Below, piece by piece: positions 1-64,000 of a stretch of DNA of 64,000 nucleotides. The stretch spans positions 1 through 64,000 of the forward strand of contig NZ_JAGGPK010000015.1 in assembly GCF_018613855.1 (NCBI RefSeq), given 5' to 3'. Position 1 is the stretch's first letter; every line of letters starts with the position of its first letter. Under the pieces are notes generated by a model. That model made no database searches. It saw nothing but the letters and a program-made list of their open reading frames with translations, and was not told the DNA's origin. Both the position numbers and the translations under genes were made by a program. This stretch comes from Arthrobacter sp. ISL-30 (GTDB taxonomy: Bacteria; Actinomycetota; Actinomycetes; Actinomycetales; Micrococcaceae).

Positions 1-1
1 C

Positions 2-985
2 CCCGAATCGGCCCACCAGGTCACCTGGCTCATGGGTGACCGCGGCCTGCCCGCTTCCTGGCGCGAAATGCAGGGCTACGGCTCGCACACCTACCAGTGG
101 ATCAACGCCGACGGCGAGCGATTCTGGGTCAAGTACCACTTCAAGTCCAACCAGGGCGTGAAGACCATGACCGGTGATGAAGCAGAGGCCCTGGCCGGCT
201 CCGACGCCGACTACTACATCCGCGACCTGCAGGAAAACATTGCCGCCGGCAACTTCCCCTCCTGGGACCTGCACGTGCAGGTCATGCCGTACGAGGACGC
301 CAAGACCTACCGCTTCAACCCGTTTGACCTGACCAAGGTGTGGCCGCACGCGGACTACCCGCTGATCAAGGTCGGCACCATGGAACTGAACCGGAACCCG
401 GAGAACTACTTCGCGCAGATCGAGCAGGCCACCTTCGCGCCGTCGAACTTCGTCCCGGGCATCGCCGCTTCACCGGACAAGATGCTGCAGGCACGCATCT
501 TCTCCTACGCCGACGCACACCGCTACCGCGTGGGCACCAACCACGCCCAGATCCCGGTGAACCAGCCCAAAAACCAGGTCAACAACTACAGCCAGGACGG
601 CGCCGGACGCTACCTGTTCAACGCCCCCTCGGTCCCGGTCTACGCACCGAACTCCGTCGGCGGCCCGGCTGCCGTTGAGCCGCAGAACCCGGCCGGCGGC
701 TGGGAGAACGACGGCGAGCTCACCCTCGCCGCGCACTCCCTGCACGCCGAGGACAGCGACTTCGGCCAGGCCGGAACCCTGTACCGCGAAGTGTTCGACG
801 AGGCCGCCAAGGCCCGCCTGCTGGAAACCATCACCGGTGCCGTGGGCGGCGTGAAGAGCCCGGGCATCAAGGAACGCACCATCCAGTACTGGACCAACGT
901 CGACGCCGAACTCGGCGCCAAGCTCCGGGCAAACCTCGGCGCAGGCCAGGGCGAATCCGCTGCAGAAGCAGCCAACAAGCTCTAA
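2..985 (+). CDS. kat: Catalase, C-terminal part (5' end outside window)
   Basis: This is a haem catalase that splits hydrogen peroxide into water and oxygen in the cytoplasm. The reading frame is open from base 2, so the gene starts upstream and the distal His/Asn residues are not visible. What remains (327 residues) has the family blocks ESAHQVTWLMGDRG, GYGSHTYQWINA, a WDLHVQVMP-type stretch, and the proximal haem region FSYADAHRYRVG with its ligand Tyr. The tail ends soon after the catalase immune-responsive domain, so it is a small-subunit (clade 3-like) enzyme without a flavodoxin-like extension. A hairpin terminator follows 25 bases after the stop. Confidence 0.95.
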   Translation, partial: PESAHQVTWLMGDRGLPASWREMQGYGSHTYQWINADGERFWVKYHFKSNQGVKTMTGDEAEALAGSDADYYIRDLQENIAAGNFPSWDLHVQVMPYEDAKTYRFNPFDLTKVWPHADYPLIKVGTMELNRNPENYFAQIEQATFAPSNFVPGIAASPDKMLQARIFSYADAHRYRVGTNHAQIPVNQPKNQVNNYSQDGAGRYLFNAPSVPVYAPNSVGGPAAVEPQNPAGGWENDGELTLAAHSLHAEDSDFGQAGTLYREVFDEAAKARLLETITGAVGGVKSPGIKERTIQYWTNVDAELGAKLRANLGAGQGESAAEAANKL

Positions 986-1010
986 GCCCCAGAGGCTCCT
1001 GAAGCAAAGT

Positions 1011-1047
1011 CAACACCCCGTCACGGATTTTCCATGGCGGGGTGTTG
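1011..1047 (+). terminator. Hairpin terminator after catalase
   Basis: A perfect 10-bp stem (CAACACCCCG, 1011-1020, pairing with CGGGGTGTTG, 1038-1047) has a 17-base loop and lies 25 bases after the catalase stop. There is only a weak T-run after it, as is usual in GC-rich actinobacteria. Confidence 0.75.
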
Positions 1048-1110
1048 CCGTTTCCGGGCGCGATTTCCACATAGGGCGATGAACCACTTTCCGCGTCCGT
1101 CGCCCCTCCC

Positions 1111-1116
1111 TACGAT
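1111..1116 (+). promoter_or_regulatory. Putative -10 of a leaderless promoter
   Basis: TACGAT ends exactly six bases before the ATG at 1123 and no Shine-Dalgarno sequence is present. Transcription would therefore start at or next to the start codon. The same spacing occurs at several other genes in the window. Confidence 0.5.
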
Positions 1117-1122
1117 CCATTT

Positions 1123-1758
1123 ATGGACACTTTCTCAGGGATCCCGGGCGAAGCCTTCCGCTTCTACTCAGAGCTCGAACAGAACAACAACCGCGACTGG
1201 TGGCTGGAACACAAGGACATCTACGAATCCTCCATCAAGGAGCCACTGATGCTCTTGCTGGCGGAGTTGGAGGAAGACTTCGGCCCGGGAAAGGTATTCC
1301 GGCCCAACCGCGATATCCGCTTCTCCCAGGACAAGTCTCCCTACAAGACCTATCAGGGGGCGTTCGCGGCCAAGAAGGAAGGGACCGGCTATTACTTACA
1401 GCTCAGTGCGGACGGGCTGCTGATCGGCGGCGGCTGCCACACCCATTCCCCTGCGCAGATCGCCCGCTACCGTGCCGCCGTGGATGCACCGGAGAGCGGA
1501 AATGCCCTTCAGCTAATAGTGGATGAGGTGGCTGCGGCGGGCTTCGCAATCGAAGGTGAGAAGCTCAAGACCGTTCCCCGTGGACTCGATAAAGACCATC
1601 CCCGCGCGGAGCTCCTCAAGCACAAGTCCCTCTCGGCCGGGATGACGCTCGGAGAGCCCGACTGGCTGTCCACGCCGGCCGCGGCCAAGGAGGTTCGAGA
1701 GCGCTGGGAGAAGCTACGTCCGCTGGTTGAATGGATGAGCGAACATGCAGCGCCGTAG
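1123..1758 (+). CDS. DUF2461 domain protein
   Basis: This 211-residue protein belongs to the DUF2461/TIGR02453 family, which has no firm biochemical role. Recognisable blocks are the N-terminal FRFYSELEQNNNRDWWLEHK, the NRDIRFSQDKSPYKTY motif, and a GYYLQLSADGLLIGGGCH strand pair, all in the usual order and at full family length. No signal peptide or membrane segment is seen, so it is probably cytoplasmic. It stands alone between a terminator and a converging permease gene. The start is fixed by a putative -10 six bases upstream. Confidence 0.85.
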   Translation: MDTFSGIPGEAFRFYSELEQNNNRDWWLEHKDIYESSIKEPLMLLLAELEEDFGPGKVFRPNRDIRFSQDKSPYKTYQGAFAAKKEGTGYYLQLSADGLLIGGGCHTHSPAQIARYRAAVDAPESGNALQLIVDEVAAAGFAIEGEKLKTVPRGLDKDHPRAELLKHKSLSAGMTLGEPDWLSTPAAAKEVRERWEKLRPLVEWMSEHAAP

Positions 1759-1812
1759 TCGAGCGCTCTAGAAGGAAACAAACCCAAAATGGAAGAACCC
1801 CTCATACGGAAG

Positions 1813-1842
1813 AACCCCCTCGGGCAGGGGCCCGAGGGGGTT
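1813..1842. terminator. Bidirectional terminator between converging genes
   Basis: A perfect 12-bp stem (AACCCCCTCGGG, 1813-1824, with CCCGAGGGGGTT, 1831-1842) has a 6-base loop. It lies between the converging DUF2461 gene and the APC permease and can serve both. A short direct repeat (GGAAGAACCCC at about 1792 and 1808) precedes it. Confidence 0.8.
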
Positions 1843-1882
1843 GATCTTCCCACAGTGCTGATAGCAACCAGTAGGAAGCTTG

Positions 1883-3418
1883 CTAGACCTTCGTGAGGTC
1901 GGAATCGTCCACGTCGTCGGATTTGTTGACGGCGGCTTTGGCTTCGGCGAACTTCTCGTTGAGGCGTGAGTGGCGCTGTCCATAGGAGAAGTAGATTGCG
2001 ACACCGATGACCAGCCAGATAGCGAAGAAGATCCAGGTCTCCACGGCCAGGTTGGTCATGAGGTAGATGCAAAGCAGGGCTGACACGATCGGCAGCACTT
2101 TCCCGAACGGCACCCTGAAGGCCGGCTTCAGATCCGGGCGCTTCTTGCGAAGCACCAGGATGCCCAGGCTGACCATGACGAACGCGGAAAGCGTTCCGAT
2201 GTTGATCATTTCCTCGAGGAGGTCCACATTCGTAAGCCCGGCCACGAGGGCCACGGCAGCACCACACAGGATCTGCAGGCGTACCGGGGTGGAACGCTTG
2301 TCGCTGGTCTTTGAGAGGGCGCGCGGGAGCAGGCCGTCGCGGCTCATTGCCAGCACCACGCGGGACAGGCCCATGAGGAGCACCATGATGACGGTGGTCA
2401 GACCCACAAGGGAACCGAAGGCGATGACCTTCGCAGCATCCGTGTTGCCGACGGCCTCGAATGCCGTGGTGAGGGTCGGGTTCTTGACCTCGGCCAGCTG
2501 CGTGTAGGAAACCATGCCAGTGAGCGCCAGCGAGACAAGGATGTAGAGCAGCGTGACCAGGGCCAGGCCGCCGAAGATTCCGCGAGGCAGCGTCTTCTGC
2601 GGGTTCTTGACTTCTTCGGCGGATGTGGCCACGACGTCGAAGCCGATGAAGGCGAAGAAGACCAGGGCCGCGCCGGCAAAGATGCCGAGGGTTCCGTACT
2701 GGGCAGGGGCGGCGCCGGTCAAGAAGCCGAAGAACGATTGCTTCATGACGTCGGCGGCGCCTGCGTTGGCTGTGGGCTCGGATGTTGGGATGAAGGGCGT
2801 GTAGTTGGAGAACTTGACATAGGTGAAGCCCACAACGATCACGAAGAGCACGACGCCGATTTTGATCAGCGTGAAGATGTTGCCGACGCGGGCGGACAGC
2901 TTGGTCCCCAGGACAAGCAGCACCGTGAAGATGGCAACAATCAGGAACGCGCCCCAGTAAAGATCTACTCCTGCAATATTGATGGCCGGAGGCATCTCTA
3001 CGCCCATGAGGCCGAATACCTTGCTGAGGTAGATGCCCCAGTATTTGGCGATGACGGCCGCGGCGGTGAATAGCTCGAGGATCAGGTTCCAACCGATGAT
3101 CCAGGCCAGGACCTCACCCATGGTGGCGTAGGTAAAGACGTAGGCGGAACCTGCCACGGGGATAGCTGTGGCGAATTCGGCGTAGCACATGATCGCCAGG
3201 GCGCAGGTTAGGGCGGCTACGGCAAACGAGATGGTCACCGCGGGGCCTGCGAAGTTGGCTGCGGCCTTGGCACCGACGGAGAAGATCCCGGCGCCGACGG
3301 CGACGGCGACTCCCATGATCATCAGGTCCCAGGTGCTCAGGGAGCGTTTGAGCTTGCGTCCCGGTTCATCGGCGTCAGCGATTGACTGCTCGATTGACTT
3401 GGTCCGGAAAAGGTTCAT
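1883..3418 (-). CDS. APC-family amino-acid permease (cationic amino-acid transporter type)
   Basis: This 511-residue inner-membrane protein of the amino acid-polyamine-organocation family has about 12 or more hydrophobic segments. The first transmembrane helix carries the glycine-rich substrate motif VGAGIFSVGAKAA. The block GFDVVATSAEEVKNPQKTLPRGI is typical of the CAT/YfnA branch, which imports amino acids by proton symport. The N-terminus (FRTKSIEQSIADADEPGRKLKRSLSTWD) is also typical of that branch. The exact substrate cannot be read from sequence. The gene is single and ends at a shared terminator. Confidence 0.9.
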   Translation of the reverse strand: MNLFRTKSIEQSIADADEPGRKLKRSLSTWDLMIMGVAVAVGAGIFSVGAKAAANFAGPAVTISFAVAALTCALAIMCYAEFATAIPVAGSAYVFTYATMGEVLAWIIGWNLILELFTAAAVIAKYWGIYLSKVFGLMGVEMPPAINIAGVDLYWGAFLIVAIFTVLLVLGTKLSARVGNIFTLIKIGVVLFVIVVGFTYVKFSNYTPFIPTSEPTANAGAADVMKQSFFGFLTGAAPAQYGTLGIFAGAALVFFAFIGFDVVATSAEEVKNPQKTLPRGIFGGLALVTLLYILVSLALTGMVSYTQLAEVKNPTLTTAFEAVGNTDAAKVIAFGSLVGLTTVIMVLLMGLSRVVLAMSRDGLLPRALSKTSDKRSTPVRLQILCGAAVALVAGLTNVDLLEEMINIGTLSAFVMVSLGILVLRKKRPDLKPAFRVPFGKVLPIVSALLCIYLMTNLAVETWIFFAIWLVIGVAIYFSYGQRHSRLNEKFAEAKAAVNKSDDVDDSDLTKV

Positions 3419-3569
3419 AAAGGGTCCACAATCTTGAGGGGTGTTTTAGAAACGGACTCATCAAGATTAGTGTCCAATTGGTGGACGGCCACATTTGTCC
3501 CAGGATGTGAGACGCTGCGCTCACTTTGAAAGTGATTCGAGTGCCGACGGGCAGGCTAGCCGCAGTGAG

Positions 3570-5234
3570 TCAGTAGCTTGCTGAATACCCCGCAACGAGG
3601 GAGCCGCTAACGGACTCTGTGAGCACCGTGTTCAGAGTCGCTTCAACTGGAACGGGATGCAGTTCTGGTACCGGATGCAGTTCTGGTACCGGAGGCAGTG
3701 CGGGAACCGAAAGCGGTACAGGAACCGAAGGCAGTACGGGAACCGGAGGCGGTACGGGAACCGAAAGCGGCACAGGAACCGGAGGCAGTGCGGGAACCGA
3801 AAGCGGTACGGGAACCGAAAGCGGTACAGGAACCGGAGGCAGCCCAGATACCGGAGGCAGTGCGGGAACCGGAGGCAGCCCAGATACCGGAGGCAGTACG
3901 CGGGCAGGTGTCGGAGCGGGCACAGGAGCCGGAGCAGGCGCGAGTTGCGGGACGGGGTCTTGCAACGGAGTCGTCGTGTTTTGAGCCTCGGCGAGCAGTT
4001 GTTCGGCGGCAGGATCATCAGGCAACGGCGGCTCGCCGGCTATTGGGGCCGTCGTCGTCACGCCAGGCTGCTCCTCAAGGGCGCGTTCCGATGGCACAGG
4101 GAGCACCGGGCCAAGGCCTTCCATCGGAGGAAGCGCCGACGGTGAGGGTGACGGGGCGCTGGCCTGCGCTGAAGGCAGTGGCTCGCCTGCGCTCGGTGGG
4201 ACATAGCTCGGGGCCGCAGCATGGGGAACGTTGTCGTTCTCCGGACCGGGTGGGGGTTCGCCCGGGCCCAGCTGGACGCCTACAAACAACGTCGTTCCGA
4301 CCATGACCGCAGTGCCGGTGGCACCACCCACACCAGCGTGGGTTCGTACCAGATCCAGGCCCCTGGCCACGCCCAGCCCTAAACCTGCCACGCCCTGCTG
4401 TGCTCCCGCCAGGATACCGACGGCGGCACCCCCGGCCGCCGCCTTGCCCGCAATCGGAAACGCAACCCCGGCCACAAGGGGGAAGACGATCCCGCGGATG
4501 CCGGCGCCTACGTCCTGGATCTGAAGATAGAGGCCGAGGCATTTCTTGCATCCATCCAGGTGCTCGCGCACCTGGGTCGCCTGTCGATCCGTCAGGCCAT
4601 TCCGGGCGTAGGCTCCCAGCTTTGCCGAATACCGGGCGCAGTCGGAGTCGGCAAGCGAGTGCGCAATGTGCTGCTGGAGGTACGCCTGGCGAAGGCCTTC
4701 CCGGGCTCGAACCGCAAGTGCCGATACGGCGTTGGCAGACAGTCCGAGCATGGGCGCAACGGCTGCCGGCTGCATGCCGTCGACTTCTGTGTACCACAGC
4801 ACGGCCTGCCAGCGCTCAGGCAAGGAGCGGAAGGAGGCGGCCACGGTTTTTGATTCGAAAGACTCAAGGACCGGGTCCGTGAAGCCGATGGGAGCCTCGA
4901 AGGTAGCCAAGTCCTCGCTGAGGCTCTGGCGCCTGTCCTGACTGCTCTTGTGCGCAGCGAGCCTGGCGATGGACGTGAACAGGTAGGCCCGGAAAAATGC
5001 GTCGGGGCCGCCTCCCGATTGGAGTGTGGCGAGGACGTTGGCAAATGCCTCCGCGGTGAGATCCTCGGCGTCGGACCAGTTCCTGGCGTACCGCCGGGCC
5101 AGTCCTGTGGCGGCTCTATTGTGCCGCTCAAAGAGCTGGGCGTACGCACCGGTCTCTCCGTCGCGAACCCTTGCAATGAGCTGGGCGTCACTGGGATCGG
5201 CCGGTTGGCTACTTTGTGCTGTATCGCTGGGCAT
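3570..5234 (-). CDS. ECF-type sigma factor fused to zinc-finger, membrane and proline-repeat tail
   Basis: This 554-residue fusion has sigma region 2 at about residues 28-75 (AQLFERHNRAATGLARRY...DAEDLTAEAF) and region 4 at about 125-190 (SLPERWQAVLWYTEVDG...LSANAVSALAVRAREGLR). A zf-HC2 anti-sigma-like finger follows (C199, then H225-x3-C229-x2-C232). Next come hydrophobic glycine/alanine-rich segments at about 240-340, including a likely membrane helix, and then a long Pro/Val/Ser tail built of six-residue units such as PVPLSV and PALPPV. The start is the ATG at 5234 because GGAGG lies seven bases upstream; a longer frame from a GTG at 5258 is less likely. Sigma factors with built-in anti-sigma and membrane extensions are known in actinobacteria. 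The target genes are unknown. Confidence 0.85.
   Translation of the reverse strand: MPSDTAQSSQPADPSDAQLIARVRDGETGAYAQLFERHNRAATGLARRYARNWSDAEDLTAEAFANVLATLQSGGGPDAFFRAYLFTSIARLAAHKSSQDRRQSLSEDLATFEAPIGFTDPVLESFESKTVAASFRSLPERWQAVLWYTEVDGMQPAAVAPMLGLSANAVSALAVRAREGLRQAYLQQHIAHSLADSDCARYSAKLGAYARNGLTDRQATQVREHLDGCKKCLGLYLQIQDVGAGIRGIVFPLVAGVAFPIAGKAAAGGAAVGILAGAQQGVAGLGLGVARGLDLVRTHAGVGGATGTAVMVGTTLFVGVQLGPGEPPPGPENDNVPHAAAPSYVPPSAGEPLPSAQASAPSPSPSALPPMEGLGPVLPVPSERALEEQPGVTTTAPIAGEPPLPDDPAAEQLLAEAQNTTTPLQDPVPQLAPAPAPVPAPTPARVLPPVSGLPPVPALPPVSGLPPVPVPLSVPVPLSVPALPPVPVPLSVPVPPPVPVLPSVPVPLSVPALPPVPELHPVPELHPVPVEATLNTVLTESVSGSLVAGYSASY
3654..3901 (-). repeat. 18-bp coding tandem repeats in the sigma-factor tail
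   Basis: About 14 degenerate copies of an 18-bp unit (for example GGAACCGAAAGCGGTACG) encode the Pro-Val six-residue repeats. Neighbouring units differ by one or two bases. Copy number probably varies between strains through slippage or unequal crossing over. Confidence 0.85.
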
Positions 5235-5455
5235 GATGCATCCTCCACGGAATGCCACGTTCCCCAGCGCTCAACGGACACTTCTTGTCCAGTTTAAGGG
5301 CGCGCTAAAAGTTCCGGCAGGGAAAGTTCTCCAAAAAATCAAAAAAATCGCGTCATAAGAACGCGGCCGCCACCTCTTAACCGGTAAGACGCCGGAAGCT
5401 CGGTAACAAGCGTCGCCCGGCATGCTGGGGGTGCCGGGGAACGCGGAACGAAACA

Positions 5456-5497
5456 CGGGGCCCCTGTACAGGAATGGCATGTACAACAGGGGCCCCG
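5456..5497 (-). terminator. Hairpin terminator of the aldehyde/alcohol unit
   Basis: A perfect 12-bp stem (CGGGGCCCCTGT, 5456-5467, with ACAGGGGCCCCG, 5486-5497) lies downstream of the DUF779 gene on the minus strand. The loop contains a smaller TGTACA pairing. Confidence 0.75.
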
Positions 5498-5513
5498 CGG
5501 CCGATTTAGGGTC

Positions 5514-5573
5514 GATCGATTAAGATTCGGGCGGTCCAGGGCCGATCAATCAAGGTTCGGTCGGTCCAGGGCC
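5514..5573. repeat. 30-bp tandem direct repeat, two copies
   Basis: The units 5514-5543 and 5544-5573 are adjacent, equally long and match at about 26 of 30 positions. Both end in CGGTCCAGGGCC. They lie between the DUF779 stop codon and the terminator. A third, weaker GATCAATCCGGCC lies at the gene end. Confidence 0.8.
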
Positions 5574-5586
5574 GAGTGAGGTGCGA

Positions 5587-5994
5587 TCAATCCGGCCAAT
5601 CCATAAGGGTGGAGCGGATTAGGAAGCGCTTGCCCTCGGGGGACTCCACAGAGAATCCGCTGCCTCTGCCCGGAACCACGTCAACGGTGAGGTGAGTGTG
5701 GCTCCAGTAGTTGAACTGCTCACGGGACATCCAGAACTCGAGGGGCCGCGGCTCGCCCGCCTCACCGATGTCGAAGAGTCCCAGCAGCACGTCGGAGCCT
5801 CCCGTAAGGAACTCCCCGGCCGGGTAGCACATGGGCGAGGATCCGTCGCAGCAACCACCGGACTGGTGGAACATTAACGGGCCGTGCTGCACCCACAAGC
5901 TCCGGAGCAGCTCAACCGACGAGGCGGTGAGCGCCACCCGGGAAAAATCTTCCCCGGGCAGCGTCACAGCGGCATCCAGCCTGGTCGCAGTCAC
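5587..5994 (-). CDS. DUF779 domain protein
   Basis: This 135-residue protein belongs to DUF779, a small family regularly found beside aldehyde and alcohol dehydrogenases, with no proven activity. The Cys-rich motif QSGGCCDGSSPMCYP is the family hallmark and may bind metal. The block FWMSREQFNYWSHTHLTVDVV is also typical. It begins with GTG and overlaps the stop of the alcohol dehydrogenase by one base (TAGTG), so it is translationally coupled as the last gene of the unit. Confidence 0.9.
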   Translation of the reverse strand: MTATRLDAAVTLPGEDFSRVALTASSVELLRSLWVQHGPLMFHQSGGCCDGSSPMCYPAGEFLTGGSDVLLGLFDIGEAGEPRPLEFWMSREQFNYWSHTHLTVDVVPGRGSGFSVESPEGKRFLIRSTLMDWPD

Positions 5995-7013
5995 TAGAAC
6001 CTCAGCACCACGCGGCCGTCGATCTTGGCATGCTTCATCTCTTCGAACACGGCGTTGACTTCGGATAGTTCACGGGTGGACACCGTGGGATGGATCTTGC
6101 CCTGGGCATAGAAGTCCAGCGCCTCCTCAAGGTCCTGGCGGGTGCCAACGATTGAGCCGCGCACCGTCAGGCCTTTCAGGACGATCTCGAAGATTGGTGC
6201 CGGGAAGTCGCCGGGTGGAAGGCCGTTGAACACAATGGTTCCACCACGGCGAGCCATGCCGATGGCCTGTCCGAAAGCCGAGGGGTGAACGGCAGTAACC
6301 AGGACGCCGTGCGCGCCGCCCGTCTCGCGCTGGATAACCTCGGCGGGGTCTTCCTCCAGGGCGTTGACGGTAACCTCGGCGCCGTGTCGCCTGGCAAGCG
6401 CCAGCTTGTCATCGGCAATATCGACTGCGGCTACCCGCAATCCCATGGCGACGGCGTACTGGACGGCGATGTGTCCGAGGCCTCCGATGCCCGAGATGAC
6501 CACCCACTGCCCCGGCTGGGCCTCCGTCATCTTCAGGCCCTTGTAGACAGTGACGCCGGCGCACAGCACGGGGGCAACCTCTACAGGATCCGAACCAGCC
6601 GGGATCCGGGCGGCGAATTTCGTGTTGACCAGCATGTATTCGCCAAAGGAGCCATCCACGCTGTAGCCGCCGTTCTGCTGCGACTCGCAGAGGGTTTCCC
6701 AGCCTGTGCGGCAATACTGGCAGTCCCCGCACGCGGACCAGAGCCACGCGTTGCCCACCAGGTCCCCGACCGCGACGTCCGTTACGCCCTCACCGACCTC
6801 GACAACCTCACCCACGCCTTCGTGGCCCGGGATAAACGGCGGCGCCGGCTTGACCGGCCAGTCACCTTCGGCCGCATGGAGGTCCGTGTGGCACACCCCG
6901 GAGGTGATCAGGCGCACCAGCGCCTCGCCGGGACCCGGCGTCGGCCGTTCCAGTTCCTGGATCTGCAGTTCGCGGCCGAATTCCGTTACTACTGCTGCGT
7001 TCATCGTCGTCAT
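5994..7013 (-). CDS. adhP: Zinc-dependent alcohol dehydrogenase
   Basis: This 339-residue medium-chain dehydrogenase oxidises primary alcohols with NAD. It has the catalytic-zinc block GVCHTDLHAAEGDWP, the GHEGVGEVVEVG motif, and four structural-zinc cysteines (CGDCQYCRTGWETLC). The Rossmann motif is SGIGGLGHIAVQYA. It resembles the AdhP/ADH-I ethanol-type enzymes. The start at 7013 (MTTMNAAVV) has AAGGAG seven bases upstream; the frame could begin at 7049 but that lacks such a site. Lying 46 bases behind the aldehyde dehydrogenase, it supplies that enzyme with aldehyde. Confidence 0.93.
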   Translation of the reverse strand: MTTMNAAVVTEFGRELQIQELERPTPGPGEALVRLITSGVCHTDLHAAEGDWPVKPAPPFIPGHEGVGEVVEVGEGVTDVAVGDLVGNAWLWSACGDCQYCRTGWETLCESQQNGGYSVDGSFGEYMLVNTKFAARIPAGSDPVEVAPVLCAGVTVYKGLKMTEAQPGQWVVISGIGGLGHIAVQYAVAMGLRVAAVDIADDKLALARRHGAEVTVNALEEDPAEVIQRETGGAHGVLVTAVHPSAFGQAIGMARRGGTIVFNGLPPGDFPAPIFEIVLKGLTVRGSIVGTRQDLEEALDFYAQGKIHPTVSTRELSEVNAVFEEMKHAKIDGRVVLRF

Positions 7014-7059
7014 TGGCGATTCTCCTTGAAAAGTGGTGTTGCCCTGCATTTGTGCTGGC

Positions 7060-8583
7060 CTAGAAGAAGCCGAGCTTGTTTTCGGAGTAGCTGACCAGGA
7101 GGTTCTTGGTCTGCTGGTAGTGGTCCAGCATCATGGCGTGGTTCTCACGTCCGATGCCGGAGGACTTGTAGCCGCCGAAAGCGGCGCCCGCCGGATAGGC
7201 GTGGTAGTTGTTGACCCAGACGCGACCAGCCTGGATTTCGCGGCCCGCGCGGTAGGCGACGTTGCCGTTGCGGGACCAAACGCCGGCGCCGAGGCCGTAG
7301 AGGGTGTCGTTCGCGATCCCGATGGCGTCGTTGTAGTCGCTGAAGCGGGTCACGGAGACCACCGGGCCGAAGATTTCCTCCTGGAAGATCCGCATCCTGT
7401 TGTGGCCCTCGAAGATGGTCGGCTGGACGTAATAGCCGTCAGCGAGCTCGCCGGGCAGTTCGGCGCGGGCGCCGCCGGTAAGGACACGGGCGCCTTCCTG
7501 CTTTCCGATGTCGATATAGGAAAGGATCTTTTCGAGCTGGTCGTTGGAGGCCTGGGCTCCAACCTGGGTGTCCGTGTCCAGAGGGTTCCCCTGGATGATC
7601 TTCCGCGTTCGGGCCAGGGCATCGGCCATGAAGGTATCGTAGATGCCTTCCTGGACCAGGGCCCTGGACGGGCAGGTGCAGACTTCGCCCTGGTTGAAAG
7701 CGAACAGCGTGAAGCCCTCAAGGGCCTTGTCATAGAACGCATCGTTGGAAGCGGCGACGTCGTCGAAGAAGATGTTCGGGCTCTTGCCGCCGAGTTCCAG
7801 CGTGACGGGGATCAGGTTCTGGCTTGCGTACTGGCTGATCAGCCGGCCTGTGGTGGTTTCGCCGGTGAAGGCGATCTTGCGGATCCGGGGGCTGGACGCG
7901 AGCGGCTTTCCGGCTTCGACGCCGAATCCATTCACCACGTTGACCACTCCAGCCGGCAACAGGTCGGAGATCAGTTCCATGAGGACCAGGATCGACGTCG
8001 GCGTCTGTTCCGCCGGCTTGAGGACGACGGCGTTGCCCGCCGCCAGCGCCGGGGCCAGCTTCCACACGGCCATCAGGATCGGGAAGTTCCAGGGGATGAT
8101 CTGGCCTACGACGCCGAGCGGCTCGTGGAAGTGGTAGGCGGTGGTGTCGTCGTCGAGCTGGGAGAGTTGGCCTTCCTGGGCGCGGATGGCGGAGGCAAAG
8201 TAGCGGAAATGGTCCACTGCGAGCGGGATGTCGGCGTTGAGGGTTTCGCGGACAGGCTTGCCGTTGTCCCAGGTTTCGGCAACGGCGAGCAGCTCCACGT
8301 TCTCTTCGAGCCGATCGGCAATCCGGTTCAGGACGGCGGCTCGCTCTGCCGCCGAGGTCTTGCCCCACGATGGCGCAACCTTGTGCGCGGCATCCAGCGC
8401 CAGTTCGATGTCCTCGGCGGTTCCACGGGCAACCTCGCAGAAGGCCTTGCCCGTGACCGGCGTGATGTTTTCGAAGTAGTGGCCCTTGACCGGGGCCACC
8501 CATTCGCCGCCGATCCAGTTCTCATAGCGGTCCTTGAACGTGACCTTCGAACCTTCGGTTCCGGGCTGTGCGTAGACGGTCAT
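7060..8583 (-). CDS. NAD-dependent aldehyde dehydrogenase (acetaldehyde type)
   Basis: This 507-residue class of aldehyde dehydrogenase turns acetaldehyde or similar aldehydes into acids in the cytoplasm. Visible motifs are the cofactor block [17 protein letters not shown], the general-base glutamate in LELGGKSPN, and the catalytic cysteine in [12 protein letters not shown], which carries the CxC arrangement common in AcoD/ExaC-like enzymes. The ribosome site AAAGGAG lies six bases before the ATG. It is the first enzyme gene of the unit, behind the GAF regulator on the same strand, followed by adhP and DUF779. Confidence 0.93.
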
Positions 8584-8644
8584 TGCTAGCTCCTTTGCTG
8601 TGCATGATGGTGGCTTTCGCCGTCGCCTTCAGCCTAGGAGCGGG

Positions 8645-8667
8645 CAGGTTGCAGTCAGGTTGCAACC
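8645..8667 (-). promoter_or_regulatory. Candidate operator upstream of the aldehyde dehydrogenase
   Basis: CAGGTTGCA occurs at 8645-8653 and 8656-8664, eleven bases (one helical turn) apart. The second copy is part of the 10-bp palindrome GGTTGCAACC (8658-8667). The pair lies about 65-85 bases before the aldehyde dehydrogenase start, a fitting place for an activator site of the neighbouring GAF regulator. The link is inferred. Confidence 0.4.
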
Positions 8668-8682
8668 TTGTGGGTTATCCGC

Positions 8683-8739
8683 CGAGGTGCGAGTTCTCGG
8701 CGCTTTCGCTGGATGAAAGCCGCGAGAGCTCGCACCTCG
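8683..8739 (-). terminator. Long hairpin between regulator and aldehyde dehydrogenase
   Basis: An 11-bp perfect outer stem (CGAGGTGCGAG, 8683-8693, with CTCGCACCTCG, 8729-8739) continues into a nearly perfect inner stem, making a hairpin of about 57 bases just after the regulator's stop codon. It probably ends or attenuates the regulator transcript. Confidence 0.6.
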
Positions 8740-8746
8740 CCGGGGG

Positions 8747-10120
8747 TTATCGGGCGGCGAGCTCGGATTCGAGGCGCTCGACATCCGCCACGAGGGCTGC
8801 GCGCTTGGGCGAGCGCGGCGGAAGGAGCCGAAGGGCCGCAACCCGAACTTCGACGTCGTCCCTGGCCTCGGGCAGCTCAAGGTACTTCAGCAGGGACTCC
8901 ACACTGCCGTCCGCCAGGAGCGCTTCACGCAGCAGCCCGGAAACACGAAGGCGCAGCTGCACGACGCCGGGCGCCTCCGAGCGCGGCAGCACTGAGCCTT
9001 TGTAGATTTCCAGCGCGATGCGGTGCGCCCCGCGTTGCAGGCACGACAGTACCTGCCCGGCGTCGGGGGCGAGGTCGAGGGTCAGGCGGTAGGGCCTGGA
9101 TTCGGGGACGGCGGCGGGCTCCAGCTGCTGCAGCACCTTGCGCAGGCGCACCATTTCAGCTCGAAGGGTCACGGTTGAGCCCTCTCCGGGGTACAGGAGT
9201 TCGCACAGTTCCTCCACGTTGAGGCCCTGTGGATGGCTGCCGAGGATGGCAAGGATTTCGCTGTGCCTGGCGGACAGCGGCACGGTTCGTCCGCCGAGGC
9301 TCAGCAGCGCCTGGTCACGGCCCAGGAGCTGCAGGCTATTCCGGTACAGGCTCGCACGCGCTTTGCCGTCCGCTCCGTGAGCAGCCGCCTGGGAAGCGCC
9401 GACGTCGGCTCCCGGGCTCCGCCGTCGGGCACGCCTGCTGACCTCCGCCGCTGCCACCTGGAGCCGCTCCACGCGCAGCTGCGCCTGGGCAGCTGCCACA
9501 GTTGCCTCGACGAGCGTGAGGGTGTGGGCGGCAACTGCTGTTTCCGTGCCCGTGATGTCCACGACGCCGAGCAACGCGCCGGAGTCGGGGTCATGGAACG
9601 GCACGGCCGTGCAACTCCAGGGGTGGACGGACCGCTTGTAGTGTTCGGCGCCGGAGATCTGGATGCCGCGTCCCAAGGCGAGCGCGGTGCCCGGGGCACT
9701 GGTTCCGACGGCGGCCTCGGACCAGTCAGCGCCGGCCACGAACATCATGCCTTCGGCCCTGCGCTGTAGCACTGGATCCCCTTCCACCCACAGCAGGCGG
9801 CCAATCTCATCGCCGACCGCCACCAGGAGCCCGCTATCGTGGCTTGGCTGGACGAGCAGCTTCTGGATGACGGGCATGATGGTGGCCAAGGGGTGCTGCC
9901 GGCGGTACTCCTCAAGCTCTTCCCGGTCCATGACCAGCGGGGCCTCGGGCTGGTCGGGGTTTGCCTGCAGCTGTGCGGAACGCTGCCAGGACTCAGCAAT
10001 CAGGTTCCTGAGGCCCGGAGGTAAGCCGAATACATCCTTGCTGGCACCCAGGAGTTCATGGCCTGCGAGGGCGTGCCGCTGCAGGGACGCAGCAGATGCG
10101 GAGTGGCGGGCATTCATCAT
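8747..10120 (-). CDS. GAF-domain transcriptional regulator of the aldehyde/alcohol unit
   Basis: This 457-residue protein resembles actinobacterial AcoR-type regulators. Residues about 35-220 form a GAF sensor region (LNLIAESWQRS-like start, GLLVAVGDEIGRLLWVEGD, AVGTSAPGTALALGRGIQISGAEHY). There is no AAA+ sigma-54 module. The C-terminal half (about 280-350: LSARHSEILAILGSHPQGLNVEELCELLY...MVRLRKVLQQL) looks like a winged helix rather than a Fis-type helix. It lies directly upstream of the aldehyde dehydrogenase on the same strand and probably activates it in response to aldehyde or alcohol. The ribosome site is AAGGAAG. Confidence 0.85.
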   Translation of the reverse strand: MMNARHSASAASLQRHALAGHELLGASKDVFGLPPGLRNLIAESWQRSAQLQANPDQPEAPLVMDREELEEYRRQHPLATIMPVIQKLLVQPSHDSGLLVAVGDEIGRLLWVEGDPVLQRRAEGMMFVAGADWSEAAVGTSAPGTALALGRGIQISGAEHYKRSVHPWSCTAVPFHDPDSGALLGVVDITGTETAVAAHTLTLVEATVAAAQAQLRVERLQVAAAEVSRRARRRSPGADVGASQAAAHGADGKARASLYRNSLQLLGRDQALLSLGGRTVPLSARHSEILAILGSHPQGLNVEELCELLYPGEGSTVTLRAEMVRLRKVLQQLEPAAVPESRPYRLTLDLAPDAGQVLSCLQRGAHRIALEIYKGSVLPRSEAPGVVQLRLRVSGLLREALLADGSVESLLKYLELPEARDDVEVRVAALRLLPPRSPKRAALVADVERLESELAAR

Positions 10121-10205
10121 TGAACTTCCTTGTCGAAGTGAACTTCCCTGGCAGAGGTTTAGCCGACGGGGCGTTGTGAGGCCACTTTAGCGTCTTCAAC
10201 AAATC

Positions 10206-10282
10206 TGACCCTCTTTGGCAGGAAAATTGCCGAAAAAGCCCGGACACGGCAGCGTGTCGATGTTCAATCTCAAAGAGGGTCA
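10206..10282. repeat. 11-bp inverted repeat upstream of the GAF regulator
   Basis: TGACCCTCTTT (10206-10216) is repeated in inverse orientation as AAAGAGGGTCA (10272-10282), 55 bases apart, in the 217-bp gap upstream of the regulator. The arms are perfect. They could be paired operator sites for autoregulation. Confidence 0.5.
10244..10259 (-). terminator. Small hairpin plus T-run after ferredoxin reductase
   Basis: On the minus strand GACACG-CTGC-CGTGTC forms a 6-bp stem with a four-base loop, followed by GGGCTTTTT. This fits a rho-independent terminator for the ferredoxin reductase gene that ends at 10338. Confidence 0.5.
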
Positions 10283-10337
10283 AAAGTGTGCGGACCCGGC
10301 AAGCCAGCCAACCCAATGCCCTTCGTGTCTCGGGGAA

Positions 10338-11777
10338 CTATTCTCGTGAATCCCTCGAAATTTCGATCATTTCCTCACGTGGAACCACCTTGACGCGCTC
10401 ACGCACGATGCCTGTTTCGACGTTGGATTCCGACCAGGCGCTTCCGAGCGAGGCCTCGTGGGCATCGAGCTTGTTCCAGCCCTCCCAGGTGGTGTATTCA
10501 ACTCCGCGTTCTTCCAAGAGGTCGATGATGGCCTGCGGATCCGGGTTTTCCGCCATGGGCAGCGTCAGGCGATCTTCCAGCAGGAAACCCACAGTTTCCA
10601 GGGCGTCGCCCTTGGTGTGGCCGATCAGTCCCACGGGGCCGCGCTTGATCCACCCGGTGGCGTAGACCCCGGGCACGGGCTTCCCGGAGGCGTCGAGCAC
10701 CCGGCCGCCTTCGTTAGGGATGACGCCGCGGCGCGCGTCGTACTCCAGCTCCTCCAGCGCAGAGCCGTGGTAGCCAATGGCCCGGTAGACGGCCTGAACC
10801 TGGTAGTCGACGTATTCGCCTGTTCCCTTGACGTTGCCGGTGCCGTCCAGTTGCATGCGTTCAAACTTGATCCCGATGACCCTGCCCTCGCTGTCGCCCT
10901 GGATTTCCACGGGGCTGTGCAGGAAGTGCAGGTGCAGTCGCCGGGAGGACGGCTTCTCCGCCTCCGCGTGCTCCTCGACGAGCCAGTTGGTCAGGGTGTT
11001 GACCATGGTCTTGGTCTGGTTGTTGGTCCGGATTGCTTCCTCGGACGCTTCGTCGAACTCGAAGTCCTCCGGGTAGAGCACGATGTCCACGTCCTTCGAA
11101 TGCGACAACTCGCGCAATTCCAGGGGAGTGAACTTCACTTGGGCGGGGCCGCGGCGGCCGAACACATGGACGTCGGTCACCGGCGAATTCTTCAGTGCCT
11201 GGTAGACGTTGTCCGGAATTTCCGTGACCAGGAGGTCGTCGGCGTGCTTGGAGAGCATGCGGGCAACATCCAGTGCTACGTTGCCGTTGCCGATCACGGC
11301 GATTTCCTTGGCGTCCAGGGGCCAGTCACGCGGAACGTCGGGATGCCCGTCATACCAGGACACGAAGTCGGCGCCGCCGAAGGAGCCTTCGAATTCGATC
11401 CCGGGGATGTCCAGTTCCGCGTCCCTGATCGCTCCTGTGGAGAAGATGACGGCATCGTAGAAGGCGCGCAAATCGTGCAGTGTCAGGTCGCGGCCGTACT
11501 TCACGTTGCCCAAGAAACGGATGTCGCCGCGGTCCAGGACCTTGTGCAGGGCGTTCACGATGCCCTTGATGCGGGGATGGTCGGGGGCAACGCCGTAGCG
11601 GATCAGGCCGTAGGGTGCCGGGTAGGCCTCGAACAGATCAATGCTGACCTCCACCTCCCCGTCCTTGACTTCGCTGGACTTGGTGAGGATGTCAGCCGCA
11701 TAGACGCCGGCCGGCCCTGCGCCGACGATGGCGACGCGCAGTGGTCGTTGGGTTGTAGTTTCGGCTGAGTTGGACAC
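10338..11777 (-). CDS. fprA: Ferredoxin/adrenodoxin-type NADP reductase, copy 1
   Basis: This 479-residue FAD enzyme of the FprA/adrenodoxin-reductase family passes electrons between NADPH and ferredoxin. The FAD motif is VAIVGAGPAGVYAADIL, the NADPH motif is AVIGNGNVALDVARML, and the family blocks PYGLIRYGVAPDHPRIK, HVFGRRGPAQVKFTPLELREL and ATGWIKRGPVGLIGHTK are all present. It starts with GTG, with AAGGG seven bases upstream. A close paralogue lies at 22940-24406. No partner ferredoxin gene is adjacent, so its electron acceptor is unknown. Confidence 0.92.
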   Translation of the reverse strand: MSNSAETTTQRPLRVAIVGAGPAGVYAADILTKSSEVKDGEVEVSIDLFEAYPAPYGLIRYGVAPDHPRIKGIVNALHKVLDRGDIRFLGNVKYGRDLTLHDLRAFYDAVIFSTGAIRDAELDIPGIEFEGSFGGADFVSWYDGHPDVPRDWPLDAKEIAVIGNGNVALDVARMLSKHADDLLVTEIPDNVYQALKNSPVTDVHVFGRRGPAQVKFTPLELRELSHSKDVDIVLYPEDFEFDEASEEAIRTNNQTKTMVNTLTNWLVEEHAEAEKPSSRRLHLHFLHSPVEIQGDSEGRVIGIKFERMQLDGTGNVKGTGEYVDYQVQAVYRAIGYHGSALEELEYDARRGVIPNEGGRVLDASGKPVPGVYATGWIKRGPVGLIGHTKGDALETVGFLLEDRLTLPMAENPDPQAIIDLLEERGVEYTTWEGWNKLDAHEASLGSAWSESNVETGIVRERVKVVPREEMIEISRDSRE

Positions 11778-11870
11778 TGTGAGCCCTTCTGGAACTGGAA
11801 TCGGCGCCGTTGCATGGGGACGCAGTCCTTAATTCTAATTGTCGCCCGGCTGAGCGTGTCCTATTCATGG

Positions 11871-11902
11871 CCGGAGTCACAGGAAACCGGAGTCACAGGA
11901 AA
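11871..11902. repeat. 16-bp perfect tandem repeat between fprA and rarD
   Basis: CCGGAGTCACAGGAAA occurs twice without a gap (11871-11886 and 11887-11902) in the divergent intergenic region, 48-79 bases before the rarD start. Confidence 0.85.
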
Positions 11903-11949
11903 ACACGCCCTGGTGGAATACCGGCGGGGAGGATGGTGTTATTGGCTTT

Positions 11950-13026
11950 GTGCCTACGCCCGATGGAAACCTCACAGCCCCATCCGCAGCCACCCCGGGT
12001 GCCACCAACCTTACGGAGGGTCCTCCGACGTCCAATCCCGTGGGGTCCAATCCCGTGGGGTCAACTCCCGCAAAGGGGTCCAACCCTGTGAAGACCACTG
12101 CAGCGGTTAAGAGCGAGACGACGGCGGGCATCCTCTTCGGCATCGGCGCCTACGGCCTGTGGGGACTACTCCCCTTGTACTTCCTCGTGCTGTTGCCGGC
12201 CGGTGCGGTGGAAATCGTGGCCAACCGCGTGGTGTGGTCCCTGATCTTCTGCGCGCTGCTGATCACCATCACACGCACATGGCGAATCCTGGGCGGGGCA
12301 ATCAAGGACCGCTCCATCATGGGGCCATTGACTATCGCCGCAGGACTTATCGCGGTGAATTGGCTGACCTACACATATGGCGTCACCACCGGCCAGGCGG
12401 TGGAGGCATCGCTGGGCTACTTCATCAATCCGTTGGTGTCGGTGCTGCTGGGCGTCTTCGTCCTTAAGGAAACGTTGCGCCCGCTGCAGTGGGCCGCCGT
12501 CGGAATCGGTTTCGTCGCCGTCGTCGTCCTCACCGTGTCGTATGGAAAACTGCCTTGGATCGCATTGACCCTTGCAGTGAGCTTCGGGCTCTATGGCTTC
12601 GTGAAGAAACGCGTGGGTCCCCGTGTCGACGCCATCACCAGCCTGACCGTGGAAACAGTCGTGCTGACGCCGCTCGCCGCGATCACTATGGTGGTGCTCG
12701 GCGTCACCGGAGCCGCCACACTGACGAGCAACGGGGCGGGGCACTTCTGGCTCCTGGCTGCTTCCGGCATCATCACGGCCGTGCCGCTGCTCTTCTTCGG
12801 CGCATCTGCCCGTCGGCTGCCCATGACCACGATCGGGCTCCTGCAATACTTCGCTCCACTGCTGCAGTTCATTGTGGCGGTGGCCATCTTCCGTGAGGCC
12901 ATGACCCTTGATCGTTGGATCGGTTTCGGAATTGTGTGGCTAGCCCTCCTGGTGCTCACCGTGGACATGCTCGCGGTCGCCCGGAAAAATTCAGTGGCAA
13001 GGCGGCTCGCGCGGCAGGAGGCCTAG
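11950..13026 (+). CDS. rarD: RarD-type EamA/DMT transporter
   Basis: This 358-residue membrane protein of the drug/metabolite transporter superfamily matches the RarD subfamily: GIGAYGLWGLLPLYFL at the first helix, NWLTYTYGVTTGQAVEASLGYFINPL in the middle, and SARRLPMTTIGLLQYFAPLLQF near the end. About ten transmembrane helices are expected. The substrate is not known. The first 50 residues are a family-atypical Ser/Pro/Thr-rich leader containing a repeated SNPVG unit encoded by a 15-bp tandem repeat. The GTG at 11950 gives this long form; a start nearer TTAGILFGIG is possible. Confidence 0.88.
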   Translation: MPTPDGNLTAPSAATPGATNLTEGPPTSNPVGSNPVGSTPAKGSNPVKTTAAVKSETTAGILFGIGAYGLWGLLPLYFLVLLPAGAVEIVANRVVWSLIFCALLITITRTWRILGGAIKDRSIMGPLTIAAGLIAVNWLTYTYGVTTGQAVEASLGYFINPLVSVLLGVFVLKETLRPLQWAAVGIGFVAVVVLTVSYGKLPWIALTLAVSFGLYGFVKKRVGPRVDAITSLTVETVVLTPLAAITMVVLGVTGAATLTSNGAGHFWLLAASGIITAVPLLFFGASARRLPMTTIGLLQYFAPLLQFIVAVAIFREAMTLDRWIGFGIVWLALLVLTVDMLAVARKNSVARRLARQEA

Positions 13027-13058
13027 CCGTTTAGGAGGCCTGGCCGGTTAAAGCGAGA

Positions 13059-13087
13059 GGGTGGACACAGCATTGCTGTGTCCACCC
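13059..13087. terminator. Bidirectional terminator between rarD and gabT
   Basis: A perfect 13-bp stem (GGGTGGACACAGC, 13059-13071, with GCTGTGTCCACCC, 13075-13087) has a three-base loop between converging genes and a short T-run on each side. Confidence 0.85.
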
Positions 13088-13104
13088 TTTCCGGTTCTTA
13101 GGAC

Positions 13105-14460
13105 CTACGCGTTCGCCTTGATGGCCTTCGCCAGGACCTCCAGGCCGTCGATCAGCAGTTCGTCACTGATGACCAGCGCCGGCAGCAGCCGGATGACGTT
13201 GCCGTACGTGCCGCAGGTCAGAATGATGACACCTTCCTGCAGGCAGGCGGCGGCCACAGCCTTGGTGAGTTCCGGGTTGGGTTCCTTGGAACCTGCCTGG
13301 ACGAGTTCGATGGCGAGCATGGCGCCGCGTCCGCGGACATCGCCCACCACGCTGGTCTCGGCGGCCAGCTCGTTCAGGCGGCCGAGGGCGATCTCCTCGA
13401 TACGGCGGGCACGGCCGTTGAGGTCGTGCTCCTCCATGGAGCCGATGGAGGCCAGGGCAGCGGCGCACGCGACGGGGTTGCCACCGTAGGTGCCTCCCAG
13501 GCCGCCCGGGTGAACGGCGTCGAGCAGGTCTGCGCGGCCGGTGATCGCGGAAAGCGGCATGCCGCCGGCGATGCCCTTCGCCATGGTGATGATGTCCGGA
13601 ACGACGCCCTCGTGGTTGACGGCGAACCATTCGCCCGTGCGGCAGAAGCCGGACTGGACTTCGTCGGCAATGAAAACGATGCCCTTTTCCTTGGCCCAGG
13701 CCGACAGCGCCGGGAGGAAGCCGTCGGCCGGGACGATGAAGCCGCCCTCGCCCTGGATGGGTTCGATGATGATCGCGGCCACCTGGTCGCCGCCGATCTG
13801 CTTCTCGATCATGGTGATGGCACGCTTGGCGGCCTCGGCACCTGTGATGGCCGGGTTTTCCTCGCGGAACGGGTAGCTCATGGGCATGCGGTAGACCTCG
13901 GGCGCGAAGGGGCCGAAATTGGTCTTGTACGGCATCGCCTTGGCGGTCAGCGCCATGGTCAGGTTGGTGCGGCCGTGGTAGGCGTGGTCGAAGGCGACGA
14001 CGGCGTCGCGGCCGGTAGCGAGGCGTGCCACCTTGACGGCGTTTTCCACGGCTTCGGCACCGGAGTTGAACAGCACCGTGCGCTTCTCGTGGTCGCCGGG
14101 GGTGAGGCGGTTCAGCTGCTCGGCGACGGCGACATAGCCCTCGTACGGCGTGACCATGAAGCAGGTGTGGGTGAAGTGCGCGACGGCGTCCTGGACAGCG
14201 GCGACGACCGCGGGGTCGGAGGCGCCGACGCTCGTGACGGCAATGCCCGAGCCGAGGTCGATGAAGGAGTTGCCGTCGACGTCGCGGATGATGCCGCCGT
14301 CGGCGTCCTCAACGTAGACGGGAACGCCGGAGGAAACACCGGCGGCGACGACGGACTTGCGGCGCTCGTTCAGGGCCTGGGACTTGGGGCCGGGGAACGC
14401 GCCGTTGATTTTGCGCTTCTGCTCCAGGCGGTAGGACAGTTCGGGGGCGGTTGCAGTCAT
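13105..14460 (-). CDS. gabT: 4-aminobutyrate aminotransferase
   Basis: This 451-residue class-III PLP aminotransferase moves the amino group of GABA to 2-oxoglutarate, giving succinate semialdehyde. It shows the cofactor block FNSGAEAVENAVKVAR, the AYHGRTNLTMALT motif, IIEPIQGEGGF, the metal/PLP Asp in FIADEVQSGF and the Schiff-base lysine in TMAKGIAGGMPLSA. The length is normal. It lies 26 bases behind the aminobutyraldehyde dehydrogenase on the same strand, so the two probably form a putrescine/GABA degradation operon. Confidence 0.94.
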   Translation of the reverse strand: MTATAPELSYRLEQKRKINGAFPGPKSQALNERRKSVVAAGVSSGVPVYVEDADGGIIRDVDGNSFIDLGSGIAVTSVGASDPAVVAAVQDAVAHFTHTCFMVTPYEGYVAVAEQLNRLTPGDHEKRTVLFNSGAEAVENAVKVARLATGRDAVVAFDHAYHGRTNLTMALTAKAMPYKTNFGPFAPEVYRMPMSYPFREENPAITGAEAAKRAITMIEKQIGGDQVAAIIIEPIQGEGGFIVPADGFLPALSAWAKEKGIVFIADEVQSGFCRTGEWFAVNHEGVVPDIITMAKGIAGGMPLSAITGRADLLDAVHPGGLGGTYGGNPVACAAALASIGSMEEHDLNGRARRIEEIALGRLNELAAETSVVGDVRGRGAMLAIELVQAGSKEPNPELTKAVAAACLQEGVIILTCGTYGNVIRLLPALVISDELLIDGLEVLAKAIKANA

Positions 14461-14486
14461 GGAATGAATCTTTCTCAGTTGGTTCG

Positions 14487-15929
14487 TTACGCGTCGAGGG
14501 CGGTCATCACGTGCTTGATGCGCGTGTAGTCCTCGACGCCGTACATGGAGAGGTCCTTGCCGTAGCCGGACTGCTTGAAGCCGCCGTGAGGCATTTCAGC
14601 GGTCAGCAGGATGTGGGTGTTGATCCACACTGCTCCGAAGTCCAGGTCGCGGCTCATCCGCATGGCCGTGCCGTGGTCCGTAGTCCACACGCTTGAGGCG
14701 AGGGCGTATTCGACGTCATTGGCCAGTTCCACTGCCTCGGACTCCGTGGTGAATTTCTGGACAGTGATGACCGGGCCGAAGGTTTCCTTCTGGACGACGT
14801 CGTCGCTTTGCTTGGCTCCCGTGATGATGGTGGGCTCGAAGAAGTAGCCCTTCTCCCCGGCACGGTGGCCACCGGTTTCGATCCGGCAGTTCTCCGGCAG
14901 GGCTTCCACCACGGCGCTGACGGCCTTGAAGTGGTTGACGTTGTTCAGCGGGCCGAAGTAGTTGTCTTCGTCATTCTGCGAGCCGGTGTGCAGGGTCTTG
15001 GTGTGCTCCACCATGGCCGCCACCATCTCATCGTGAATGGAGTCCTCGATCAGCACGCGGGTGATGGCGGTGCAGTCCTGGCCGGCATTGAAGAAGGCGA
15101 ATTCAGCAATGGCCGCAGCACTCTTCTTGATGTCCGCGTCCTTGAAGACGATGGCCGGAGCCTTGCCACCCAGTTCCAGGTGGGCACGCTTGAGGCCCTT
15201 GGCTGCGCCGCTGGCGACAGCGATGCCCGCGCGCACGGAGCCGGTGATGGACACGAGGCCGGGAACCTTGTGGTCCACCATCATGGCGCCGGTCTCCCCG
15301 GTGCCCAGCACGACATTCAGCACGCCGGCAGGGAAGATGTCCTTGGCCAGGCGAGCCAGCACCAGCGTGGATTCCGGTGTGGTGTCCGAGGGCTTAAGCA
15401 CCACGGTATTGCCGGCCGCCAGGGCAGGGCCGATCTTCCAGATGGCCATGAGGAACGGGTAGTTCCAGGGAGCTACCTGGGCGACGACGCCGATCGGCTC
15501 GCGGCGCACGAACGAGGTGTGGCCCTCGAAGTACTCTCCGGCCGACTTGCCCTCCATGATGCGGGCAGCACCGGCGAAGAAGCGGAGCTGGTCCGCGCCG
15601 GCAGCCACTTCCTCGGAGGCGATGAGGGAGCGAACCTGGCCGGTGTTCCGGTGCTGGGCCTCGACAAGTTCGTCGCTGTTGGCTTCCACGGCGTCAGCAA
15701 GCTTGAGCAGCATCAGCTGGCGCTGCCCTGGAGTGGTGTGCTTCCAGGACCTGAAGGCCTCGCTGGCGGCAGTCATGGCGGCATCGACGTCGGCCTGGCC
15801 CGAGATGGGCGACTTGGCGACAACCTCACCATTGGTGGGGTTCACGATGTCAAGCAGCGACCCGGTGCCGGCGGGCGTCACGAACGCGCCGTTGATGAAG
15901 TTCTGCAAGGTTTGAACCACGGTGTGCAT
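14487..15929 (-). CDS. Gamma-aminobutyraldehyde / succinate-semialdehyde dehydrogenase family
   Basis: This 480-residue NAD(P) aldehyde dehydrogenase has the cofactor block APWNYPFLMAIWKIGPAL, the base Glu in LELGGKAPAIVF and the catalytic Cys in FFNAGQDCTAITRV. The NAGQDCTA context is typical of gamma-aminobutyraldehyde dehydrogenases (PatD/YdcW) more than of GabD. It therefore probably makes GABA from 4-aminobutanal, feeding gabT behind it. GAGGG touches the ATG at 15929 directly, so translation may start at the GTG three codons later (15920), where the spacing is better. Confidence 0.88.
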   Translation of the reverse strand: MHTVVQTLQNFINGAFVTPAGTGSLLDIVNPTNGEVVAKSPISGQADVDAAMTAASEAFRSWKHTTPGQRQLMLLKLADAVEANSDELVEAQHRNTGQVRSLIASEEVAAGADQLRFFAGAARIMEGKSAGEYFEGHTSFVRREPIGVVAQVAPWNYPFLMAIWKIGPALAAGNTVVLKPSDTTPESTLVLARLAKDIFPAGVLNVVLGTGETGAMMVDHKVPGLVSITGSVRAGIAVASGAAKGLKRAHLELGGKAPAIVFKDADIKKSAAAIAEFAFFNAGQDCTAITRVLIEDSIHDEMVAAMVEHTKTLHTGSQNDEDNYFGPLNNVNHFKAVSAVVEALPENCRIETGGHRAGEKGYFFEPTIITGAKQSDDVVQKETFGPVITVQKFTTESEAVELANDVEYALASSVWTTDHGTAMRMSRDLDFGAVWINTHILLTAEMPHGGFKQSGYGKDLSMYGVEDYTRIKHVMTALDA

Positions 15930-15956
15930 CCCTCTTTCATGTTTCTTGGTGTTAGC

Positions 15957-16010
15957 TGCAGCTGACTCGAGCCTATGCCAGCCCCCATGTGCAGGGAATA
16001 GTCAGCTGCA
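15957..16010. promoter_or_regulatory. Inverted repeat in the divergent gab/PucR promoter
   Basis: TGCAGCTGAC (15957-15966) and its exact inverse GTCAGCTGCA (16001-16010) are 34 bases apart in the 136-bp region between the gab operon and the regulator gene. The centres are about four helical turns apart. This is the natural candidate for the regulator's binding site. Confidence 0.5.
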
Positions 16011-16053
16011 CACCTTCCGCCATCTCCTTTCGTGCGGTTGACCAGCGCCGCGC

Positions 16054-16059
16054 TATCCT
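16054..16059 (+). promoter_or_regulatory. Putative -10 of leaderless PucR-type gene
   Basis: TATCCT ends six bases before the ATG at 16066, with no ribosome site between. TTGACC at 16038-16043 is too close to be a normal -35. Confidence 0.45.
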
Positions 16060-16065
16060 TTTTTC

Positions 16066-17508
16066 ATGGCCATGACCCTCACCTCGCTCATCGACGTGCG
16101 CTCCCTCGGGCTCCGCAAAGTGGGGCAGGCCCAAACTACCTTGGACGCTGATATCCACTGGGTCGCGGTCACCGAACAGGAGGACCCCCAGCGCTTCCTC
16201 AATGGCGGAGAGCTGGTCCTCACGACGGGCATGCGCCTCCGCACGGCTGCCGAACAGCGCCGGTTCACGCGCCAGGTCCAGCGAGCTGGCGCCGTCGGCA
16301 TCGGCTTCGGCACTGGACTGACACATGACGCCGTCCCGCCGGCCCTCATCGCCGAGGCCGACCGCTGGGGCCTGCCGGTGGTCGAAGTCCCCTATCAGAC
16401 GCCGTTCATCGCCATCGGAAAGCTGGTGGCCGATTCCCAGTCCGCCGATCATTACTCCAAGCTCGAACGCCTGATTGCCGGCCACCAGATCCTGGCGCGG
16501 GCACTCCTGACAGGCGGCGGCCTGGCCGAACTGCTGAAGCAGCTCGGCAGCATGCTGCGGACGGACATCATCCTGACCCAGTTCAGCGCACAGCTGTACA
16601 ACAGCGTGCCCGGCAGCCCCTCCCCCACGGCCCCGGAGTGGGCCTCCTACCCGATCCCCACCGGCCGGCGCGACGCATGCACGCTCTGGGTTCGGCAGCC
16701 ATTCGGGGATACCGGCATCATCGGCTACGCCCAGAACCTGATCAGTGTGGAACTGAACAACATGGTCAAGCAGCGCCAGTCGCAGCGGGCGCTGGCAGGG
16801 CAGGTCCTGGACGACGTCATCCACGGAACCCTCGAAACGTCCGAGGCCCAGCGCAGGCTGGCCGGCGTCGGAATCAACAGCACCCGCAAGAACGTGGTGC
16901 TGCTCGCCGAATCGCAGGCCCATTCCAAGCAACTGGCAAGTACCTCACTGCCGAAGGTCCTCGACGACGCGGTGACCGCCGTCGTCGGGAAGGACCTCAT
17001 CACCGTGATCCCGAATGACGGCACGTCCTCGAGTTCGCTAGCGAAGGCGCTGAGCGACCATCTGCTCGAGGCCGGCATCCATGCGGTGATAGGCATCGGC
17101 GGCGCCTACACCAAACCGAACGGCCTTCGCTGGAGCTACTTCGAAGCTCGCGACGCCGCGGCGCACGGGCTTCCCGTCAATGAGCCGGAACGGCTGAGCC
17201 TCACCTCGCTGCTGCTGGCGAGCGAAGACGTGCCGCTGGCCGACATGGCTAGCGAGTCCCTCACCCCTCTGCGCAAGTTCGACGCCGCGCATGGGTCCGA
17301 ACTGCTTGCGACGTTGGAAAGTTATCTGAACCACAACGGCTCCGTGGCAGCCGTGGCCGAGGCGCTGACCCTGCACCGCAACACTGTGAGGTACCGGCTG
17401 GCACAGATCACTGAGCTGACCGGCTACGACCCCTCGCAGACGCAGGACCGGGTGCAGCTGTGGCTGGCCCTGGCGGTCCAGCGGTTGTCTTCCCGGCAGC
17501 CTCGCTGA
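16066..17508 (+). CDS. PucR-family transcriptional regulator of GABA catabolism
   Basis: This 480-residue regulator has the N-terminal purine-catabolism-regulator-like domain (SLGLRKVGQAQ...DIHWVAVTEQEDPQRFLNGGELVLTTG) and a C-terminal PucR helix-turn-helix (ATLESYLNHNGSVAAVAEALTLHRNTVRYRLAQI...DRVQLWLALA). Members of this family control catabolic genes, and those beside gabT usually activate it in response to GABA or succinate semialdehyde. Here it is transcribed divergently from the gab pair, with an inverted repeat between them. The ligand and sign of control are inferred. Confidence 0.9.
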   Translation: MAMTLTSLIDVRSLGLRKVGQAQTTLDADIHWVAVTEQEDPQRFLNGGELVLTTGMRLRTAAEQRRFTRQVQRAGAVGIGFGTGLTHDAVPPALIAEADRWGLPVVEVPYQTPFIAIGKLVADSQSADHYSKLERLIAGHQILARALLTGGGLAELLKQLGSMLRTDIILTQFSAQLYNSVPGSPSPTAPEWASYPIPTGRRDACTLWVRQPFGDTGIIGYAQNLISVELNNMVKQRQSQRALAGQVLDDVIHGTLETSEAQRRLAGVGINSTRKNVVLLAESQAHSKQLASTSLPKVLDDAVTAVVGKDLITVIPNDGTSSSSLAKALSDHLLEAGIHAVIGIGGAYTKPNGLRWSYFEARDAAAHGLPVNEPERLSLTSLLLASEDVPLADMASESLTPLRKFDAAHGSELLATLESYLNHNGSVAAVAEALTLHRNTVRYRLAQITELTGYDPSQTQDRVQLWLALAVQRLSSRQPR

Positions 17509-17568
17509 TTTCTACACGCTTCTGCGTCGCATAACTCCTGGAAGCCCGGAGGAGAAATTCATCACAAA

Positions 17569-17606
17569 AGGTTAAACATCAAACGTCTAACGTCTAACCT
17601 CTAATC
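17569..17606 (+). promoter_or_regulatory. Promoter with short tandem repeats before the MFS/GntR pair
   Basis: AGGTTA at 17569 and its inverse TAACCT at 17595-17600 enclose two exact copies of CGTCTAA (17584-17590 and 17591-17597). TAACCT ends six bases before the ATG at 17607 and TTAAAC at 17572-17577 gives a 17-base spacer, so a leaderless promoter and a GntR operator may coincide here. Confidence 0.45.
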
Positions 17607-18938
17607 ATGGCCACTGCTCTTCCCGCTTCCTCCGACTGCCCGTCCGCGATGAATAGCTCTGCACTTGCCAAAGGCTCGGCTGGGGCAGCAGCGACGCCGG
17701 ATCGCTCCCGCTGGATGTTGGTCACCGGCGTCATTGCGATCGTTCTCGTTGGGCTGAACCTTCGGGCCGGTATTGCCGGAGCATCCACACTCTTCCACGA
17801 CCTCCAGCAGCTCCTGGGCTACGGAGCCCTTGTGGCCGCGATCCTGCCATCCATCCCGACCCTGTGCTTCGCCCTCGCCGGCGCTGCCACCCCGCTGCTG
17901 ACCCGCCGGATTGGCGTCGAAAAATCCATTCTGTTCGCCCTGGCGCTGCTGACTGCCGGGCTCCTGGTGCGCGGCATCCCCACAACGGGAATGCTGGTGC
18001 TCGGCACTGTGGTGGGCATGTCGGGTCTGGCCATTTGCAATGTTGCCATGCCGTCGCTCATCCGGGAGCACTTCGCCCGGCGCACGTCCATGATGACTGC
18101 CCTGTACACGGTCAGCATGACTGGCGGTGCCACCGCGTTCTCCATGGCCATGGTGCCCCTCTCGCAGCAGCTGGGTTCGCCGTCGCTTGGCATCGGCGCG
18201 TTGGGACTCGTGGCAGCTGCGGCCTTCCTGGCCTTCCTTCCAGTAGTGCTCCAGAACCGTCGGGCACAGAGCGCGGAGCCGCGACAGCATGTCTCTCCGT
18301 GGCCGCTGCTGCGCACACGCCAGGGGATTCTCCTCACCGGCATCTTCACGCTTCAGGCCCTCCTGGCGTACGCGGTGATGAGCTGGTTCCCTTACATCCT
18401 CACGACACAGGGACTCGGCGCTTCCGAAAGCGGCATCCTGTTTGGCCTCCTGCAGCTCATCTCGGTTCCGGCCGGCATGGTGCTGCTTGCCATCGGTTCC
18501 CGACCGTCCCGAACCCGCCTTGGCATGTATCTGGCTTCCGTGTCGATGGTTCTTGGCCTCGCCCTCATGCTGTTCACGCCGCCGGCCCTTGCCGCCGTAC
18601 CGGCGGTGCTGCTCGGCGTCGGTCTCGGGATCTTCCCGCTGGTCATGGTCCTGATCAGCCGCAGTGGAACGTCGACGGCGGAAACCACCGCCATGTCCAC
18701 CCTTGCCCAGTCAGTGGGCTACTTTTTCGCTACAGTAGGACCGTTCGGCATGGGACTCCTGCACGCCGCCACCGGCGGATGGACCCTGCCCTTCGTGCTG
18801 CTGCTCGCAGTGGCATTCGGCCTGGTGGCCGTGGGGCACCTGCTGACCGCCGGAAACAGAAAATCCGGAAGCCAGGATTCAGTCCGCCAAGCGTCCTGGC
18901 AGAACATCCTGCCTTCCAGCACCAGGAGCACCAAGTGA
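17607..18938 (+). CDS. CynX/NimT-type MFS transporter
   Basis: This 443-residue transporter has about 12 membrane segments and follows the cyanate/nitroimidazole (CynX/NimT) branch: LVGLNLRAGIAGASTLFHDL in helix 1, the VGMSGLAICNVAMPSLIREHF motif, and ALLAYAVMSWFPYIL in the second half. Substrates of this branch are varied, so none is assigned. The first 30 residues are hydrophilic. Its stop overlaps the GTG of the GntR gene (GTGA), so the transporter and its presumed regulator are translationally coupled. Confidence 0.88.
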   Translation: MATALPASSDCPSAMNSSALAKGSAGAAATPDRSRWMLVTGVIAIVLVGLNLRAGIAGASTLFHDLQQLLGYGALVAAILPSIPTLCFALAGAATPLLTRRIGVEKSILFALALLTAGLLVRGIPTTGMLVLGTVVGMSGLAICNVAMPSLIREHFARRTSMMTALYTVSMTGGATAFSMAMVPLSQQLGSPSLGIGALGLVAAAAFLAFLPVVLQNRRAQSAEPRQHVSPWPLLRTRQGILLTGIFTLQALLAYAVMSWFPYILTTQGLGASESGILFGLLQLISVPAGMVLLAIGSRPSRTRLGMYLASVSMVLGLALMLFTPPALAAVPAVLLGVGLGIFPLVMVLISRSGTSTAETTAMSTLAQSVGYFFATVGPFGMGLLHAATGGWTLPFVLLLAVAFGLVAVGHLLTAGNRKSGSQDSVRQASWQNILPSSTRSTK

Positions 18939-19615
18939 CCCTCACCGCCTCACACCGTCCCGCGTTGGCGGAGGAAATCACGGACAAGCTGCGCGGCATG
19001 ATCCATTCGGGGGAATGGCCCCTGCAGCAGCGCATCCCCGCGGAACCTGAGCTCATGGCCACCCTTGGCGTCTCCCGGGGAACCCTGCGCGAGGCTATCA
19101 AGGCCCTCGCCCATAGCGGCATGCTTGAGGTCCGCCGCGGCGACGGGACCTATGTCAGGGCAGTCAGCGAGATCTCCGGAGCAGCCCAGCGAATGTACAA
19201 GGAGCACACCCAGGAGCACATCCTCGAGGTCCGGATAGCCCTGGATACCCAGGCCGCCCGTCTCGCAGCACGCCATGCGACCGCCGAGGATGTCGACCGG
19301 CTGAGGTCCCTGTTGGCAGTGCGTGAGGAGGCCTGGCATGCAGGCGATTACCCCACGTGGGCACGGGCGGATTGGGATTTCCACGAGAGACTGGCCCAGG
19401 CCTCCGGCAACCCCCTGCTCCATGAGCTCTATGTAAGCTTCGGCGGCGTGTTCCATAACGACCTGCTGAAGCAGCAGCGCAAGGAAGGCTTCAACGGCCT
19501 CCCCCGCGAAGGCCACGAGGAACTGGCCGACGCCATTGAAGCCCACGACGAGGACGCCGCCGTCGCCAGCGTCCACCGCAACCTGAACTCCTGTGCGGAG
19601 TGGATCCGCAGGTAG
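18935..19615 (+). CDS. GntR-family (FadR/FCD) regulator
   Basis: This 226-residue protein has an N-terminal winged helix (LRGMIHSGEWPLQQRIPAEP...LGVSRGTLREAIKALAHSGMLEVRRGDGTYV) and a C-terminal FCD ligand domain (HILEVRIALDTQAARLAARH...ARADWDFHERLAQASGNPLL...EGHEELADAIEAHDEDAA). The FCD fold usually binds a metal and a carboxylate ligand. The GTG start at 18935 is chosen because AGGAG lies six bases upstream and the codon overlaps the preceding stop. A frame running farther upstream is only the shadow of the MFS gene. It probably represses the operon it belongs to. Confidence 0.92.
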   Translation: MTLTASHRPALAEEITDKLRGMIHSGEWPLQQRIPAEPELMATLGVSRGTLREAIKALAHSGMLEVRRGDGTYVRAVSEISGAAQRMYKEHTQEHILEVRIALDTQAARLAARHATAEDVDRLRSLLAVREEAWHAGDYPTWARADWDFHERLAQASGNPLLHELYVSFGGVFHNDLLKQQRKEGFNGLPREGHEELADAIEAHDEDAAVASVHRNLNSCAEWIRR

Positions 19616-19686
19616 GGACAGGCAGTCGGGCAGGCGGTCGAAGGCAGCCGCCAGGACACACCCTTACTAAGTACGCTTATTAGTTC

Positions 19687-20004
19687 ATGGCCTTCCCCGG
19701 CTACACTCAATCCATGAGCTCAGCGGGGACATTATTCGGCTGGGCCTTCGGAGACATCCCGAGGGCCGATGAGCCGGGCTACATGGAGAGATTGCAGGAA
19801 CAGGCCTTGGAGAACGCGCGGAAGGATGCGGCTGCCAAGGGTGTCGAGGTCGAACCGGGCTCGGAAGACTTTACGGTAGTGCGCAGGGGACATTCCCTGA
19901 TCGACGCCGACATGGCTGTGGGAGGACTCATCGTCCGCTGCATGGTTCACGTGCAGGGCGCGAAGGCCTGGAAACTTCACGCCGAAGGCCCCATGAACGG
20001 CTGA
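19687..20004 (+). CDS. Small hypothetical protein
   Basis: This 105-residue protein is not recognised as a named family. It is soluble, with a charged central helix (YMERLQEQALENARKDAAAKG) and a C-terminal Val-rich strand region (GGLIVRCMVHVQGAKAWKLHAEG). Its frame has normal codon bias for the region and it lies 10-20 bases before the DUF1206 gene on the same strand. No ribosome site fixes the start; 19714 (MSSAGTLFG) is equally possible. Function unknown. Confidence 0.6.
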   Translation: MAFPGYTQSMSSAGTLFGWAFGDIPRADEPGYMERLQEQALENARKDAAAKGVEVEPGSEDFTVVRRGHSLIDADMAVGGLIVRCMVHVQGAKAWKLHAEGPMNG

Positions 20005-20023
20005 GGCGCCGGGGTTGAAGCTG

Positions 20024-20848
20024 ATGACCGACAGTGAAGATACCGCCAAGGCCGCGGATGTTGTCGAAGCTATTTCCAACACCCGCTCCCTGGACATTGC
20101 GGCCAGGGTCGGCTTTGCGGTGATGGCACTGCTGCACATCATTGTGGGCGCCATCGCGCTTACCTTGGCCTTCGGACAACCCGGCGAAGCCGATGCCACC
20201 GGCGCGATCGAACGCCTTGCCGACCACCCCTGGGGACTCGTTTCACTGTGGACGGGATTCATCGGCTGCCTGGCCCTGGCCGTCTGGCAATCCAGCGAGG
20301 CCACCTTGAGGGCGCGCCGCCTGCCCACCAAGCAGCGGCTGTCCAAGCTCGTTTCGTCCGGGTTCCTCAGCATCGCCTATGGAAGCGTCGGCATCACCTT
20401 CGGTTCGTTCGCCGTCGGAATCCGCAGTGACTCCAGCGAAGCCACACGGGACTTTAGCACCTCAGTCATGCGTACCGGCTTTGGTGCGCCCGTGCTCATC
20501 GCCGTCGGCATGACCGTCCTTGGCATTGGCATCTACTTCATGGTCAAGGGCGTCCGAATGGGGTTCCAGGAAGAACTCTCCCACTTCGAGGGCCGGCGTC
20601 GAGGCAGGCTCATAGATGGACTGGGTGTTGCGGGGCACATTGCCAAGGGCATTGCGCTCGGGCTGGTCGGAATCCTCTTCATGGTGGCGGCCGTAAAGAA
20701 CAATCCCGCCGAATCGACCGGCCTGGACGGCAGCCTCAAGGCACTCCGGGACCACGACCTCGGTCCCTACCTGCTCACCGCCATTGGCGCGGGATTCATT
20801 TGCTACGGAGTGTTCGCCCTGATCAGGTCCCGGTACGGGCGGATGTAG
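20024..20848 (+). CDS. DUF1206 membrane protein
   Basis: This membrane protein of about 274 residues has three internal repeats of a two-helix unit, the DUF1206 architecture: ARVGFAVMALLHIIVGAIAL, then a second unit at SSGFLSIAYGSVGITFGSFA and a third at GVAGHIAKGIALGLVGILFM. Six transmembrane helices are expected. The family is common in actinobacteria and has no established role. The ATG at 20024 is preferred over a TTG three codons upstream. Confidence 0.88.
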   Translation: MTDSEDTAKAADVVEAISNTRSLDIAARVGFAVMALLHIIVGAIALTLAFGQPGEADATGAIERLADHPWGLVSLWTGFIGCLALAVWQSSEATLRARRLPTKQRLSKLVSSGFLSIAYGSVGITFGSFAVGIRSDSSEATRDFSTSVMRTGFGAPVLIAVGMTVLGIGIYFMVKGVRMGFQEELSHFEGRRRGRLIDGLGVAGHIAKGIALGLVGILFMVAAVKNNPAESTGLDGSLKALRDHDLGPYLLTAIGAGFICYGVFALIRSRYGRM

Positions 20849-20911
20849 GAGTGCAGCAAGTACAAAGCCACCGACATGACATTTCGCAGAATCCATCCGA
20901 GGAGGAACGCC

Positions 20912-21382
20912 ATGGCCACAGTGACCAAGCTCTTCAGGAGCAGTGCCAATGACATCTGGGCAGTCCTGGCCGACGGCTGGCTCTATCCCGGCTGGGTAGT
21001 GGGGGCGTCACGGATGCGCGCCGTCGACCCCGAGTGGCCTGCTCCAGGTTCGGTCTTGCACCACTCTGCCGGTGTGTGGCCGCTGCTGCTCAACGACAGC
21101 ACACGGGTGACCGACTCGAAGCCCGGGCAAATGCTTGAACTCATTGCCAGGGGCTGGCCGTTGGGTGAGGCCCGGGTCCGGATCAGCCTGGAGGACGCGA
21201 TTCCAGGGGACGCGATTCCGGAGGACCGTGGCAGGTGCCGTGTCACGATGGTGGAAGATGCCATCAAGGGACCGGGCACCTTGATTCCGGGGTTCCTGCG
21301 CTCGCCTTTGATCACTGTGCGCAATCAGGAGTCACTGAAGCGGCTCGAGATGATAGCCAAGGGCAAAGCCGGCAGCGTCTGA
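20912..21382 (+). CDS. SRPBCC-fold (START-like) protein
   Basis: This 156-residue protein resembles SRPBCC/polyketide-cyclase-like proteins, which bind hydrophobic ligands in a deep cavity. Blocks visible are ANDIWAVLADGWLYPGWVVGA at the N-terminus, GSVLHHSAGVWPLLLNDSTRV, and a C-terminal amphipathic helix NQESLKRLEMIAKGK. The start is the ATG at 20912, with GAGGAGG seven bases upstream; a frame opening at 20876 lacks a site. A 12-bp duplication (GGACGCGATTCC near 21196 and 21208) encodes the repeat DAIPGDAIPED in a loop. No ligand can be named. Confidence 0.82.
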   Translation: MATVTKLFRSSANDIWAVLADGWLYPGWVVGASRMRAVDPEWPAPGSVLHHSAGVWPLLLNDSTRVTDSKPGQMLELIARGWPLGEARVRISLEDAIPGDAIPEDRGRCRVTMVEDAIKGPGTLIPGFLRSPLITVRNQESLKRLEMIAKGKAGSV

Positions 21383-21401
21383 CGGATTCTGCCGGATCAG
21401 T

Positions 21402-22778
21402 TCAAGCGAGCGAACGGACGAGCTGGACTCCTGCTGCTTCCGCTTCCCCGAGCCGGGCATCAATCAGGACCACGTCGCGCCCGGCCCGCTTGAGCAGGCT
21501 GGCCGCGACGGCGGCACGATAACCGGACGTGCAGTGCACCCAGGTCTTGCGGTCGGGGATGTCATCCAGGTTGGGCAGCAGTTCGTGCAGCGGCACGTTC
21601 AGGGCCCCGGGCACGTGGGAACGGGTGAATTCCTCGGTTCGGCGTACGTCCAGGATGGCGTCCCCGGGGCTCAGTTCCGAGAGGAACCGGTCCCAGCCGA
21701 CGCGCGGAAAGGATTCAATCGGGGTCCCTGGTGCGAGGGCTCCGGGATCAAGGCCCATGGCAGCGTCCGGGGATTCGATGCCGATCCTGGAAAGGTCGCG
21801 AATGGCGATCTCCACTTCATCCCGGGGACCCACCAAGGTCAGGGGCTGGTTCCACGGCAGCACCCAGCCCAGATAGCTCGTGAATTGCGAGCCCGTGCCG
21901 TATTCAAAGGACAGGCTTCCACGGAGATGGCTGGCGGCGAAGGCAACCCGACTACGCAGGTCAACCACCCATTCCCCGGCTTCGAGACGCCGTTCCAGCT
22001 CCCCCGGTTCTACAGATTCCGGGACGGTTAGTTCAGCTCGGCCGGGTCCCTCAGTGTTCAGGGGACTCATGTGGGCGTAGTAGGAAGGGTAGGCCGTGAT
22101 GTTGGCGAGGAGTTCGTCAACAAAGTGCGCCTCGTCAGGGTCGGTCAAGGCATGGTTCGTGGCGGCCTGCTCCCCGATTGTTGAGGCGGGAACCCGGCTG
22201 GTCGGCCCGCTAGAGCAGAATGAACCGAAGCCGTGGGTCGGGTAGAGGGCCGCGTCCGAATCGGCTTCTTCCACCAACCGGCGCACCGAGGCGTACTGCT
22301 CGTGGGCCAGGCCGGTGGTGTCTGCGGGACCAAGGAGATCCGTCCGCCCCACCGAGCCATAAAGCAGGCTTCCACCGGAAAATACCGCCTGCCGGATGCC
22401 AATACCAGGCTCGCTATCCTCCACCAGATAAGAAAGATGAGTGTGCGTGTGGCCGGGCGTGGGCACAGCCTTCACGCTCAGCCTGCCCACTTGGAAAGCC
22501 TCGTCCGGTGCGACGGCATCGTGTTCGAAGGCCACCTGCTCCGCACTGTTCAGGACGTAGTGGGCCCCATGCTGACGGGCCAGCACCAGGCCGCCCGTGA
22601 GGTAGTCGTTGTGCAGGTGGGTTTCGGCCACATGGGTGATCCTGACACCGGCGAGTCGCGCGGCGTCGTCTACGCGATCGGTGTCGCGCTGCGGGTCAAC
22701 CACTAGGGCAACCGAGCCGTCATGCACGAGGTAGCTTCGATCACCTATGGCGGTGGTTTCAATGACCACGACTTCCAT
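21402..22778 (-). CDS. Persulfide dioxygenase-rhodanese fusion (CstB-like)
   Basis: This 458-residue three-part enzyme resembles CstB. Residues 1-240 form a metallo-beta-lactamase domain with iron ligands of the persulfide dioxygenase kind (THLHND at 53-58, H110, D147) plus H182. Residues about 255-345 form a rhodanese fold without a catalytic cysteine. Residues about 365-455 form an active rhodanese with C416 in the loop CTSGYR. CstB-type enzymes oxidise low-molecular-weight persulfides to thiosulfate and so remove excess sulfide. It lies at the edge of the sulfur region, which fits. The gene appears leaderless, with TAGACT six bases before the ATG. Confidence 0.88.
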   Translation of the reverse strand: MEVVVIETTAIGDRSYLVHDGSVALVVDPQRDTDRVDDAARLAGVRITHVAETHLHNDYLTGGLVLARQHGAHYVLNSAEQVAFEHDAVAPDEAFQVGRLSVKAVPTPGHTHTHLSYLVEDSEPGIGIRQAVFSGGSLLYGSVGRTDLLGPADTTGLAHEQYASVRRLVEEADSDAALYPTHGFGSFCSSGPTSRVPASTIGEQAATNHALTDPDEAHFVDELLANITAYPSYYAHMSPLNTEGPGRAELTVPESVEPGELERRLEAGEWVVDLRSRVAFAASHLRGSLSFEYGTGSQFTSYLGWVLPWNQPLTLVGPRDEVEIAIRDLSRIGIESPDAAMGLDPGALAPGTPIESFPRVGWDRFLSELSPGDAILDVRRTEEFTRSHVPGALNVPLHELLPNLDDIPDRKTWVHCTSGYRAAVAASLLKRAGRDVVLIDARLGEAEAAGVQLVRSLA

Positions 22779-22784
22779 GACGCG

Positions 22785-22790
22785 AGTCTA
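22785..22790 (-). promoter_or_regulatory. Putative -10 of the persulfide dioxygenase gene
   Basis: On the minus strand TAGACT ends six bases before the ATG at 22778. There is no ribosome site. No strong -35 is seen. Confidence 0.45.
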
Positions 22791-22815
22791 TCCCCACCAC
22801 CACAAAAGCAACGCA

Positions 22816-22862
22816 GGTCACTTAGCGCCCATTCCGATGCTCCGGATGGGCGCCAAGTGACC
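22816..22862 (-). repeat. GGTCACTT-type hairpin, copy 1
   Basis: A 47-bp imperfect palindrome with arms GGTCACTT..GCGCCCAT and ATGGGCGC..AAGTGACC, preceded by GCAACGCA. It lies between fprA copy 2 and the persulfide dioxygenase gene and may end the fprA transcript. A second member lies at 27990-28053. Confidence 0.75.
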
Positions 22863-22939
22863 CTCCCCACCCGCGCCCTAACCTCGCAAGCTCGGCCAGG
22901 GAACCCGGGGCGTGGGCCTCCGTTGCTATTAGGAGGGGT

Positions 22940-24406
22940 TCAGACCTGGGCGGCTACGCCGTCACGCGAAATGGCAACCATTTCCTCGCGGGGAACAACC
23001 TTGACGCGTTCACGCTTGACCTCGACGCCGTGAGTGGTACCGGCATCGGAGGCCGCTGCACCAAGCGCCAGTTCGTGGGCGTCCAGCGCCAGCCAGCCTT
23101 CCCAGCTGGTGTACTTCACCCCGCGGGTTTCAAGCAGTTCGACGACGGCGTCTGCCGCCGGGACCTCGGCGAACGGCAGGTTTTCGCGGTCTTCCAGCAG
23201 GTACGTCACGGTTTCCAGGGCGTCGCCCTTGGTGTGGCCAATCAGGCCCACCGGTCCGCGCTTGATCCAGCCGGTGGCGTAGAGGCCCGGGACGTGCTGG
23301 CCCGAAGCATCCAGGACGCGGCCGCCGTCGTTAGTAATGACGCCCTTCTTGTGGTCGAACTCGACGTCGGGCAGTGCCGAACCGAAATAGCCGACGGCGC
23401 GGTACACGGCCTGGACCGGGTAGTCGATGAATTCGCCGGTGCCGCGGGCGTTTCCGGTACCGTCCAGTTCGGTGCGCTCGAACTTGATGCCCGTCACCTT
23501 GCCCGGGTTCTCGGCGTCGTCGTAGATTTCCACCGGGCTGTGCAGGAAGTGCAGGTGCAGGCGGCGGGAGGCCTTGAACTCGGACGGGTCTTCCGGCTGC
23601 TCGGCAATCCAGTTGGTGAGGGTGCCCACCATGGTCTTGGTCTGGTTGTTGGTCTGTACCTGGCGGTCGGACTCTTCGTCGAACTCGAAGTCCTCCGGGT
23701 ACAGGACGATGTCAACGTCCTTGGAGTGCGACAGTTCGCGCAGTTCCAGCGGGGTGAACTTGACCTGGGCGGGACCACGGCGGCCGAAGACGTGGACGTC
23801 GGTAACCGGGGAGGCCTTCAGGCCGGCGTAGACGTTGTCCGGGATTTCGGTAACCAGGAGGTCGTCGGCGTGCTTGGACAGCATGCGTGCAACGTCGAGG
23901 GCTACGTTGCCGTTGCCGAGGACTGCCACTGAGGTGGCGTTGAGCGGCCATTCGCGCGGAACATCGGGGTGTCCGTCGTACCAGGATACGAAGTCGGCGC
24001 CGCCGAAGGAGCCCTCGAGTTCGATGCCGGGGATGTTCAGGTCCGCGTCCTTGATGGCGCCGGTGGCGAAGATAACGGCGTCGTAGTGGGTGCGGAGGTC
24101 CTCGATGGAGAGGTCGGTTCCGTAGTCGACGTTGCCGAAGAAGCGGATGTCGCCACGGTCCAGCACCTTGTGCAGCGCGTTCACGATGCCCTTGATGCGG
24201 GGGTGGTCAGGGGCCACGCCGTAGCGGATCAGGCCGTAGGGTGCCGGGTAGCGGTCGAAAAGGTCGATGCTGACAGTGAGTTCCCCGCTCTTGACGGCCT
24301 CGCTCTTGGTCAGGATGTCAGCGGCGTAGACGCCGGCAGGACCCGAACCGATGACGGCGACGCGCAGCGGGCGCTCAGCAGTTCCTACGGTGGTGCTTGT
24401 TGACAC
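22940..24406 (-). CDS. fprA: Ferredoxin/adrenodoxin-type NADP reductase, copy 2
   Basis: This 488-residue paralogue of the 10338-11777 protein has the same FAD motif (VAVIGSGPAGVYAADIL), NADPH motif (VAVLGNGNVALDVARML) and C-terminal blocks. The start is the GTG at 24406, with AAAGGAA eight bases upstream; the frame could be read from 24448 but that has no site. It lies in the sulfur region next to siroheme synthase. In Corynebacterium an fpr gene heads the sulfate-reduction cluster, so this copy probably feeds electrons through ferredoxin to sulfite reductase. That role is inferred from context. Confidence 0.92.
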   Translation of the reverse strand: MSTSTTVGTAERPLRVAVIGSGPAGVYAADILTKSEAVKSGELTVSIDLFDRYPAPYGLIRYGVAPDHPRIKGIVNALHKVLDRGDIRFFGNVDYGTDLSIEDLRTHYDAVIFATGAIKDADLNIPGIELEGSFGGADFVSWYDGHPDVPREWPLNATSVAVLGNGNVALDVARMLSKHADDLLVTEIPDNVYAGLKASPVTDVHVFGRRGPAQVKFTPLELRELSHSKDVDIVLYPEDFEFDEESDRQVQTNNQTKTMVGTLTNWIAEQPEDPSEFKASRRLHLHFLHSPVEIYDDAENPGKVTGIKFERTELDGTGNARGTGEFIDYPVQAVYRAVGYFGSALPDVEFDHKKGVITNDGGRVLDASGQHVPGLYATGWIKRGPVGLIGHTKGDALETVTYLLEDRENLPFAEVPAADAVVELLETRGVKYTSWEGWLALDAHELALGAAASDAGTTHGVEVKRERVKVVPREEMVAISRDGVAAQV

Positions 24407-24432
24407 GGCTGTGTTCCTTTTCTTCGGTTCCG

Positions 24433-24498
24433 CCCAACTGACTCGCACTTGTTGTCGTTATGAGGGCTCAAAACGACAACTACTGCCAGTCAGTTGGG
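24433..24498 (-). repeat. Nested hairpin between cysG and fprA
   Basis: The outer arms CCCAACTGACT (24433-24443) and AGTCAGTTGGG (24488-24498) are perfect, and so are the inner arms GTTGTCGTT (24451-24459) and AACGACAAC (24472-24480). It lies just after the cysG stop on the minus strand and just before the fprA start, so it could terminate, attenuate or regulate. Confidence 0.75.
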
Positions 24499-24505
24499 TT
24501 GGGGG

Positions 24506-25774
24506 TTAGTTGGTTACGACGCGGGGCTTGTTGGGGCTGGTGGTGCTGTAGTCGGCGGTCTTGAAATGGGCCGGTGCATAGGGGCTCACCCGGACGACGT
24601 CGCCGATCACGATGACGGCCGGATTCGACACTCCTGTGGCTTCCGCCTGGGCGGCGATGGTGCCAAGAGTGCCGATGGTGACGCGCTGATTGGGCAAATA
24701 GCCGTTTTCTACGATACCAACCGGAGTGTCCAGTGGCAGACCGGCCAGGGCAAGGGCAGCCGCGGACTCCCGCAATTGCGAGACACCCATCAGCAGCACC
24801 ACGGTGTGGTCAGGCCTCGCGGGAACCTCGGAGAGCTCCTCGTGGCCCGTAACAACGCTGAACCCCTTGGCGAGCCCGCGGTGGGTCACGGGAATGCCGG
24901 CGGCGGCCGGGACAGAGATGGCGGAGGTGACACCGGAGACCACTTCAACCTCGACGCCGTTTCGACGGCAGAACTCGGCTTCCTCGCCGCCGCGTCCCAG
25001 TACGTAGGGGTCGCCGCCCTTGAGCCGGACCACGCGGTGCCCGGCGAGGGCTTCGTCGACCAGGATCCGGTTGATCTCGGCCTGTGGCACCGGGTGGTGT
25101 CCGGGAGTCTTGCCGACCTCGATGACACGTACGTCGGGGGCGAGTTCGTTCAGCAGTTCGCGGGGCCCGAGGCGGTCTGCGACGACGACGTCGGCCTGGC
25201 CCAGGAGCCTGCGACCGCGCACGGTGATGAGCCCGGAGTCGCCAGGGCCTCCGCCGACAAGGGCAACGCTTCCTGCGGCAGTGACCGTCGGGACCCGACG
25301 GCGGCGCAGCGGGAGGTCTCCGGTTTCAAGTGCAGTGGCGACAGCGTCACGGAGGGCCATTGCACGGCGGGGGTCTCCCCCGGCGTTAACGGCGATCTTC
25401 ACGTCGTCCACTTCGGCGACGGCCGGGGTCCAGGCAGCGGACGCTTCATGGTCGGAGGCGTTGACGCACCAGACGCGGTTGGCTTCGGCGTCGGCGGAAA
25501 CAAGGCTGTCGACGGCGGGAACTCCCGTCGCGGTCTGGGCGAACCACATCCCGTCCATATCGGAGGAGCGGTATTCGCGCGGCTCCCAAGCCAGCAATCC
25601 GGCGTCAGAGAGTGCGTGGAGTTCCGGAGAGGCAACAGGCGCGACAACGGTGACCTTCGCACCGGCGTCGAGCAGTCCCTTGGCGCGGCGCGCAGCCACC
25701 CGGCCGCCGCCCACCACCAGCACCGGGCGGCCAAGCAGCCGCAGCGCAGTAGGGTAGATGTCCTGTATTGCCAT
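24506..25774 (-). CDS. cysG: Siroheme synthase: precorrin-2 dehydrogenase-like plus uroporphyrinogen-III methyltransferase
   Basis: This 422-residue bifunctional protein makes the siroheme precursor needed by sulfite reductase. Residues 1-160 form a Rossmann domain (VLVVGGGRVAARRAKGLLDAGAKVTVVAP) for NAD-dependent dehydrogenation. Residues about 165-400 form the SAM-dependent methyltransferase (LVGGGPGDSGLITVRGRRLL, VVRLKGGDPYVLGRGGEE, GIPVTHRGLA). The start MAIQDIYP at 25774 is supported by a promoter whose -10 lies six bases upstream; the frame to 25810 runs through that promoter. The chelatase step is probably done by the CbiX-type protein at 37191. Confidence 0.92.
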   Translation of the reverse strand: MAIQDIYPTALRLLGRPVLVVGGGRVAARRAKGLLDAGAKVTVVAPVASPELHALSDAGLLAWEPREYRSSDMDGMWFAQTATGVPAVDSLVSADAEANRVWCVNASDHEASAAWTPAVAEVDDVKIAVNAGGDPRRAMALRDAVATALETGDLPLRRRRVPTVTAAGSVALVGGGPGDSGLITVRGRRLLGQADVVVADRLGPRELLNELAPDVRVIEVGKTPGHHPVPQAEINRILVDEALAGHRVVRLKGGDPYVLGRGGEEAEFCRRNGVEVEVVSGVTSAISVPAAAGIPVTHRGLAKGFSVVTGHEELSEVPARPDHTVVLLMGVSQLRESAAALALAGLPLDTPVGIVENGYLPNQRVTIGTLGTIAAQAEATGVSNPAVIVIGDVVRVSPYAPAHFKTADYSTTSPNKPRVVTN

Positions 25775-25780
25775 GAAAAA

Positions 25781-25810
25781 ACTGTAGGGCCGGGCGGGAA
25801 CGTGCATCAA
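25781..25810 (-). promoter_or_regulatory. Leaderless promoter of cysG
   Basis: Minus-strand TTGATG (25805-25810), an 18-base spacer and TACAGT (25781-25786) end six bases before the ATG. The sir gene has the same -10 hexamer, spacer length and distance, which suggests common control. Confidence 0.55.
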
Positions 25811-25894
25811 AGGGCCAGCAACACCAGTTCACGCTAGGTAACGGGGCGTCACATTCGGTTCACGAGGATTGGGCCTTTCACAAAGGCTGGGCCT

Positions 25895-26929
25895 TTACGA
25901 GGACTGGGCGTCCCAGCCGATGGCCGGCGCAATGTACTTCGCGATGTTGCCCAGCAACTTGGCGTTGTAATCCACGCCCAGCTGATTGGGGACGGTCACG
26001 AGGACGGTGTCTGCGGCCTGCACGGCGGCGTCGGCAGCCAGTTCCTCCGCCAGCTTGTCCGGTTCGCCGATGTAGCTCTTGCCGAAGCGGGAGAGTGCGC
26101 CATCAAGAATCCCTACCTGGTCCTTGTTATCCACCTGCGCCCTGAGGCCAAAGTAGCGGCGATCCTCATCGTCCACCACCGGAAGGATGCTGCGGCTGAC
26201 GGAGACCCGGGGTTCAAATTCGTGGGCTGCAGCCCTCCACGCCTCACGGAACATGCTGATCTGTTCGGCCTGCAGCTGGTCGAAAGGTACTCCAGTATCC
26301 TCGGTCAGCAGCGTGGAACTCATGAGGTTCATGCCCTGCTCGGCTGCCCAGACGGCGGTCTTGCGGGTGCCGGCGCCCCACCAGATCCGTTGTGGCAGCC
26401 CCGGCGAAAGCGGCTGGATCGGTAGCAGGCCGCGGCCACCACCAACATAGGCCGGATCTGCCTCCGCCACTCCATGACCGGCGATAGCATGCCGGAAGAC
26501 CGCCGTGTGCCGACGCGCAAGTGCCGCATAATCCTCGCCCTCGTCGGGTTCGTAGCCAAAGGTCCTCGCCCCGTTCAAGGCTGGTTCGGGTGAACCCCGG
26601 CTGATGCCCAACTGGAGTCTTCCGCCGCTGATGAGGTCGGTTGCCGCCGCTGTTTCGGCCATATACAGCGGATTTTCGTACCTCATGTCGATCACGCCGG
26701 TGCCGATTTCGATCCGGCTGGTGCGGGCCGCGATGGCAGCCAACAGGGGGAACGGCGATGCCTGCTGGCGGGCGAAGTGGTGCACCCGGAAGAACGCGCC
26801 GTTGATACCCAGTTCCTCCACCGCGACGGCCAGTTCGATGGCCTGCCGCAGAGCCTCCCCTGCCGAGGGCACCAGCGAACCCTGGCTGGGGCCCCAGTGG
26901 CCGAAGGACAGAAAGCCGATTTTCTTCAT
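25895..26929 (-). CDS. LLM-class flavin-dependent monooxygenase
   Basis: This luciferase-like flavin oxidoreductase of about 344 residues uses reduced FMN/F420-type flavin. It shows the TIM-barrel start MKKIGFLSFGHW, the AVAVEELGINGAFFRVHHFA strand, TSRIEIGTGVIDMRYENPLYMAE, and the GGRLQLGISRGSP loop. The start could also be 26944 (MVDPDMKK), which would overlap the upstream stop. Either way it is tightly coupled to the cysteine-synthase-like gene. In this sulfur context it might attack an organosulfur compound, but it is not an obvious SsuD and no substrate is assigned. Confidence 0.87.
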   Translation of the reverse strand: MKKIGFLSFGHWGPSQGSLVPSAGEALRQAIELAVAVEELGINGAFFRVHHFARQQASPFPLLAAIAARTSRIEIGTGVIDMRYENPLYMAETAAATDLISGGRLQLGISRGSPEPALNGARTFGYEPDEGEDYAALARRHTAVFRHAIAGHGVAEADPAYVGGGRGLLPIQPLSPGLPQRIWWGAGTRKTAVWAAEQGMNLMSSTLLTEDTGVPFDQLQAEQISMFREAWRAAAHEFEPRVSVSRSILPVVDDEDRRYFGLRAQVDNKDQVGILDGALSRFGKSYIGEPDKLAEELAADAAVQAADTVLVTVPNQLGVDYNAKLLGNIAKYIAPAIGWDAQSS

Positions 26930-26936
26930 GTCCGGG

Positions 26937-27908
26937 TCAACCATCCCGGCGCTGCCGTAATTCCTGTGGGCTGAAGAGGCCCGTGCTGAGATAGCGGAAG
27001 CCGGAGTCCACAATGACCGTGACTACCGTTGCGTCCGGCCCCAGCCTTTCAGCTACCCGCAATGCGGCAACAACGTTTCCTCCGGAGGAAGTGCCGGCGA
27101 AGATTCCTTCTTCGCGGGCAAGCCGCCGGCTCATGGCCATGGCGTCATCGGATGACACCACTTCGATCGCATCAACCTGCTCGGGCTCCCACAGCGGCGG
27201 AAGGAACCCGATCCCTATCCCCTCGATCCGGTGCGAGCCGGTGGCGCCCCCGGATAGCACGGATGACTCGGCGGGCTCGACGGCGACTACCTTCACACTG
27301 GGCCGGTGGGCACGGAGGGCCCGCGAAGCACCATGGATCGAGTGTGCCGTGCCGACGGACTGCACAAAGGCGTCGACCTGCCCGTAGGACTGCTGCCAGA
27401 TCTCGTCTCCCATAGCGAAGTAGCCGGTGATTGCGTCGCGGTTGTTGAGCTGGTCGCAGGCCCAGTAGGAAGGCTGCTCACTCAGCTCGCCTGCACGGGC
27501 AATCATCGCCTTGATCAGTGGTGCCGTGATACGCCCGTGGTCGCTTGGCACGTCTTCGACAGTTGCCCCAAATGCCTCCATAGTCCGGCGTTTCTCATCG
27601 CTGAACGCGTCCGAAAATACCACGTGGAGCCCGTAGCCCTTGGCGGCGCATACCAGTGCAAGTGAGATGCCGGTTGTACCAGCCGTGTATTCCACCACGG
27701 TATCCCCGGGGGAAAGCTCACCTCGCGCTTCGGCCCCGCGAATCGCCGCCAGCGCCATGCGGTCCTTCATGCTGCCAGTCGGGTTGGCCCATTCGAGCTT
27801 GACAAGCACACGGGCCGATCCCGGTGGCACCAGCTTGCGTAATTGGATGAGTGGTGTGGAACCGATCCCGGCAAGTACGCCTTCGTCTGAACCAAATGCA
27901 GGTTTCAT
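26937..27908 (-). CDS. Cysteine synthase family PLP enzyme
   Basis: This 323-residue fold-type II PLP protein is of the cysteine synthase/cystathionine beta-synthase family. The Schiff-base lysine lies in NPTGSMKDRMA, the phosphate loop is EGIFAGTSSGGNVVAA with EYTAGTTGISLA nearer the front, and the N-terminal IGSTPLIQLRKL block is typical. It lacks the exact SVKDR/ TSGNTG wording of O-acetylserine sulfhydrylase CysK, so a related lyase or synthase is possible. It precedes and nearly overlaps the flavin monooxygenase gene, which suggests one pathway. Confidence 0.87.
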   Translation of the reverse strand: MKPAFGSDEGVLAGIGSTPLIQLRKLVPPGSARVLVKLEWANPTGSMKDRMALAAIRGAEARGELSPGDTVVEYTAGTTGISLALVCAAKGYGLHVVFSDAFSDEKRRTMEAFGATVEDVPSDHGRITAPLIKAMIARAGELSEQPSYWACDQLNNRDAITGYFAMGDEIWQQSYGQVDAFVQSVGTAHSIHGASRALRAHRPSVKVVAVEPAESSVLSGGATGSHRIEGIGIGFLPPLWEPEQVDAIEVVSSDDAMAMSRRLAREEGIFAGTSSGGNVVAALRVAERLGPDATVVTVIVDSGFRYLSTGLFSPQELRQRRDG

Positions 27909-27989
27909 GAATTGCCCCCGCTAGCGCTACCTGTGCTGACATGACTCCGGTCAGGTCAAGCTATACCCTCCGCCACGGGAACGCGAGCG

Positions 27990-28053
27990 GCAACGCGGGG
28001 TCACTTACGGCCCGTCCAGGGGGCCGCATGGGCCGCAAGTGACCCCGCGTTGC
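27990..28053 (-). repeat. GGTCACTT-type hairpin, copy 2
   Basis: A perfect 17-bp outer stem (27990-28006 with 28037-28053), one mismatch, then a 6-bp inner stem. It shares GCAACGC-GGTCACTT with the hairpin at 22816-22862. It lies after the last gene of the ABC operon and probably acts as terminator. Confidence 0.8.
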
Positions 28054-28076
28054 CCCTAGGAAAAGGTGAGCGGAAG

Positions 28077-29009
28077 CTAGCGGGTGCTTCCCGCCAGCAG
28101 GCCACGGCGTTGCAGGAGGCGCCGCTCGATCGGAGCGAAGACAAGCAGCTCGATCAGGATGCCTACGGCCAGGATGGCCAGGATCGCGGCCATGACCGTG
28201 GACATGTCGGACAGGATTCGTCCCTGGTCCAGGAGCGAGCCGAGGCCGAAGCCGATGGACCCGCCAACGGCAATGATTTCTGCGGCCATGAGGGAGCGCC
28301 AGGAGAACGCCCAGCCCTGCTTGAGGCCGCCGAGGTAGCCGGGTAGCGCCGCGGGAAGGATGATCTGCAGCGCCATCTGCAGCCGGTTGGCGCCCAGGAC
28401 GGTGCCCACGCTGCGGTACTGCGGGGGGATCTGGTCGACGCCCGAAATGAGGCCGTTGATGATGGAGGGGATGGCGCCCATCAGCACCACGAAGTACACG
28501 GTGCCGTCCGTGAGCCCGAACCAGATGATGGCTGCGGGAACCCAGGCCACGGAGGGCAGGACCTGCAACCCGGAGATCAGCGGACCGAAGGCTCGACGCA
28601 GCGGCCTGACCTGCGCCAGCAGCAGCCCGAGCGGCGTGGCGACAACGACGCTGATCAGGAAGCCCACGACGCCGCGTTGCAGCGAAGTCCAGACGGCTTC
28701 CTGGATCTTGCCCTCGCCCCAGAGGACGCCCATCTGGCCGAGGACATCGAGGGGACCCGGCACGAGGTCGCGACGCTTGAAGCCAAGGGACACGTAGAAC
28801 TGCCACGCCAGCACCAGCACCACGAGCGCCGCGACCGGCAGCAGGACCCTGCTCCAGTCGATCCCGGCCTTGCGGACGGCATCGGACTGCAGCTTGTCCA
28901 GGCCCGCCTCGAGGTCACGGAGCTCATCCGGATTGCCCTTTAGCGACGGCGAGGTGATGTGGCGGGACTCGGCGGGCGGCGCTGCGAGGCGAGTGTCATC
29001 AGTTGGCAT
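28077..29009 (-). CDS. ssuC: Sulfonate/nitrate/taurine-type ABC permease
   Basis: This 310-residue inner-membrane permease of the SsuC/TauC family has an N-terminal hydrophilic stretch of about 70 residues followed by six helices. The EAA loop shows IPPQYRSVGTVLGANRLQMALQIILPAALP-like text, with the conserved G at the expected distance. The start at 29009 (MPTDDTRL) is preferred because GAGGAG lies ten bases upstream and its ATG overlaps the stop of the ATPase gene (28999) by 11 bases. The substrate class is inferred from family and from the sulfur genes around it. Confidence 0.88.
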   Translation of the reverse strand: MPTDDTRLAAPPAESRHITSPSLKGNPDELRDLEAGLDKLQSDAVRKAGIDWSRVLLPVAALVVLVLAWQFYVSLGFKRRDLVPGPLDVLGQMGVLWGEGKIQEAVWTSLQRGVVGFLISVVVATPLGLLLAQVRPLRRAFGPLISGLQVLPSVAWVPAAIIWFGLTDGTVYFVVLMGAIPSIINGLISGVDQIPPQYRSVGTVLGANRLQMALQIILPAALPGYLGGLKQGWAFSWRSLMAAEIIAVGGSIGFGLGSLLDQGRILSDMSTVMAAILAILAVGILIELLVFAPIERRLLQRRGLLAGSTR

Positions 29010-29736
29010 GGCGGCGGATCTCCTCGCGCAGTCGGCGGGTAATGGTTCCGGTGAGCTCACCGGCGCGGCCGGCGTCGGTCCGGTGTTCCTCGGTGACGTC
29101 CCATTCGGCCACCACACGGCCTGGCCGGGAAGACAGCAACAGCACCCGCTGGCCAAGCCTGACGGCTTCGCGGACGTTGTGCGTCACGAACACGATGGTG
29201 CGGCCGGTTTCCTTCCAGATCCGTTCCAGTTCATCGTGCAGGAGGTCGCGGGTAATGGCGTCCAGGGCGGCGAACGGCTCGTCCATGAGCAGCAGCTGCC
29301 GGTCCTGGGCCAGCGACCGGGCAAGGGCCACGCGCTGGCGCATGCCGCCGGACAGTTCGTGCGGCCGCTTGTCCCCGGCTCCGGCCAAGTGGACCAGCTC
29401 GAGGAGCTCCTGTGCCCTGGCGGCCCGGGAGGCCCTGGTGGTGGCTTTGGCAGCGTCGGCAAGCTGCAGGGCCAGTTCGATGTTGGCCCGGGCCGTCAGC
29501 CAGGGGAACAGCGCGGAGTCCTGGAACATAAACGCCGCGCCGTCGCTGGGCACTTCCAAAGCGCCCGACGTCGGCTCTTCCAGTCCCGCGAGGATGTTCA
29601 GCAGGGTGGACTTGCCGCAGCCCGAGGCGCCCAGGAGGGCCACGAACTCGCCCTTGGCGATGGTGGCGTTGACGTCGTCAAGCACGGGGGCGCCGTCGCC
29701 GAAGCGTTTCCCGAGGTGTTCCAGTACGACTGGCAT
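28999..29736 (-). CDS. ssuB: Sulfonate-type ABC transporter ATPase
   Basis: This 245-residue ATP-binding subunit has the Walker A motif GASGCGKST, the signature LSGGMRQRVALARSL, Walker B LLLMDEPFAALD and the switch histidine in VFVTHNVREAV. The FPWLTA Q-loop context and the overall order fit the nitrate/sulfonate/taurine (SsuB/TauB) family. It lies between the binding protein and the permease in one minus-strand operon and energises uptake. Confidence 0.92.
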   Translation of the reverse strand: MPVVLEHLGKRFGDGAPVLDDVNATIAKGEFVALLGASGCGKSTLLNILAGLEEPTSGALEVPSDGAAFMFQDSALFPWLTARANIELALQLADAAKATTRASRAARAQELLELVHLAGAGDKRPHELSGGMRQRVALARSLAQDRQLLLMDEPFAALDAITRDLLHDELERIWKETGRTIVFVTHNVREAVRLGQRVLLLSSRPGRVVAEWDVTEEHRTDAGRAGELTGTITRRLREEIRRHAN

Positions 29737-29785
29737 GGTCCCGTCCTAGGTTTGGAGTAGTGGTTGTGTGGAAGGCGGGTGGCCG

Positions 29786-30949
29786 TTAGTCGGCACCCAG
29801 TCCGGCGGCTGAGTGCCTGCTGCCTGTGGCCCCGGTAACCTCGTTCAGCGCGCGGAGGTCGAAGAGTCCGTTGAGGTCGGCCGCCTTGGTGGTTCCGGCG
29901 TCGATCCCGTCTTGCAGGAGCTTGGGATAGGTGGCGGCCAGGGGGTCCATCGTGAAGGTGATGTTTGCCAGTGCACGGTTGATCACGTCGTCGGCAAGGG
30001 CCGAACCGGCCGACTCCTTGAGCGCCGCGTTGATGACGCCGGCCTTCTCAGCGGCCGGGGCTTCATTAAGCCAGTTCACGGCTTCAACGTGGCCCTTCAG
30101 CAGCGCCTTGACCGTGTCCGGGTGTTCGGCGGCGAACTTCTTGTTGACGATCAGGACAGTCGTGGAGAATTCGCCGTTCTCCCACAGCTCCTTTTCGTCC
30201 ACCAGCACCTTGGCTCCGGCCTGGAGTACCAGGCGGGAGGCCCAGGGCTCGGGGAGCCACGCGCCGTCGATCTTTCCGTCCTGGAAAAGCTTCAAGGCCT
30301 GGGCGTTCTCGGTGGGGTTGATCGCGACGTCGCCGCCGCCGTCGACCGTGGTCTTGAACCCTTGGTGGGCCAGCCACGTGCGGAGGGCAACGTCCTGGGT
30401 GCCGCCAAGCTGGGGCGAGGCAAGGGTCTTGCCCTTAAGGTCTGCTGCAGAGGTGATCTCAGGCTTCACGACGAGCTGTGCACCGCCGGAAGCTGCGCCC
30501 GCGATAATACTGACGGAATCTCCCTGGCTCTTCACAAAGGAGTTGATGGCGGGATTCGGCCCGATGTACGTGGCATCGATGGCACCGGCGTTGAGGGCCT
30601 CGATAGCGGCCGGTCCCGCGTTGAAGGTCTGGGTGCTGAGCTTCGTCGCGCCCAGGTTCCTGGCGATGATCCCCTTGTTGACTCCCACCAGGGCCGGGGC
30701 GTGGGTGACGTTCCCGAAGTAACCGAGGCGGAGCTCCCCTGCTGGGCCCGCGGCTGCGGACGAAGCCTGCGCGTCATTGTTCCTCGACACAGCCGACGCT
30801 ACGACAGCCCCTGCAGCAATCAGCAGTACCAGGCCAATGGCGATCAGCACCTCGACCGTGCGTTTGTGCTTGGGCTGCCTGCTCTCGCCTGCGACAATCC
30901 GAACGGTGCCGGGCTCGCGGCCGGGCGTCGTTGCTTGTCGGGTGCTCAT
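29786..30949 (-). CDS. ssuA: Sulfonate-type ABC substrate-binding protein
   Basis: This 387-residue binding protein of the SsuA/NitT/TauT family has the block ELRLGYFGNVTHAPALVGVNKGI, then EALNAGAIDATYIGPNPAINSF and a hinge at KIDGAWLPEPWASRLV. Residues about 28-55 form one hydrophobic segment (VLIAIGLVLLIAAGAVVASAV) after a basic stretch, with no lipobox cysteine, so it is probably tethered by a membrane anchor or cleaved, not lipidated. It is the first gene of the ssuABC-like operon. Substrate could be sulfonate, sulfate ester or even nitrate; the sulfur genes around it favour the first. Confidence 0.9.
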   Translation of the reverse strand: MSTRQATTPGREPGTVRIVAGESRQPKHKRTVEVLIAIGLVLLIAAGAVVASAVSRNNDAQASSAAAGPAGELRLGYFGNVTHAPALVGVNKGIIARNLGATKLSTQTFNAGPAAIEALNAGAIDATYIGPNPAINSFVKSQGDSVSIIAGAASGGAQLVVKPEITSAADLKGKTLASPQLGGTQDVALRTWLAHQGFKTTVDGGGDVAINPTENAQALKLFQDGKIDGAWLPEPWASRLVLQAGAKVLVDEKELWENGEFSTTVLIVNKKFAAEHPDTVKALLKGHVEAVNWLNEAPAAEKAGVINAALKESAGSALADDVINRALANITFTMDPLAATYPKLLQDGIDAGTTKAADLNGLFDLRALNEVTGATGSRHSAAGLGAD

Positions 30950-31049
30950 GGGGGAAGTCCTTTTGCTGCGTTACGGAGCGGGCTGTTCGTGTCGCGATGT
31001 TTCTCGTATGGCGGTATTCGGGCAGCCTTCGGAGCCGCGCCATGGATTC

Positions 31050-31079
31050 ACGATAGGGACCCACACATTTCCGGTTCAA
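31050..31079 (-). promoter_or_regulatory. Possible promoter of the ssu-like operon
   Basis: Minus-strand TTGAAC (31074-31079), an 18-base spacer and TATCGT (31050-31055) lie about 100 bases before the binding-protein start. The match is moderate. Confidence 0.35.
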
Positions 31080-31136
31080 TAAGTCGGAAACCGGGGGTCA
31101 CGCAGGTTCATGCAGCGTCACAAAACGCTATGTGAC

Positions 31137-32099
31137 TTACTCCGCTGACAGCCTAGCCACGGCGGCAATATCCCGCGGTGTGGTACGGCAGCACCCGCCG
31201 ACAGCCCGGGCGCCAAGTTCACGCCAGATGCCGAATCCTTCGGCAAGGCTTGCAGGCGGTTTGCCGCCCGCTTCCGAGCCGTCCCCCTCTGCCACCGGGC
31301 CCCACGTCTTGGTGACGGGGTCGTAGCTTTCGCCCGAATTCGGATACGCGATCAAGGGCGTGTCAGTGGCTTTGCGCAGGGTCTCAAGCGATGGCGAGAC
31401 CAGATCCAGCGGCACGCAGTTCACACCGATCGCCGCGACTCGCGGCTGCGCTCCACAGAGCCTTGCCACCTCGGCCAGGGGCGTACCGTCGCTGATGTGC
31501 CCACCGTCGCGCAGTGTGAAGGTAAACCAGGATTCGACGTCGAACTCCTCCACGAGTGCCAACAGGGCCTCGGCCTCGGGAAACGACGGCTGAGTCTCAC
31601 ACGCGAGGAAATCCGCTCCGGCGTCCACCAGTGCGGCAATCCGAGGTCGATGGAACTCCATGAACTCCCTACGGCTGAGGGCGTAGTCGCCGCGGTACTC
31701 CGAGACATCCGCGAGGTAGGCGCCGTAGGGGCCGACAGACCCGGCAATCAGCAAGGGGCCCGCGCCCGGGTTTTCAGCCAGGTACTCTCGCCGCGCCTCG
31801 TCGGCCAGGCGCACACTCAGTGCCATCAGTTCCAGGGCCTCCGCCTCGGAAATGCCGCGCTGGGCAAATCCCTGGGGCGTCGCCTGATAGCTCGCCGTGA
31901 TGGCCACTGCTGCTCCGGCATCGAAGTAATCGCGATGTACCTGTTTGATCAGCTGCGGTTGTTCCAGGAGCACCTTGGCCGACCACAGCGCGTCCTCCAG
32001 ATCGCAGCCGCGCGCTTCAAGCTCAGTGGCCAAGGCACCATCCACCACCACGCTCCTGCTGGCGTCGAACATGCGGGACAGGGTGGCGTTACGGGGCAT
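31137..32099 (-). CDS. mmuM: Homocysteine S-methyltransferase
   Basis: This 320-residue zinc methyltransferase moves a methyl group from S-methylmethionine (or SAM) to homocysteine, giving methionine. The N-terminal VVVDGALATELEARGCDLEDALWSAK block and the zinc cysteines in GVNC and GGCCRTTP (the second pair near the C-terminus) are the family hallmarks. It is of normal length. It lies between the ssu-like operon and the cys cluster, both on the minus strand, and adds methionine recycling to the sulfur region. Confidence 0.92.
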   Translation of the reverse strand: MPRNATLSRMFDASRSVVVDGALATELEARGCDLEDALWSAKVLLEQPQLIKQVHRDYFDAGAAVAITASYQATPQGFAQRGISEAEALELMALSVRLADEARREYLAENPGAGPLLIAGSVGPYGAYLADVSEYRGDYALSRREFMEFHRPRIAALVDAGADFLACETQPSFPEAEALLALVEEFDVESWFTFTLRDGGHISDGTPLAEVARLCGAQPRVAAIGVNCVPLDLVSPSLETLRKATDTPLIAYPNSGESYDPVTKTWGPVAEGDGSEAGGKPPASLAEGFGIWRELGARAVGGCCRTTPRDIAAVARLSAE

Positions 32100-32123
32100 G
32101 CTCTACGGCTCCAGGTAGTAGAA

Positions 32124-32175
32124 AAGAGCACCGCACGGCGCCGTTGGGCTTCCAACGTAACCGTGCGGTGCTCTT
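32124..32175 (-). terminator. Terminator of the sir-cysHDN operon
   Basis: A perfect 15-bp stem (AAGAGCACCGCACGG, 32124-32138, with its inverse 32161-32175) holds a second small stem in the loop (CGTTGG/CCAACG). On the minus strand it is followed by a T-rich TTTTCT. It lies 36 bases after the cysN stop. Confidence 0.88.
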
Positions 32176-32210
32176 CATGAATAACAGTCTGCCAGCAAGT
32201 GGCGGCAACG

Positions 32211-33635
32211 CTAGATGACGTAACGCTCGTCCTCGTGGTCTCCCGGGTGGTCCTTGACCAGGCCGGCGGCCAGGGTGTTTCCGTCGATCGGATCGATCAC
32301 CAGGAACGCGCCCGTACGGCGGTGGTGCAGGTAGTTCTCCAGCGGCAGCGGCGCAGCAAGGCGCAGCTGGGCGTGGCCGATGTCGTTCAGCTCCAGGCCG
32401 GAGGCGGCCTCCAGGTTGAACGTGGCGAGATCGAGCTTGCCCGTGACGTTCCGGACCAGTGCCTGGACCGTGCGGGTGCCGTGCTTGATGAGCACCCTGG
32501 CACCCTCGCGCAGCGGCTTGGGCGAGAGCCAGCACAGGGCGGCGTACAGGTCGGCGGAACTTTCGCGGATGGTTCCGGCGGCGGCAATCGTGTCACCGCG
32601 GGCGATGTCGATTTCCTCTGCCAGGCGGATGGCCACCGACTGCGGCGCGGCGGCCTCGGTCAGTTCCCGTCCGGCGAAGTCAATACCCGTAACCGTGGTG
32701 GTGCGCGGCTCGTGCCCGGGGCTGAGCACGGTGACCTTGTCGCCAAGCTTCACGGAGCCTTCGGTAACCTGCCCGGCGTAGGCACGGTAGTCGCGGTACG
32801 CCTCGACGTCGAGCCCTCCAGCAATGGCGTCCGGCGCCAGGGCACCCTGCGGGCGGATGACCAGCTGGACCGGGAAGCGGAAGCTTTCCAGGTGGCTTTC
32901 GAGCTCGTCGGCGGCCGGGAGCGTTTCCAGGACCTCGAGCAGGGCAGGACCGGTGTACCAGGGGGTACGGTCCGAGCGGTCCACGACGTTGTCGCCGTCG
33001 AGCGCTGAAACCGGCACCACGAAAAGATCGGAAATCCCGGCGGTGCTTGATCCAATGCCCAGGCCCAGCTCACGCGCAACCTGCTGCACCTCGGATTCGA
33101 TACCGCGGAAAACATCCTCGCTGAAGTCCACGAGGTCGATCTTGTTCACGGCCACGATCACGTGAGGCACGCGCAGCAGCTGCAACACAGACAGGTGGCG
33201 GCGGGTCTGCTCCAGGACACCCTTGCGTGCGTCGATGAGTACGACGACGGCGTCCGCAGTGGACGCGCCGGTAACCGTGTTCTTGGTGTACTGCACGTGG
33301 CCGGGGCAGTCCGCCAGGATGAAGCTGCGGCGGTCGGTGGCGAAGTAGCGGTAGGCGACGTCGATGGTGATGCCCTGCTCACGCTCGGCACGCAGGCCGT
33401 CGGTCAGCAGCGCCAGGTCAATCGCTTTCGTGCCGGTCGCCCCGGCTCCGCCGAAGCCGCGGTCCGCGGAGGTGCGGGCGACGGCGTCGAGCTGGTCGGC
33501 GAGGATCGCCTTGGAGTCGTGCAGGAGGCGGCCCACAAGGGTCGACTTGCCGTCGTCGACGGACCCGGCGGTGGCGAAACGGAACAGCGTGGATTCGCGC
33601 AGGCCGGTTTCCAGCAGTGCGGTTTCAGTGCTCAT
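32211..33635 (-). CDS. cysN: Sulfate adenylyltransferase subunit 1 (GTPase)
   Basis: This 474-residue EF-Tu-like GTPase drives ATP sulfurylase. Nucleotide motifs are GSVDDGKST (P-loop, about residue 24), DCPGH and NKID. No APS-kinase domain is fused, since the protein ends after the two beta-barrel domains. The start ATG overlaps the cysD stop by one base (TAATG), so both subunits are coupled. It activates sulfate to APS, which CysH then reduces. Confidence 0.95.
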   Translation of the reverse strand: MSTETALLETGLRESTLFRFATAGSVDDGKSTLVGRLLHDSKAILADQLDAVARTSADRGFGGAGATGTKAIDLALLTDGLRAEREQGITIDVAYRYFATDRRSFILADCPGHVQYTKNTVTGASTADAVVVLIDARKGVLEQTRRHLSVLQLLRVPHVIVAVNKIDLVDFSEDVFRGIESEVQQVARELGLGIGSSTAGISDLFVVPVSALDGDNVVDRSDRTPWYTGPALLEVLETLPAADELESHLESFRFPVQLVIRPQGALAPDAIAGGLDVEAYRDYRAYAGQVTEGSVKLGDKVTVLSPGHEPRTTTVTGIDFAGRELTEAAAPQSVAIRLAEEIDIARGDTIAAAGTIRESSADLYAALCWLSPKPLREGARVLIKHGTRTVQALVRNVTGKLDLATFNLEAASGLELNDIGHAQLRLAAPLPLENYLHHRRTGAFLVIDPIDGNTLAAGLVKDHPGDHEDERYVI

Positions 33636-34588
33636 TAGAAGTAGCCGTCCTTCTTGCGGTCTTCCATGGCGGCCTCGGAGATGCGGTCATCGGCCCGGGT
33701 GGCGCCACGTTCGGTCAGGGTGGAGGCAGCGACTTCAACTACGACGTCGGCCACGGTGCGTGCGTCGGACTCGACGGCACCGGTGCAGGACATATCGCCC
33801 ACCGTGCGGTAGCGGACCAGCTTGGTGATAACGTCCTCGTGCGGCTTCGGCTGGGAAACCTCGCCCACGGCACGCCACATACCGTCACGCTGGAACACTT
33901 CGCGCTCGTGGGCGTAGTACAGGCCCGGCAGTTCGATGTTCTCGCGCTCGATGTAGCGCCACACATCCAGCTCAGTCCAGTTACTGATGGGGAACGCGCG
34001 GACGTGCTGGCCGACAGTGTGGCGGCCGTTGTACAGGTTCCACAGCTCGGGGCGCTGGTTGCGCGGGTCCCACTGGCCGAATTCGTCGCGGAGGCTCAGG
34101 ATGCGCTCCTTGGCACGAGCCTTGTCCTCGTCGCGGCGGCCGCCGCCGAAGACGGCGTCGAACTTGTTCCGCTGGATGGCGTCCAGCAGCGGCACGGTCT
34201 GCAGCGGGTTGCGGGTGCCGTCGGCGCGCTCGGCGAGCTCGCCACGGTCGATGAACTCCTGGACGGAGCCGACGACGAGCTTCAGGCCCAGTCGCTCCAC
34301 CGTGCGGTCACGGAAGTCGATGACCTCCGGGAAGTTGTGGCCGGTATCTACGTGCAGCACGGGAAAGGGGACCTTGCCGGGCCAGAACGCCTTGGTGGCC
34401 AGGTGGAGCATGACCACGGAATCCTTGCCGCCGGAGAACAACAGCGCGGGCTTCTCGAACTCGGCAACAACCTCACGGATGATGTGGATGGCCTCGGACT
34501 CGAGGGTGTCGAGGCTGGACAGACGCTCGGTCTGCTCCACGATCGCTTCGCTCACCACAGTCGACTCCTCAGTTGTGTAAGTGCTCAT
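33635..34588 (-). CDS. cysD: Sulfate adenylyltransferase subunit 2
   Basis: This 317-residue N-type ATP-pyrophosphatase makes APS from ATP and sulfate. It has the PP-loop LLFSGGKDSVVMLHLA, then PVLHVDTGHNFPEVI, GGGRRDEDKARAKERI and a C-terminal RYRTVGDMSCTG block. The start is the ATG at 34588 (MSTYTTEES) overlapping the cysH stop as ATGA; the frame seen farther upstream is a shadow of cysH. It pairs with cysN behind it. Confidence 0.95.
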   Translation of the reverse strand: MSTYTTEESTVVSEAIVEQTERLSSLDTLESEAIHIIREVVAEFEKPALLFSGGKDSVVMLHLATKAFWPGKVPFPVLHVDTGHNFPEVIDFRDRTVERLGLKLVVGSVQEFIDRGELAERADGTRNPLQTVPLLDAIQRNKFDAVFGGGRRDEDKARAKERILSLRDEFGQWDPRNQRPELWNLYNGRHTVGQHVRAFPISNWTELDVWRYIERENIELPGLYYAHEREVFQRDGMWRAVGEVSQPKPHEDVITKLVRYRTVGDMSCTGAVESDARTVADVVVEVAASTLTERGATRADDRISEAAMEDRKKDGYF

Positions 34589-35304
34589 ACGTGTAGTCCG
34601 CATTCTGTCTTGTCGGAGCCGGCCCAGCGGCCCGAGCGGGGATCCTGCCCCGGGGCCACTTTCTTCGTGCACGGCTGGCAGCCGATGGACGGGTAGCCCT
34701 GGCTCAGCAGGGGGTTGACGGGCAGGATGTTGTCTTCGGAGTACTGGACCAGCTGGTCGAAGGTCCACGCGGCCAAGGGGTTCACCTTGACCAGGCCGTT
34801 GGCCTCGTCCCAGGTGACCAGCGGCGTGTTGGTGCGGGTGGGGGCCTCGTCGCGGCGGACACCGGTGAACCAGATCTCGTAACCGGAAAGCGTGCGGCGC
34901 AGCGGGGCGACCTTGCGCAGGGCGCAGCACTGGGCTGCGTCGCGGGCGAACAGGTCCTTGCCCAGGAGGCGGTCCTGCTGCTCCACGGTGTTCTCAGGCA
35001 GGACGTCCACCACGTTGACGCGCAGGCTCGCGGCCACCTCGTCACGCGTGGCATAGGTTTCCGGGAAGTGGTAGCCGGTCTCCAGGAACAGGACGTCGAC
35101 GCCGGGAAGCTGGTCCGCGACAAGCGCCGGCAGGACGGCATCAGCCATGGAGCACGCGACGGCGACCGCGGGAAGCTCGAAGTTCCGGGTAACCCAGGCG
35201 ATCACGTCGCGGGCCGGGGCGTCCCAGCCGAGCTCGGCGGCGCCGGCCTCGGCAAGGGCCTTGAGCTCGTCATAGGTGCGGAGCTTGGCGGGCGATGTGC
35301 TCAT
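34585..35304 (-). CDS. cysH: APS reductase (assimilatory, iron-sulfur type)
   Basis: This 239-residue reductase turns APS to sulfite and AMP. It has two cysteine pairs (CC in RDAAQCCALRKVAPL and CQPC near the C-terminus) that bind a 4Fe-4S cluster, which marks APS rather than PAPS specificity. The catalytic cysteine is in KTECGLH at the end. The start at 35304 (MSTSPAKLRTYDE) overlaps the sir stop as ATGA. The absence of an APS kinase in cysN agrees with APS as direct substrate. Confidence 0.94.
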   Translation of the reverse strand: MSTSPAKLRTYDELKALAEAGAAELGWDAPARDVIAWVTRNFELPAVAVACSMADAVLPALVADQLPGVDVLFLETGYHFPETYATRDEVAASLRVNVVDVLPENTVEQQDRLLGKDLFARDAAQCCALRKVAPLRRTLSGYEIWFTGVRRDEAPTRTNTPLVTWDEANGLVKVNPLAAWTFDQLVQYSEDNILPVNPLLSQGYPSIGCQPCTKKVAPGQDPRSGRWAGSDKTECGLHV

Positions 35305-37046
35305 TGCAGCAACCCTTCGTCGGCGGTGTGTGCCCACTCGGCGAACGTCTGGCCCTCGGCGCCTTCGGCGACGAATGTCCGGACGACGCGCTCAACGTAA
35401 TCGGGCAGGTCTTCAACGGTGACCTTCAGGCCACGGACGGTGCGGCCCAGGCCGGCCTCTTCGCGCTCCGTGTTGGCCAGCCCGCCGCCAAGGTGCACCT
35501 GGAAACCCGGGGTGGGGTCGCCGTCGGGCGTTGGCAGCATCATGCCCTTCAGGCCGATATCGGCCGTCTGGATACGGGCGCAGGAGTTGGGGCAGCCGTT
35601 GATGTGCAGCGACAGCGCTTGCGGGAGCTGGCCGCTGTCCGCGAGGTCGGCAAGGCGGCGCTCGAGTTCGGCGATGGCCGTAGCAGCGGTGACCTTGGTC
35701 TCCACGATGGCCAGCTTGCAGAATTCGATGCCGGTGCAGGCAATGGTGCCGCGGCGGAAGACCGACGGGCGGGCGGAGAGACCGAGGGCGTCCAGCTCGG
35801 CTACGAGCGGTTCAACCTGGTCCTTGGCGACGTCCAACACCACGAGCTTCTGGTGCGGAGTGGTGCGCAGGCGGTAGGAGCCGTGTGCCTCGAGCGTCTC
35901 GGCGAGCTTGACCAGGATGGAACCGGAAACGCGGCCCACAGTAGGGGTGACGCCGATGAAGAACTTGCCGTCCTTCTGCTCGTGGATGCCGATGTGGTCG
36001 CCCGGAGCCGTGGGCTTCGGGGCGGCGGGGCCGTCCGGGAGCTTCTGGCCGAGGTATTCGTCCTCGAGGATCTGGCGGAACTTGGCCGGGCCCCAGTCGT
36101 TCATGAGGAACTTCAGGCGGGCCTTGGTGCGCATGCGGCGGTAGCCGTAGTCACGGAAGATGCTGGTGACGCCCAGCCATACTTCGGCGGCGATCTCCGG
36201 GGAGACAAACACGCCCAGTCGCTCGGCGAGGCGCGGGTTGGTGGACAGGCCGCCGCCCACCCAGAGGTCGTAGCCGGCACCCAGCTCGGGGTGGACCACG
36301 CCCACCAGGGCGAAGTCATTGATCTCGTGCACCACGTCCTGGGACGGGTGGCCCGTGATGGCCGTCTTGTACTTGCGCGGCAGGTTGGCGAGCTCAGGAT
36401 CGCCGATGAAGCGCTCGGACAGCTCATGGATCAGCGGCGTGGGGTCGATGATCTCGTCCTTGGCGATGCCGGCCACCGGGGAGCCGAGGATAACGCGGGG
36501 AACGTCGCCGCAGGCCTCGGTGGTGGACAGGCCAATCGCCTCGAGGCGGCGCCAGATCTCAGGGACGTCTTCGACCCGAATCCAGTGCAGCTGCACGTTC
36601 TGGCGGTCCGTGAGGTCGGCGGAGTCGCGGGCGAACTCGTGCGAGATTTCGCCGATGACACGCAGCTGCTCGGTGGTGAGTGCACCGCCGTCGATCCTGA
36701 CGCGCAGCATGAAGTACTTGTCTTCGAGCTCGTGCGGCTCAAGCGTTGCGGTCTTGCCGCCGTCGATCCCGGGCTTGCGCTGGGTGTACAGGCCCCACCA
36801 GCGGAAGCGGCCGTGAAGGTCGGTGCCGTCGATCGAGTCGAAGCCGTGCTTGGAGTAGACAGACTCGATACGCTCACGGACGTTTAGCCCGTTGTCTTCC
36901 TGCTTCCAGGTCTCGTTGGCGTTGAGCGGCGTGGTGCCGTCAACCTTCCACTGGCCATGCGGCTTCGCGGCGGGACGGGACGGGCGGGCCGCGCGCTTGG
37001 GGGCAGCCTGCTCCGCAGACACTCCGGCTAGAGCTGTATCAGTCAT
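35301..37046 (-). CDS. sir: Ferredoxin-dependent sulfite reductase
   Basis: This 581-residue siroheme/4Fe-4S enzyme reduces sulfite to sulfide with ferredoxin. The two halves of the nitrite/sulfite reductase fold are seen (LTDRQNVQLHWIRVEDVPEI and the second repeat at about 370-440). The cluster cysteines are in TIACTGIEFCKLA and LHINGCPNSCARIQ. It is the first gene of a four-gene overlapping run sir-cysH-cysD-cysN. It resembles mycobacterial/corynebacterial NirA-SirA proteins; a nitrite role is possible but the context argues for sulfite. Confidence 0.94.
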   Translation of the reverse strand: MTDTALAGVSAEQAAPKRAARPSRPAAKPHGQWKVDGTTPLNANETWKQEDNGLNVRERIESVYSKHGFDSIDGTDLHGRFRWWGLYTQRKPGIDGGKTATLEPHELEDKYFMLRVRIDGGALTTEQLRVIGEISHEFARDSADLTDRQNVQLHWIRVEDVPEIWRRLEAIGLSTTEACGDVPRVILGSPVAGIAKDEIIDPTPLIHELSERFIGDPELANLPRKYKTAITGHPSQDVVHEINDFALVGVVHPELGAGYDLWVGGGLSTNPRLAERLGVFVSPEIAAEVWLGVTSIFRDYGYRRMRTKARLKFLMNDWGPAKFRQILEDEYLGQKLPDGPAAPKPTAPGDHIGIHEQKDGKFFIGVTPTVGRVSGSILVKLAETLEAHGSYRLRTTPHQKLVVLDVAKDQVEPLVAELDALGLSARPSVFRRGTIACTGIEFCKLAIVETKVTAATAIAELERRLADLADSGQLPQALSLHINGCPNSCARIQTADIGLKGMMLPTPDGDPTPGFQVHLGGGLANTEREEAGLGRTVRGLKVTVEDLPDYVERVVRTFVAEGAEGQTFAEWAHTADEGLLQ

Positions 37047-37052
37047 GCATCG

Positions 37053-37082
37053 ACTGTAGGGCCGCCCGGAGAGGGGTCACAA
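37053..37082 (-). promoter_or_regulatory. Leaderless promoter of the sir-cysHDN operon
   Basis: Minus-strand TTGTGA (37077-37082), 18 bases, TACAGT (37053-37058), then six bases to the ATG. The layout is identical to that before cysG. A small GGGTC/GACCC hairpin overlaps the -35. Confidence 0.55.
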
Positions 37083-37190
37083 AGACCCGGGAAACGGAAA
37101 GTCACCTAGGGAAATATTTCGTCACTTAGCCCGGAGCGCCCTTGAACTACACCCCCCGACTGTGCATTTCCGGAGGGGTCTGGTTCTGGC

Positions 37191-37898
37191 TTAGGAGACC
37201 GCGGCGATGACGGCGTCGTACCGTTCCAGGGCGATCTCGGCGAGCACCGGGGAGGGCAGCAGCGGGGCGGTCACGACGTCGGCGCCGGCCTTGGCCAGCT
37301 GGTCATGAAAGTAGCCCGTCGCCAGCAGGTAGGAGGACACGATGACGCGGCCCTCTCCTGTTTTGTCCGCCGCTAGTTCTTTGCGGAGGGCCGCAACACC
37401 GTCCGGCACGTTCGGCTCTGCGCTGGCGCCATAGGCCACCCGCACCGGATTGGGCAGCAGCTCGGCCAGCTGGCGGGCCTGTTCCTCGGAGTCCACCGAG
37501 CCGTCCGGGAGGGAGGACCCGGCGGCGGCGAGCAGCACGCCGTCGTTCTCTTCCAGGCCGGCACTGTGCAGGTGGGTTGCCAGCAGTTCCGCCAGCCGGG
37601 GGTCCGGGCCCAGCGGCCGGGCGGCCACGACTTCCGGGCGGCCCTTGATCGCCTTGGGGATGTCAACCTTGACGTGGTAGCCGGTGCTGAGGAGCAGGGG
37701 AACGACGACGGCGGGCGTCCCCTCGGGCAATCCCGCCACCACGCCCGAGAGCTCCGGTTCCTGCACGTCTACGTACGCCTCCAGGACCTCAAGGCCGGGA
37801 CGCAGGGCCTCGATTTCGGCCAGGACGCGGCGGATGGCGGCCTGCCCTTCGGGGTTCCGTGTTCCGTGGGCGCAAGCGATCAGGACGGGGGTAGTCAT
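37191..37898 (-). CDS. sirB: CbiX/SirB-type sirohydrochlorin chelatase
   Basis: This 235-residue protein is of the CbiX family, likely the ferrochelatase that finishes siroheme. The first half shows LIACAHGTRNPEGQ with the metal-site His, and STGYHVKVDIP. The second half repeats the fold (LLAAAGSSLPDG, ATGYFHDQLA), giving the long two-domain form. It lies 144 bases before sir on the same strand; a similar protein (CysY) belongs to the sulfate cluster of Corynebacterium. Cobalt insertion is an alternative but no cobalamin genes are present here. Confidence 0.87.
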   Translation of the reverse strand: MTTPVLIACAHGTRNPEGQAAIRRVLAEIEALRPGLEVLEAYVDVQEPELSGVVAGLPEGTPAVVVPLLLSTGYHVKVDIPKAIKGRPEVVAARPLGPDPRLAELLATHLHSAGLEENDGVLLAAAGSSLPDGSVDSEEQARQLAELLPNPVRVAYGASAEPNVPDGVAALRKELAADKTGEGRVIVSSYLLATGYFHDQLAKAGADVVTAPLLPSPVLAEIALERYDAVIAAVS

Positions 37899-37971
37899 GC
37901 AAGCTAGCGTAACCTTGAGGCTGCATCATCCGCCTCCCGCCGACTCCGGCCCTTGCCAACGAAGGCACTCC

Positions 37972-38646
37972 ATGACGTTTTCCCTTGACCTTGCCCTGCT
38001 ATGGCTGGATCTGGCGGGAGTGTTCTTCTTCGCGGTCTCAGGTTCGCTCCTGGCGGCCCGCAAGCAGTTCGACATCGTCGGCTCCCTGCTGCTTGCTTCG
38101 CTCGTGGGCCTGGGCGGCGGTGTCATCCGCGACATCATCATCAACGCCGGCCCGCCAGCCGCCTTCGGCAACCCGATCTATCTGCTGCCGCCCCTGCTCG
38201 CGACCGTGCTGGTGTATTTCCTGTTTTCCAGCGTCCAGCGGTTTACGTCCCTGCTGACCCTGTTCGACGCCGGTGGGCTGGCCCTGTTTTGCATCACCGG
38301 AACGCTGAAGGCATTGACCGCCGGCCTGAACCCGATCGCCGCCGTGCTCCTAGGCGTGACGACGGCCGTGGGTGGAGGCCTGCTCCGGGACGTCACGGCC
38401 AACGAGGTGCCGCAGCTGTTTGACGCCCGCGACCTCTACGCGCTGCCGGCATTCCTGGGGGCGGCGTTGACGGCGACCTTATGGCACTTCGAAGGCTTCA
38501 ACGGCTGGACCGCGGGACTAGTGGCGGCAGTGGTTTTCGCCTTCCGTGTTACAGCCTGGCGTAGGAGCTGGTACGTGCCTTTGGCGGTGCGCGGCTGGCA
38601 TCGGCTGGGGGCCGAATCGACGGGGAATTTGAGGGCCCGCGATTAG
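37972..38646 (+). CDS. TRIC-family (YadS/UPF0126) cation channel
   Basis: This 224-residue membrane protein has about seven helices and two inverted repeats, each with the glycine-rich motif (GLGGGVIRDIIIN and AVGGGLLRDVTANEVP). Bacterial TRIC channels carry monovalent cations. The start at 37972 follows GAAGG by eight bases. It is the first of two plus-strand genes, divergent from the sulfur region. Confidence 0.92.
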   Translation: MTFSLDLALLWLDLAGVFFFAVSGSLLAARKQFDIVGSLLLASLVGLGGGVIRDIIINAGPPAAFGNPIYLLPPLLATVLVYFLFSSVQRFTSLLTLFDAGGLALFCITGTLKALTAGLNPIAAVLLGVTTAVGGGLLRDVTANEVPQLFDARDLYALPAFLGAALTATLWHFEGFNGWTAGLVAAVVFAFRVTAWRRSWYVPLAVRGWHRLGAESTGNLRARD

Positions 38647-38660
38647 CTAGGATGGGAACC

Positions 38661-39086
38661 ATGACTGACATGTTCCTCGAGAAATTCCGTGCGCTTGTTC
38701 CGAAGTATCTCGAAGACGAATGGCAGGAAGAGGACGGGCTTTCCGTCGAGGAACTGGACGAGGCCCTGTCCGAACACAAATTCACCATCCCCCTGGTACT
38801 GCGCGAGTTCTACCTTGCCGTAGGCGGCTGCCAGGACCTCATGGAGGCCTACCACTACTTCTGGGACCCCGAGGAACTTGAGGTCGACGACGAAGGCTTC
38901 CTCATGTTCATGGAGGACGAGGAAGAGCAGTACACCTGGGGTTTCCGCACCGGCGACCTCACCATCCCCGACCCCATCGTGTACCGCCGCAACAATGCCC
39001 GCGGCCAGTGGAAGAGCGAGGACGGAACCTTCTCCGAATTCGTCTTTGACATGTTCGAGTGGGCGTTCGAGGACGACGAAGACTGA
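38661..39086 (+). CDS. SMI1/KNR4 (SUKH)-like protein
   Basis: This acidic protein of about 141 residues contains a SUKH-like pattern: LVPKYLEDEWQEEDGLSVEELDEALSEHKFTIPLVLREFYLAVGG, then DEGFLMFMEDEEEQYTWGF. Many SUKH proteins are immunity factors against polymorphic toxins, others have housekeeping roles. No toxin gene is adjacent. AGGATGGG lies just upstream of the ATG at 38661; 38652 is an alternative. A TAGGAT seven bases before the ATG may double as a -10. Confidence 0.75.
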   Translation: MTDMFLEKFRALVPKYLEDEWQEEDGLSVEELDEALSEHKFTIPLVLREFYLAVGGCQDLMEAYHYFWDPEELEVDDEGFLMFMEDEEEQYTWGFRTGDLTIPDPIVYRRNNARGQWKSEDGTFSEFVFDMFEWAFEDDED

Positions 39087-39119
39087 CTTTCTGCGTTCTG
39101 GGGGTGGAGGCCCGACGCT

Positions 39120-39217
39120 AACTCCCCACCTTTGAACCAAGGTCGTCCTGGGCTGCCGCGGAATTCCGGGATTCCTTTGGCTATACCGGCGCTCTCGGCG
39201 TCCAAAAGCGGGGAGTT
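39120..39217. mobile_element. 98-bp TIR element, copy A
   Basis: It begins AACTCCCCACCTTTG and ends CAAAAGCGGGGAGTT, so the ends are inverted repeats of about 15 bp with two mismatches. The right end abuts the stop codon of the nuclease gene (39218). The interior resembles copy B in places (ATACCG at element positions 64-69, TTCC at 45-48). Confidence 0.8.
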
Positions 39218-40069
39218 TCAGCGGCCTCCTCGGGAAGTGAGCACCTTGAGAACCTCCGCAAGGACTCTATCGGGGCTGTACATGAGCGCCTCATAGTCGT
39301 AGCGGAGCAAAAGGAAGCCCCCGATCGTGCTCGCGTTGTTCCGGAATCGATCTTTTTTAACCTGGCGGGGCTCCAGATGGCTTTTGCCGTCGATCTCGAC
39401 GATGAGGATCCCCTCGAGGAGGAAGTCCACGATCCCGATGCCAGCTAATTCGACCTGGGCTTCCAGTCGAATGCCAGCGCTCCAGAAGAGCAACCTGGCC
39501 ACAACTTCAATGGGGGAATCCGCCGAGCCATCCACGAGTTCCAGGACTCGGCGGGCGGCTCCATTCCTGTTTCCCGGGACTCTGGCTCTGAGAAACTCCA
39601 GCGTCGTGCGTCCCTGCGTCACGGCACTCTCAACCATGACTGCGGCTTCTACCTCCGGCAGGCAGCGGAGCGCATGAAGCAATGTGTCCGCGAGGCTGGT
39701 TACAGCATGCGGTCCTTCTGTAGGCACGTAGCTTTCGCGGTGCACAACGTACCCTTTCGCAGCCCCGTGTCGGCAAAAGAGGTGTGGCACTAAAGGTTCG
39801 TTGAGCACCCAAAGCCCATGGTGTCGCCCGGCCGAAACACAGGTCAGACGTCCATTTGCCACGAGGGCCGAAACCAGGTCCGTTGGCGCGTCAGGCAGCA
39901 CCAGCACTCCCCTGCGCTGCCTGATGATGATCCTGTTTTTGACCGCAGACCGGATGACCCGATCAGAAAATCCTGCCTTTCGCAGCGTTGCCGTCGTTGC
40001 AGCCCACCCTGCATATTTCATAAAGCGAACAAGGGATGCGTAGGAATTGCCATTCATCGTGCCATCCAA
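39218..40069 (-). CDS. HTH (AbiEi-like) plus DUF559/Vsr-type nuclease protein, copy 1
   Basis: This 283-residue protein has an N-terminal winged-helix region of the AbiEi antitoxin type (residues about 20-60, ending RIIIRQRRGVLVLPD). Its C-terminal PD-(D/E)XK domain of the DUF559/Vsr kind shows E188 (SPIEVVARLL), D215 (GIVDFLL), then E225-x-D227-x-K229 (IVEIDGKSH) and a basic helix. All catalytic positions are kept, so it may cut DNA. Similar proteins are frequent and unexplained in actinobacteria. It is bracketed by two 98-bp repeat elements. The start may be 40057 (MNGNSYAS). A pure antitoxin role is less likely, because no AbiEii toxin is nearby. Confidence 0.82.
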   Translation of the reverse strand: MDGTMNGNSYASLVRFMKYAGWAATTATLRKAGFSDRVIRSAVKNRIIIRQRRGVLVLPDAPTDLVSALVANGRLTCVSAGRHHGLWVLNEPLVPHLFCRHGAAKGYVVHRESYVPTEGPHAVTSLADTLLHALRCLPEVEAAVMVESAVTQGRTTLEFLRARVPGNRNGAARRVLELVDGSADSPIEVVARLLFWSAGIRLEAQVELAGIGIVDFLLEGILIVEIDGKSHLEPRQVKKDRFRNNASTIGGFLLLRYDYEALMYSPDRVLAEVLKVLTSRGGR

Positions 40070-40140
40070 TAGGTGGCCAGGAGTTGGCAGGGGTGCATAA
40101 GGGGCCTATGTGGAAAACGTGGGTCTCGTTTGCCCGCTGG

Positions 40141-40238
40141 AACTCCCCGGTTTTGATTGAGCGAACCATGGGAAAAGGCCGTATTTCCAAGGATTTTCGA
40201 CGGATACCGCAAGAAGGATTTACCAAAAGCGGGGAGTT
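40141..40238. mobile_element. 98-bp TIR element, copy B
   Basis: It begins AACTCCCCGGTTTTG and ends CAAAAGCGGGGAGTT, with 14 of 15 terminal positions paired. It lies 72 bases upstream of the nuclease gene start, so copies A and B flank that gene. The outer left flank CCCGCTGG is nearly that of copy C (GCCGCTGG). Confidence 0.8.
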
Positions 40239-40344
40239 AGCTACATGAAGTTGACCAAGAAAGTTGCACTTGTGACAAACCTGTCATAGGCTGTTTACCG
40301 GATCCACTAAATGCCTCCGGTGGGTCTGATGCGAACGGAGAAAC

Positions 40345-40396
40345 GGCCCCGGTTCGTTGCAGCGTATGACTCGTAACGCGGCAAAGGATCGGGGCC
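40345..40396. other. Two-part stem-loop, possible structured RNA
   Basis: Outer arms GGCCCCG (40345-40351) and CGGGGCC (40390-40396) enclose inner arms TTGCAGCGT (40357-40365) and ACGCGGCAA (40376-40384), with 8 of 9 pairs. Its 52-base size and lack of a T-run do not look like the local terminators. Confidence 0.35.
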
Positions 40397-40453
40397 AATC
40401 GTTTAAGAGGGGATAAGCCGGGTAGCCATTGGGGGGTTATCCGGCCAAAAAGC

Positions 40454-40495
40454 AAAGGCGTCCGGCTCGGAGAAAAACCCGGGCCGGACGCCTTT
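40454..40495 (-). terminator. Terminator of the menG-menJ-polyprenyl synthase operon
   Basis: A perfect 13-bp stem (AAAGGCGTCCGGC with its inverse, 40454-40466 and 40483-40495) is followed on the minus strand by GCTTTTTGG. It lies 24 bases after the polyprenyl synthase stop. Confidence 0.9.
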
Positions 40496-40518
40496 GTGAA
40501 AGCTGCGAGAAAAGAAAC

Positions 40519-41622
40519 CTAGCTGCTGCGGTCCACTACTGCATGCGCAAAGTTGGTCAAAGAATCCTTGACCACACCTTCGGGAAGTGGCGCCAGGGCA
40601 GCCACGGCCTCGTCGGCCCACCGGCGCGCGATCACCCAGGAGTCCGCCGTAACCGGGTGCTCGCGCAGTCCGGCCACAGCTTCGGCAAGCGCCTCGTCCG
40701 ACGTAAGGTCACCATCCACCAGGGAGAGAAGCTCGACGGCGGAGGAGTCGCCGTCGGCCGCTGCCTTTCGAAGGAGCAGCACCGGAAGCGTGGGCACCCC
40801 TTCGCGGAGGTCTGTACCCGGCGACTTTCCGGACTTGACCTTGATGCCGGTTACGTCGATGACGTCGTCGGCGAGCTGGAACGCCACGCCCACCTTTTCG
40901 CCGTAGGCCACCAGGACGTCCTCAAAGGTCTCGTCAGCGCCAGCGAAAATCGCGCCGAGCTGACCCGAGGCAGCCACCAGGGAACCGGTCTTGTCCGCAA
41001 TGACGGAGAGGTAGTGCTCCACGGGATCCTCGTCCTCGCGCGGTCCCACAGTCTCGTGCAGTTGGCCGAGGCAGAGTCGCTCGAACGTGCGGGCCTGGAT
41101 CCCGAGGGCCCGCGGACCCAGCTCGGAGACAAGGATCGACGCGCGGGCGAAGATCAGGTCGCCGGTGAGGATGGCCACGGAGTTGCCCCACACTTCATGG
41201 GCCGTCGGCGCACCACGGCGGAACGGCGCGGAGTCCATGACGTCGTCGTGGTACAGGGTTGCCAGGTGGGTCAGTTCAACCACGACGGCGGCCTGGACCA
41301 CCTCCGGACGGGAAGCGTCACCGAGGTGTGCGCACAACAGCGTGAGCAGGGGTCGGATACGCTTTCCGCCGGCTTCCACAAGGTGACGCGACGTTGCGTC
41401 TGCCAGGGGATCGGAATTGGCAATGGCCTCGCGCAGTTTTTTCTCCACGCGGGCGAGGTTCGTGGTGATCGCGGGACCCAACTCTGCGTCCTGGGCGATG
41501 GCGGCAAACCCTGCGGGCAGCTGGAGGCCCGTAGCGATCGCGGTGGTGTTCAAATCGGGCTCCGCGGAGTCAGGAAGGCCGCGACCGGCATGGGTCCAGC
41601 TGTGTTCGGGGATGTTTGTCAC
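40519..41622 (-). CDS. Long-chain polyprenyl diphosphate synthase (menaquinone side chain)
   Basis: This 367-residue trans-prenyltransferase has the first Asp-rich motif LYHDDVMD and the second QLADDVIDV, plus GGKRIRPLLTLL near the front. Its place after menJ and menG shows it builds the isoprenoid tail of menaquinone (HepT/IspB-like). The chain length cannot be read with certainty. It starts with GTG only nine bases after the menJ stop, with AGGG seven bases upstream, in the palindrome GGGTTAACCC. Confidence 0.92.
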   Translation of the reverse strand: MTNIPEHSWTHAGRGLPDSAEPDLNTTAIATGLQLPAGFAAIAQDAELGPAITTNLARVEKKLREAIANSDPLADATSRHLVEAGGKRIRPLLTLLCAHLGDASRPEVVQAAVVVELTHLATLYHDDVMDSAPFRRGAPTAHEVWGNSVAILTGDLIFARASILVSELGPRALGIQARTFERLCLGQLHETVGPREDEDPVEHYLSVIADKTGSLVAASGQLGAIFAGADETFEDVLVAYGEKVGVAFQLADDVIDVTGIKVKSGKSPGTDLREGVPTLPVLLLRKAAADGDSSAVELLSLVDGDLTSDEALAEAVAGLREHPVTADSWVIARRWADEAVAALAPLPEGVVKDSLTNFAHAVVDRSS

Positions 41623-41631
41623 GGGTTAACC

Positions 41632-43008
41632 CTAACTTTTAGTTGCGGAAACCGCGGACTCGGTACTGGCACCCTGGGAAGCGCCAATAGAAGAAGTGTT
41701 GGAAGTCGCCGGCACCAGCATCTCCAGCACACGGATCACCCTGTCCTCGAAGCCCTTCGCCGACGGGTCCGTCAGGTTGGCCAGCATCCGGACCACGAAG
41801 CGCATGAGCAGCGGAACCGGCATTCCCGTGCGAAGCGCGAGCTTCATGACGGCGGGCTTGCCAATGAGTGTCGCGAAGGCCCGGCCCAGCGTGAAGTGCG
41901 AACCCCACTGTCCGCGCACATAGTCGGCGTACCGCGCGAGGTGGGCATCGGCCGCTCTGGAAGTCTCCGCCCCGGACGCCCCGGACGCCCCGGATCCCCA
42001 GCCTCCGGCACGCGAACGGGAGGCGGCGTCGACGATGAACTCGGCGGCGAAGCGGGCCGACTCCATCGCGTAGGAGATTCCCTCGCCGTTGAACGGCGAC
42101 ACCATTCCCCCGGCGTCGCCCAGCAACAGGAGTCCCGGTGAGTAGTGCGGGGTGCGGTTGAACCCCATGGGCAGCGCGGCACCCCGGATCTCGCCCACCT
42201 GGTTCTCTTCGCTGAAGCCCCATTCGGAGGGCATGCCGGCGGTCCATTCGCGCAGGACCTGCTTGTAGTCGAGCTTGCCGAATTCCTTGGAGGAGTTCAG
42301 GATGCCGAGGCCAACGTTGGAGGTGCCGTCTCCGACGCCGAACACCCAGCCGTAGCCGGGCAGCGGCTTTCCGGACTTCCCGGGGAGTTCCAGCCAGCCC
42401 TCCATCCAGTCGTCGTTGTGCCGTGGAGACGTGAAGTAGGTGCGGACAGCGACGCCGAGCGGACGGTCGTCGCGCTTGTGCAGGCCGAGGGAAACGGCGG
42501 TGCGGGTCGAGTTTCCGTCGGCGGCAAGGACGACGTCGGCCTGGAAGTCGCGCGTCTCCCCCGTCTTGCGCCCGGACTCGTCCAGGAGGGCGGCGCGCAC
42601 GCCGGTGACCCGGCCGTCGTCGTTCCTCAGGGCTTCGGTGACGCTGTGCCGTTCAAGGACGACGGCGCCCGCGGACTCGGCGTGACGGGCCAGAGACTCG
42701 TCGAAGCCAAGGCGGGTTCGGATCAGCCCATACGTGGGGAAATCCGCAACCTCGGGCCACGGAAGTTCGATGGTGCGGCCGCCGGCAATGAGGCGGAGGC
42801 CCTTGTTGCGGCGCCAGCCCTCGTCCTCTGAGTGCGGCAGGCCGAGCTTCTGAATCTCCCTGACAGCGCGCGGCGTCAGTCCGTCTCCGCAGACCTTTTC
42901 ACGCGGGAAGCTGGTCTTCTCCAGCACGGTGACAGGGATGCCAGCCTTGGCCAGGTAATACGCGGCGGTGGACCCGGCCGGGCCTGCTCCGACGATCAGT
43001 ACGTTCAC
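41632..43008 (-). CDS. menJ: Geranylgeranyl reductase family, probable menaquinone reductase
   Basis: This 458-residue flavoprotein has the FAD-binding motif VLIVGAGPAGSTAAYYLAKAG, the PREKVCGDGLTPRAV block of geranylgeranyl reductases, and the second FAD motif LLLLGDAGGMVSPFNGEGISYAM. In mycobacteria MenJ saturates one double bond of the menaquinone tail, and the position between menG and the prenyl synthase supports that. The C-terminus carries a Ser/Ala-rich tail. The GTG start follows AGGA by five bases. A short ASGASGA duplication lies near residue 345. Confidence 0.9.
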   Translation of the reverse strand: MNVLIVGAGPAGSTAAYYLAKAGIPVTVLEKTSFPREKVCGDGLTPRAVREIQKLGLPHSEDEGWRRNKGLRLIAGGRTIELPWPEVADFPTYGLIRTRLGFDESLARHAESAGAVVLERHSVTEALRNDDGRVTGVRAALLDESGRKTGETRDFQADVVLAADGNSTRTAVSLGLHKRDDRPLGVAVRTYFTSPRHNDDWMEGWLELPGKSGKPLPGYGWVFGVGDGTSNVGLGILNSSKEFGKLDYKQVLREWTAGMPSEWGFSEENQVGEIRGAALPMGFNRTPHYSPGLLLLGDAGGMVSPFNGEGISYAMESARFAAEFIVDAASRSRAGGWGSGASGASGAETSRAADAHLARYADYVRGQWGSHFTLGRAFATLIGKPAVMKLALRTGMPVPLLMRFVVRMLANLTDPSAKGFEDRVIRVLEMLVPATSNTSSIGASQGASTESAVSATKS

Positions 43009-43031
43009 GATGTCCTAGGTGAGGGCTGAGG

Positions 43032-43820
43032 TCAGCGGGGGGTGCGCTTGATCTGGCGGCGCAGCTTGGCGACGGGCACGCTGTTGTTTTCGCCCTTGGC
43101 TCCCGTCTGGCTGCCAGGCTTCTCGGCCCCCGGCTTCTGGGCACGGTGCACCGCCACGATGCCGCCGCTGAGGTTGCGGTACGTGATGTCGGTCCAGCCG
43201 GCCTCCGTGAGCCACTGGGCAAGGTGGTCCTGGTCAGGCCAGGCGCGGATGGACTCGGCGAGGTAGACGTAGGCGTCCGGGTTGGAGGAAACCTTGGTGG
43301 CGATCGCCGGCAGCGCGCGCATCAGGTATTCGGTGTACATGGTGCGCCACAGCGGAACCACGGGCTGGGAGAACTCTGCGATGACCAGCCGGCCGCCGGG
43401 CTTGGTGACCCGCAGCATTTCCTTGAGGGCCTTGTGGGGCTCGTTGACGTTGCGCAGGCCGAAGGAGATGGTGGTGCCGTCGAAGGAGTTGTCGGCGAAG
43501 GGCAGGTTGGTGGCGTCTCCGGCGATGAAGTCGATATCCGGGCGGCGGCGCTTGCCCACCTTGAGCATTCCGAGTGAGAAGTCGCAGGCCACAACGTCGA
43601 TCCCCGCGTCCGCGTAGGGTTCGCTGGAGCTGCCGGTGCCTGCCGCCAGATCCAGCACACGCTGGCCGGGCTTCATATCCATGGCTTCGACCACGATTTT
43701 GCGCCACCGCCGCGTCTGCCCCATGGAGAGGACGTCATTCACGACGTCGTATTTTGGGGCGACATCGTCAAACATCGTCGCTACTTCGTCCGGACGCTTT
43801 TCCAAGGATGCTCGGTTCAC
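43032..43820 (-). CDS. menG: Demethylmenaquinone methyltransferase
   Basis: This 262-residue SAM-dependent methyltransferase of the UbiE/MenG family does the last step of menaquinone synthesis. It has [26 protein letters not shown], the SAM motif [19 protein letters not shown], and [29 protein letters not shown]. Text upstream of the GTG at 43820 is not coding, so the longer open frame is rejected. The C-terminal 30 residues are a basic, low-complexity extension. GACAAT six bases before the GTG may be the -10 of a leaderless transcript. It heads the menG-menJ-prenyl synthase operon. Confidence 0.93.
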
Positions 43821-43938
43821 CCTGCAATTGTCGCAGACATCGTTGCAACGCCTTGCACCGACTGGCACTCGACCGGGCACCCACAGTTGCTGCGCTCCAC
43901 CCTGTCGGCACGGCAACTTCAAGTAAGGTTGACCAATA

Positions 43939-45318
43939 ATGACCAGCACGCTCCGCACCCTCACTGTCCCCCTCGATGACGAGCCGCTACCGACTGGGCT
44001 GCCGTCATTCCTGGTCCGTGACGACGTTTTCTGCTGGAGTCGTCGGGAGAACGGGCTGGTCGGCTTCGGAGAGGTGGCGCGGTTCACGTCCAACGGCCCG
44101 GAGCGGTTCCTGGAGGCGGACATCTGGTGGCGCCACCTGGTCCTCGAGGCCGACGTCACCGACCCCCTGGAAGTTCCCGGCACCGGTCCCGTAGCCTTTG
44201 GATCCTTCGCCTTCTCCAAGCTCTCCCCCTATCAATCGCGGCTCGTCATCCCCGAGATCGTGGTCGGCATCCGGGACGGCCGTGCCTGGGTCACTCAGTT
44301 GACCCTCGACGACGTCGAACTCACCGAGGCGGGCGTCCTCGCGTCCCTGCGGCGCTGGCTGGCGACGGCGGAGGGTTCCGTTCCCACCGAAGGCGGCACC
44401 GGCGTCGAACGTTCCCACGGTGCGCTTGCCGAAAGCGGCCGCCGAGCCGAACTGCGCAGCGGCTCGCTGAGTGAGGCGGACTGGATGCAGGCCGTTGCCG
44501 ACGGCGTGGCTGAGATTCGCGCGGGGAAGCTGGAAAAGCTGGTCCTCGCCCGCGACGTCGTGGCCTCCATGCCAGACGGCGTCAGCGTCGCCCAGGTGCT
44601 GCGCGAGCTTGCCGGACGCTACCGCGAATGCTGGACGTACGGCGTCGACGGTTTGGTAGGTGCGACGCCGGAGATGCTCATCCAGGTTGAAGGGCGCACG
44701 GCGCAGGCGCGGGTGCTGGCTGGCACGCTGGACCGGCGGGATGCCGAGGGTGTGGAGGGCTCGCCCCTTGCCTTCGCCGAGCGGGTGCTGGCGGGTTCCG
44801 AGAAGCAGCGCCACGAGCACGAGATCGCCATCCAGTCGCTCACGACGCAGCTGGCGCCGTTCTCCGAGGCCATGAACGCGCACAGCGAGCCGTTCATCCT
44901 CGAGCTGCCCAACGTTTGGCATCTGGCCTCGGACGTCAAGGCGGAATTGGCGGATATTGAAGGCCACATTCCCACGTGCCTGGCCCTGATCAACGCACTC
45001 CACCCCACCGCTGCCGTCTGCGGAACACCCACGCTGATGGCCGGGGCCCTCATCCGGCGGCTGGAACACATGGACCGCGGGCCCTATGCCGGACCCGTCG
45101 GCTGGCTGGATGCGGCCGGCAACGGCGAATGGGGCATCGCCCTGCGGGGAGCCGTGGTTGAAGACGCCCACACCGTGCGGCTGTATGCCGGCTGCGGCGT
45201 GGTGGAGGGTTCCCAGCCAGAGGCGGAACTCGCGGAAACCTGGGCCAAGTTCCGGCCCATGCTGGAGTCGTTGGGGATCAACGACCAGCCCGAATGGTCC
45301 GTCCAGAGCGCTTCCTAG
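43939..45318 (+). CDS. menF: Isochorismate synthase
   Basis: This 459-residue chorismate-using enzyme converts chorismate to isochorismate, the entry to menaquinone. The C-terminal catalytic half shows [22 protein letters not shown] with the acid/base region, [11 protein letters not shown], the [10 protein letters not shown] block, [10 protein letters not shown] and the final [16 protein letters not shown] siderophore role (EntC/DhbC type) is possible, but menG diverges from it and menD and menC follow, so menaquinone is favoured. Putative ribosome site AAGG is about ten bases upstream. Confidence 0.9.
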
Positions 45319-45431
45319 AATCCGGGATTAGAGACAGTGCCTCAGTTTGCTGACTTGATTTTCTGCGTCTCGAGTTATCCAATGGTGAAACTTAGTTTAC
45401 TGTGATGTACATCTCCCCGATCACCGCTACA

Positions 45432-45438
45432 CTATAAA
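45432..45438 (+). promoter_or_regulatory. Possible -10 of the amino-acid ABC operon
   Basis: CTATAAA lies 42 bases before the binding-protein ATG in an AT-richer 161-bp gap after menF. No good -35 is found at the right spacing. Confidence 0.35.
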
Positions 45439-45479
45439 CCGATTTGATTCCGCATCCCCCTGCAACAAAAGGTAAAGAA

Positions 45480-46289
45480 ATGCAGATCTCCCCTTCGCTC
45501 CTGGGTAACCCCATGCTCAAAGCGGCCGCCGTTCTCGCAGTTGGCGCCCTGGCTTTGACCGCTTGTGGGACTCCCTCAGGTGGCAGCGCTCCCGCCGCAT
45601 CCGGCGTGCAGCTGATCGAGTCCGGCAAGCTGACCGTTTGCTCCGACATCCCCTACGAGCCCTTCGAATTCGTCAAGGACGGCAAGAACGTCGGCTTCGA
45701 CATGGATCTGGCATCCGAGATCGCTAAAGACCTCCAGGTGGAACCCAACGTGTTGACGGTTCCGTTTGAGGGCATCCAGTCCGGCCAGGCCCTGAGCACC
45801 AACCAGTGCGATGTCGCCATCTCCGGCATCTCCATCACCGATGCCCGCAAGACGGTCATGGATTTCTCCACCCCGTACCTGGATGATGACCTCTCCTTGC
45901 TGACCACGAAGGCTTCGGGCCTGACGAAGCTCGACGAGCTCAAGGGCAAGAAGGTCGGCGTCCAGCAGGGCACCACCGGCGAGGAATACGCCAAGGAGAA
46001 GGGCCTGGAGACCATTCAGTACGAAAACACCGGCCTCCTGATCCAGGCGATCAAGACCGGCGGCGTCGATGCGGCCATCAACAACCAGTCGGTCCTCGGC
46101 TTTGCCGCCAAGGGTGATGACAGCCTGGTCTTCGCCGAGACGTACAAGACCGGCGAGCAGCTCGGCATCGCGGTCAAGAAGGACAACAAGGCCATGCTGG
46201 ATGAGGTCAACAAGACCCTCAAGCGCATCACGGATGACGGCACCATGGACAAGCTGAAGACCACCTGGTTCGGCGAAGCCGTCAAGTAA
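45480..46289 (+). CDS. Polar amino-acid ABC transporter, binding lipoprotein
   Basis: This 269-residue family-3 solute-binding protein has a signal peptide ending in the lipobox LTAC (Cys at about residue 29), so it is lipid-anchored outside the membrane. Typical blocks are LTVCSDIPYEPFEFVKDGKNVGFDMDLASEIA, QCDVAISGISITDARKTVMDFSTPY and LKGKKVGVQQGTTGEEYAKE. Related proteins bind glutamine, arginine or other polar amino acids; the exact one is unknown. The start ATG at 45480 follows AAAGGTAAAGAA directly. Confidence 0.92.
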   Translation: MQISPSLLGNPMLKAAAVLAVGALALTACGTPSGGSAPAASGVQLIESGKLTVCSDIPYEPFEFVKDGKNVGFDMDLASEIAKDLQVEPNVLTVPFEGIQSGQALSTNQCDVAISGISITDARKTVMDFSTPYLDDDLSLLTTKASGLTKLDELKGKKVGVQQGTTGEEYAKEKGLETIQYENTGLLIQAIKTGGVDAAINNQSVLGFAAKGDDSLVFAETYKTGEQLGIAVKKDNKAMLDEVNKTLKRITDDGTMDKLKTTWFGEAVK

Positions 46290-46316
46290 ACCGTCCGCTA
46301 AACCATCCACAGAGCC

Positions 46317-46366
46317 GGGTGGTGCCGGCGTCGGAAGCTCATCCGTTTCGGCATCCGGCGCCACCC
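46317..46366 (+). promoter_or_regulatory. Intra-operon hairpin after the binding-protein gene
   Basis: Arms GGGTGGTGCCGG (46317-46328) and CCGGCGCCACCC (46355-46366) pair with a single G-T. The hairpin lies between binding protein and permease. Such structures often protect or partly terminate the upstream mRNA so that more binding protein is made. Confidence 0.6.
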
Positions 46367-46390
46367 TGCTTCATGTCAAAGGCAAATTAA

Positions 46391-47182
46391 ATGGCAATGA
46401 CTGTCCGCCAACGGGCCCGCACCAGCAGGTCCATCCAGTACGGCCTCCTGATGCTCGCCGTCGTCCTCTTCGTCTTCTTCGCGGACTGGAAAGCCCTGGG
46501 CGCCGCGTTCTTCAACTGGGAATCGGCGGCCAACCAGTTCCCCGACATCATCACCCTGGCGCTGAAAAACACCCTCATCTACACCGCGCTGAGCTTCCTC
46601 GTGGGCATCAGCGGCGGCCTGGTGCTGGCGCTGATGAAAATGTCCTCCGTGGCGGTGTGGCGCTGGCTCGCGACGCTGTACATCGAGTTCTTCCGCGGCG
46701 TGCCCGCCCTGCTAGTGTTCATCGCCTTCGGCTTCGGCATCCCGACGGCGTTCGGCATCCGCTTCGACATCTACGTCACCGTAATGCTGGCCCTGGGAAT
46801 GGTGGCCGCCGCGTACATCGCAGAAACCCTGCGCGCAGGCCTGCAGGCTGTGCCGAAGGGGCAGCTTGAGGCGGCGCGTTCGCTCGGTATGCCGCACTGG
46901 CGTGCCATGGTGTCGATCGTTATCCCCCAGGCTTTCAAGATCGTGCTCCCGCCCCTCACCAACGAGGTCATCCTGCTCACCAAGGATTCGTCCCTGGTGT
47001 ACCTCCTGGGCCTGGCCGCGTCGCAGTACGAACTCACCAAGTTCGGCCGCGACGGCATCACCCAGCCCAACGCCGGCCTGACGCCGCTGGTTATCGCCGG
47101 TGCCTGCTACCTCATCATCACCGTCCCGCTGGGAATTCTGGCCCGCCGCTTTGAATCCCGCACAGCGAAGACGAAGCGCTAG
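46391..47182 (+). CDS. Polar amino-acid ABC transporter, permease
   Basis: This 263-residue permease of the HisM/GlnP family has five or more helices. It shows the family ALKNTLIYTALSFLVGISGGLVLALMK start, IEFFRGVPALLVFIAFGFGIP, and the ATPase-contact loop ETLRAGLQAVPKGQLEAARSLGM. It follows the binding protein by 101 bases and precedes the ATPase by nine. A single permease gene suggests a homodimer. Confidence 0.92.
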   Translation: MAMTVRQRARTSRSIQYGLLMLAVVLFVFFADWKALGAAFFNWESAANQFPDIITLALKNTLIYTALSFLVGISGGLVLALMKMSSVAVWRWLATLYIEFFRGVPALLVFIAFGFGIPTAFGIRFDIYVTVMLALGMVAAAYIAETLRAGLQAVPKGQLEAARSLGMPHWRAMVSIVIPQAFKIVLPPLTNEVILLTKDSSLVYLLGLAASQYELTKFGRDGITQPNAGLTPLVIAGACYLIITVPLGILARRFESRTAKTKR

Positions 47183-47191
47183 GAGACCCTC

Positions 47192-48016
47192 ATGAGTGAA
47201 ACATACAATTCCTCCATGACAGCGGGCACAACTTCGCCTCCCGGGAGCGGGCACGTGCAAGCTGCGGGGGTTTCCATCAAGGACCTTCGCAAGTCCTACG
47301 GCTCCAATGAAGTCCTCAAGGGCATCAGCCTGAATGTGGAACCTGGACAGGTGGTGTGCCTGATCGGCCCTTCGGGCTCCGGCAAGTCCACGCTCCTGCG
47401 CTGCGTCAACCTGCTGGAGAAGCCCAACGAGGGCACCATCCATGTGGGTGCGTTCGAGGCGACCGATCCCGACGTCGACCTGGACCGCATGCGCCGCAGC
47501 GTCGGAATGGTGTTCCAGCACTTCAACCTCTTCCCGCACTTGACCGTGCTGGATAACTGCACGATCGCCCAGCTCAAGGTGCTCAAGCGTTCCGCCGAGG
47601 AGGCACGGCAGGTGGCGCACCGCAACCTTGAGCGCGTGGGCCTTGGCCACCTGGCCGAGCGCTACCCCGACCAGCTCTCCGGCGGCCAGCAGCAGCGCGT
47701 TGCCATTGCCCGGTCGCTGAGCATGGACCCGCAGCTCATGCTGTTCGACGAGCCGACCTCTGCCCTGGACCCGGAAACCGTGGGCGACGTGCTGGCGGTT
47801 ATGCGGTCGCTGGCCAAGGACGGCATGACCATGCTGGTGGTGACCCACGAGATGGGCTTCGCCCGCGAAGTGGCGGACCGCGTGGTGTTCATGGACGGCG
47901 GCGTCGTGGTGGAGGAAGGCCCGGCGGAGAACGTCATTAGCGCCCCGACGCAGCCCCGCACCAAGGAGTTCCTGCGCCGGGTCCTGGACCCGACGCACAT
48001 CGAAGTCGCGGAGTAG
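47192..48016 (+). CDS. Polar amino-acid ABC transporter, ATPase
   Basis: This 274-residue ATPase has Walker [10 protein letters not shown], the signature [15 protein letters not shown], Walker [15 protein letters not shown] and the switch [16 protein letters not shown], which are the wording of the GlnQ/HisP family. TAGGAG lies seven bases before the ATG. The first 25 residues are a Ser/Gly-rich extension. It completes the three-gene importer and ends at a strong hairpin. Confidence 0.94.
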
Positions 48017-48043
48017 GACACCCAGATTCCCTCAGGACGCGGA

Positions 48044-48085
48044 AACGGCCTGGGGACGCCTAGATCCGGGCATCCCCAGGCCGTT
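48044..48085. repeat. ATCCGG-core hairpin E (also terminator)
   Basis: A 42-bp palindrome with a perfect 13-bp stem (AACGGCCTGGGGA with its inverse) and ATCCGG in the middle, between converging genes. GGACAC upstream and GTGTC downstream flank it. The same 42-bp layout recurs at 51051-51092. Confidence 0.82.
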
Positions 48086-48099
48086 CCTGTGTCTCCAGC

Positions 48100-49077
48100 T
48101 CACGTTCGCGGCCCCGCAGATGCCCGACGGCGGCCCGGAACTCCCGCCTTCCGCAGCTTCCGTTCGAGTTCGCCCGGATTGTTCAGATCCGCCCAGACCC
48201 AGCGAACCACGCCGCGTCCCGTCGCTCGAATGCGGTCTTCGCGGAGCTTCTCGTCCACGACCACCTGGCTCGGCATCCTCCCATTGGAGTACTCCGGCTT
48301 CTGGTACTTCTGGATGCCATCGAATTCACCGACTGTCCTTGTTTCTTCCCAATAGAAGTCGGCAAACACGGCGCTCCCTGCCACGTCCGGGATCCGATAT
48401 TGCAGAACCGGACGAGCCAGCCCTGCAGCATGAATGAGGCCGCGACTGTAGGACTCTCCCGCCGAGGCCGATAGGGGATCAGCAAATTCAATGGCGGCTC
48501 GGACGCGTCGTTCCACCGTTGGTGGGTACCGGCCTTCCAGCGCCTCCAGGAGTTGAGCTTTTGTCAAGGCCGGCAGGTGGCACATTAGGTCGGGCTTGAT
48601 CACATGGTCCAGGGGAACAATCGCCTCGGCGAAGGGCACGTAGGCTGCAAGGTCCAGGACAGTGACCACTCGTCCCGTAACCAGCAGGCCGTCCCGCTCC
48701 ACGAAATCCAGCCGGCCCCCTTCTACGAGATGCCTTTTCACCCCGGCTCGTGAACGTCCTCCGCCCCGAAACGTCGTAATGGCATGGACGGGCTGGCCTC
48801 GCAGGATCGTAGGGATGCCCCACACAGCACCTGCGGAATGGCGTGAAAATACAGTCGGTTTGCTAAGCGCTTCGGCTGCAGCCTCTACCCTTAGCCGATA
48901 CTGCTGCCAAGGCTGAAGCTGCCGCCATTCCGACGTCGAAACGTAAATTCCCTGGCGGATTCTCGTCAGCGCTCCGGCTCGGGAAGCTTCAGAGAGCGCC
49001 TTGGTGCTGGCCCCGAGAAGGCTTAGGTCCTTGGCAAGGACCAGTTTGGGCAGTCGTGTCTCGGCTGGTTGACTCAT
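48100..49077 (-). CDS. HTH (AbiEi-like) plus PD-(D/E)XK nuclease protein, copy 2
   Basis: This 325-residue protein has the same layout as the one at 39218 but little direct similarity. An N-terminal winged-helix region (SEASRAGALTRIRQGIYVST) is followed by a middle alpha/beta part (FSRHSAGAVWGIPTILRGQPVHAITT) and a C-terminal nuclease-like fold with E208/R212 (GESYSR), D240, then E251-x-D253 and K257 (VGEFDGIQKY). Function is unknown; it is of the group often labelled AbiEi antitoxin-domain protein, without a toxin partner. Hairpins of one family lie on both sides (48044-48085 and 49176-49211). Confidence 0.8.
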   Translation of the reverse strand: MSQPAETRLPKLVLAKDLSLLGASTKALSEASRAGALTRIRQGIYVSTSEWRQLQPWQQYRLRVEAAAEALSKPTVFSRHSAGAVWGIPTILRGQPVHAITTFRGGGRSRAGVKRHLVEGGRLDFVERDGLLVTGRVVTVLDLAAYVPFAEAIVPLDHVIKPDLMCHLPALTKAQLLEALEGRYPPTVERRVRAAIEFADPLSASAGESYSRGLIHAAGLARPVLQYRIPDVAGSAVFADFYWEETRTVGEFDGIQKYQKPEYSNGRMPSQVVVDEKLREDRIRATGRGVVRWVWADLNNPGELERKLRKAGVPGRRRASAGPRT

Positions 49078-49175
49078 GAAGCTACGGTTCCAGACCGGCA
49101 GAAGCGTTTTCGAGGCGTGGACTTGCCTATGTGGATAACGCGGGAGGACACGGACATGGGCCAGGGATACAGAAA

Positions 49176-49211
49176 GCGCCGGAGGACACGCGGATCCGGG
49201 CGTCCTGGCGC
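49176..49211. repeat. ATCCGG-core hairpin F
   Basis: Arms GCGCC..AGGAC (from 49176) and GTCCTGGCGC (to 49211) enclose GGATCCGGGC. GGACAC-type boxes repeat around it. It lies after the menD stop on the minus strand and upstream of nuclease copy 2. Confidence 0.6.
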
Positions 49212-49251
49212 CAGATCCCTGTCCTGATGCAGGGTCAGTGTCCTGGCGCAG

Positions 49252-50967
49252 CTAGGGTGTCTCCAGCACCTTCGCCACCGTTTCGCCTACCGCCGCCTTG
49301 ATGCGCGCATGCAGCGCACGGAGCCGGGACCGGTCCGTGCGCACTTCAACAATGGTGCGGCCCTTCAGCGGCGAGGCCAGGGCGGCAGCGAGTTCCGCCG
49401 TCGTACTTGCCACGCTATGCCCGACGCCGTAAGCCGCCGCGAGCGCGGACAGGTCCACCGAGTGCGGGGTGCCGAAGAGGCGTTCGACGGCGGTGCCGTA
49501 GCCTCCGTTGTCGTCCACCTGGCCGTGTTCCAGCAGGCCGAAGATGCCGCCGCCGGAGTCGTTGAGGACCACTATGCGCAGGTCGGGGGCCGGTTCGCCC
49601 GCCCCGAGGAGGAGTCCGCCGGCGTCGTGCAGGAAGGTCAGGTCGCCCACCAGGAGAGTGGTTTCCCGGCCGCCGCCGAGCGCGATGCCCGTGGCCGTGG
49701 AGATTGTGCCGTCGATCCCAGCGAGGCCCCGGTTGGCATAAACCGTTGCAAGGGGCTCCGGAACGGGCTGCCCGGCGAGGTCGACGTCGCGGATCCCGTT
49801 GGAGGAGCCCAGAACCAGCTGCCCGCGGGCGTGCGCCCACACCAGGGATCCCACGGAAGGGCCGCTCGGGACGGACGTGGAGCCCAGCACTCCATCCAGG
49901 GCATGCTGGGCGGCGGCCCCGGCCATGAGCCAGGCGTCCAGCCATTCAACGGAACCCCGGCCGGCAAACTCGCCCAGCTCATCGAGTGAGGCAATGGGGG
50001 TCTCCCGGCGTCGGCCCTGCTCATACCAGGCCACGGGCACGGGCTCATACAGGGCCAGCGGCAGGTCGTGCCGGGCGAGCAGGGCAGCAACCGGCCGGGA
50101 AAGGGTGGGCCGGCCAAACACCACCACACGCTCAATCGGCATGGCAGCCCGTGGGCCGAAGTACTGCAGCAGGAGCCGGTAGGGGCCCACGGCGTTGGGG
50201 CCGAAACGGGCATTGGACGACGGTTCAGCCAGGAGCGGCAGGCTGTGCGCCCGCGCGAACGCCTCGGCGACCGGACCGGCGTCGTGCCCGGCGAGGACCA
50301 CGGTGTTGCGCTGGGGCAGCCCGGGGTCGGCGGGCGGAAGCGTGAGGGCCTGCGGGCCGGCGTCGTAATGGAAGGGACGCTGCCCGAGGTTAGCCGCGGC
50401 GGGCAGCGAGTCCGAGGCCTCGGGGATCAGCGGCTCGCGGAAGGCAAAATTGAGCTGCACGGGCCCCGGCGGTGTGTCTTCGAGGGCGCCGGTGGCGGCG
50501 TACAACGCGGTGGAGATGGCCCGTTCCGGATCATTCCCGGCCGGGATGTCGACGGCGAACCTCACCTGATCGCCGAAGATGTCCAGCTGGATGGTGGTCT
50601 GGTTGGCACCGGTTCCGCGCAGTTCCTCGGGCCGGTCCGCCGACAGGACGATCAGCGGGACGGCCGCGTGGTTTGCCTCCATGACGGCTGGCAGGAGATT
50701 CCCGACGGCGGTCCCCGAAGTAGTGAGCACGGCGGCCGGGGCCCGCGTGGACAGGGCCAGCCCCAGGGCCGTGAAGCCGGCAGACCGCTCGTCGATGCGG
50801 ACCAGCAACTCGATCCGACCCGCGGCTTCGGCCTCTGCAAGGGCATAGGCCATGGGCGCCGAGCGCGACCCCGGGGCCACCACCACGTGCCGCACACCGC
50901 CGTCGAGCAGTGCGTTGACGGCGATCCGGGCGGCGGCGAGGGAGGTCAGGGCGTCGTGCGAGGTCAC
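49252..50967 (-). CDS. menD: Menaquinone synthase MenD (SEPHCHC synthase)
   Basis: This 571-residue thiamine diphosphate enzyme joins isochorismate and 2-oxoglutarate. It shows the MenD opening GGVRHVVVAPGSRSAPMAYAL, the catalytic Glu block IDERSAGFTALGLAL, LTTSGTAVGNLLPAVMEA, SADRPEELRGTGANQTIDQ-like text, and the cofactor motif GDLTFLHDAGGLL..NDSGGGIFGLLEHGQ. It starts with GTG; TAGACT six bases upstream is a likely -10 of a leaderless message. It is a single gene ended by hairpin F. Confidence 0.95.
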   Translation of the reverse strand: MTSHDALTSLAAARIAVNALLDGGVRHVVVAPGSRSAPMAYALAEAEAAGRIELLVRIDERSAGFTALGLALSTRAPAAVLTTSGTAVGNLLPAVMEANHAAVPLIVLSADRPEELRGTGANQTTIQLDIFGDQVRFAVDIPAGNDPERAISTALYAATGALEDTPPGPVQLNFAFREPLIPEASDSLPAAANLGQRPFHYDAGPQALTLPPADPGLPQRNTVVLAGHDAGPVAEAFARAHSLPLLAEPSSNARFGPNAVGPYRLLLQYFGPRAAMPIERVVVFGRPTLSRPVAALLARHDLPLALYEPVPVAWYEQGRRRETPIASLDELGEFAGRGSVEWLDAWLMAGAAAQHALDGVLGSTSVPSGPSVGSLVWAHARGQLVLGSSNGIRDVDLAGQPVPEPLATVYANRGLAGIDGTISTATGIALGGGRETTLLVGDLTFLHDAGGLLLGAGEPAPDLRIVVLNDSGGGIFGLLEHGQVDDNGGYGTAVERLFGTPHSVDLSALAAAYGVGHSVASTTAELAAALASPLKGRTIVEVRTDRSRLRALHARIKAAVGETVAKVLETP

Positions 50968-50973
50968 CGCACC

Positions 50974-50979
50974 AGTCTA
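50974..50979 (-). promoter_or_regulatory. Putative -10 of leaderless menD
   Basis: Minus-strand TAGACT, the same hexamer and distance (six bases) as before the persulfide dioxygenase gene, precedes the GTG start at 50967. Confidence 0.45.
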
Positions 50980-51050
50980 TTGGCGCCCGTGCTCCCTCCG
51001 ACGCTCACTCACCTCCCCGCCCGGACGCTGCAATTGCTGTAGGACACACT

Positions 51051-51092
51051 AACGGCCCAGGGACACCGGAATCCGGTTGTCCCCAGGCCGTT
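51051..51092 (-). repeat. ATCCGG-core hairpin G (also terminator of phoX)
   Basis: A 42-bp palindrome with arms AACGGCC..GGGACA and TGTCCCCAGGCCGTT and an ATCCGG centre, 33 bases after the phoX stop. It matches hairpin E in length, right arm and core. GTGTCGCCCGGCTA is duplicated beside it (51096 and 51114). Confidence 0.8.
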
Positions 51093-51125
51093 TGCGTGTC
51101 GCCCGGCTAAGTGCGTGTCGCCCGG

Positions 51126-53207
51126 CTACGAGTCCGTCCGGAACACCTGCACGACCGAGGGGCGAGGTGCGCGGGCCTGGCCGGGTGCCGGGGTGGTGCC
51201 GGCGGCAACGTAGTCCGGGAACAGGGAGTTGGGCGCCTCGAACGTACCTTCCTCGCCCGGATGCTGCACGGCGACGAACACGTTGCGCTCCTCGTCGTGG
51301 ATGATGGGGCCGCAGGTTTCGGCGTCGCGCGGCACTGCCAGGAACTGTTCCACCTTGCCGCGCTCAGCACCCTCAAGGGTGACCTTGAAGAGGCCATCGT
51401 TTCGGCCGATGCCCGAAGGCGCGCCGTCCGTGGAGATCCAGAGGTTGCCTACGGAGTCGAACGCCAGGTTGTCCGGGCAGGAGATCGGCGAGACCTGGTC
51501 CACCGGGAAGCCGGAAAAGTAGGTGACGTCGCCTTGGGCCGGATCGCCGCAGACCATGAGCAGGTTCCAGGTGAACGTGGTGGAAGTCTGGTCACCCGAT
51601 TCGACGATTTCTACAATGTGCCCGTCGCGGTTGGCGTTGCGGGGGTTGACCTCCGTGGCGCCTTCCTTGCCCACCTTGCCGCGGTCCGAGTTGTTGGTGC
51701 ACGCAACATAGACCTTGCCCGTGAACGGGTTCGGCTCCACGTCCTCGCAGCGGTCCATCTTGGTGGGGCCTACCTTGTCGGCGGCCAGGCGGGTGTACAC
51801 CAGGACCTCCTCGACGGACATCCCGGGAACCGCGGAAGCACCGTTCACAACCAACGGCAGCCACTCGCCCGTTCCGTCGAACGCGCCGTCGGACGGTACC
51901 GCACCGGATCCGTCAATTTCGGCAGCCGGGGAGTCGCCGGTGAACTTGGCAACGTAGAGGTCACCCGCGGAGAGCAGGGTCATGTTGTGCTTGCGGTCCC
52001 CTTCCCGGTACTTGTCCTTGGAGACGAACTTGTACAGGTAGTCGAAGCGCTCGTCGTCCCCTGAGTAGGCCACCACGTGGCCGGACTCTGCCACGATCAC
52101 GTTGGCGCCTTCGTGCTTGAAGCGGCCCAGCGAGGAGTGCTTCTTGGGGGTCGACGTCGGGTCGAAGGGGTCCACTTCCACGATCCAGCCGAAGCGGTTG
52201 GCTTCGTTTTTGTAGCCGGGGTTGCGGGTGTCGAAGCGCGGGTCGTCCAGTTCCCACTTTCGGGCCGTTGCCGACGACGTCAGGCCGTAGCGCTTATCCC
52301 CTGCTGAGGTGCCGGGGGCGACGAAGTAACCCTGGAAGTTTTCCTCGCCCGAGAGGATCGTGCCCCAAGGGGTCGTGCCTCCGGCGCAGTTGCCCAGGGT
52401 GCCCTTGATGGCGCGGCCGGACGGGTCCGCCACGGTCTTGACCAACGCCGAGCCGGCTGCCGGACCGGTCAGCTCATACGTGGTGCTGTTCAGGAAGCGG
52501 CGGTTAAGGGGCGCGCCCTTGACATAGGTCCACGGCTTGCGCTCGTTCTGGCGCTCGAGTTCGACGACGGAGAGTCCGTGGGCGGCCTGCCCCACCGCCC
52601 GCACCTGCTCGGCAGGCATGGAGGCCGGGAACATGATGGCGTCGTTCGTGTACTCGTGGTTCGAGAACAGGACGGCCCGGTTACCCTTGCTGCCCGGGAG
52701 TTCCAGGATGTCCGTGTAGTCGTTGTTGTAGCCGAACTGGCGCTCCTGGGCGGCAGCCGTCTGCTTGTCCAGGTCGAACACCGGAGCATCGTTGAACATG
52801 GGGTCGCCCCAACGGATGATCGGCAGCCAGGTGAAGCCGGCCGGAACGGTCATGGCGTCCACATCGGCGGGAATGGAGGCGATCGGAGTGAACTCCAGCT
52901 TCGACGGCCGGAAACCGGTCTTCGCGGCGGCGGAAAGCCCCGAGCCGCCGTCGGCCACTGCCTTTTCTGCCGAACCCAGCCCACCAAGGACGACGGCGAG
53001 CGCACCGGCGGCGCCGAAGCCCAGGGCGGCGCGGCGGGACATGGTGGCCGAGGCGATGTCGCGGAAGTAGCTGTTCTTGCTGGTGTTGCAGACGTCGCCG
53101 GCGCAGGCGTTGTCGCACTTCAGGGCACAGGTGACGGGGCTGCGCTTGCCTTTGGTGTGGCCAAACATGGGCAGGAGCGCGAACTTGCGAGGGGTGGTTT
53201 CAGACAT
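51126..53207 (-). CDS. phoX: PhoX-family phosphatase, Tat-exported
   Basis: This 693-residue DUF839/PhoX protein is probably a calcium/iron-dependent alkaline phosphatase outside the membrane. Around residue 55 lies a twin-arginine signal (TMSRRAALGFGAAGALAVVLGG). The preceding 50 residues contain four cysteines (CALKCDNACAGDVC), a leader often seen in actinobacterial PhoX. Later blocks include NYFRDI, GNRAVLFSNHEYTN, NCAGGTTPWGTILSGEENFQ and TGKVYVACTNNSDRG. The start at 53207 follows GGAGG by eight bases. It would release phosphate when phosphate is scarce. Confidence 0.92.
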   Translation of the reverse strand: MSETTPRKFALLPMFGHTKGKRSPVTCALKCDNACAGDVCNTSKNSYFRDIASATMSRRAALGFGAAGALAVVLGGLGSAEKAVADGGSGLSAAAKTGFRPSKLEFTPIASIPADVDAMTVPAGFTWLPIIRWGDPMFNDAPVFDLDKQTAAAQERQFGYNNDYTDILELPGSKGNRAVLFSNHEYTNDAIMFPASMPAEQVRAVGQAAHGLSVVELERQNERKPWTYVKGAPLNRRFLNSTTYELTGPAAGSALVKTVADPSGRAIKGTLGNCAGGTTPWGTILSGEENFQGYFVAPGTSAGDKRYGLTSSATARKWELDDPRFDTRNPGYKNEANRFGWIVEVDPFDPTSTPKKHSSLGRFKHEGANVIVAESGHVVAYSGDDERFDYLYKFVSKDKYREGDRKHNMTLLSAGDLYVAKFTGDSPAAEIDGSGAVPSDGAFDGTGEWLPLVVNGASAVPGMSVEEVLVYTRLAADKVGPTKMDRCEDVEPNPFTGKVYVACTNNSDRGKVGKEGATEVNPRNANRDGHIVEIVESGDQTSTTFTWNLLMVCGDPAQGDVTYFSGFPVDQVSPISCPDNLAFDSVGNLWISTDGAPSGIGRNDGLFKVTLEGAERGKVEQFLAVPRDAETCGPIIHDEERNVFVAVQHPGEEGTFEAPNSLFPDYVAAGTTPAPGQARAPRPSVVQVFRTDS

Positions 53208-53305
53208 TCGGGTGCCTCCAGGGTTGAACGTGGGTCGCGCCCACCCTGTCAGCGTTAACCAAATCCGAGAGGACACTCTGGTTAAGTTCCGGTGAACTCA
53301 CTGCA

Positions 53306-53360
53306 GCGGCAGTATCTGAGGGAGCGTCCCAAGAAAAGCGGCAGAATCTGAGGGAGCGTC
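53306..53360. repeat. 23-bp direct repeat pair at the menC end
   Basis: GCGGCAGTATCTGAGGGAGC with GTC (53306-53328) recurs with one change at 53338-53360, a period of 32 bases. The second copy touches the menC stop codon. Confidence 0.8.
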
Positions 53361-54372
53361 AGTGCCCGGAAAGTTCGGCGTGCACCCGCCGGAGCCGCCC
53401 GAGCCACCAGTCCCTTCGCTCAGCAGGCGCCGCGAACCGCTCCAGCAGCTCGTCGTCGGGGGCGGCGTCTCGCAAAGGAATGCTGCCGTCGTCGGGCATT
53501 AGCGGCTCCCGGACGACATCGCCCATCAGCAAGGACACCGTTCCCAGGCCGCAGGCGTAGGGCAGTTCGGGCAGGGCGGCGGCGAGCGCGAGTCCGGCGC
53601 GGATGCCCACCGAGGTGTCCAACGCAGAGCTGACGACGGCGGGCAACCCGGCTTCCGCGACGATCTCGAGGGCGCGGCGTACCCCACCCAGAGGCGCCAC
53701 CTTGACCACCAAGAGGTCGGCCGCGCCCGCCCTCGCGACGCGCACGGGGTCGTCCTCCTTGCGAACGCTCTCGTCGGCCGCGATCAGCACGGGCATGCCG
53801 TTGGCTCGGAGTCGGCGTCGTACCTCCGCAAGGCCTTCAATCGAGGGCACGGGCTGCTCGGCGTACTCCAGCCCGACGGCGGAGAGCCGACCCAGCGCTT
53901 CCACCGCCCCGGGCACGTCCCAGCCGCCGTTCGCATCGACCCGGATGGCTGCGTCGGGGAGTTCGTGGCGCACGGCGGTGACACGTTCGACGTCGTCCGC
54001 CAGTTCCTGCCCGCGCTCAGCAACCTTGACCTTGACGGCGTCCACTCGGCCGAAGCGGGCGAGGACGTCCGGGACGCGGTCTGCCGACACAGCGGGGACC
54101 GTTGCGTTCACTGGAATCGTGTCCCGGACTGGCTCCGGAAACCCGAGCCAGGCGGCTTCAATGGCTGCGGCGAGCCAGCGGGAGGCCTCGGCGTCGCCGT
54201 ATTCCGGGAACGGGCCGAACTCGCCCCAGCCCGCCGGCCCACGGAACAGGAGGGCCTCGCGCTCGGTGATGCCCCGGAACTTCACCCTCATGGGCAAGGA
54301 GACCACCCGGGCAGTGTCGAGGATTTGCTCAAGGGGCGGGACGGAGCTGGCTATCGGGCTGGGATTGGGCAC
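53359..54372 (-). CDS. menC: o-Succinylbenzoate synthase
   Basis: This 337-residue enolase-superfamily enzyme dehydrates SHCHC in menaquinone synthesis. The KVK motif (VDAVKVKVA), the metal ligands in RVDANGGWD, EYAEQP and IAADESV, and the second lysine in LLVVKVAPLGG are in the family order. It starts with GTG; TAAGCT seven bases upstream may be the -10. menD lies 2.4 kb away behind phoX, so the men genes are clustered but not in one operon. Confidence 0.93.
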   Translation of the reverse strand: MPNPSPIASSVPPLEQILDTARVVSLPMRVKFRGITEREALLFRGPAGWGEFGPFPEYGDAEASRWLAAAIEAAWLGFPEPVRDTIPVNATVPAVSADRVPDVLARFGRVDAVKVKVAERGQELADDVERVTAVRHELPDAAIRVDANGGWDVPGAVEALGRLSAVGLEYAEQPVPSIEGLAEVRRRLRANGMPVLIAADESVRKEDDPVRVARAGAADLLVVKVAPLGGVRRALEIVAEAGLPAVVSSALDTSVGIRAGLALAAALPELPYACGLGTVSLLMGDVVREPLMPDDGSIPLRDAAPDDELLERFAAPAERRDWWLGRLRRVHAELSGH

Positions 54373-54395
54373 GATAGCCAGCTTAGGTCAGCGGT

Positions 54396-55763
54396 TCAGT
54401 CGATGTCCCTTGAGGTGCCCTCGGGGGTGAGTCGCACCGCTGCGGCGGCTCCCAGCATAATCAGTACCCAGAAAGCCGTGATCAGCCAAATTCCCCCACC
54501 CGCCGCAAGGCTAAGTCCGGCCACAATCATTGGAGTGAAGCCGGCACCGATCATGGAGGCACCCTGATAGGCGACGGAGGCACCCGTATAGCGGTTGCGT
54601 GCTGGGAACTGCTCCGCCACGTAGGCGGCGATTGGCCCGTAAAGGAAGCCCTGAACCAGCCCGTTGCCGAGAACGATCGCGAGGGCAAACCCCCAGACTG
54701 TTCCGTCGTTAATAAGCACAAGCATGGGGTAGGCCAGAACGGCTCCCAGCAGGGATGCTCCGATCAGGACCTGGCGCCGGCCGATGCGGTCGCTCAAGCG
54801 GGCGGAATAGAAGCACACGATCAGCGTCAGGACGGCAGCCCCGGCCTTGATGTTCAGGACACCATTCTTGTCGGCGCCGTTTTCGATCGCTACGGAAACT
54901 CCCCAAACCGTGGTCATAGCCTGGCAAACGAAGAATGCAGTTGTAGCCGCAAGGCCTAGCAGAACAGCGCGGGGGTTGTTCCGGAGAACGTCCACGAGGG
55001 GCACCTTCTTTTTCTCCCCGGCCTCCTGGAGCCGCTGGAAGGAGGGCGTTTCCGCTACCTTGAGGCGGATGACCAACCCGACGACGATCAGTAGGGCACT
55101 GAGCAGGAAGGGCACCCGCCAGCCCCACACCAGGAAGTCGTCGCCGGACAGGGCGGCAAAAAGTGAGAGGGCAAGGGTTCCCAACACTGCGCCGGCCGGG
55201 CCGCCTGCATTGGCGAAGGCGGCTGCGAAGCCACGGTGTTTCCGGGGCGCGTGTTCTATGGCCATGAGTGCGGCGCCGCCCCACTCTCCACCGACGGCAA
55301 TGCCCTGCACCAGGCGGAGGAGGACCAGGGCAATGGGAGCCGCGAGGCCGATCTGCGCCGTCGTCGGCAGGAGCCCGATGGCCGTGGTTCCGACGCCCAT
55401 AATCAACATGGACAGCACCAGCATCTTCTTGCGGCCCAGGCGGTCCCCGAAGTGTCCGAAAACGACGCCGCCCAGCGGCCGTGCAATATAGCCGGCGGCG
55501 AGCGTCACAAACGAGGCGAAGAGCGCAAACCCAGGTCCCAGGTTGGCGAAGAATACTTTGTTGAAGACCAGGCTGGCTGCCGTTGCATAGAGCATGAAGT
55601 CGTAATACTCAATGGCGCTGCCGACGAAGCTGGACGCCAGGATGCGGCGCATATCCTTGGTATTCAGGGACTCAGCCTTGGCGGGCGCCGGAGAGACGGC
55701 AGGCGCGGAAGCGACGGCGGCTTCTTGGGGTTTTATGGCGATACTTGGCTCTGCAGGATTCAT
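54396..55763 (-). CDS. MHS-family (MFS) metabolite:H+ symporter
   Basis: This 455-residue transporter has 12 helices and the motifs of the metabolite:proton symporter family: ASSFVGSAIEYYDFMLYATAASLVFNKVFF, the GHFGDRLGRKKMLV loop, QGIAVGGEWGGAALMAIEHAP, and a second GRR loop. Members import dicarboxylates, shikimate, betaine and others; no substrate is assigned. The N-terminus is a Pro/Ala-rich stretch of 30 residues. It lies 40 bases after the metallo-hydrolase gene on the same strand and probably imports that enzyme's substrate. Confidence 0.9.
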   Translation of the reverse strand: MNPAEPSIAIKPQEAAVASAPAVSPAPAKAESLNTKDMRRILASSFVGSAIEYYDFMLYATAASLVFNKVFFANLGPGFALFASFVTLAAGYIARPLGGVVFGHFGDRLGRKKMLVLSMLIMGVGTTAIGLLPTTAQIGLAAPIALVLLRLVQGIAVGGEWGGAALMAIEHAPRKHRGFAAAFANAGGPAGAVLGTLALSLFAALSGDDFLVWGWRVPFLLSALLIVVGLVIRLKVAETPSFQRLQEAGEKKKVPLVDVLRNNPRAVLLGLAATTAFFVCQAMTTVWGVSVAIENGADKNGVLNIKAGAAVLTLIVCFYSARLSDRIGRRQVLIGASLLGAVLAYPMLVLINDGTVWGFALAIVLGNGLVQGFLYGPIAAYVAEQFPARNRYTGASVAYQGASMIGAGFTPMIVAGLSLAAGGGIWLITAFWVLIMLGAAAAVRLTPEGTSRDID

Positions 55764-55803
55764 CTTTGGTCCTCTGTCTTTCTAAAGCTATTGACGGCGG
55801 CTG

Positions 55804-56832
55804 TCAACGCTGACGGCCGAAGGGGATGCTGTCCAGGTCGCGGGGCAGGGAGAAGGGGCCGGCGAAATGCTCCGCCGCTTCATTCCAGATCCGGTCGCTG
55901 GCGAAACCCGGGACCAGGTGGTGCAGTGCCAGCCGACGTGCGCCTGCCGCCTCTGCCGCCTTGGCGGCGTCCCGGACACTGGTGTGCGATTTGTAGTGGT
56001 GGTCCCTGGCGGCCCGATTCGCGGGATCGTCCTGGTCTGCGTAGAGGGATTCCACCCAGTCAAAATCGATGGCTTCGTGCAGGAGGAGATCCGTGTCCCG
56101 GGCGAGGGTTACAAGGTTCTGGGTGAAGGCCGTATCGCCCGAGATCGTCACTGATCCATCGGCGGTATCGAAGCGGAAGGCGAAGGCCGGTGCCACTGGA
56201 GGGTGTTCAACCAGGATGGCCGTCACTGTCACCAGTTCATCCTCGTAGACAGGAAAAGGTTCCATGGCCGGCGTGGGATTGTGGTTGGGGTGGTAGCCGG
56301 ATCCTGCCGGTATGTCGATGTCCTCTGCCTGGAATAGGTCAAGGGGGCTTGGCTTGAGGCTGTCGAGGATACGGTCGTTAAGGTCCGTTGCATGCGCCTC
56401 CATGAGCTGGGTGAACATTTCCCGGGTACCGGGAGTGGGAAGCCGGGGCGCCAGCGGTAACGGCGCGACGGCGGCCCGCGGCGATACCGGTGGCAGGATG
56501 CCACGGTTGCCAGGCCCGATAATCCGAACGGGATCGTCGAGCCGGTCGGCCAGCGCGTACATGCCGAAAAGCCCGAGCCCAGCGAGGTCGTACACATGGT
56601 CCGAGTGCAGGTGGGTGATGAAGAGGGCCCTTAGGTCTTTGAGCTCGAGGCCGGACTGGGCCAGCCTTCGTCCGGCACCCTGCCCGAAATCCACGAGATA
56701 AAACGATCCACCCACCACAACGGCAGTGGCAATGCCCGTTCGTTCGCCCGCATCGGAGGCGGCCCACCATCGAGGCCCGCCGGCCGTGCCAAGAGTGATG
56801 ACGTGGGGTTCAAGATTGGAATTGGAAGTCAT
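55804..56832 (-). CDS. Metallo-beta-lactamase-fold hydrolase
   Basis: This 342-residue enzyme has the zinc motif THLHSDH (about residue 74), further ligands in SGDTAFT and the C-terminal LHHLVPG. The fold matches the RNase Z/arylsulfatase-like branch (VVVGGSFYLVDFGQGAGRRL before the motif). Related proteins hydrolyse esters or lactones. GAAGGAG precedes the ATG by five bases. It forms a two-gene operon with the MHS transporter and diverges from the LysR gene, which probably controls it. Confidence 0.88.
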   Translation of the reverse strand: MTSNSNLEPHVITLGTAGGPRWWAASDAGERTGIATAVVVGGSFYLVDFGQGAGRRLAQSGLELKDLRALFITHLHSDHVYDLAGLGLFGMYALADRLDDPVRIIGPGNRGILPPVSPRAAVAPLPLAPRLPTPGTREMFTQLMEAHATDLNDRILDSLKPSPLDLFQAEDIDIPAGSGYHPNHNPTPAMEPFPVYEDELVTVTAILVEHPPVAPAFAFRFDTADGSVTISGDTAFTQNLVTLARDTDLLLHEAIDFDWVESLYADQDDPANRAARDHHYKSHTSVRDAAKAAEAAGARRLALHHLVPGFASDRIWNEAAEHFAGPFSLPRDLDSIPFGRQR

Positions 56833-56887
56833 GGAGGCTCCTTCGGCTAGATGACTTCCCCCAGTGTGTCGGGCCTCACTCCATTTG

Positions 56888-56893
56888 TATAAT
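56888..56893 (+). promoter_or_regulatory. Consensus -10 of the LysR gene
   Basis: A perfect TATAAT lies 33 bases before the LysR start in the 94-bp divergent region. No clear -35 is seen, as is common for regulator genes. Confidence 0.5.
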
Positions 56894-56926
56894 CAATTCT
56901 TCAGCTCCTTATCTTCAGGAAAATTG

Positions 56927-57862
56927 ATGATCGATTTCACTTTGCGCCAGCTCGAATATTTCGTTGCCGTGCTGGATCACGGCTCGCTGACCGAAGCGGC
57001 CAAACGGAGCAATATCTCCCAGCCCGCAGCATCCATGGCGGTCGCGCAGTTGGAGAAGTCCTTGGGTGTCGACCTGCTGATCCGCACGCGGTCCAAGCGC
57101 CTCGTCCCCACGGGCGCGGGAAATGAACTTGCAGCCCGCGCGCGGCGTATCCTCGCGGATGCCGCCGAAGTGCCTGCCGCGCTAAGCCAAGGCATGGATG
57201 AGATGAAGGGCTCGGTTCGGGTGGGGTGCATGACAGCCATCTCCCCTCGCCTCATTCCTGCCCTTATCGAGTGGTTCGCGGAAAAGTGGCCCGACGTCCT
57301 CATCGACTTTGTCGAAGGCCCGGCCGAGAGGCTGCAGACTGCTGTGGCCGAAGGCGCACTCGACCTGGCATTCATCTATTCGCTGCAAGCAATTCAAGGT
57401 GTCGAGCTTCAACACATTGCCGACGCACGGGCCCACATCATGATCGCAACAGATCATCCCCTGGCGGCGCAGAACTCCCTTCGATTCGCTGATCTGGAAG
57501 ATGAAGACGCTGTCTTGCTGGACGTTCCGCCCAGTGCCGAGAAGGTCTTGGCCATGTTCCATACTGCTGGGGTCGAACCCAGGGTCCGCTGGAAAAGCGT
57601 GGTGGCACAAACTATTCGTGGACTTGTGAGTTCAGGCCGCGCCTACAGCGTGACCAACGTCTGGCCTGGGGTCCGGACCTCCTACGCCGACTCCAACATC
57701 ACTCTCGTTCCCATTGCAGACAAGATCCCGCTCAACCGGCTGGTGGCCGCAGTCGCACCTGACATCCGACAGCCACGGAGGGTCCTCGAAGTCCTGACTG
57801 CAGCCCGCGAGATTGCCTCGTCCGAGGCCCACCTTCCCCGCCCCATTCCTCACACGCGTTAG
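56927..57862 (+). CDS. LysR-family regulator
   Basis: This 311-residue protein has a LysR winged helix at residues 3-60 (FTLRQLEYFVAVLDHGSLTEAAKRSNISQPAASMAVAQLEKSLGVDLL) and a two-lobed effector domain (GSVRVGCMTAISPRLIPALIEWFAEKWPDV). The start is the ATG at 56927, with AGGA six bases upstream; a GTG at 56864 would place the start ahead of the TATAAT. It diverges from the metallo-hydrolase/MHS pair, the typical LysR arrangement, and probably activates it in response to the transported acid. Confidence 0.93.
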   Translation: MIDFTLRQLEYFVAVLDHGSLTEAAKRSNISQPAASMAVAQLEKSLGVDLLIRTRSKRLVPTGAGNELAARARRILADAAEVPAALSQGMDEMKGSVRVGCMTAISPRLIPALIEWFAEKWPDVLIDFVEGPAERLQTAVAEGALDLAFIYSLQAIQGVELQHIADARAHIMIATDHPLAAQNSLRFADLEDEDAVLLDVPPSAEKVLAMFHTAGVEPRVRWKSVVAQTIRGLVSSGRAYSVTNVWPGVRTSYADSNITLVPIADKIPLNRLVAAVAPDIRQPRRVLEVLTAAREIASSEAHLPRPIPHTR

Positions 57863-57908
57863 GTAGACTTCACTCCACAGGCTTCACAGCAGAGCAGGAG
57901 GGGCGCGC

Positions 57909-59054
57909 ATGCATCGCAAGGCAAAGGCAATCGACGTTGCCAAGAGGGCCGGCGTGTCCCGGAGTGCTGTCTCGCTGGTGCTCAATGGGCGCGGCGACGG
58001 CAACGTAGCCAAGGAAAGCCAGGACCGCATCCGCCGGGCCGCCGCCGAACTGAACTACTCCCCCAACGCCATCGCGCTGAGCCTTCGCAACCAGCGTTCG
58101 CGAGTGATCGGCGTCGTCTCTGACGAAGTAGTGGTCAGCCCCTTCGACGGCAACATCATCGGAGGAGCCGACGACGTCGCTCGCAGCCGCGGCTTCGTGA
58201 CCGTCGTGATGGACACCGAGCTCGACGCCGTTCGGGACGAGGGCGCCGTCGAGACCCTTCTGGACCGGCAAGTGGACGGGCTCATGTACGTGACGGTTGG
58301 CCTGAAGCCCCTGGATGTGCCGCCCGGAATGCTGCGGGTCCCGGCCGTGCTGGTCAACTGCTACGACAGCTCCCCCGTGCAGGTCCTCCCCCACGTCATC
58401 CCCGACGAAGTGCGCGGCGGCCGGGATGCCACCAATCACCTCCTGGAGCTGGGCCACTGGGATATCGCGCTGCTGGCAGGCGACGTCGAATCCCCCGCCG
58501 CGCCGCTTCGCGTCACCGGCTACCGTGAGGCATTCGCCAGGCGCGGCCTCGCAGTGCGGGAGGACCGGATCCGCATGGCCGGCTGGGATATCGACACCGG
58601 GTTCCACGGAGCCATGAAACTGCTCGACGGCGTCTCCCCCGCCGAGCGCCCCACCGCCATCATGTGCGCCAACGACCGCCTCGCCATCGGCGTCGCCCTG
58701 GCCGCCTCCCGCCTTGGGCTCAGCGTCCCTGGCGAGCTGTCGATCATGGGCTACGACAACGAGTCGCGGATCGCGGACACCATGATTCCCGCCCTGTCCA
58801 CCATGGCCCTGCCCCTGCGCGAGATGGGTGCCGCCGCCATGACCGGCCTGCTGGATCGCCTGGAGCGACCCAATCAAGGTGGGGGGCCGAACTACGGTGA
58901 AGGGCAGGACGACGGCGGGGGGCAGGACGACGGCGGGACCGCAGCTTCCGCCGTCGACGGCAGCGCTGGGGAGACCAGCCCTGGGGAGACGATGGTCGAA
59001 TGCCGCCTTGTGGTCCGTGAGTCCACCGGTCCAGTCCCTGCCGGGCGCGGCTGA
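57909..59054 (+). CDS. LacI-family regulator with unusual C-terminal insert
   Basis: This 381-residue protein has a LacI helix-turn-helix (AIDVAKRAGVSRSAVSLVLNGRG, residues 7-30) and a sugar-binding-like core (VIGVVSDEVVVSPFDGNIIGG; ALLAGDVESPAAPLRVTGYREAF; IMCANDRLAIGVALAASRLGLSVPGELSIMGYDN). Between the last helix and the closing strand lies an extra low-complexity Gly/Asp/Ser segment of about 45 residues, encoded by tandem repeats. GGAGG lies eight bases before the ATG. The fructan operon starting 1.7 kb away is a plausible target, but that is inference. Confidence 0.92.
   Translation: MHRKAKAIDVAKRAGVSRSAVSLVLNGRGDGNVAKESQDRIRRAAAELNYSPNAIALSLRNQRSRVIGVVSDEVVVSPFDGNIIGGADDVARSRGFVTVVMDTELDAVRDEGAVETLLDRQVDGLMYVTVGLKPLDVPPGMLRVPAVLVNCYDSSPVQVLPHVIPDEVRGGRDATNHLLELGHWDIALLAGDVESPAAPLRVTGYREAFARRGLAVREDRIRMAGWDIDTGFHGAMKLLDGVSPAERPTAIMCANDRLAIGVALAASRLGLSVPGELSIMGYDNESRIADTMIPALSTMALPLREMGAAAMTGLLDRLERPNQGGGPNYGEGQDDGGGQDDGGTAASAVDGSAGETSPGETMVECRLVVRESTGPVPAGRG
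58902..58937 (+). repeat. 18-bp tandem repeat inside the LacI gene
   Basis: GGGCAGGACGACGGCGGG occurs twice without a gap (58902-58919, 58920-58937), encoding duplicated GQDDGG. A second small duplication (CTGGGGAGAC) follows near 58968-58990. Confidence 0.85.
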
Positions 59055-59396
59055 TGTCATTCGCGACGCCTTAGCTGCTGCTTGTCGCGGATCAGCCGCT
59101 GGAACTCCCCGGCTTTGAAAACCAGGCCGCCGTAAAAACCCCGTAAACACTGAGCTCCCGGCAGTCCGGAAGTCCACGGAGACGGCAAAAGCGGGGAGAT
59201 TACGACGGGGGCCGCAGAAAAAGAGACCTGTCACGAACCGGCTAAATTTACTTCTGCGGGTGTTGGGCGGATATGGGTCGCGGCTCGGCGTGTGCTGTAG
59301 CGGTGGGCGGTCCTTGCCACATTTGGATGAACCTCGGCAGGCTCTTGCCTCGCTCTGATTCGGACGAGATAACAGATGCCGGCGATGACGGTTCTT
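59055..59396. other. Intergenic region with element C
   Basis: This 342-bp gap between the LacI gene and the small orphan gene holds the 98-bp element C. The remaining 196 bases carry only an unconvincing plus-strand frame without a ribosome site. No promoter or hairpin stands out there. Confidence 0.6.
59103..59200. mobile_element. 98-bp TIR element, copy C
   Basis: It begins AACTCCCCGGCTTTG and ends CAAAAGCGGGGAGAT. It matches copy D at about 94 of 98 bases, including the whole interior, and the match runs on for 14 bases beyond the right end (TACGACGG-GGCCGC). Confidence 0.85.
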
Positions 59397-59831
59397 TCAG
59401 AACTGGATCAGGTGCTGTTCGGTGGGTGCGTCTACGACGAGGTCGAAGGCCGTGTCCCGGCCGGTCGCGTGGAGCCGCGCACGGTAGCTGCCTCTCTCAT
59501 CACCCGTTATGGTGCCCACTTCCTTCATTTCCCAGCCGGCGGGTGTGTTGAAGTACGCCCGGCCCGCCGGGAGCACCAGGGACACCTCGTGGATGTCTTC
59601 CCAACCAGGCGACGTTGCCTCCGGTCTTGCCTCCATGACCTCCACCGTCAAGTTAATTGGTCCTGAATCCACACCGGTGGAAACCAAGGGAACCATCAGC
59701 GGAGTTTCCTGCCTCTCACCGCGCATCGCGGCCTGCAAGGCGGCTGTAGGGTCTGCCGGAGGAAAAGGCTCAACAACAAAATTCACAGCATGGCCAGATG
59801 CATGTATGACAAAACCTGCTGACTCGATCAC
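59397..59831 (-). CDS. Hypothetical protein
   Basis: This 144-residue protein is not recognised. It starts with GTG (IESAGFVIHASGHAVNFVVEPFPP) and shows alternating strand-like segments (SGPINLTVEVMEARP, ERGSYRARLHATGRDTAFDLVVDAP) that suggest a small beta-sandwich. It has no signal peptide. It lies with the small lipoprotein gene between repeat copies C and D and on the same strand as the latter. No clear ribosome site is seen. Confidence 0.6.
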   Translation of the reverse strand: MIESAGFVIHASGHAVNFVVEPFPPADPTAALQAAMRGERQETPLMVPLVSTGVDSGPINLTVEVMEARPEATSPGWEDIHEVSLVLPAGRAYFNTPAGWEMKEVGTITGDERGSYRARLHATGRDTAFDLVVDAPTEQHLIQF

Positions 59832-60044
59832 AAGCCCTGCCCTTCAAGCGAATGGGGACATAAACCGTCTACTTTCAACTACCCGCATTGGAACATGAAG
59901 GACGCCGGCCAGTACAGGGCAAGCTCCAGCTGTCTCAGGTTCCGAACTGACACGACTGGTCCCTAGCCGTGCATTTGGGCCGTGAAACAGAAACGTCAGC
60001 CGCATGGAACCGACGATGACCGCGGCCGCGTTCACGGGGACTGG

Positions 60045-60368
60045 TCAGACCCCGGGAGACATAATCGTGAGTTCCCCGCTGCTCAATGCCATAGCCACGC
60101 AGTCCGCAACGCGGAGAGCATCGGCCTCGGATGCTCCTGCTTTCAGCCTGAAGGCTAGCCTGGAGGACGGCATGTCCGCGCTTTGCACTGCTGTCTCCAC
60201 ACTTGGGTCGTTGTCGCACCCGGCCAGGGACGAATAGACAGGGTAGCTTACGCTCACGCCCCATCGGTCGTCGGCAGAAGCGGTGCGTGCATAATCTGTT
60301 GGACCGGACGGCGCAGCACAGGCGGTCAGGAACATAACGAGTATCGGCGCCAAAGCTCGTTTCCGCAT
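60045..60368 (-). CDS. Small putative lipoprotein
   Basis: This 107-residue protein begins with a short signal peptide, MRKRALAPILVMFLTAC, whose last residues form a lipobox with Cys17, so it should be anchored outside the membrane. The mature part is small and contains three further cysteines at most. GGGGG lies seven bases before the ATG. The family is unknown. It and the gene behind it sit between two near-identical 98-bp repeats. Confidence 0.7.
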   Translation of the reverse strand: MRKRALAPILVMFLTACAAPSGPTDYARTASADDRWGVSVSYPVYSSLAGCDNDPSVETAVQSADMPSSRLAFRLKAGASEADALRVADCVAMALSSGELTIMSPGV

Positions 60369-60484
60369 TGTCGCCCCCTAACACTGTGCCCGTGCCTTCA
60401 GCATGGCATTTGACCGTCTCTCTGGGAAGGCAAGGAGACGGGGGATCGAGAGACGGTTCAGCCCCTGGACTTGCCTATAGGAAC

Positions 60485-60582
60485 ATCTCCCCGGCTTTGA
60501 AAACCCGGCCGCCGTAAAAACCCCGTAAACACTGAGCTCCCGGCAGTCCGAAAGTCCACGGAGACGGCAAAAGCGGGGAGAT
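60485..60582. mobile_element. 98-bp TIR element, copy D
   Basis: It begins ATCTCCCCGGCTTTG and ends CAAAAGCGGGGAGAT. The outer eight bases are perfectly inverse (ATCTCCCC/GGGGAGAT). It is in the same orientation as copy C, 1.38 kb away. Confidence 0.85.
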
Positions 60583-60629
60583 TACGACGGCGGCCGCGGC
60601 ACCTGTATGACGACGCGGTATTGATCCAG

Positions 60630-60670
60630 CAGATCAGGCGGCTCCCCACCCAGGGAAGTCGCCTCATCTG
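60630..60670 (-). terminator. Imperfect hairpin after the GH32 gene
   Basis: Arms 60630-60646 and 60654-60670 (CAGAT-AGGCG..) pair at about 13 of 17 positions. It lies 52 bases after the GH32 stop on the minus strand and could end the fructan operon. Confidence 0.45.
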
Positions 60671-60721
60671 CAGTATTAAATGTAGTCGCCTACGCCTCGG
60701 CACCGCGACTGACGGATATCC

Positions 60722-62179
60722 CTACTCCGGCCAGGCCAGTTCCCAAACGTCAGCCTCGGTACGGCCAGGCAGCTCCAGATGCCACTCTTCCCCGAGCTGC
60801 GGATAGGCCCTCAGGGTGGTAGCGACGCCGTTGCTCCGGTACACCTCTACCACCGACGCGTCCACGAAGATACGCAAGGACGGGCCATCAGTCGAAGCAC
60901 CAGGAGTCGAAGCAGCACCATCCAAGGACTCAGCAAACACCACCTGTCGCTCCCCGTCGGATCCAACAAGCACCAGCCGAACCTCGCCGGAACCTACAGG
61001 AGCACTTTGTCCCGCAGTCACTTCAACCTCGGCTGCCCGCGGGAGGACCAGGGTACCGCCCTCCGCCTTGGCCAATGACCGGCCTCTGTAGGCGTCGACC
61101 TCGGGTGCCGGCGAAACCACCAGGGTGTCGTCAATGACGGAAAGCTCGCGCGGGAAGGTCAGCACTCCGGCCCAGCCTGCGGCGTCGATGGACTCCTGGC
61201 TGCGGCCACGGACCCCACCCCGGCCGAACCCTTCGTTGGCCCAGCCCCACAACAACGCCCTGTCCTCGAGCGCAACGATCTGCGGCGCATAGAAGTCCCT
61301 CCCGAGGTCCGACTTCCCGCCAGTCCGCGGCTCGAAGACGGGCAGCCCTGTGGCGGGATCCTCCACCAGGGCACCGATGAGGTGACCAACCCCATTAGCG
61401 TGCTCATGTTCATCCCCCGAGAGCCAGAGCGAGAACATCATCACCCAGGCATCGCCGTCAGAGGAAGAATCCCCCGAAGCAGTCCCGGAAGGAGCCCCAG
61501 AAGAAACCCGAGGCACCCGCACCAACTGGGGGCATTCCCAGATCTCTGCAGGCGCGAACCTGGCGGCAACGGGGTTCTCGGTGGTGAGCCAGATTCCCTG
61601 GTATTTCCAGTCCATCATGTCGTCGACGGTGTAGAGCAGGACGGCGGCGTGCCCGTTGGCAAGGCCCGCGCCCTGCATGGCGTAGCGCCTGCCTTTGAAC
61701 CTGAAGATGAAGGGGTCGCGGACAGCCGTGACCAGGCCGTCAGAGGGCATCGTGGCAGCAATGTGGCCGTCCTGGTTCCACTCCACCAGGTCGGCGGAGC
61801 CCCGCGCCACAGAAACTTGCGAGTGGCCGCCGTCGGACCTCACGGCCGAGTAGACCGCGGTGGGGACGCCGCCGTCGTCCGTTACGACGCCGGACCAGCA
61901 GCCGTACTCATCTGGGCCGCCGGGCTGGGGCCGCAGTGCAACGGGATGTTCCTCCCACCGCACAAGGTCGGGAGAGCTGATGTGGCCCCAGCAGATTTTG
62001 GCGTGCCGGGCGGAATCGGGGTTGTACTGGAAGAACACGTGGTACCGGCCGTTGATGTAGCTGATGCCGTTGGGGTCGTTGATCCAGCCTTGCGCCGGCC
62101 GGGGGTGGAAGGCCGGGAAGACGGGGTCGTGGTGGCTGGCCCAAGAGGATGCAGAAGCGGCCAGTTCGGGATACGTCAT
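60722..62179 (-). CDS. Glycoside hydrolase family 32 (fructosidase)
   Basis: This 485-residue GH32 enzyme splits beta-fructosides such as sucrose, inulin or levan oligomers. The nucleophile block is GWINDPNGI (Asp about residue 34), the transition-state stabiliser is in AVRDPFIF and the acid/base Glu in IWECPQLVRV. The C-terminal part is the GH32 beta-sandwich (SLRIFVDASVVEVYRSNG). There is no signal peptide, so it acts inside the cell on imported oligomers. AAGGA lies five bases before the ATG. It is the last gene after two sugar ABC permeases. Confidence 0.93.
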   Translation of the reverse strand: MTYPELAASASSWASHHDPVFPAFHPRPAQGWINDPNGISYINGRYHVFFQYNPDSARHAKICWGHISSPDLVRWEEHPVALRPQPGGPDEYGCWSGVVTDDGGVPTAVYSAVRSDGGHSQVSVARGSADLVEWNQDGHIAATMPSDGLVTAVRDPFIFRFKGRRYAMQGAGLANGHAAVLLYTVDDMMDWKYQGIWLTTENPVAARFAPAEIWECPQLVRVPRVSSGAPSGTASGDSSSDGDAWVMMFSLWLSGDEHEHANGVGHLIGALVEDPATGLPVFEPRTGGKSDLGRDFYAPQIVALEDRALLWGWANEGFGRGGVRGRSQESIDAAGWAGVLTFPRELSVIDDTLVVSPAPEVDAYRGRSLAKAEGGTLVLPRAAEVEVTAGQSAPVGSGEVRLVLVGSDGERQVVFAESLDGAASTPGASTDGPSLRIFVDASVVEVYRSNGVATTLRAYPQLGEEWHLELPGRTEADVWELAWPE

Positions 62180-62216
62180 CGAAATCCTTGTCGCGGATAG
62201 GAACCAGGGGTAGGGA

Positions 62217-63146
62217 CTATTTGCCGGAACCGGCGGTGAGGCCGGCCTGCAGGGCGCGTTGGCCGAAGAGGAACACCACCAGTGCGGGAATCATGGAGAG
62301 CACGACGCCGGCGAGGACCACCGAGATGCTGCCCGTGCCGAGGTTGCCCTGCAGCGAGACCAGTCCCAGTGGAAGGGTGAAGTTCTGCTCGGAGATCGTC
62401 AGGATCAACGGACGGAAGAACTCGTTCCAGTGGTAGTTGAAGGCCAGGATGCCCACGATGGCGAGCCCGGGCATCGCCAGCGGCGCGTACACGGAACGGA
62501 AGGTCCGCCACGGGGAGGCGCCGTCGATGGCTGCGGCCTCGCCAAGGTCGGCCGGGAGCCCCAGGAAGTACTGCCGCATGAGGAAGGTGCCGAACGCCGT
62601 CGGAATCGCCGGGAGAATCAGTGCCAGCAGGGTGTCGGAGAGCCCCATTCCGCGGATGAGCATGAAGATCGGCACAATAGTCACCTGCGCAGGAACCATC
62701 ATGGTGGCCAGCACGATCGAGAACAGCGCCTGCCGGCCGCGGAAGCGGAGATTGGCGAAGGCGTATCCGGCGAGCGCGGCGGTGGCCATCTGCCCGACGG
62801 CGATGAGTCCCGTCACGAGGGCGCTGTTCAGGACCAGCAGCATGATGTTGAGCTGCTTGAAGACCTGCTGATAGGACGTGAAGTCGGGCTCCAGGGGAAG
62901 GAACGACGGCGGCAGTTGGAACGATTCCGCCGGCGGCCTCAGCGACGTGGACAGGGTCCACAGCACAGGTCCGAGGACAAGGACAGTGGCGATGAGGAGC
63001 AACAGGACGCGGCCCAGCGTGCTCCAGTTCCGGGTGCGCTTGCGCATGGTCCGGTTTCGGGGGCCCAAGTTCCGGGCGATCCGGTTCCGCCTCCCGTGGG
63101 CGGCGTTGCTTCCGGGCGCCTCAGCGCGCTCTGAAATGGTTGTCAT
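62217..63146 (-). CDS. Carbohydrate ABC permease, MalG type
   Basis: This 309-residue inner-membrane permease has six helices and the CUT1 second-permease pattern (SLRPPAESFQLPPSFLPLEPDFTSYQQVF; ATMMVPAQVTIVPIFMLIRGMGLSDTLLALILPAI). The ATPase contact loop is EAAAIDGASPWRTFRSVYAPLAMPG. A basic N-terminal stretch of 35 residues precedes helix 1. The start at 63146 follows GAGG by six bases and lies nine bases behind the MalF-type stop. With its partner it imports the GH32 substrate. Confidence 0.92.
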   Translation of the reverse strand: MTTISERAEAPGSNAAHGRRNRIARNLGPRNRTMRKRTRNWSTLGRVLLLLIATVLVLGPVLWTLSTSLRPPAESFQLPPSFLPLEPDFTSYQQVFKQLNIMLLVLNSALVTGLIAVGQMATAALAGYAFANLRFRGRQALFSIVLATMMVPAQVTIVPIFMLIRGMGLSDTLLALILPAIPTAFGTFLMRQYFLGLPADLGEAAAIDGASPWRTFRSVYAPLAMPGLAIVGILAFNYHWNEFFRPLILTISEQNFTLPLGLVSLQGNLGTGSISVVLAGVVLSMIPALVVFLFGQRALQAGLTAGSGK

Positions 63147-63154
63147 GGCGGGCC

Positions 63155-64000
63155 TCACTGGTAGAAGACGAATCGTTTGCTGAGCCGGAGCTGGGCTGCG
63201 GTGATGGCCAGGATGATGATGGTCAGGATCACGCCGATCGCCGAGGCCTGGCCGAATTCGAGCCTCTGGAAGGCCGATTCGAAGATCACCATGACGGCGG
63301 TGCGGGTCGAGTCGCCGGGTCCGCCGCGGGTGAGCACGTACGGCTGGTCGAACACCTGGAGCGCGTTGATGATCGCCATGACCGACGCCACAAGGGTGGT
63401 GGGGCTCAGCAGCGGCAGCGTCACGTGGAGGTGCTTGCGCAGCCCGGTTGCACCGTCCAGCGCGGCGGCCTCATAGGTCTCGTTGGGAATGGACGCCAGC
63501 CCGCCAATGAACAGCAGGAAGGAGAACCCAAAGTTCTGCCACACGTAGACCAGGATGACGACGGCGGCCGAGCCTCCCGGCGTCGTCAGCCAGGGAACGG
63601 CGGGAATGCCGACGAAGGAAAGCAGCCAGTTCACCACGCCGAACTGTTCATTGAACAGGTAACGCATGAAGATCGATACGGACGCGGCGGAGAGGATCAG
63701 CGGGAAGAAGAAGGCGCTGCGGAAGAAGACGCGCAGCCAGGCCGGCAGCTTCTCCTGCACCATGATCGCGAGCGCCAGGGCCACCCCGAGCTGCAGGGCC
63801 ACGGCCACGATCACGAACATGATCGTGTTCAGGAAGGACACCCGCACGGTGGGATCCTGGACCACTTCGGCGAAGTTGTCGAAACCTACGAATGTGGGCG
63901 GGGAAATGATGTCCCAGCGGAAGAATGCCAGGGCCAGGGAGGCGACGATCGGCAACAGGGTGAACAGCCCCATGCCGACGACCGTCGGGGCAAGGAACGC
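63155..64000 (-). CDS. Carbohydrate ABC permease, MalF type (5' end outside window)
   Basis: The open frame continues past the window edge (the last nine codons read AFLAPTVVG), so the start is missing. The visible 281 residues show six helices, the CUT1 first-permease pattern (FVGFDNFAEVVQDPTVRVSFLNTIMFVIVAV) and the contact loop NETYEAAALDGATGLRKHLHVTLPLLSP. The tail contains DQPYVLTRGGPGDSTRTAVM. The solute-binding protein gene is expected just upstream, outside the window. Confidence 0.92.
   Translation of the reverse strand, partial: AFLAPTVVGMGLFTLLPIVASLALAFFRWDIISPPTFVGFDNFAEVVQDPTVRVSFLNTIMFVIVAVALQLGVALALAIMVQEKLPAWLRVFFRSAFFFPLILSAASVSIFMRYLFNEQFGVVNWLLSFVGIPAVPWLTTPGGSAAVVILVYVWQNFGFSFLLFIGGLASIPNETYEAAALDGATGLRKHLHVTLPLLSPTTLVASVMAIINALQVFDQPYVLTRGGPGDSTRTAVMVIFESAFQRLEFGQASAIGVILTIIILAITAAQLRLSKRFVFYQ

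Follow-up and report, generated by a model that had tools for sequence, protein, structure and literature searches.

The window, a 64,000-nucleotide stretch of a contig of Arthrobacter sp. ISL-30, contains on its minus strand, at 39218–40069, a gene for a 283-residue protein that combines a DUF559 nuclease domain (PD-(D/E)XK, Vsr-like) with an N-terminal AbiEi-like wHTH region. The stop codon occupies 39218–39220, and the start is probably the in-frame ATG at 40057 rather than the TTG at 40069. The nuclease assignment is based on a Pfam DUF559 match (2e-8) to residues 199–277, the C-terminal third of the protein; its profile score of 34.5 bits against a curated cut-off of 20.6 meets the criterion for a DUF559/Vsr-like nuclease. 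The N-terminus, residues 13–86, matched the PADLOC AbiEi model (2.7e-5). A profile of 19 homologues matched an endonuclease-like protein in the PDB (3hrl, 1.6e-8), and the positions invariant in all 19 included E188, D215, E225, D227, G228, H231, D240, and R243. An intact E-x-D-x-K motif, claimed in the preliminary description of this DNA, is not supported because the lysine is not conserved among these homologues. NCBIfam held no family for the protein, PHROGs gave none for the three proteins tested (E up to 0.1), and in Pfam the protein matched DUF559 and not Y1_Tnp. A single-sequence structure model had a pLDDT of 36. The gene is flanked by a gene for polyprenyl synthetase and by an ORF with a weak likeness to SUKH-1, so that neither of the two adjacent genes, the only ones considered, encodes a cytosine methyltransferase, and neither encodes an AbiEii nucleotidyltransferase toxin.

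As had been proposed, the nuclease gene is bracketed by two elements of one palindrome family. Element A (39120–39217) abuts the stop codon, which is included in its outer arm, CCGCTGA, reaching about 39224. Element B (40141–40238) lies upstream of the gene, with its outer arm CCGCTGGAA beginning at about 40134. A spacing of 72 bases between B and the start codon had been reported; this is correct from the TTG at 40069, but is about 84 bp from the probable ATG. Elements A and B have near-perfect inverted ends of the form AACTCCCC-NNN-TTTG...CAAA-NNN-GGGGAGTT, a two-ended pattern that was found at seven places in the source genome, while the reversed pattern was found at none. The original characterization of the family as 98 bp elements needs to be revised, as the length is not fixed: the core from TCCCC to GGGGA is usually 80 bp, and 92 bp in the elements of the window. 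The conserved ends extend over about 22 bp in a set of 87 elements (CCGCtGAatcTCCCCnnnTTTG in the TCCCC type), and whole elements are therefore about 100 bp, or 112 bp for A–D when both outer arms are counted. The outer arms of A–D are not all well preserved.

Elements C (59103–59200) and D (60485–60582), also of the TCCCC type, bracket no DUF559 gene, and none lies beside C. They are 1.4 kb apart and 97% identical over 111 bp, with unrelated flanks and no comparable match outside those 111 bp. Judged from sequence comparison, C and D would be the clearest instance of recent copying. The two are direct repeats around two small ORFs without a Pfam match (59397–59831 and 60045–60368), so that a cassette, either carrying other cargo or in decay, could occupy the interval. 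Folding of whole elements as DNA gave z values of -1.3 and -1.9 for A and -3.5 and -2.6 for B. Simple terminators were considered and rejected, since no T run was seen by eye after A or B and the 5' copy precedes the presumed promoter. Elsewhere in the window, at 3610–3956, is an array of 18-bp spaced repeats with 13 overlapping copies, probably a repetitive coding region.

The presumed promoter or operator is a box, TTTTCCACATAG, at 40106–40117 on the minus strand, between element B and the nuclease gene. A looser version, TNTSCACA and mostly TTNTCCACATAG, preceded 65 of 70 homologues, about 50–140 bp before the start of homology. The box TTNTCCACATAG also occurs at 49127–49138 (minus strand), before a second wHTH gene of the window, AbiEi_4 (48100–49077), and a third copy with one mismatch is at 1063. 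It resembles the actinobacterial DnaA box. We have treated it as a promoter or operator because it also precedes the AbiEi_4 gene.

Flanking palindromes of homologous nuclease genes

We sampled 150 genomes of the genus; each has a homologue of the nuclease with an E value no higher than 0.001, one of them barely. The closest orthologues, defined by scores above 300 bits, comprise the window gene and 27 others at 58–71% identity. Each of these 28 genes has the 3' element, with at most two mismatches to the consensus. The element follows the stop codon by 1–2 nt in 27 genes and by 23 nt in the remaining one, and the conserved end (CCGCTGA or a near variant) usually includes the stop codon. A clear 5' element is present at 24 of the 28 loci and is degraded in the other four (L064, L068, L070, and L073). 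The expectation that homologues elsewhere would be flanked by the same kind of elements was therefore met by the closest orthologues; more distant homologues, as described below, are in many but not all cases bracketed by palindromes of their own. Four element coordinates in this set were chosen by hand, and nine of 56 elements were omitted from one element alignment. Core lengths from TCCCC to GGGGA at these loci are mostly 79–82 bp, with a few of 68–70 or 91–92 bp. Over all cores measured, there is the same cluster at 79–82 bp with minor classes near 68–71 and 91–92 bp, and single exceptions such as 73 and 87 bp. These classes are about one helical turn apart, a spacing that suggests a single protein complex gripping both ends on duplex DNA.

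Another 42 homologues in the genus are more distant (44–49% identity), and their palindromes share the design while differing in the terminal bases. The general design, X5-NNN-TTT...AAA-NNN-X5', gave 64 matches (some overlapping) in the flanks of the 42 loci, compared with five in one shuffle. The ends of these subfamilies, in place of TCCCC, are TGACC, CCACC, GGGGC (69–70 bp), and TGCGT (82 bp). When the 5' and 3' termini of a locus were chosen independently, 14.5 of 20 positions agreed; with shuffled partners the figure was 9.2, and the highest of 2000 shuffles reached 11.0. On a protein tree of 70 rows, element type changed 14 times compared with 40.9 times when shuffled, and none of 200 shuffles was as low; 13 of the 70 rows were labeled "other", five of these inside the TCCCC clade, and the TGACC type did not form one clade. 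That the two termini match each other and that their type tracks the tree indicates that the ends and the protein have diversified together, as neutral flanks would not do so on both sides at once.

The possibility that the two elements are generally inverted relative to each other was rejected, as the interiors were inverted at 27 and direct at 30 of the 57 loci compared. The comparison left out 13 of the 70 loci (L111, L125, and 11 under the agreement limit). The outer NNN triplets agreed more in the inverted orientation (116 of 171, versus 81, 84, and 88). The longest words shared between the two flanks of window-subfamily loci did not differ from those of swapped flanks; swapped loci share an element type, and other tests were used for this reason.

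Beyond the genus, the profile of 19 homologues matched 89 of 149 genomes of the order (E up to 1e-10) and 65 of 246 genomes of the class (E up to 1e-12). Their flanks were analyzed with a four-arm test, which scores a pair of palindromes sharing a common arm; the gene end was taken as the first stop after the start of the match, inner stops included. The test used those of the best matches (at most 30 from each search) that lay outside the genus, less one (L203) that was too short. The highest score among 48 swapped-flank controls was 52, and 25 of the 48 loci surpassed it; three of the loci (L181, L190, and L192) have an identical 11-mer on all four arms. At 21 of the 25 passing loci, the elements of the two sides were equal in length within 1 bp (pairs of 71/71, 84/84, 90/90, 66/66, 80/80, 82/82, and 77/77 among them), a property that the score does not reward. 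The hepPS genes that served as a second control reached at most 51 in 25, a value exceeded by 21 of the 28 window-subfamily loci and 24 of the 42 other loci of the genus. Control scores were not beaten at 23 of 48 loci outside the genus, 18 of 42 distant loci in the genus, and 7 of 28 loci of the window subfamily. The AbiEi_4 gene of the window scored 50, within the controls.

Two other DUF559 genes were found in the source genome (G000), at about 23464 of contig C44 (L033) and about 193541 of contig C24 (L034), and scored 63 and 66 in the four-arm test. Three guessed starts were tested for each, and one L034 start (45) had lost the upstream element. Their palindromes are 57/57 and 55/55 bp, unrelated in sequence, with the ends CGAGGTGCGAG (one arm, one change) and GCGGGGTCACT, respectively. 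Together with the window gene, this makes three DUF559 genes identified in the source genome, each bracketed by a palindrome of its own. Further scans added little: a scan of genome contigs gave three weak matches, no homologue was found in viral contigs, and two plasmid records and one phage record had homologues at 31–36% identity.

Full, decayed, and empty sites at one locus

The nuclease gene lies between the polyprenyl synthetase gene and the SUKH-1-like ORF in 58 of 70 homologues, beside one of these two usual neighbors in four, and beside neither in eight. Seven of the 70 (L079, L080, L111, L112, L113, L119, and L125) are at the same locus in the opposite orientation, and in these cassettes the distance from the gene to the 5' element is greater by some 200 bp. 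We surveyed the locus in 28 genomes that were chosen for having weak or other best matches, and obtained it in 27. Six had no nuclease match, and at least five had short fragments only. Both palindromes were kept around a nuclease fragment in three genomes (G065, G010, and G137), and a palindrome without a full gene was present in G139 and, by eye in an alignment, in G142. Three others (G013, G031, and G099) had short empty sites, with neither the gene nor a detectable palindrome. The occurrence of full, decayed, and empty states at one site indicates that the cassette comes, decays, and goes there. The empty sites did not reveal the exact boundaries of insertion.

Copies of the palindromes were sought by exact pattern in the 150 genomes of the genus. 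TCCCC-type elements were found in 53 genomes, TGACC-type elements in 45 (up to 15 copies), and CCACC-type elements in 19 (up to 10 copies). A chance origin of these patterns was rejected, as reversed-pattern controls gave none in the source genome or in the 150 genomes. The elements were found at a higher rate in genomes with the matching type of nuclease gene: 25 of 28 versus 28 of 122 others for TCCCC (Fisher 7e-11), 14 of 15 versus 31 of 135 for TGACC (1e-7), and 10 of 10 versus 9 of 140 for CCACC (8e-11). These tests are uncorrected for relatedness, the gene-type sets overlap, and the typing did not extend to all genes of all genomes; four genomes (G012, G051, G079, and G147) were counted in both the TCCCC and TGACC sets, and four genomes labeled "other" were counted with the surrounding clade (G147 and G051 with TGACC, G072 and G076 with CCACC). 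Mean numbers of TCCCC, TGACC, and CCACC copies were 3.5, 1.1, and 0.0 in genomes with TCCCC genes, 1.7, 6.8, and 0.6 with TGACC genes, and 0.1, 1.4, and 5.4 with CCACC genes, and the excess of the matching type persisted after the two bracketing copies were subtracted. Copy number unrelated to the gene would have spoken against the original proposal; instead, leaving relatedness aside, copies go with gene type. The related prediction that genomes without the gene lack the elements was not fully borne out, as 28 of the 122 genomes without a close orthologue carry TCCCC elements. In two of these exceptions (G065 and G010), the elements surround a decayed nuclease gene.

The set of 87 distinct elements, some of which bracket nuclease genes, gave end consensus sequences of about 22 bp for the three types (CCGCtGAatcTCCCCnnnTTTG, cGTgGCtTCCTGACCTTCTTTG, and CGTgCCgCCACCACCcACTTTG). 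Beyond these ends, pairing of the arms was at background level, and a central stem was frequent in the TGACC and CCACC types. The interiors folded weakly better than shuffled sequences (median z -1.0 to -1.4, below -2 in 29 of 87), and with a signal this weak we do not claim a conserved interior hairpin or RNA. When 16 boundary offsets were allowed for, a direct repeat of at least 5 bp, as expected of a target-site duplication, was found at one of the 87 elements. According to a crude ORF caller, 34 TCCCC loci (about seven of them nuclease loci) comprised 16 between convergent genes, nine between tandem genes, one between divergent genes, one inside a gene, and seven undetermined. Among the best 40 pairs, at least seven groups of dispersed copies occupied a position shared by two or more species, so that many dispersed copies are old. 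The local multiplication that was compared (L265 versus L256) was a tandem duplication including flanking DNA. Five loci (L245, L248, L256, L265, and L267) represent one intergenic site with TGACC and/or CCACC palindromes across species, partly by tandem duplication.

A proposed nuclease cassette and its possible functions

Overall, we consider it reasonably probable that the nuclease gene and its two palindromes form one functional unit, a nuclease cassette, whose binding, cutting, and copying activities are inferred. Recognition of the palindromes by the protein is strongly implied, in the absence of direct evidence for binding or cutting. Mobilization of the palindromes by the nuclease is an inference that has not been demonstrated, and there are no data on insertion polymorphism. 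The best reading of the data is a PD-(D/E)XK nuclease with its own non-autonomous palindromes, which resembles REPtrons and TIRtrons in its working and is not a member of either. We hypothesize that the N-terminal wHTH region recognizes the inverted ends of about 22 bp, as a dimer touching both ends, and that the DUF559 domain would cut at or in the palindrome. Repair of the break, or copying, could then maintain both bracketing palindromes, and might now and then leave non-autonomous palindromes elsewhere, as RAYTs do for REPs. The absence of target-site duplications argues against a cut-and-paste mode of the DDE kind; old duplications could have decayed.

More tentatively, and with evidence that does not quite carry the claim, the wHTH-DUF559 nucleases may make up, across the whole class, a superfamily of protein-only genetic parasites, or of domesticated elements, in which every enzyme recognizes, cuts, and propagates its own palindrome of about 55–112 bp. 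Several independent pairs would then be present per genome, and the specificity of the pairs would evolve fast.

It is also possible, though in our judgment unlikely, that the palindromes are regulatory. The wHTH region would bind them as operators, with the 5' copy serving autoregulation, the 3' copy blocking read-through, and dispersed copies acting as roadblocks or terminators co-opted by the host, while the nuclease acts elsewhere in repair or defense. AbiEi-type domains are reported to autoregulate via binding to inverted repeats (PMC7319586). The position of TCCCC-type elements mostly 3' of genes in the 34 loci classified by the crude ORF caller, and the persistence of copies at orthologous sites, are likewise in keeping with such roles. 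However, autoregulation leaves unexplained why, in several subfamilies, a matching second palindrome lies right at the stop codon or close by, why the two elements are of equal length at loci with their own termini, and how a near-identical pair such as C and D came to have unrelated flanks.

We find somewhat less reason still to regard the unit as a homing cassette, in which the nuclease cuts a lone palindrome, repair inserts the gene, and later recombination leaves a lone palindrome behind, like a solo LTR. That full cassettes, decayed cassettes, lone palindromes, and empty sites all occur at one locus, and that the cassette is found there in both orientations, would fit such a cycle. Yet the bracketing palindromes would stay cuttable, lone copies outnumber cassettes of the same type in many genomes, and the short empty sites of G013, G031, and G099 have no detectable palindrome.

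There is very little to recommend the idea that the nuclease gene is a passenger between two copies that owe their movement to some other enzyme, be it a DDE transposase or a distant RAYT: the dispersed 100-bp inverted-repeat elements do resemble MITEs, but the termini vary in step with the nuclease subfamily, each of the DUF559 genes identified in the source genome, three in all, has a different palindrome, and MITE or RAYT mobilization was rejected given the lack of target-site duplications and of an IS200/RAYT gene (Y1_Tnp, PF01797), which was matched in none of 14 genomes chosen among those with elements and in five of 14 control genomes (DDE transposases with matching ends were outside the search).

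Comparison with known systems

No paper joining DUF559 with flanking palindromes was found in the open-access papers searched, subscription papers and bioRxiv preprints being outside the search. Among nucleases, the window protein shares the DUF559/PD-(D/E)XK domain with Vsr and with VsrA of Caulobacter, a DUF559 nuclease that is reported to be functionally linked to a cytosine methyltransferase (PMC12907096). The window protein differs in its N-terminal wHTH region, its flanking palindromes, and the lack of a neighboring methyltransferase gene. It shares with the AbiE type IV toxin-antitoxin system an AbiEi-like wHTH region at the N-terminus, the part of AbiEi that binds inverted repeats, but no AbiEii toxin gene adjoins it and its C-terminus is a nuclease. 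Members of DUF559 fused to a wHTH region tend to be annotated as lone AbiEi-like genes, and we saw one homologue with a label of that kind. The association with palindromes provides a context for DUF559, a common domain of unknown function, and with dozens of natural pairs of enzyme and site that have different recognition sequences, the specificity code should be readable by comparison.

TIRtrons offer a closer likeness. In these, the gene is flanked by long inverted repeats that differ between genes, are sometimes self-complementary, and can extend into the end of the gene; some genomes contain moderately abundant families of them. Their enzymes, the TIRYTs, are tyrosine HUH transposases (PMC3733652). 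The gene-specific flanking inverted repeats are common to both systems, whereas the DUF559 protein has no HUH domain.

The parallel with RAYTs and REPs that was originally drawn for this locus fits in layout and in co-diversification, with an unrelated enzyme and no Y1 transposase in the 14 genomes. As in REPtrons (RAYT/TnpA-REP with REP/REPIN), the gene is flanked on both sides by palindromes, there are dispersed non-autonomous copies that are mostly intergenic and 3' of genes, and the palindrome type goes with the enzyme type. The enzyme, however, is an HUH/Y1 transposase there and a PD-(D/E)XK (DUF559) nuclease with a wHTH region here. REPs are GTAG-tagged repeats of 20–40 bp, whereas the palindromes described here are about 100 bp with split 22-bp ends, and their end consensus sequences (CCGCtGAatcTCCCC, cGTgGCtTCCTGACC, and CGTgCCgCCACCACC) do not meet the description of a 20–40 bp palindrome with a GTAG-type tag. 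Copy numbers differ as well, as exact patterns gave at most 15 copies and REPs can reach hundreds. If the nuclease does spread its palindromes, this would be a bacterial repeat-spreading system without an HUH or DDE enzyme, and a PD-(D/E)XK counterpart of RAYT/REP.
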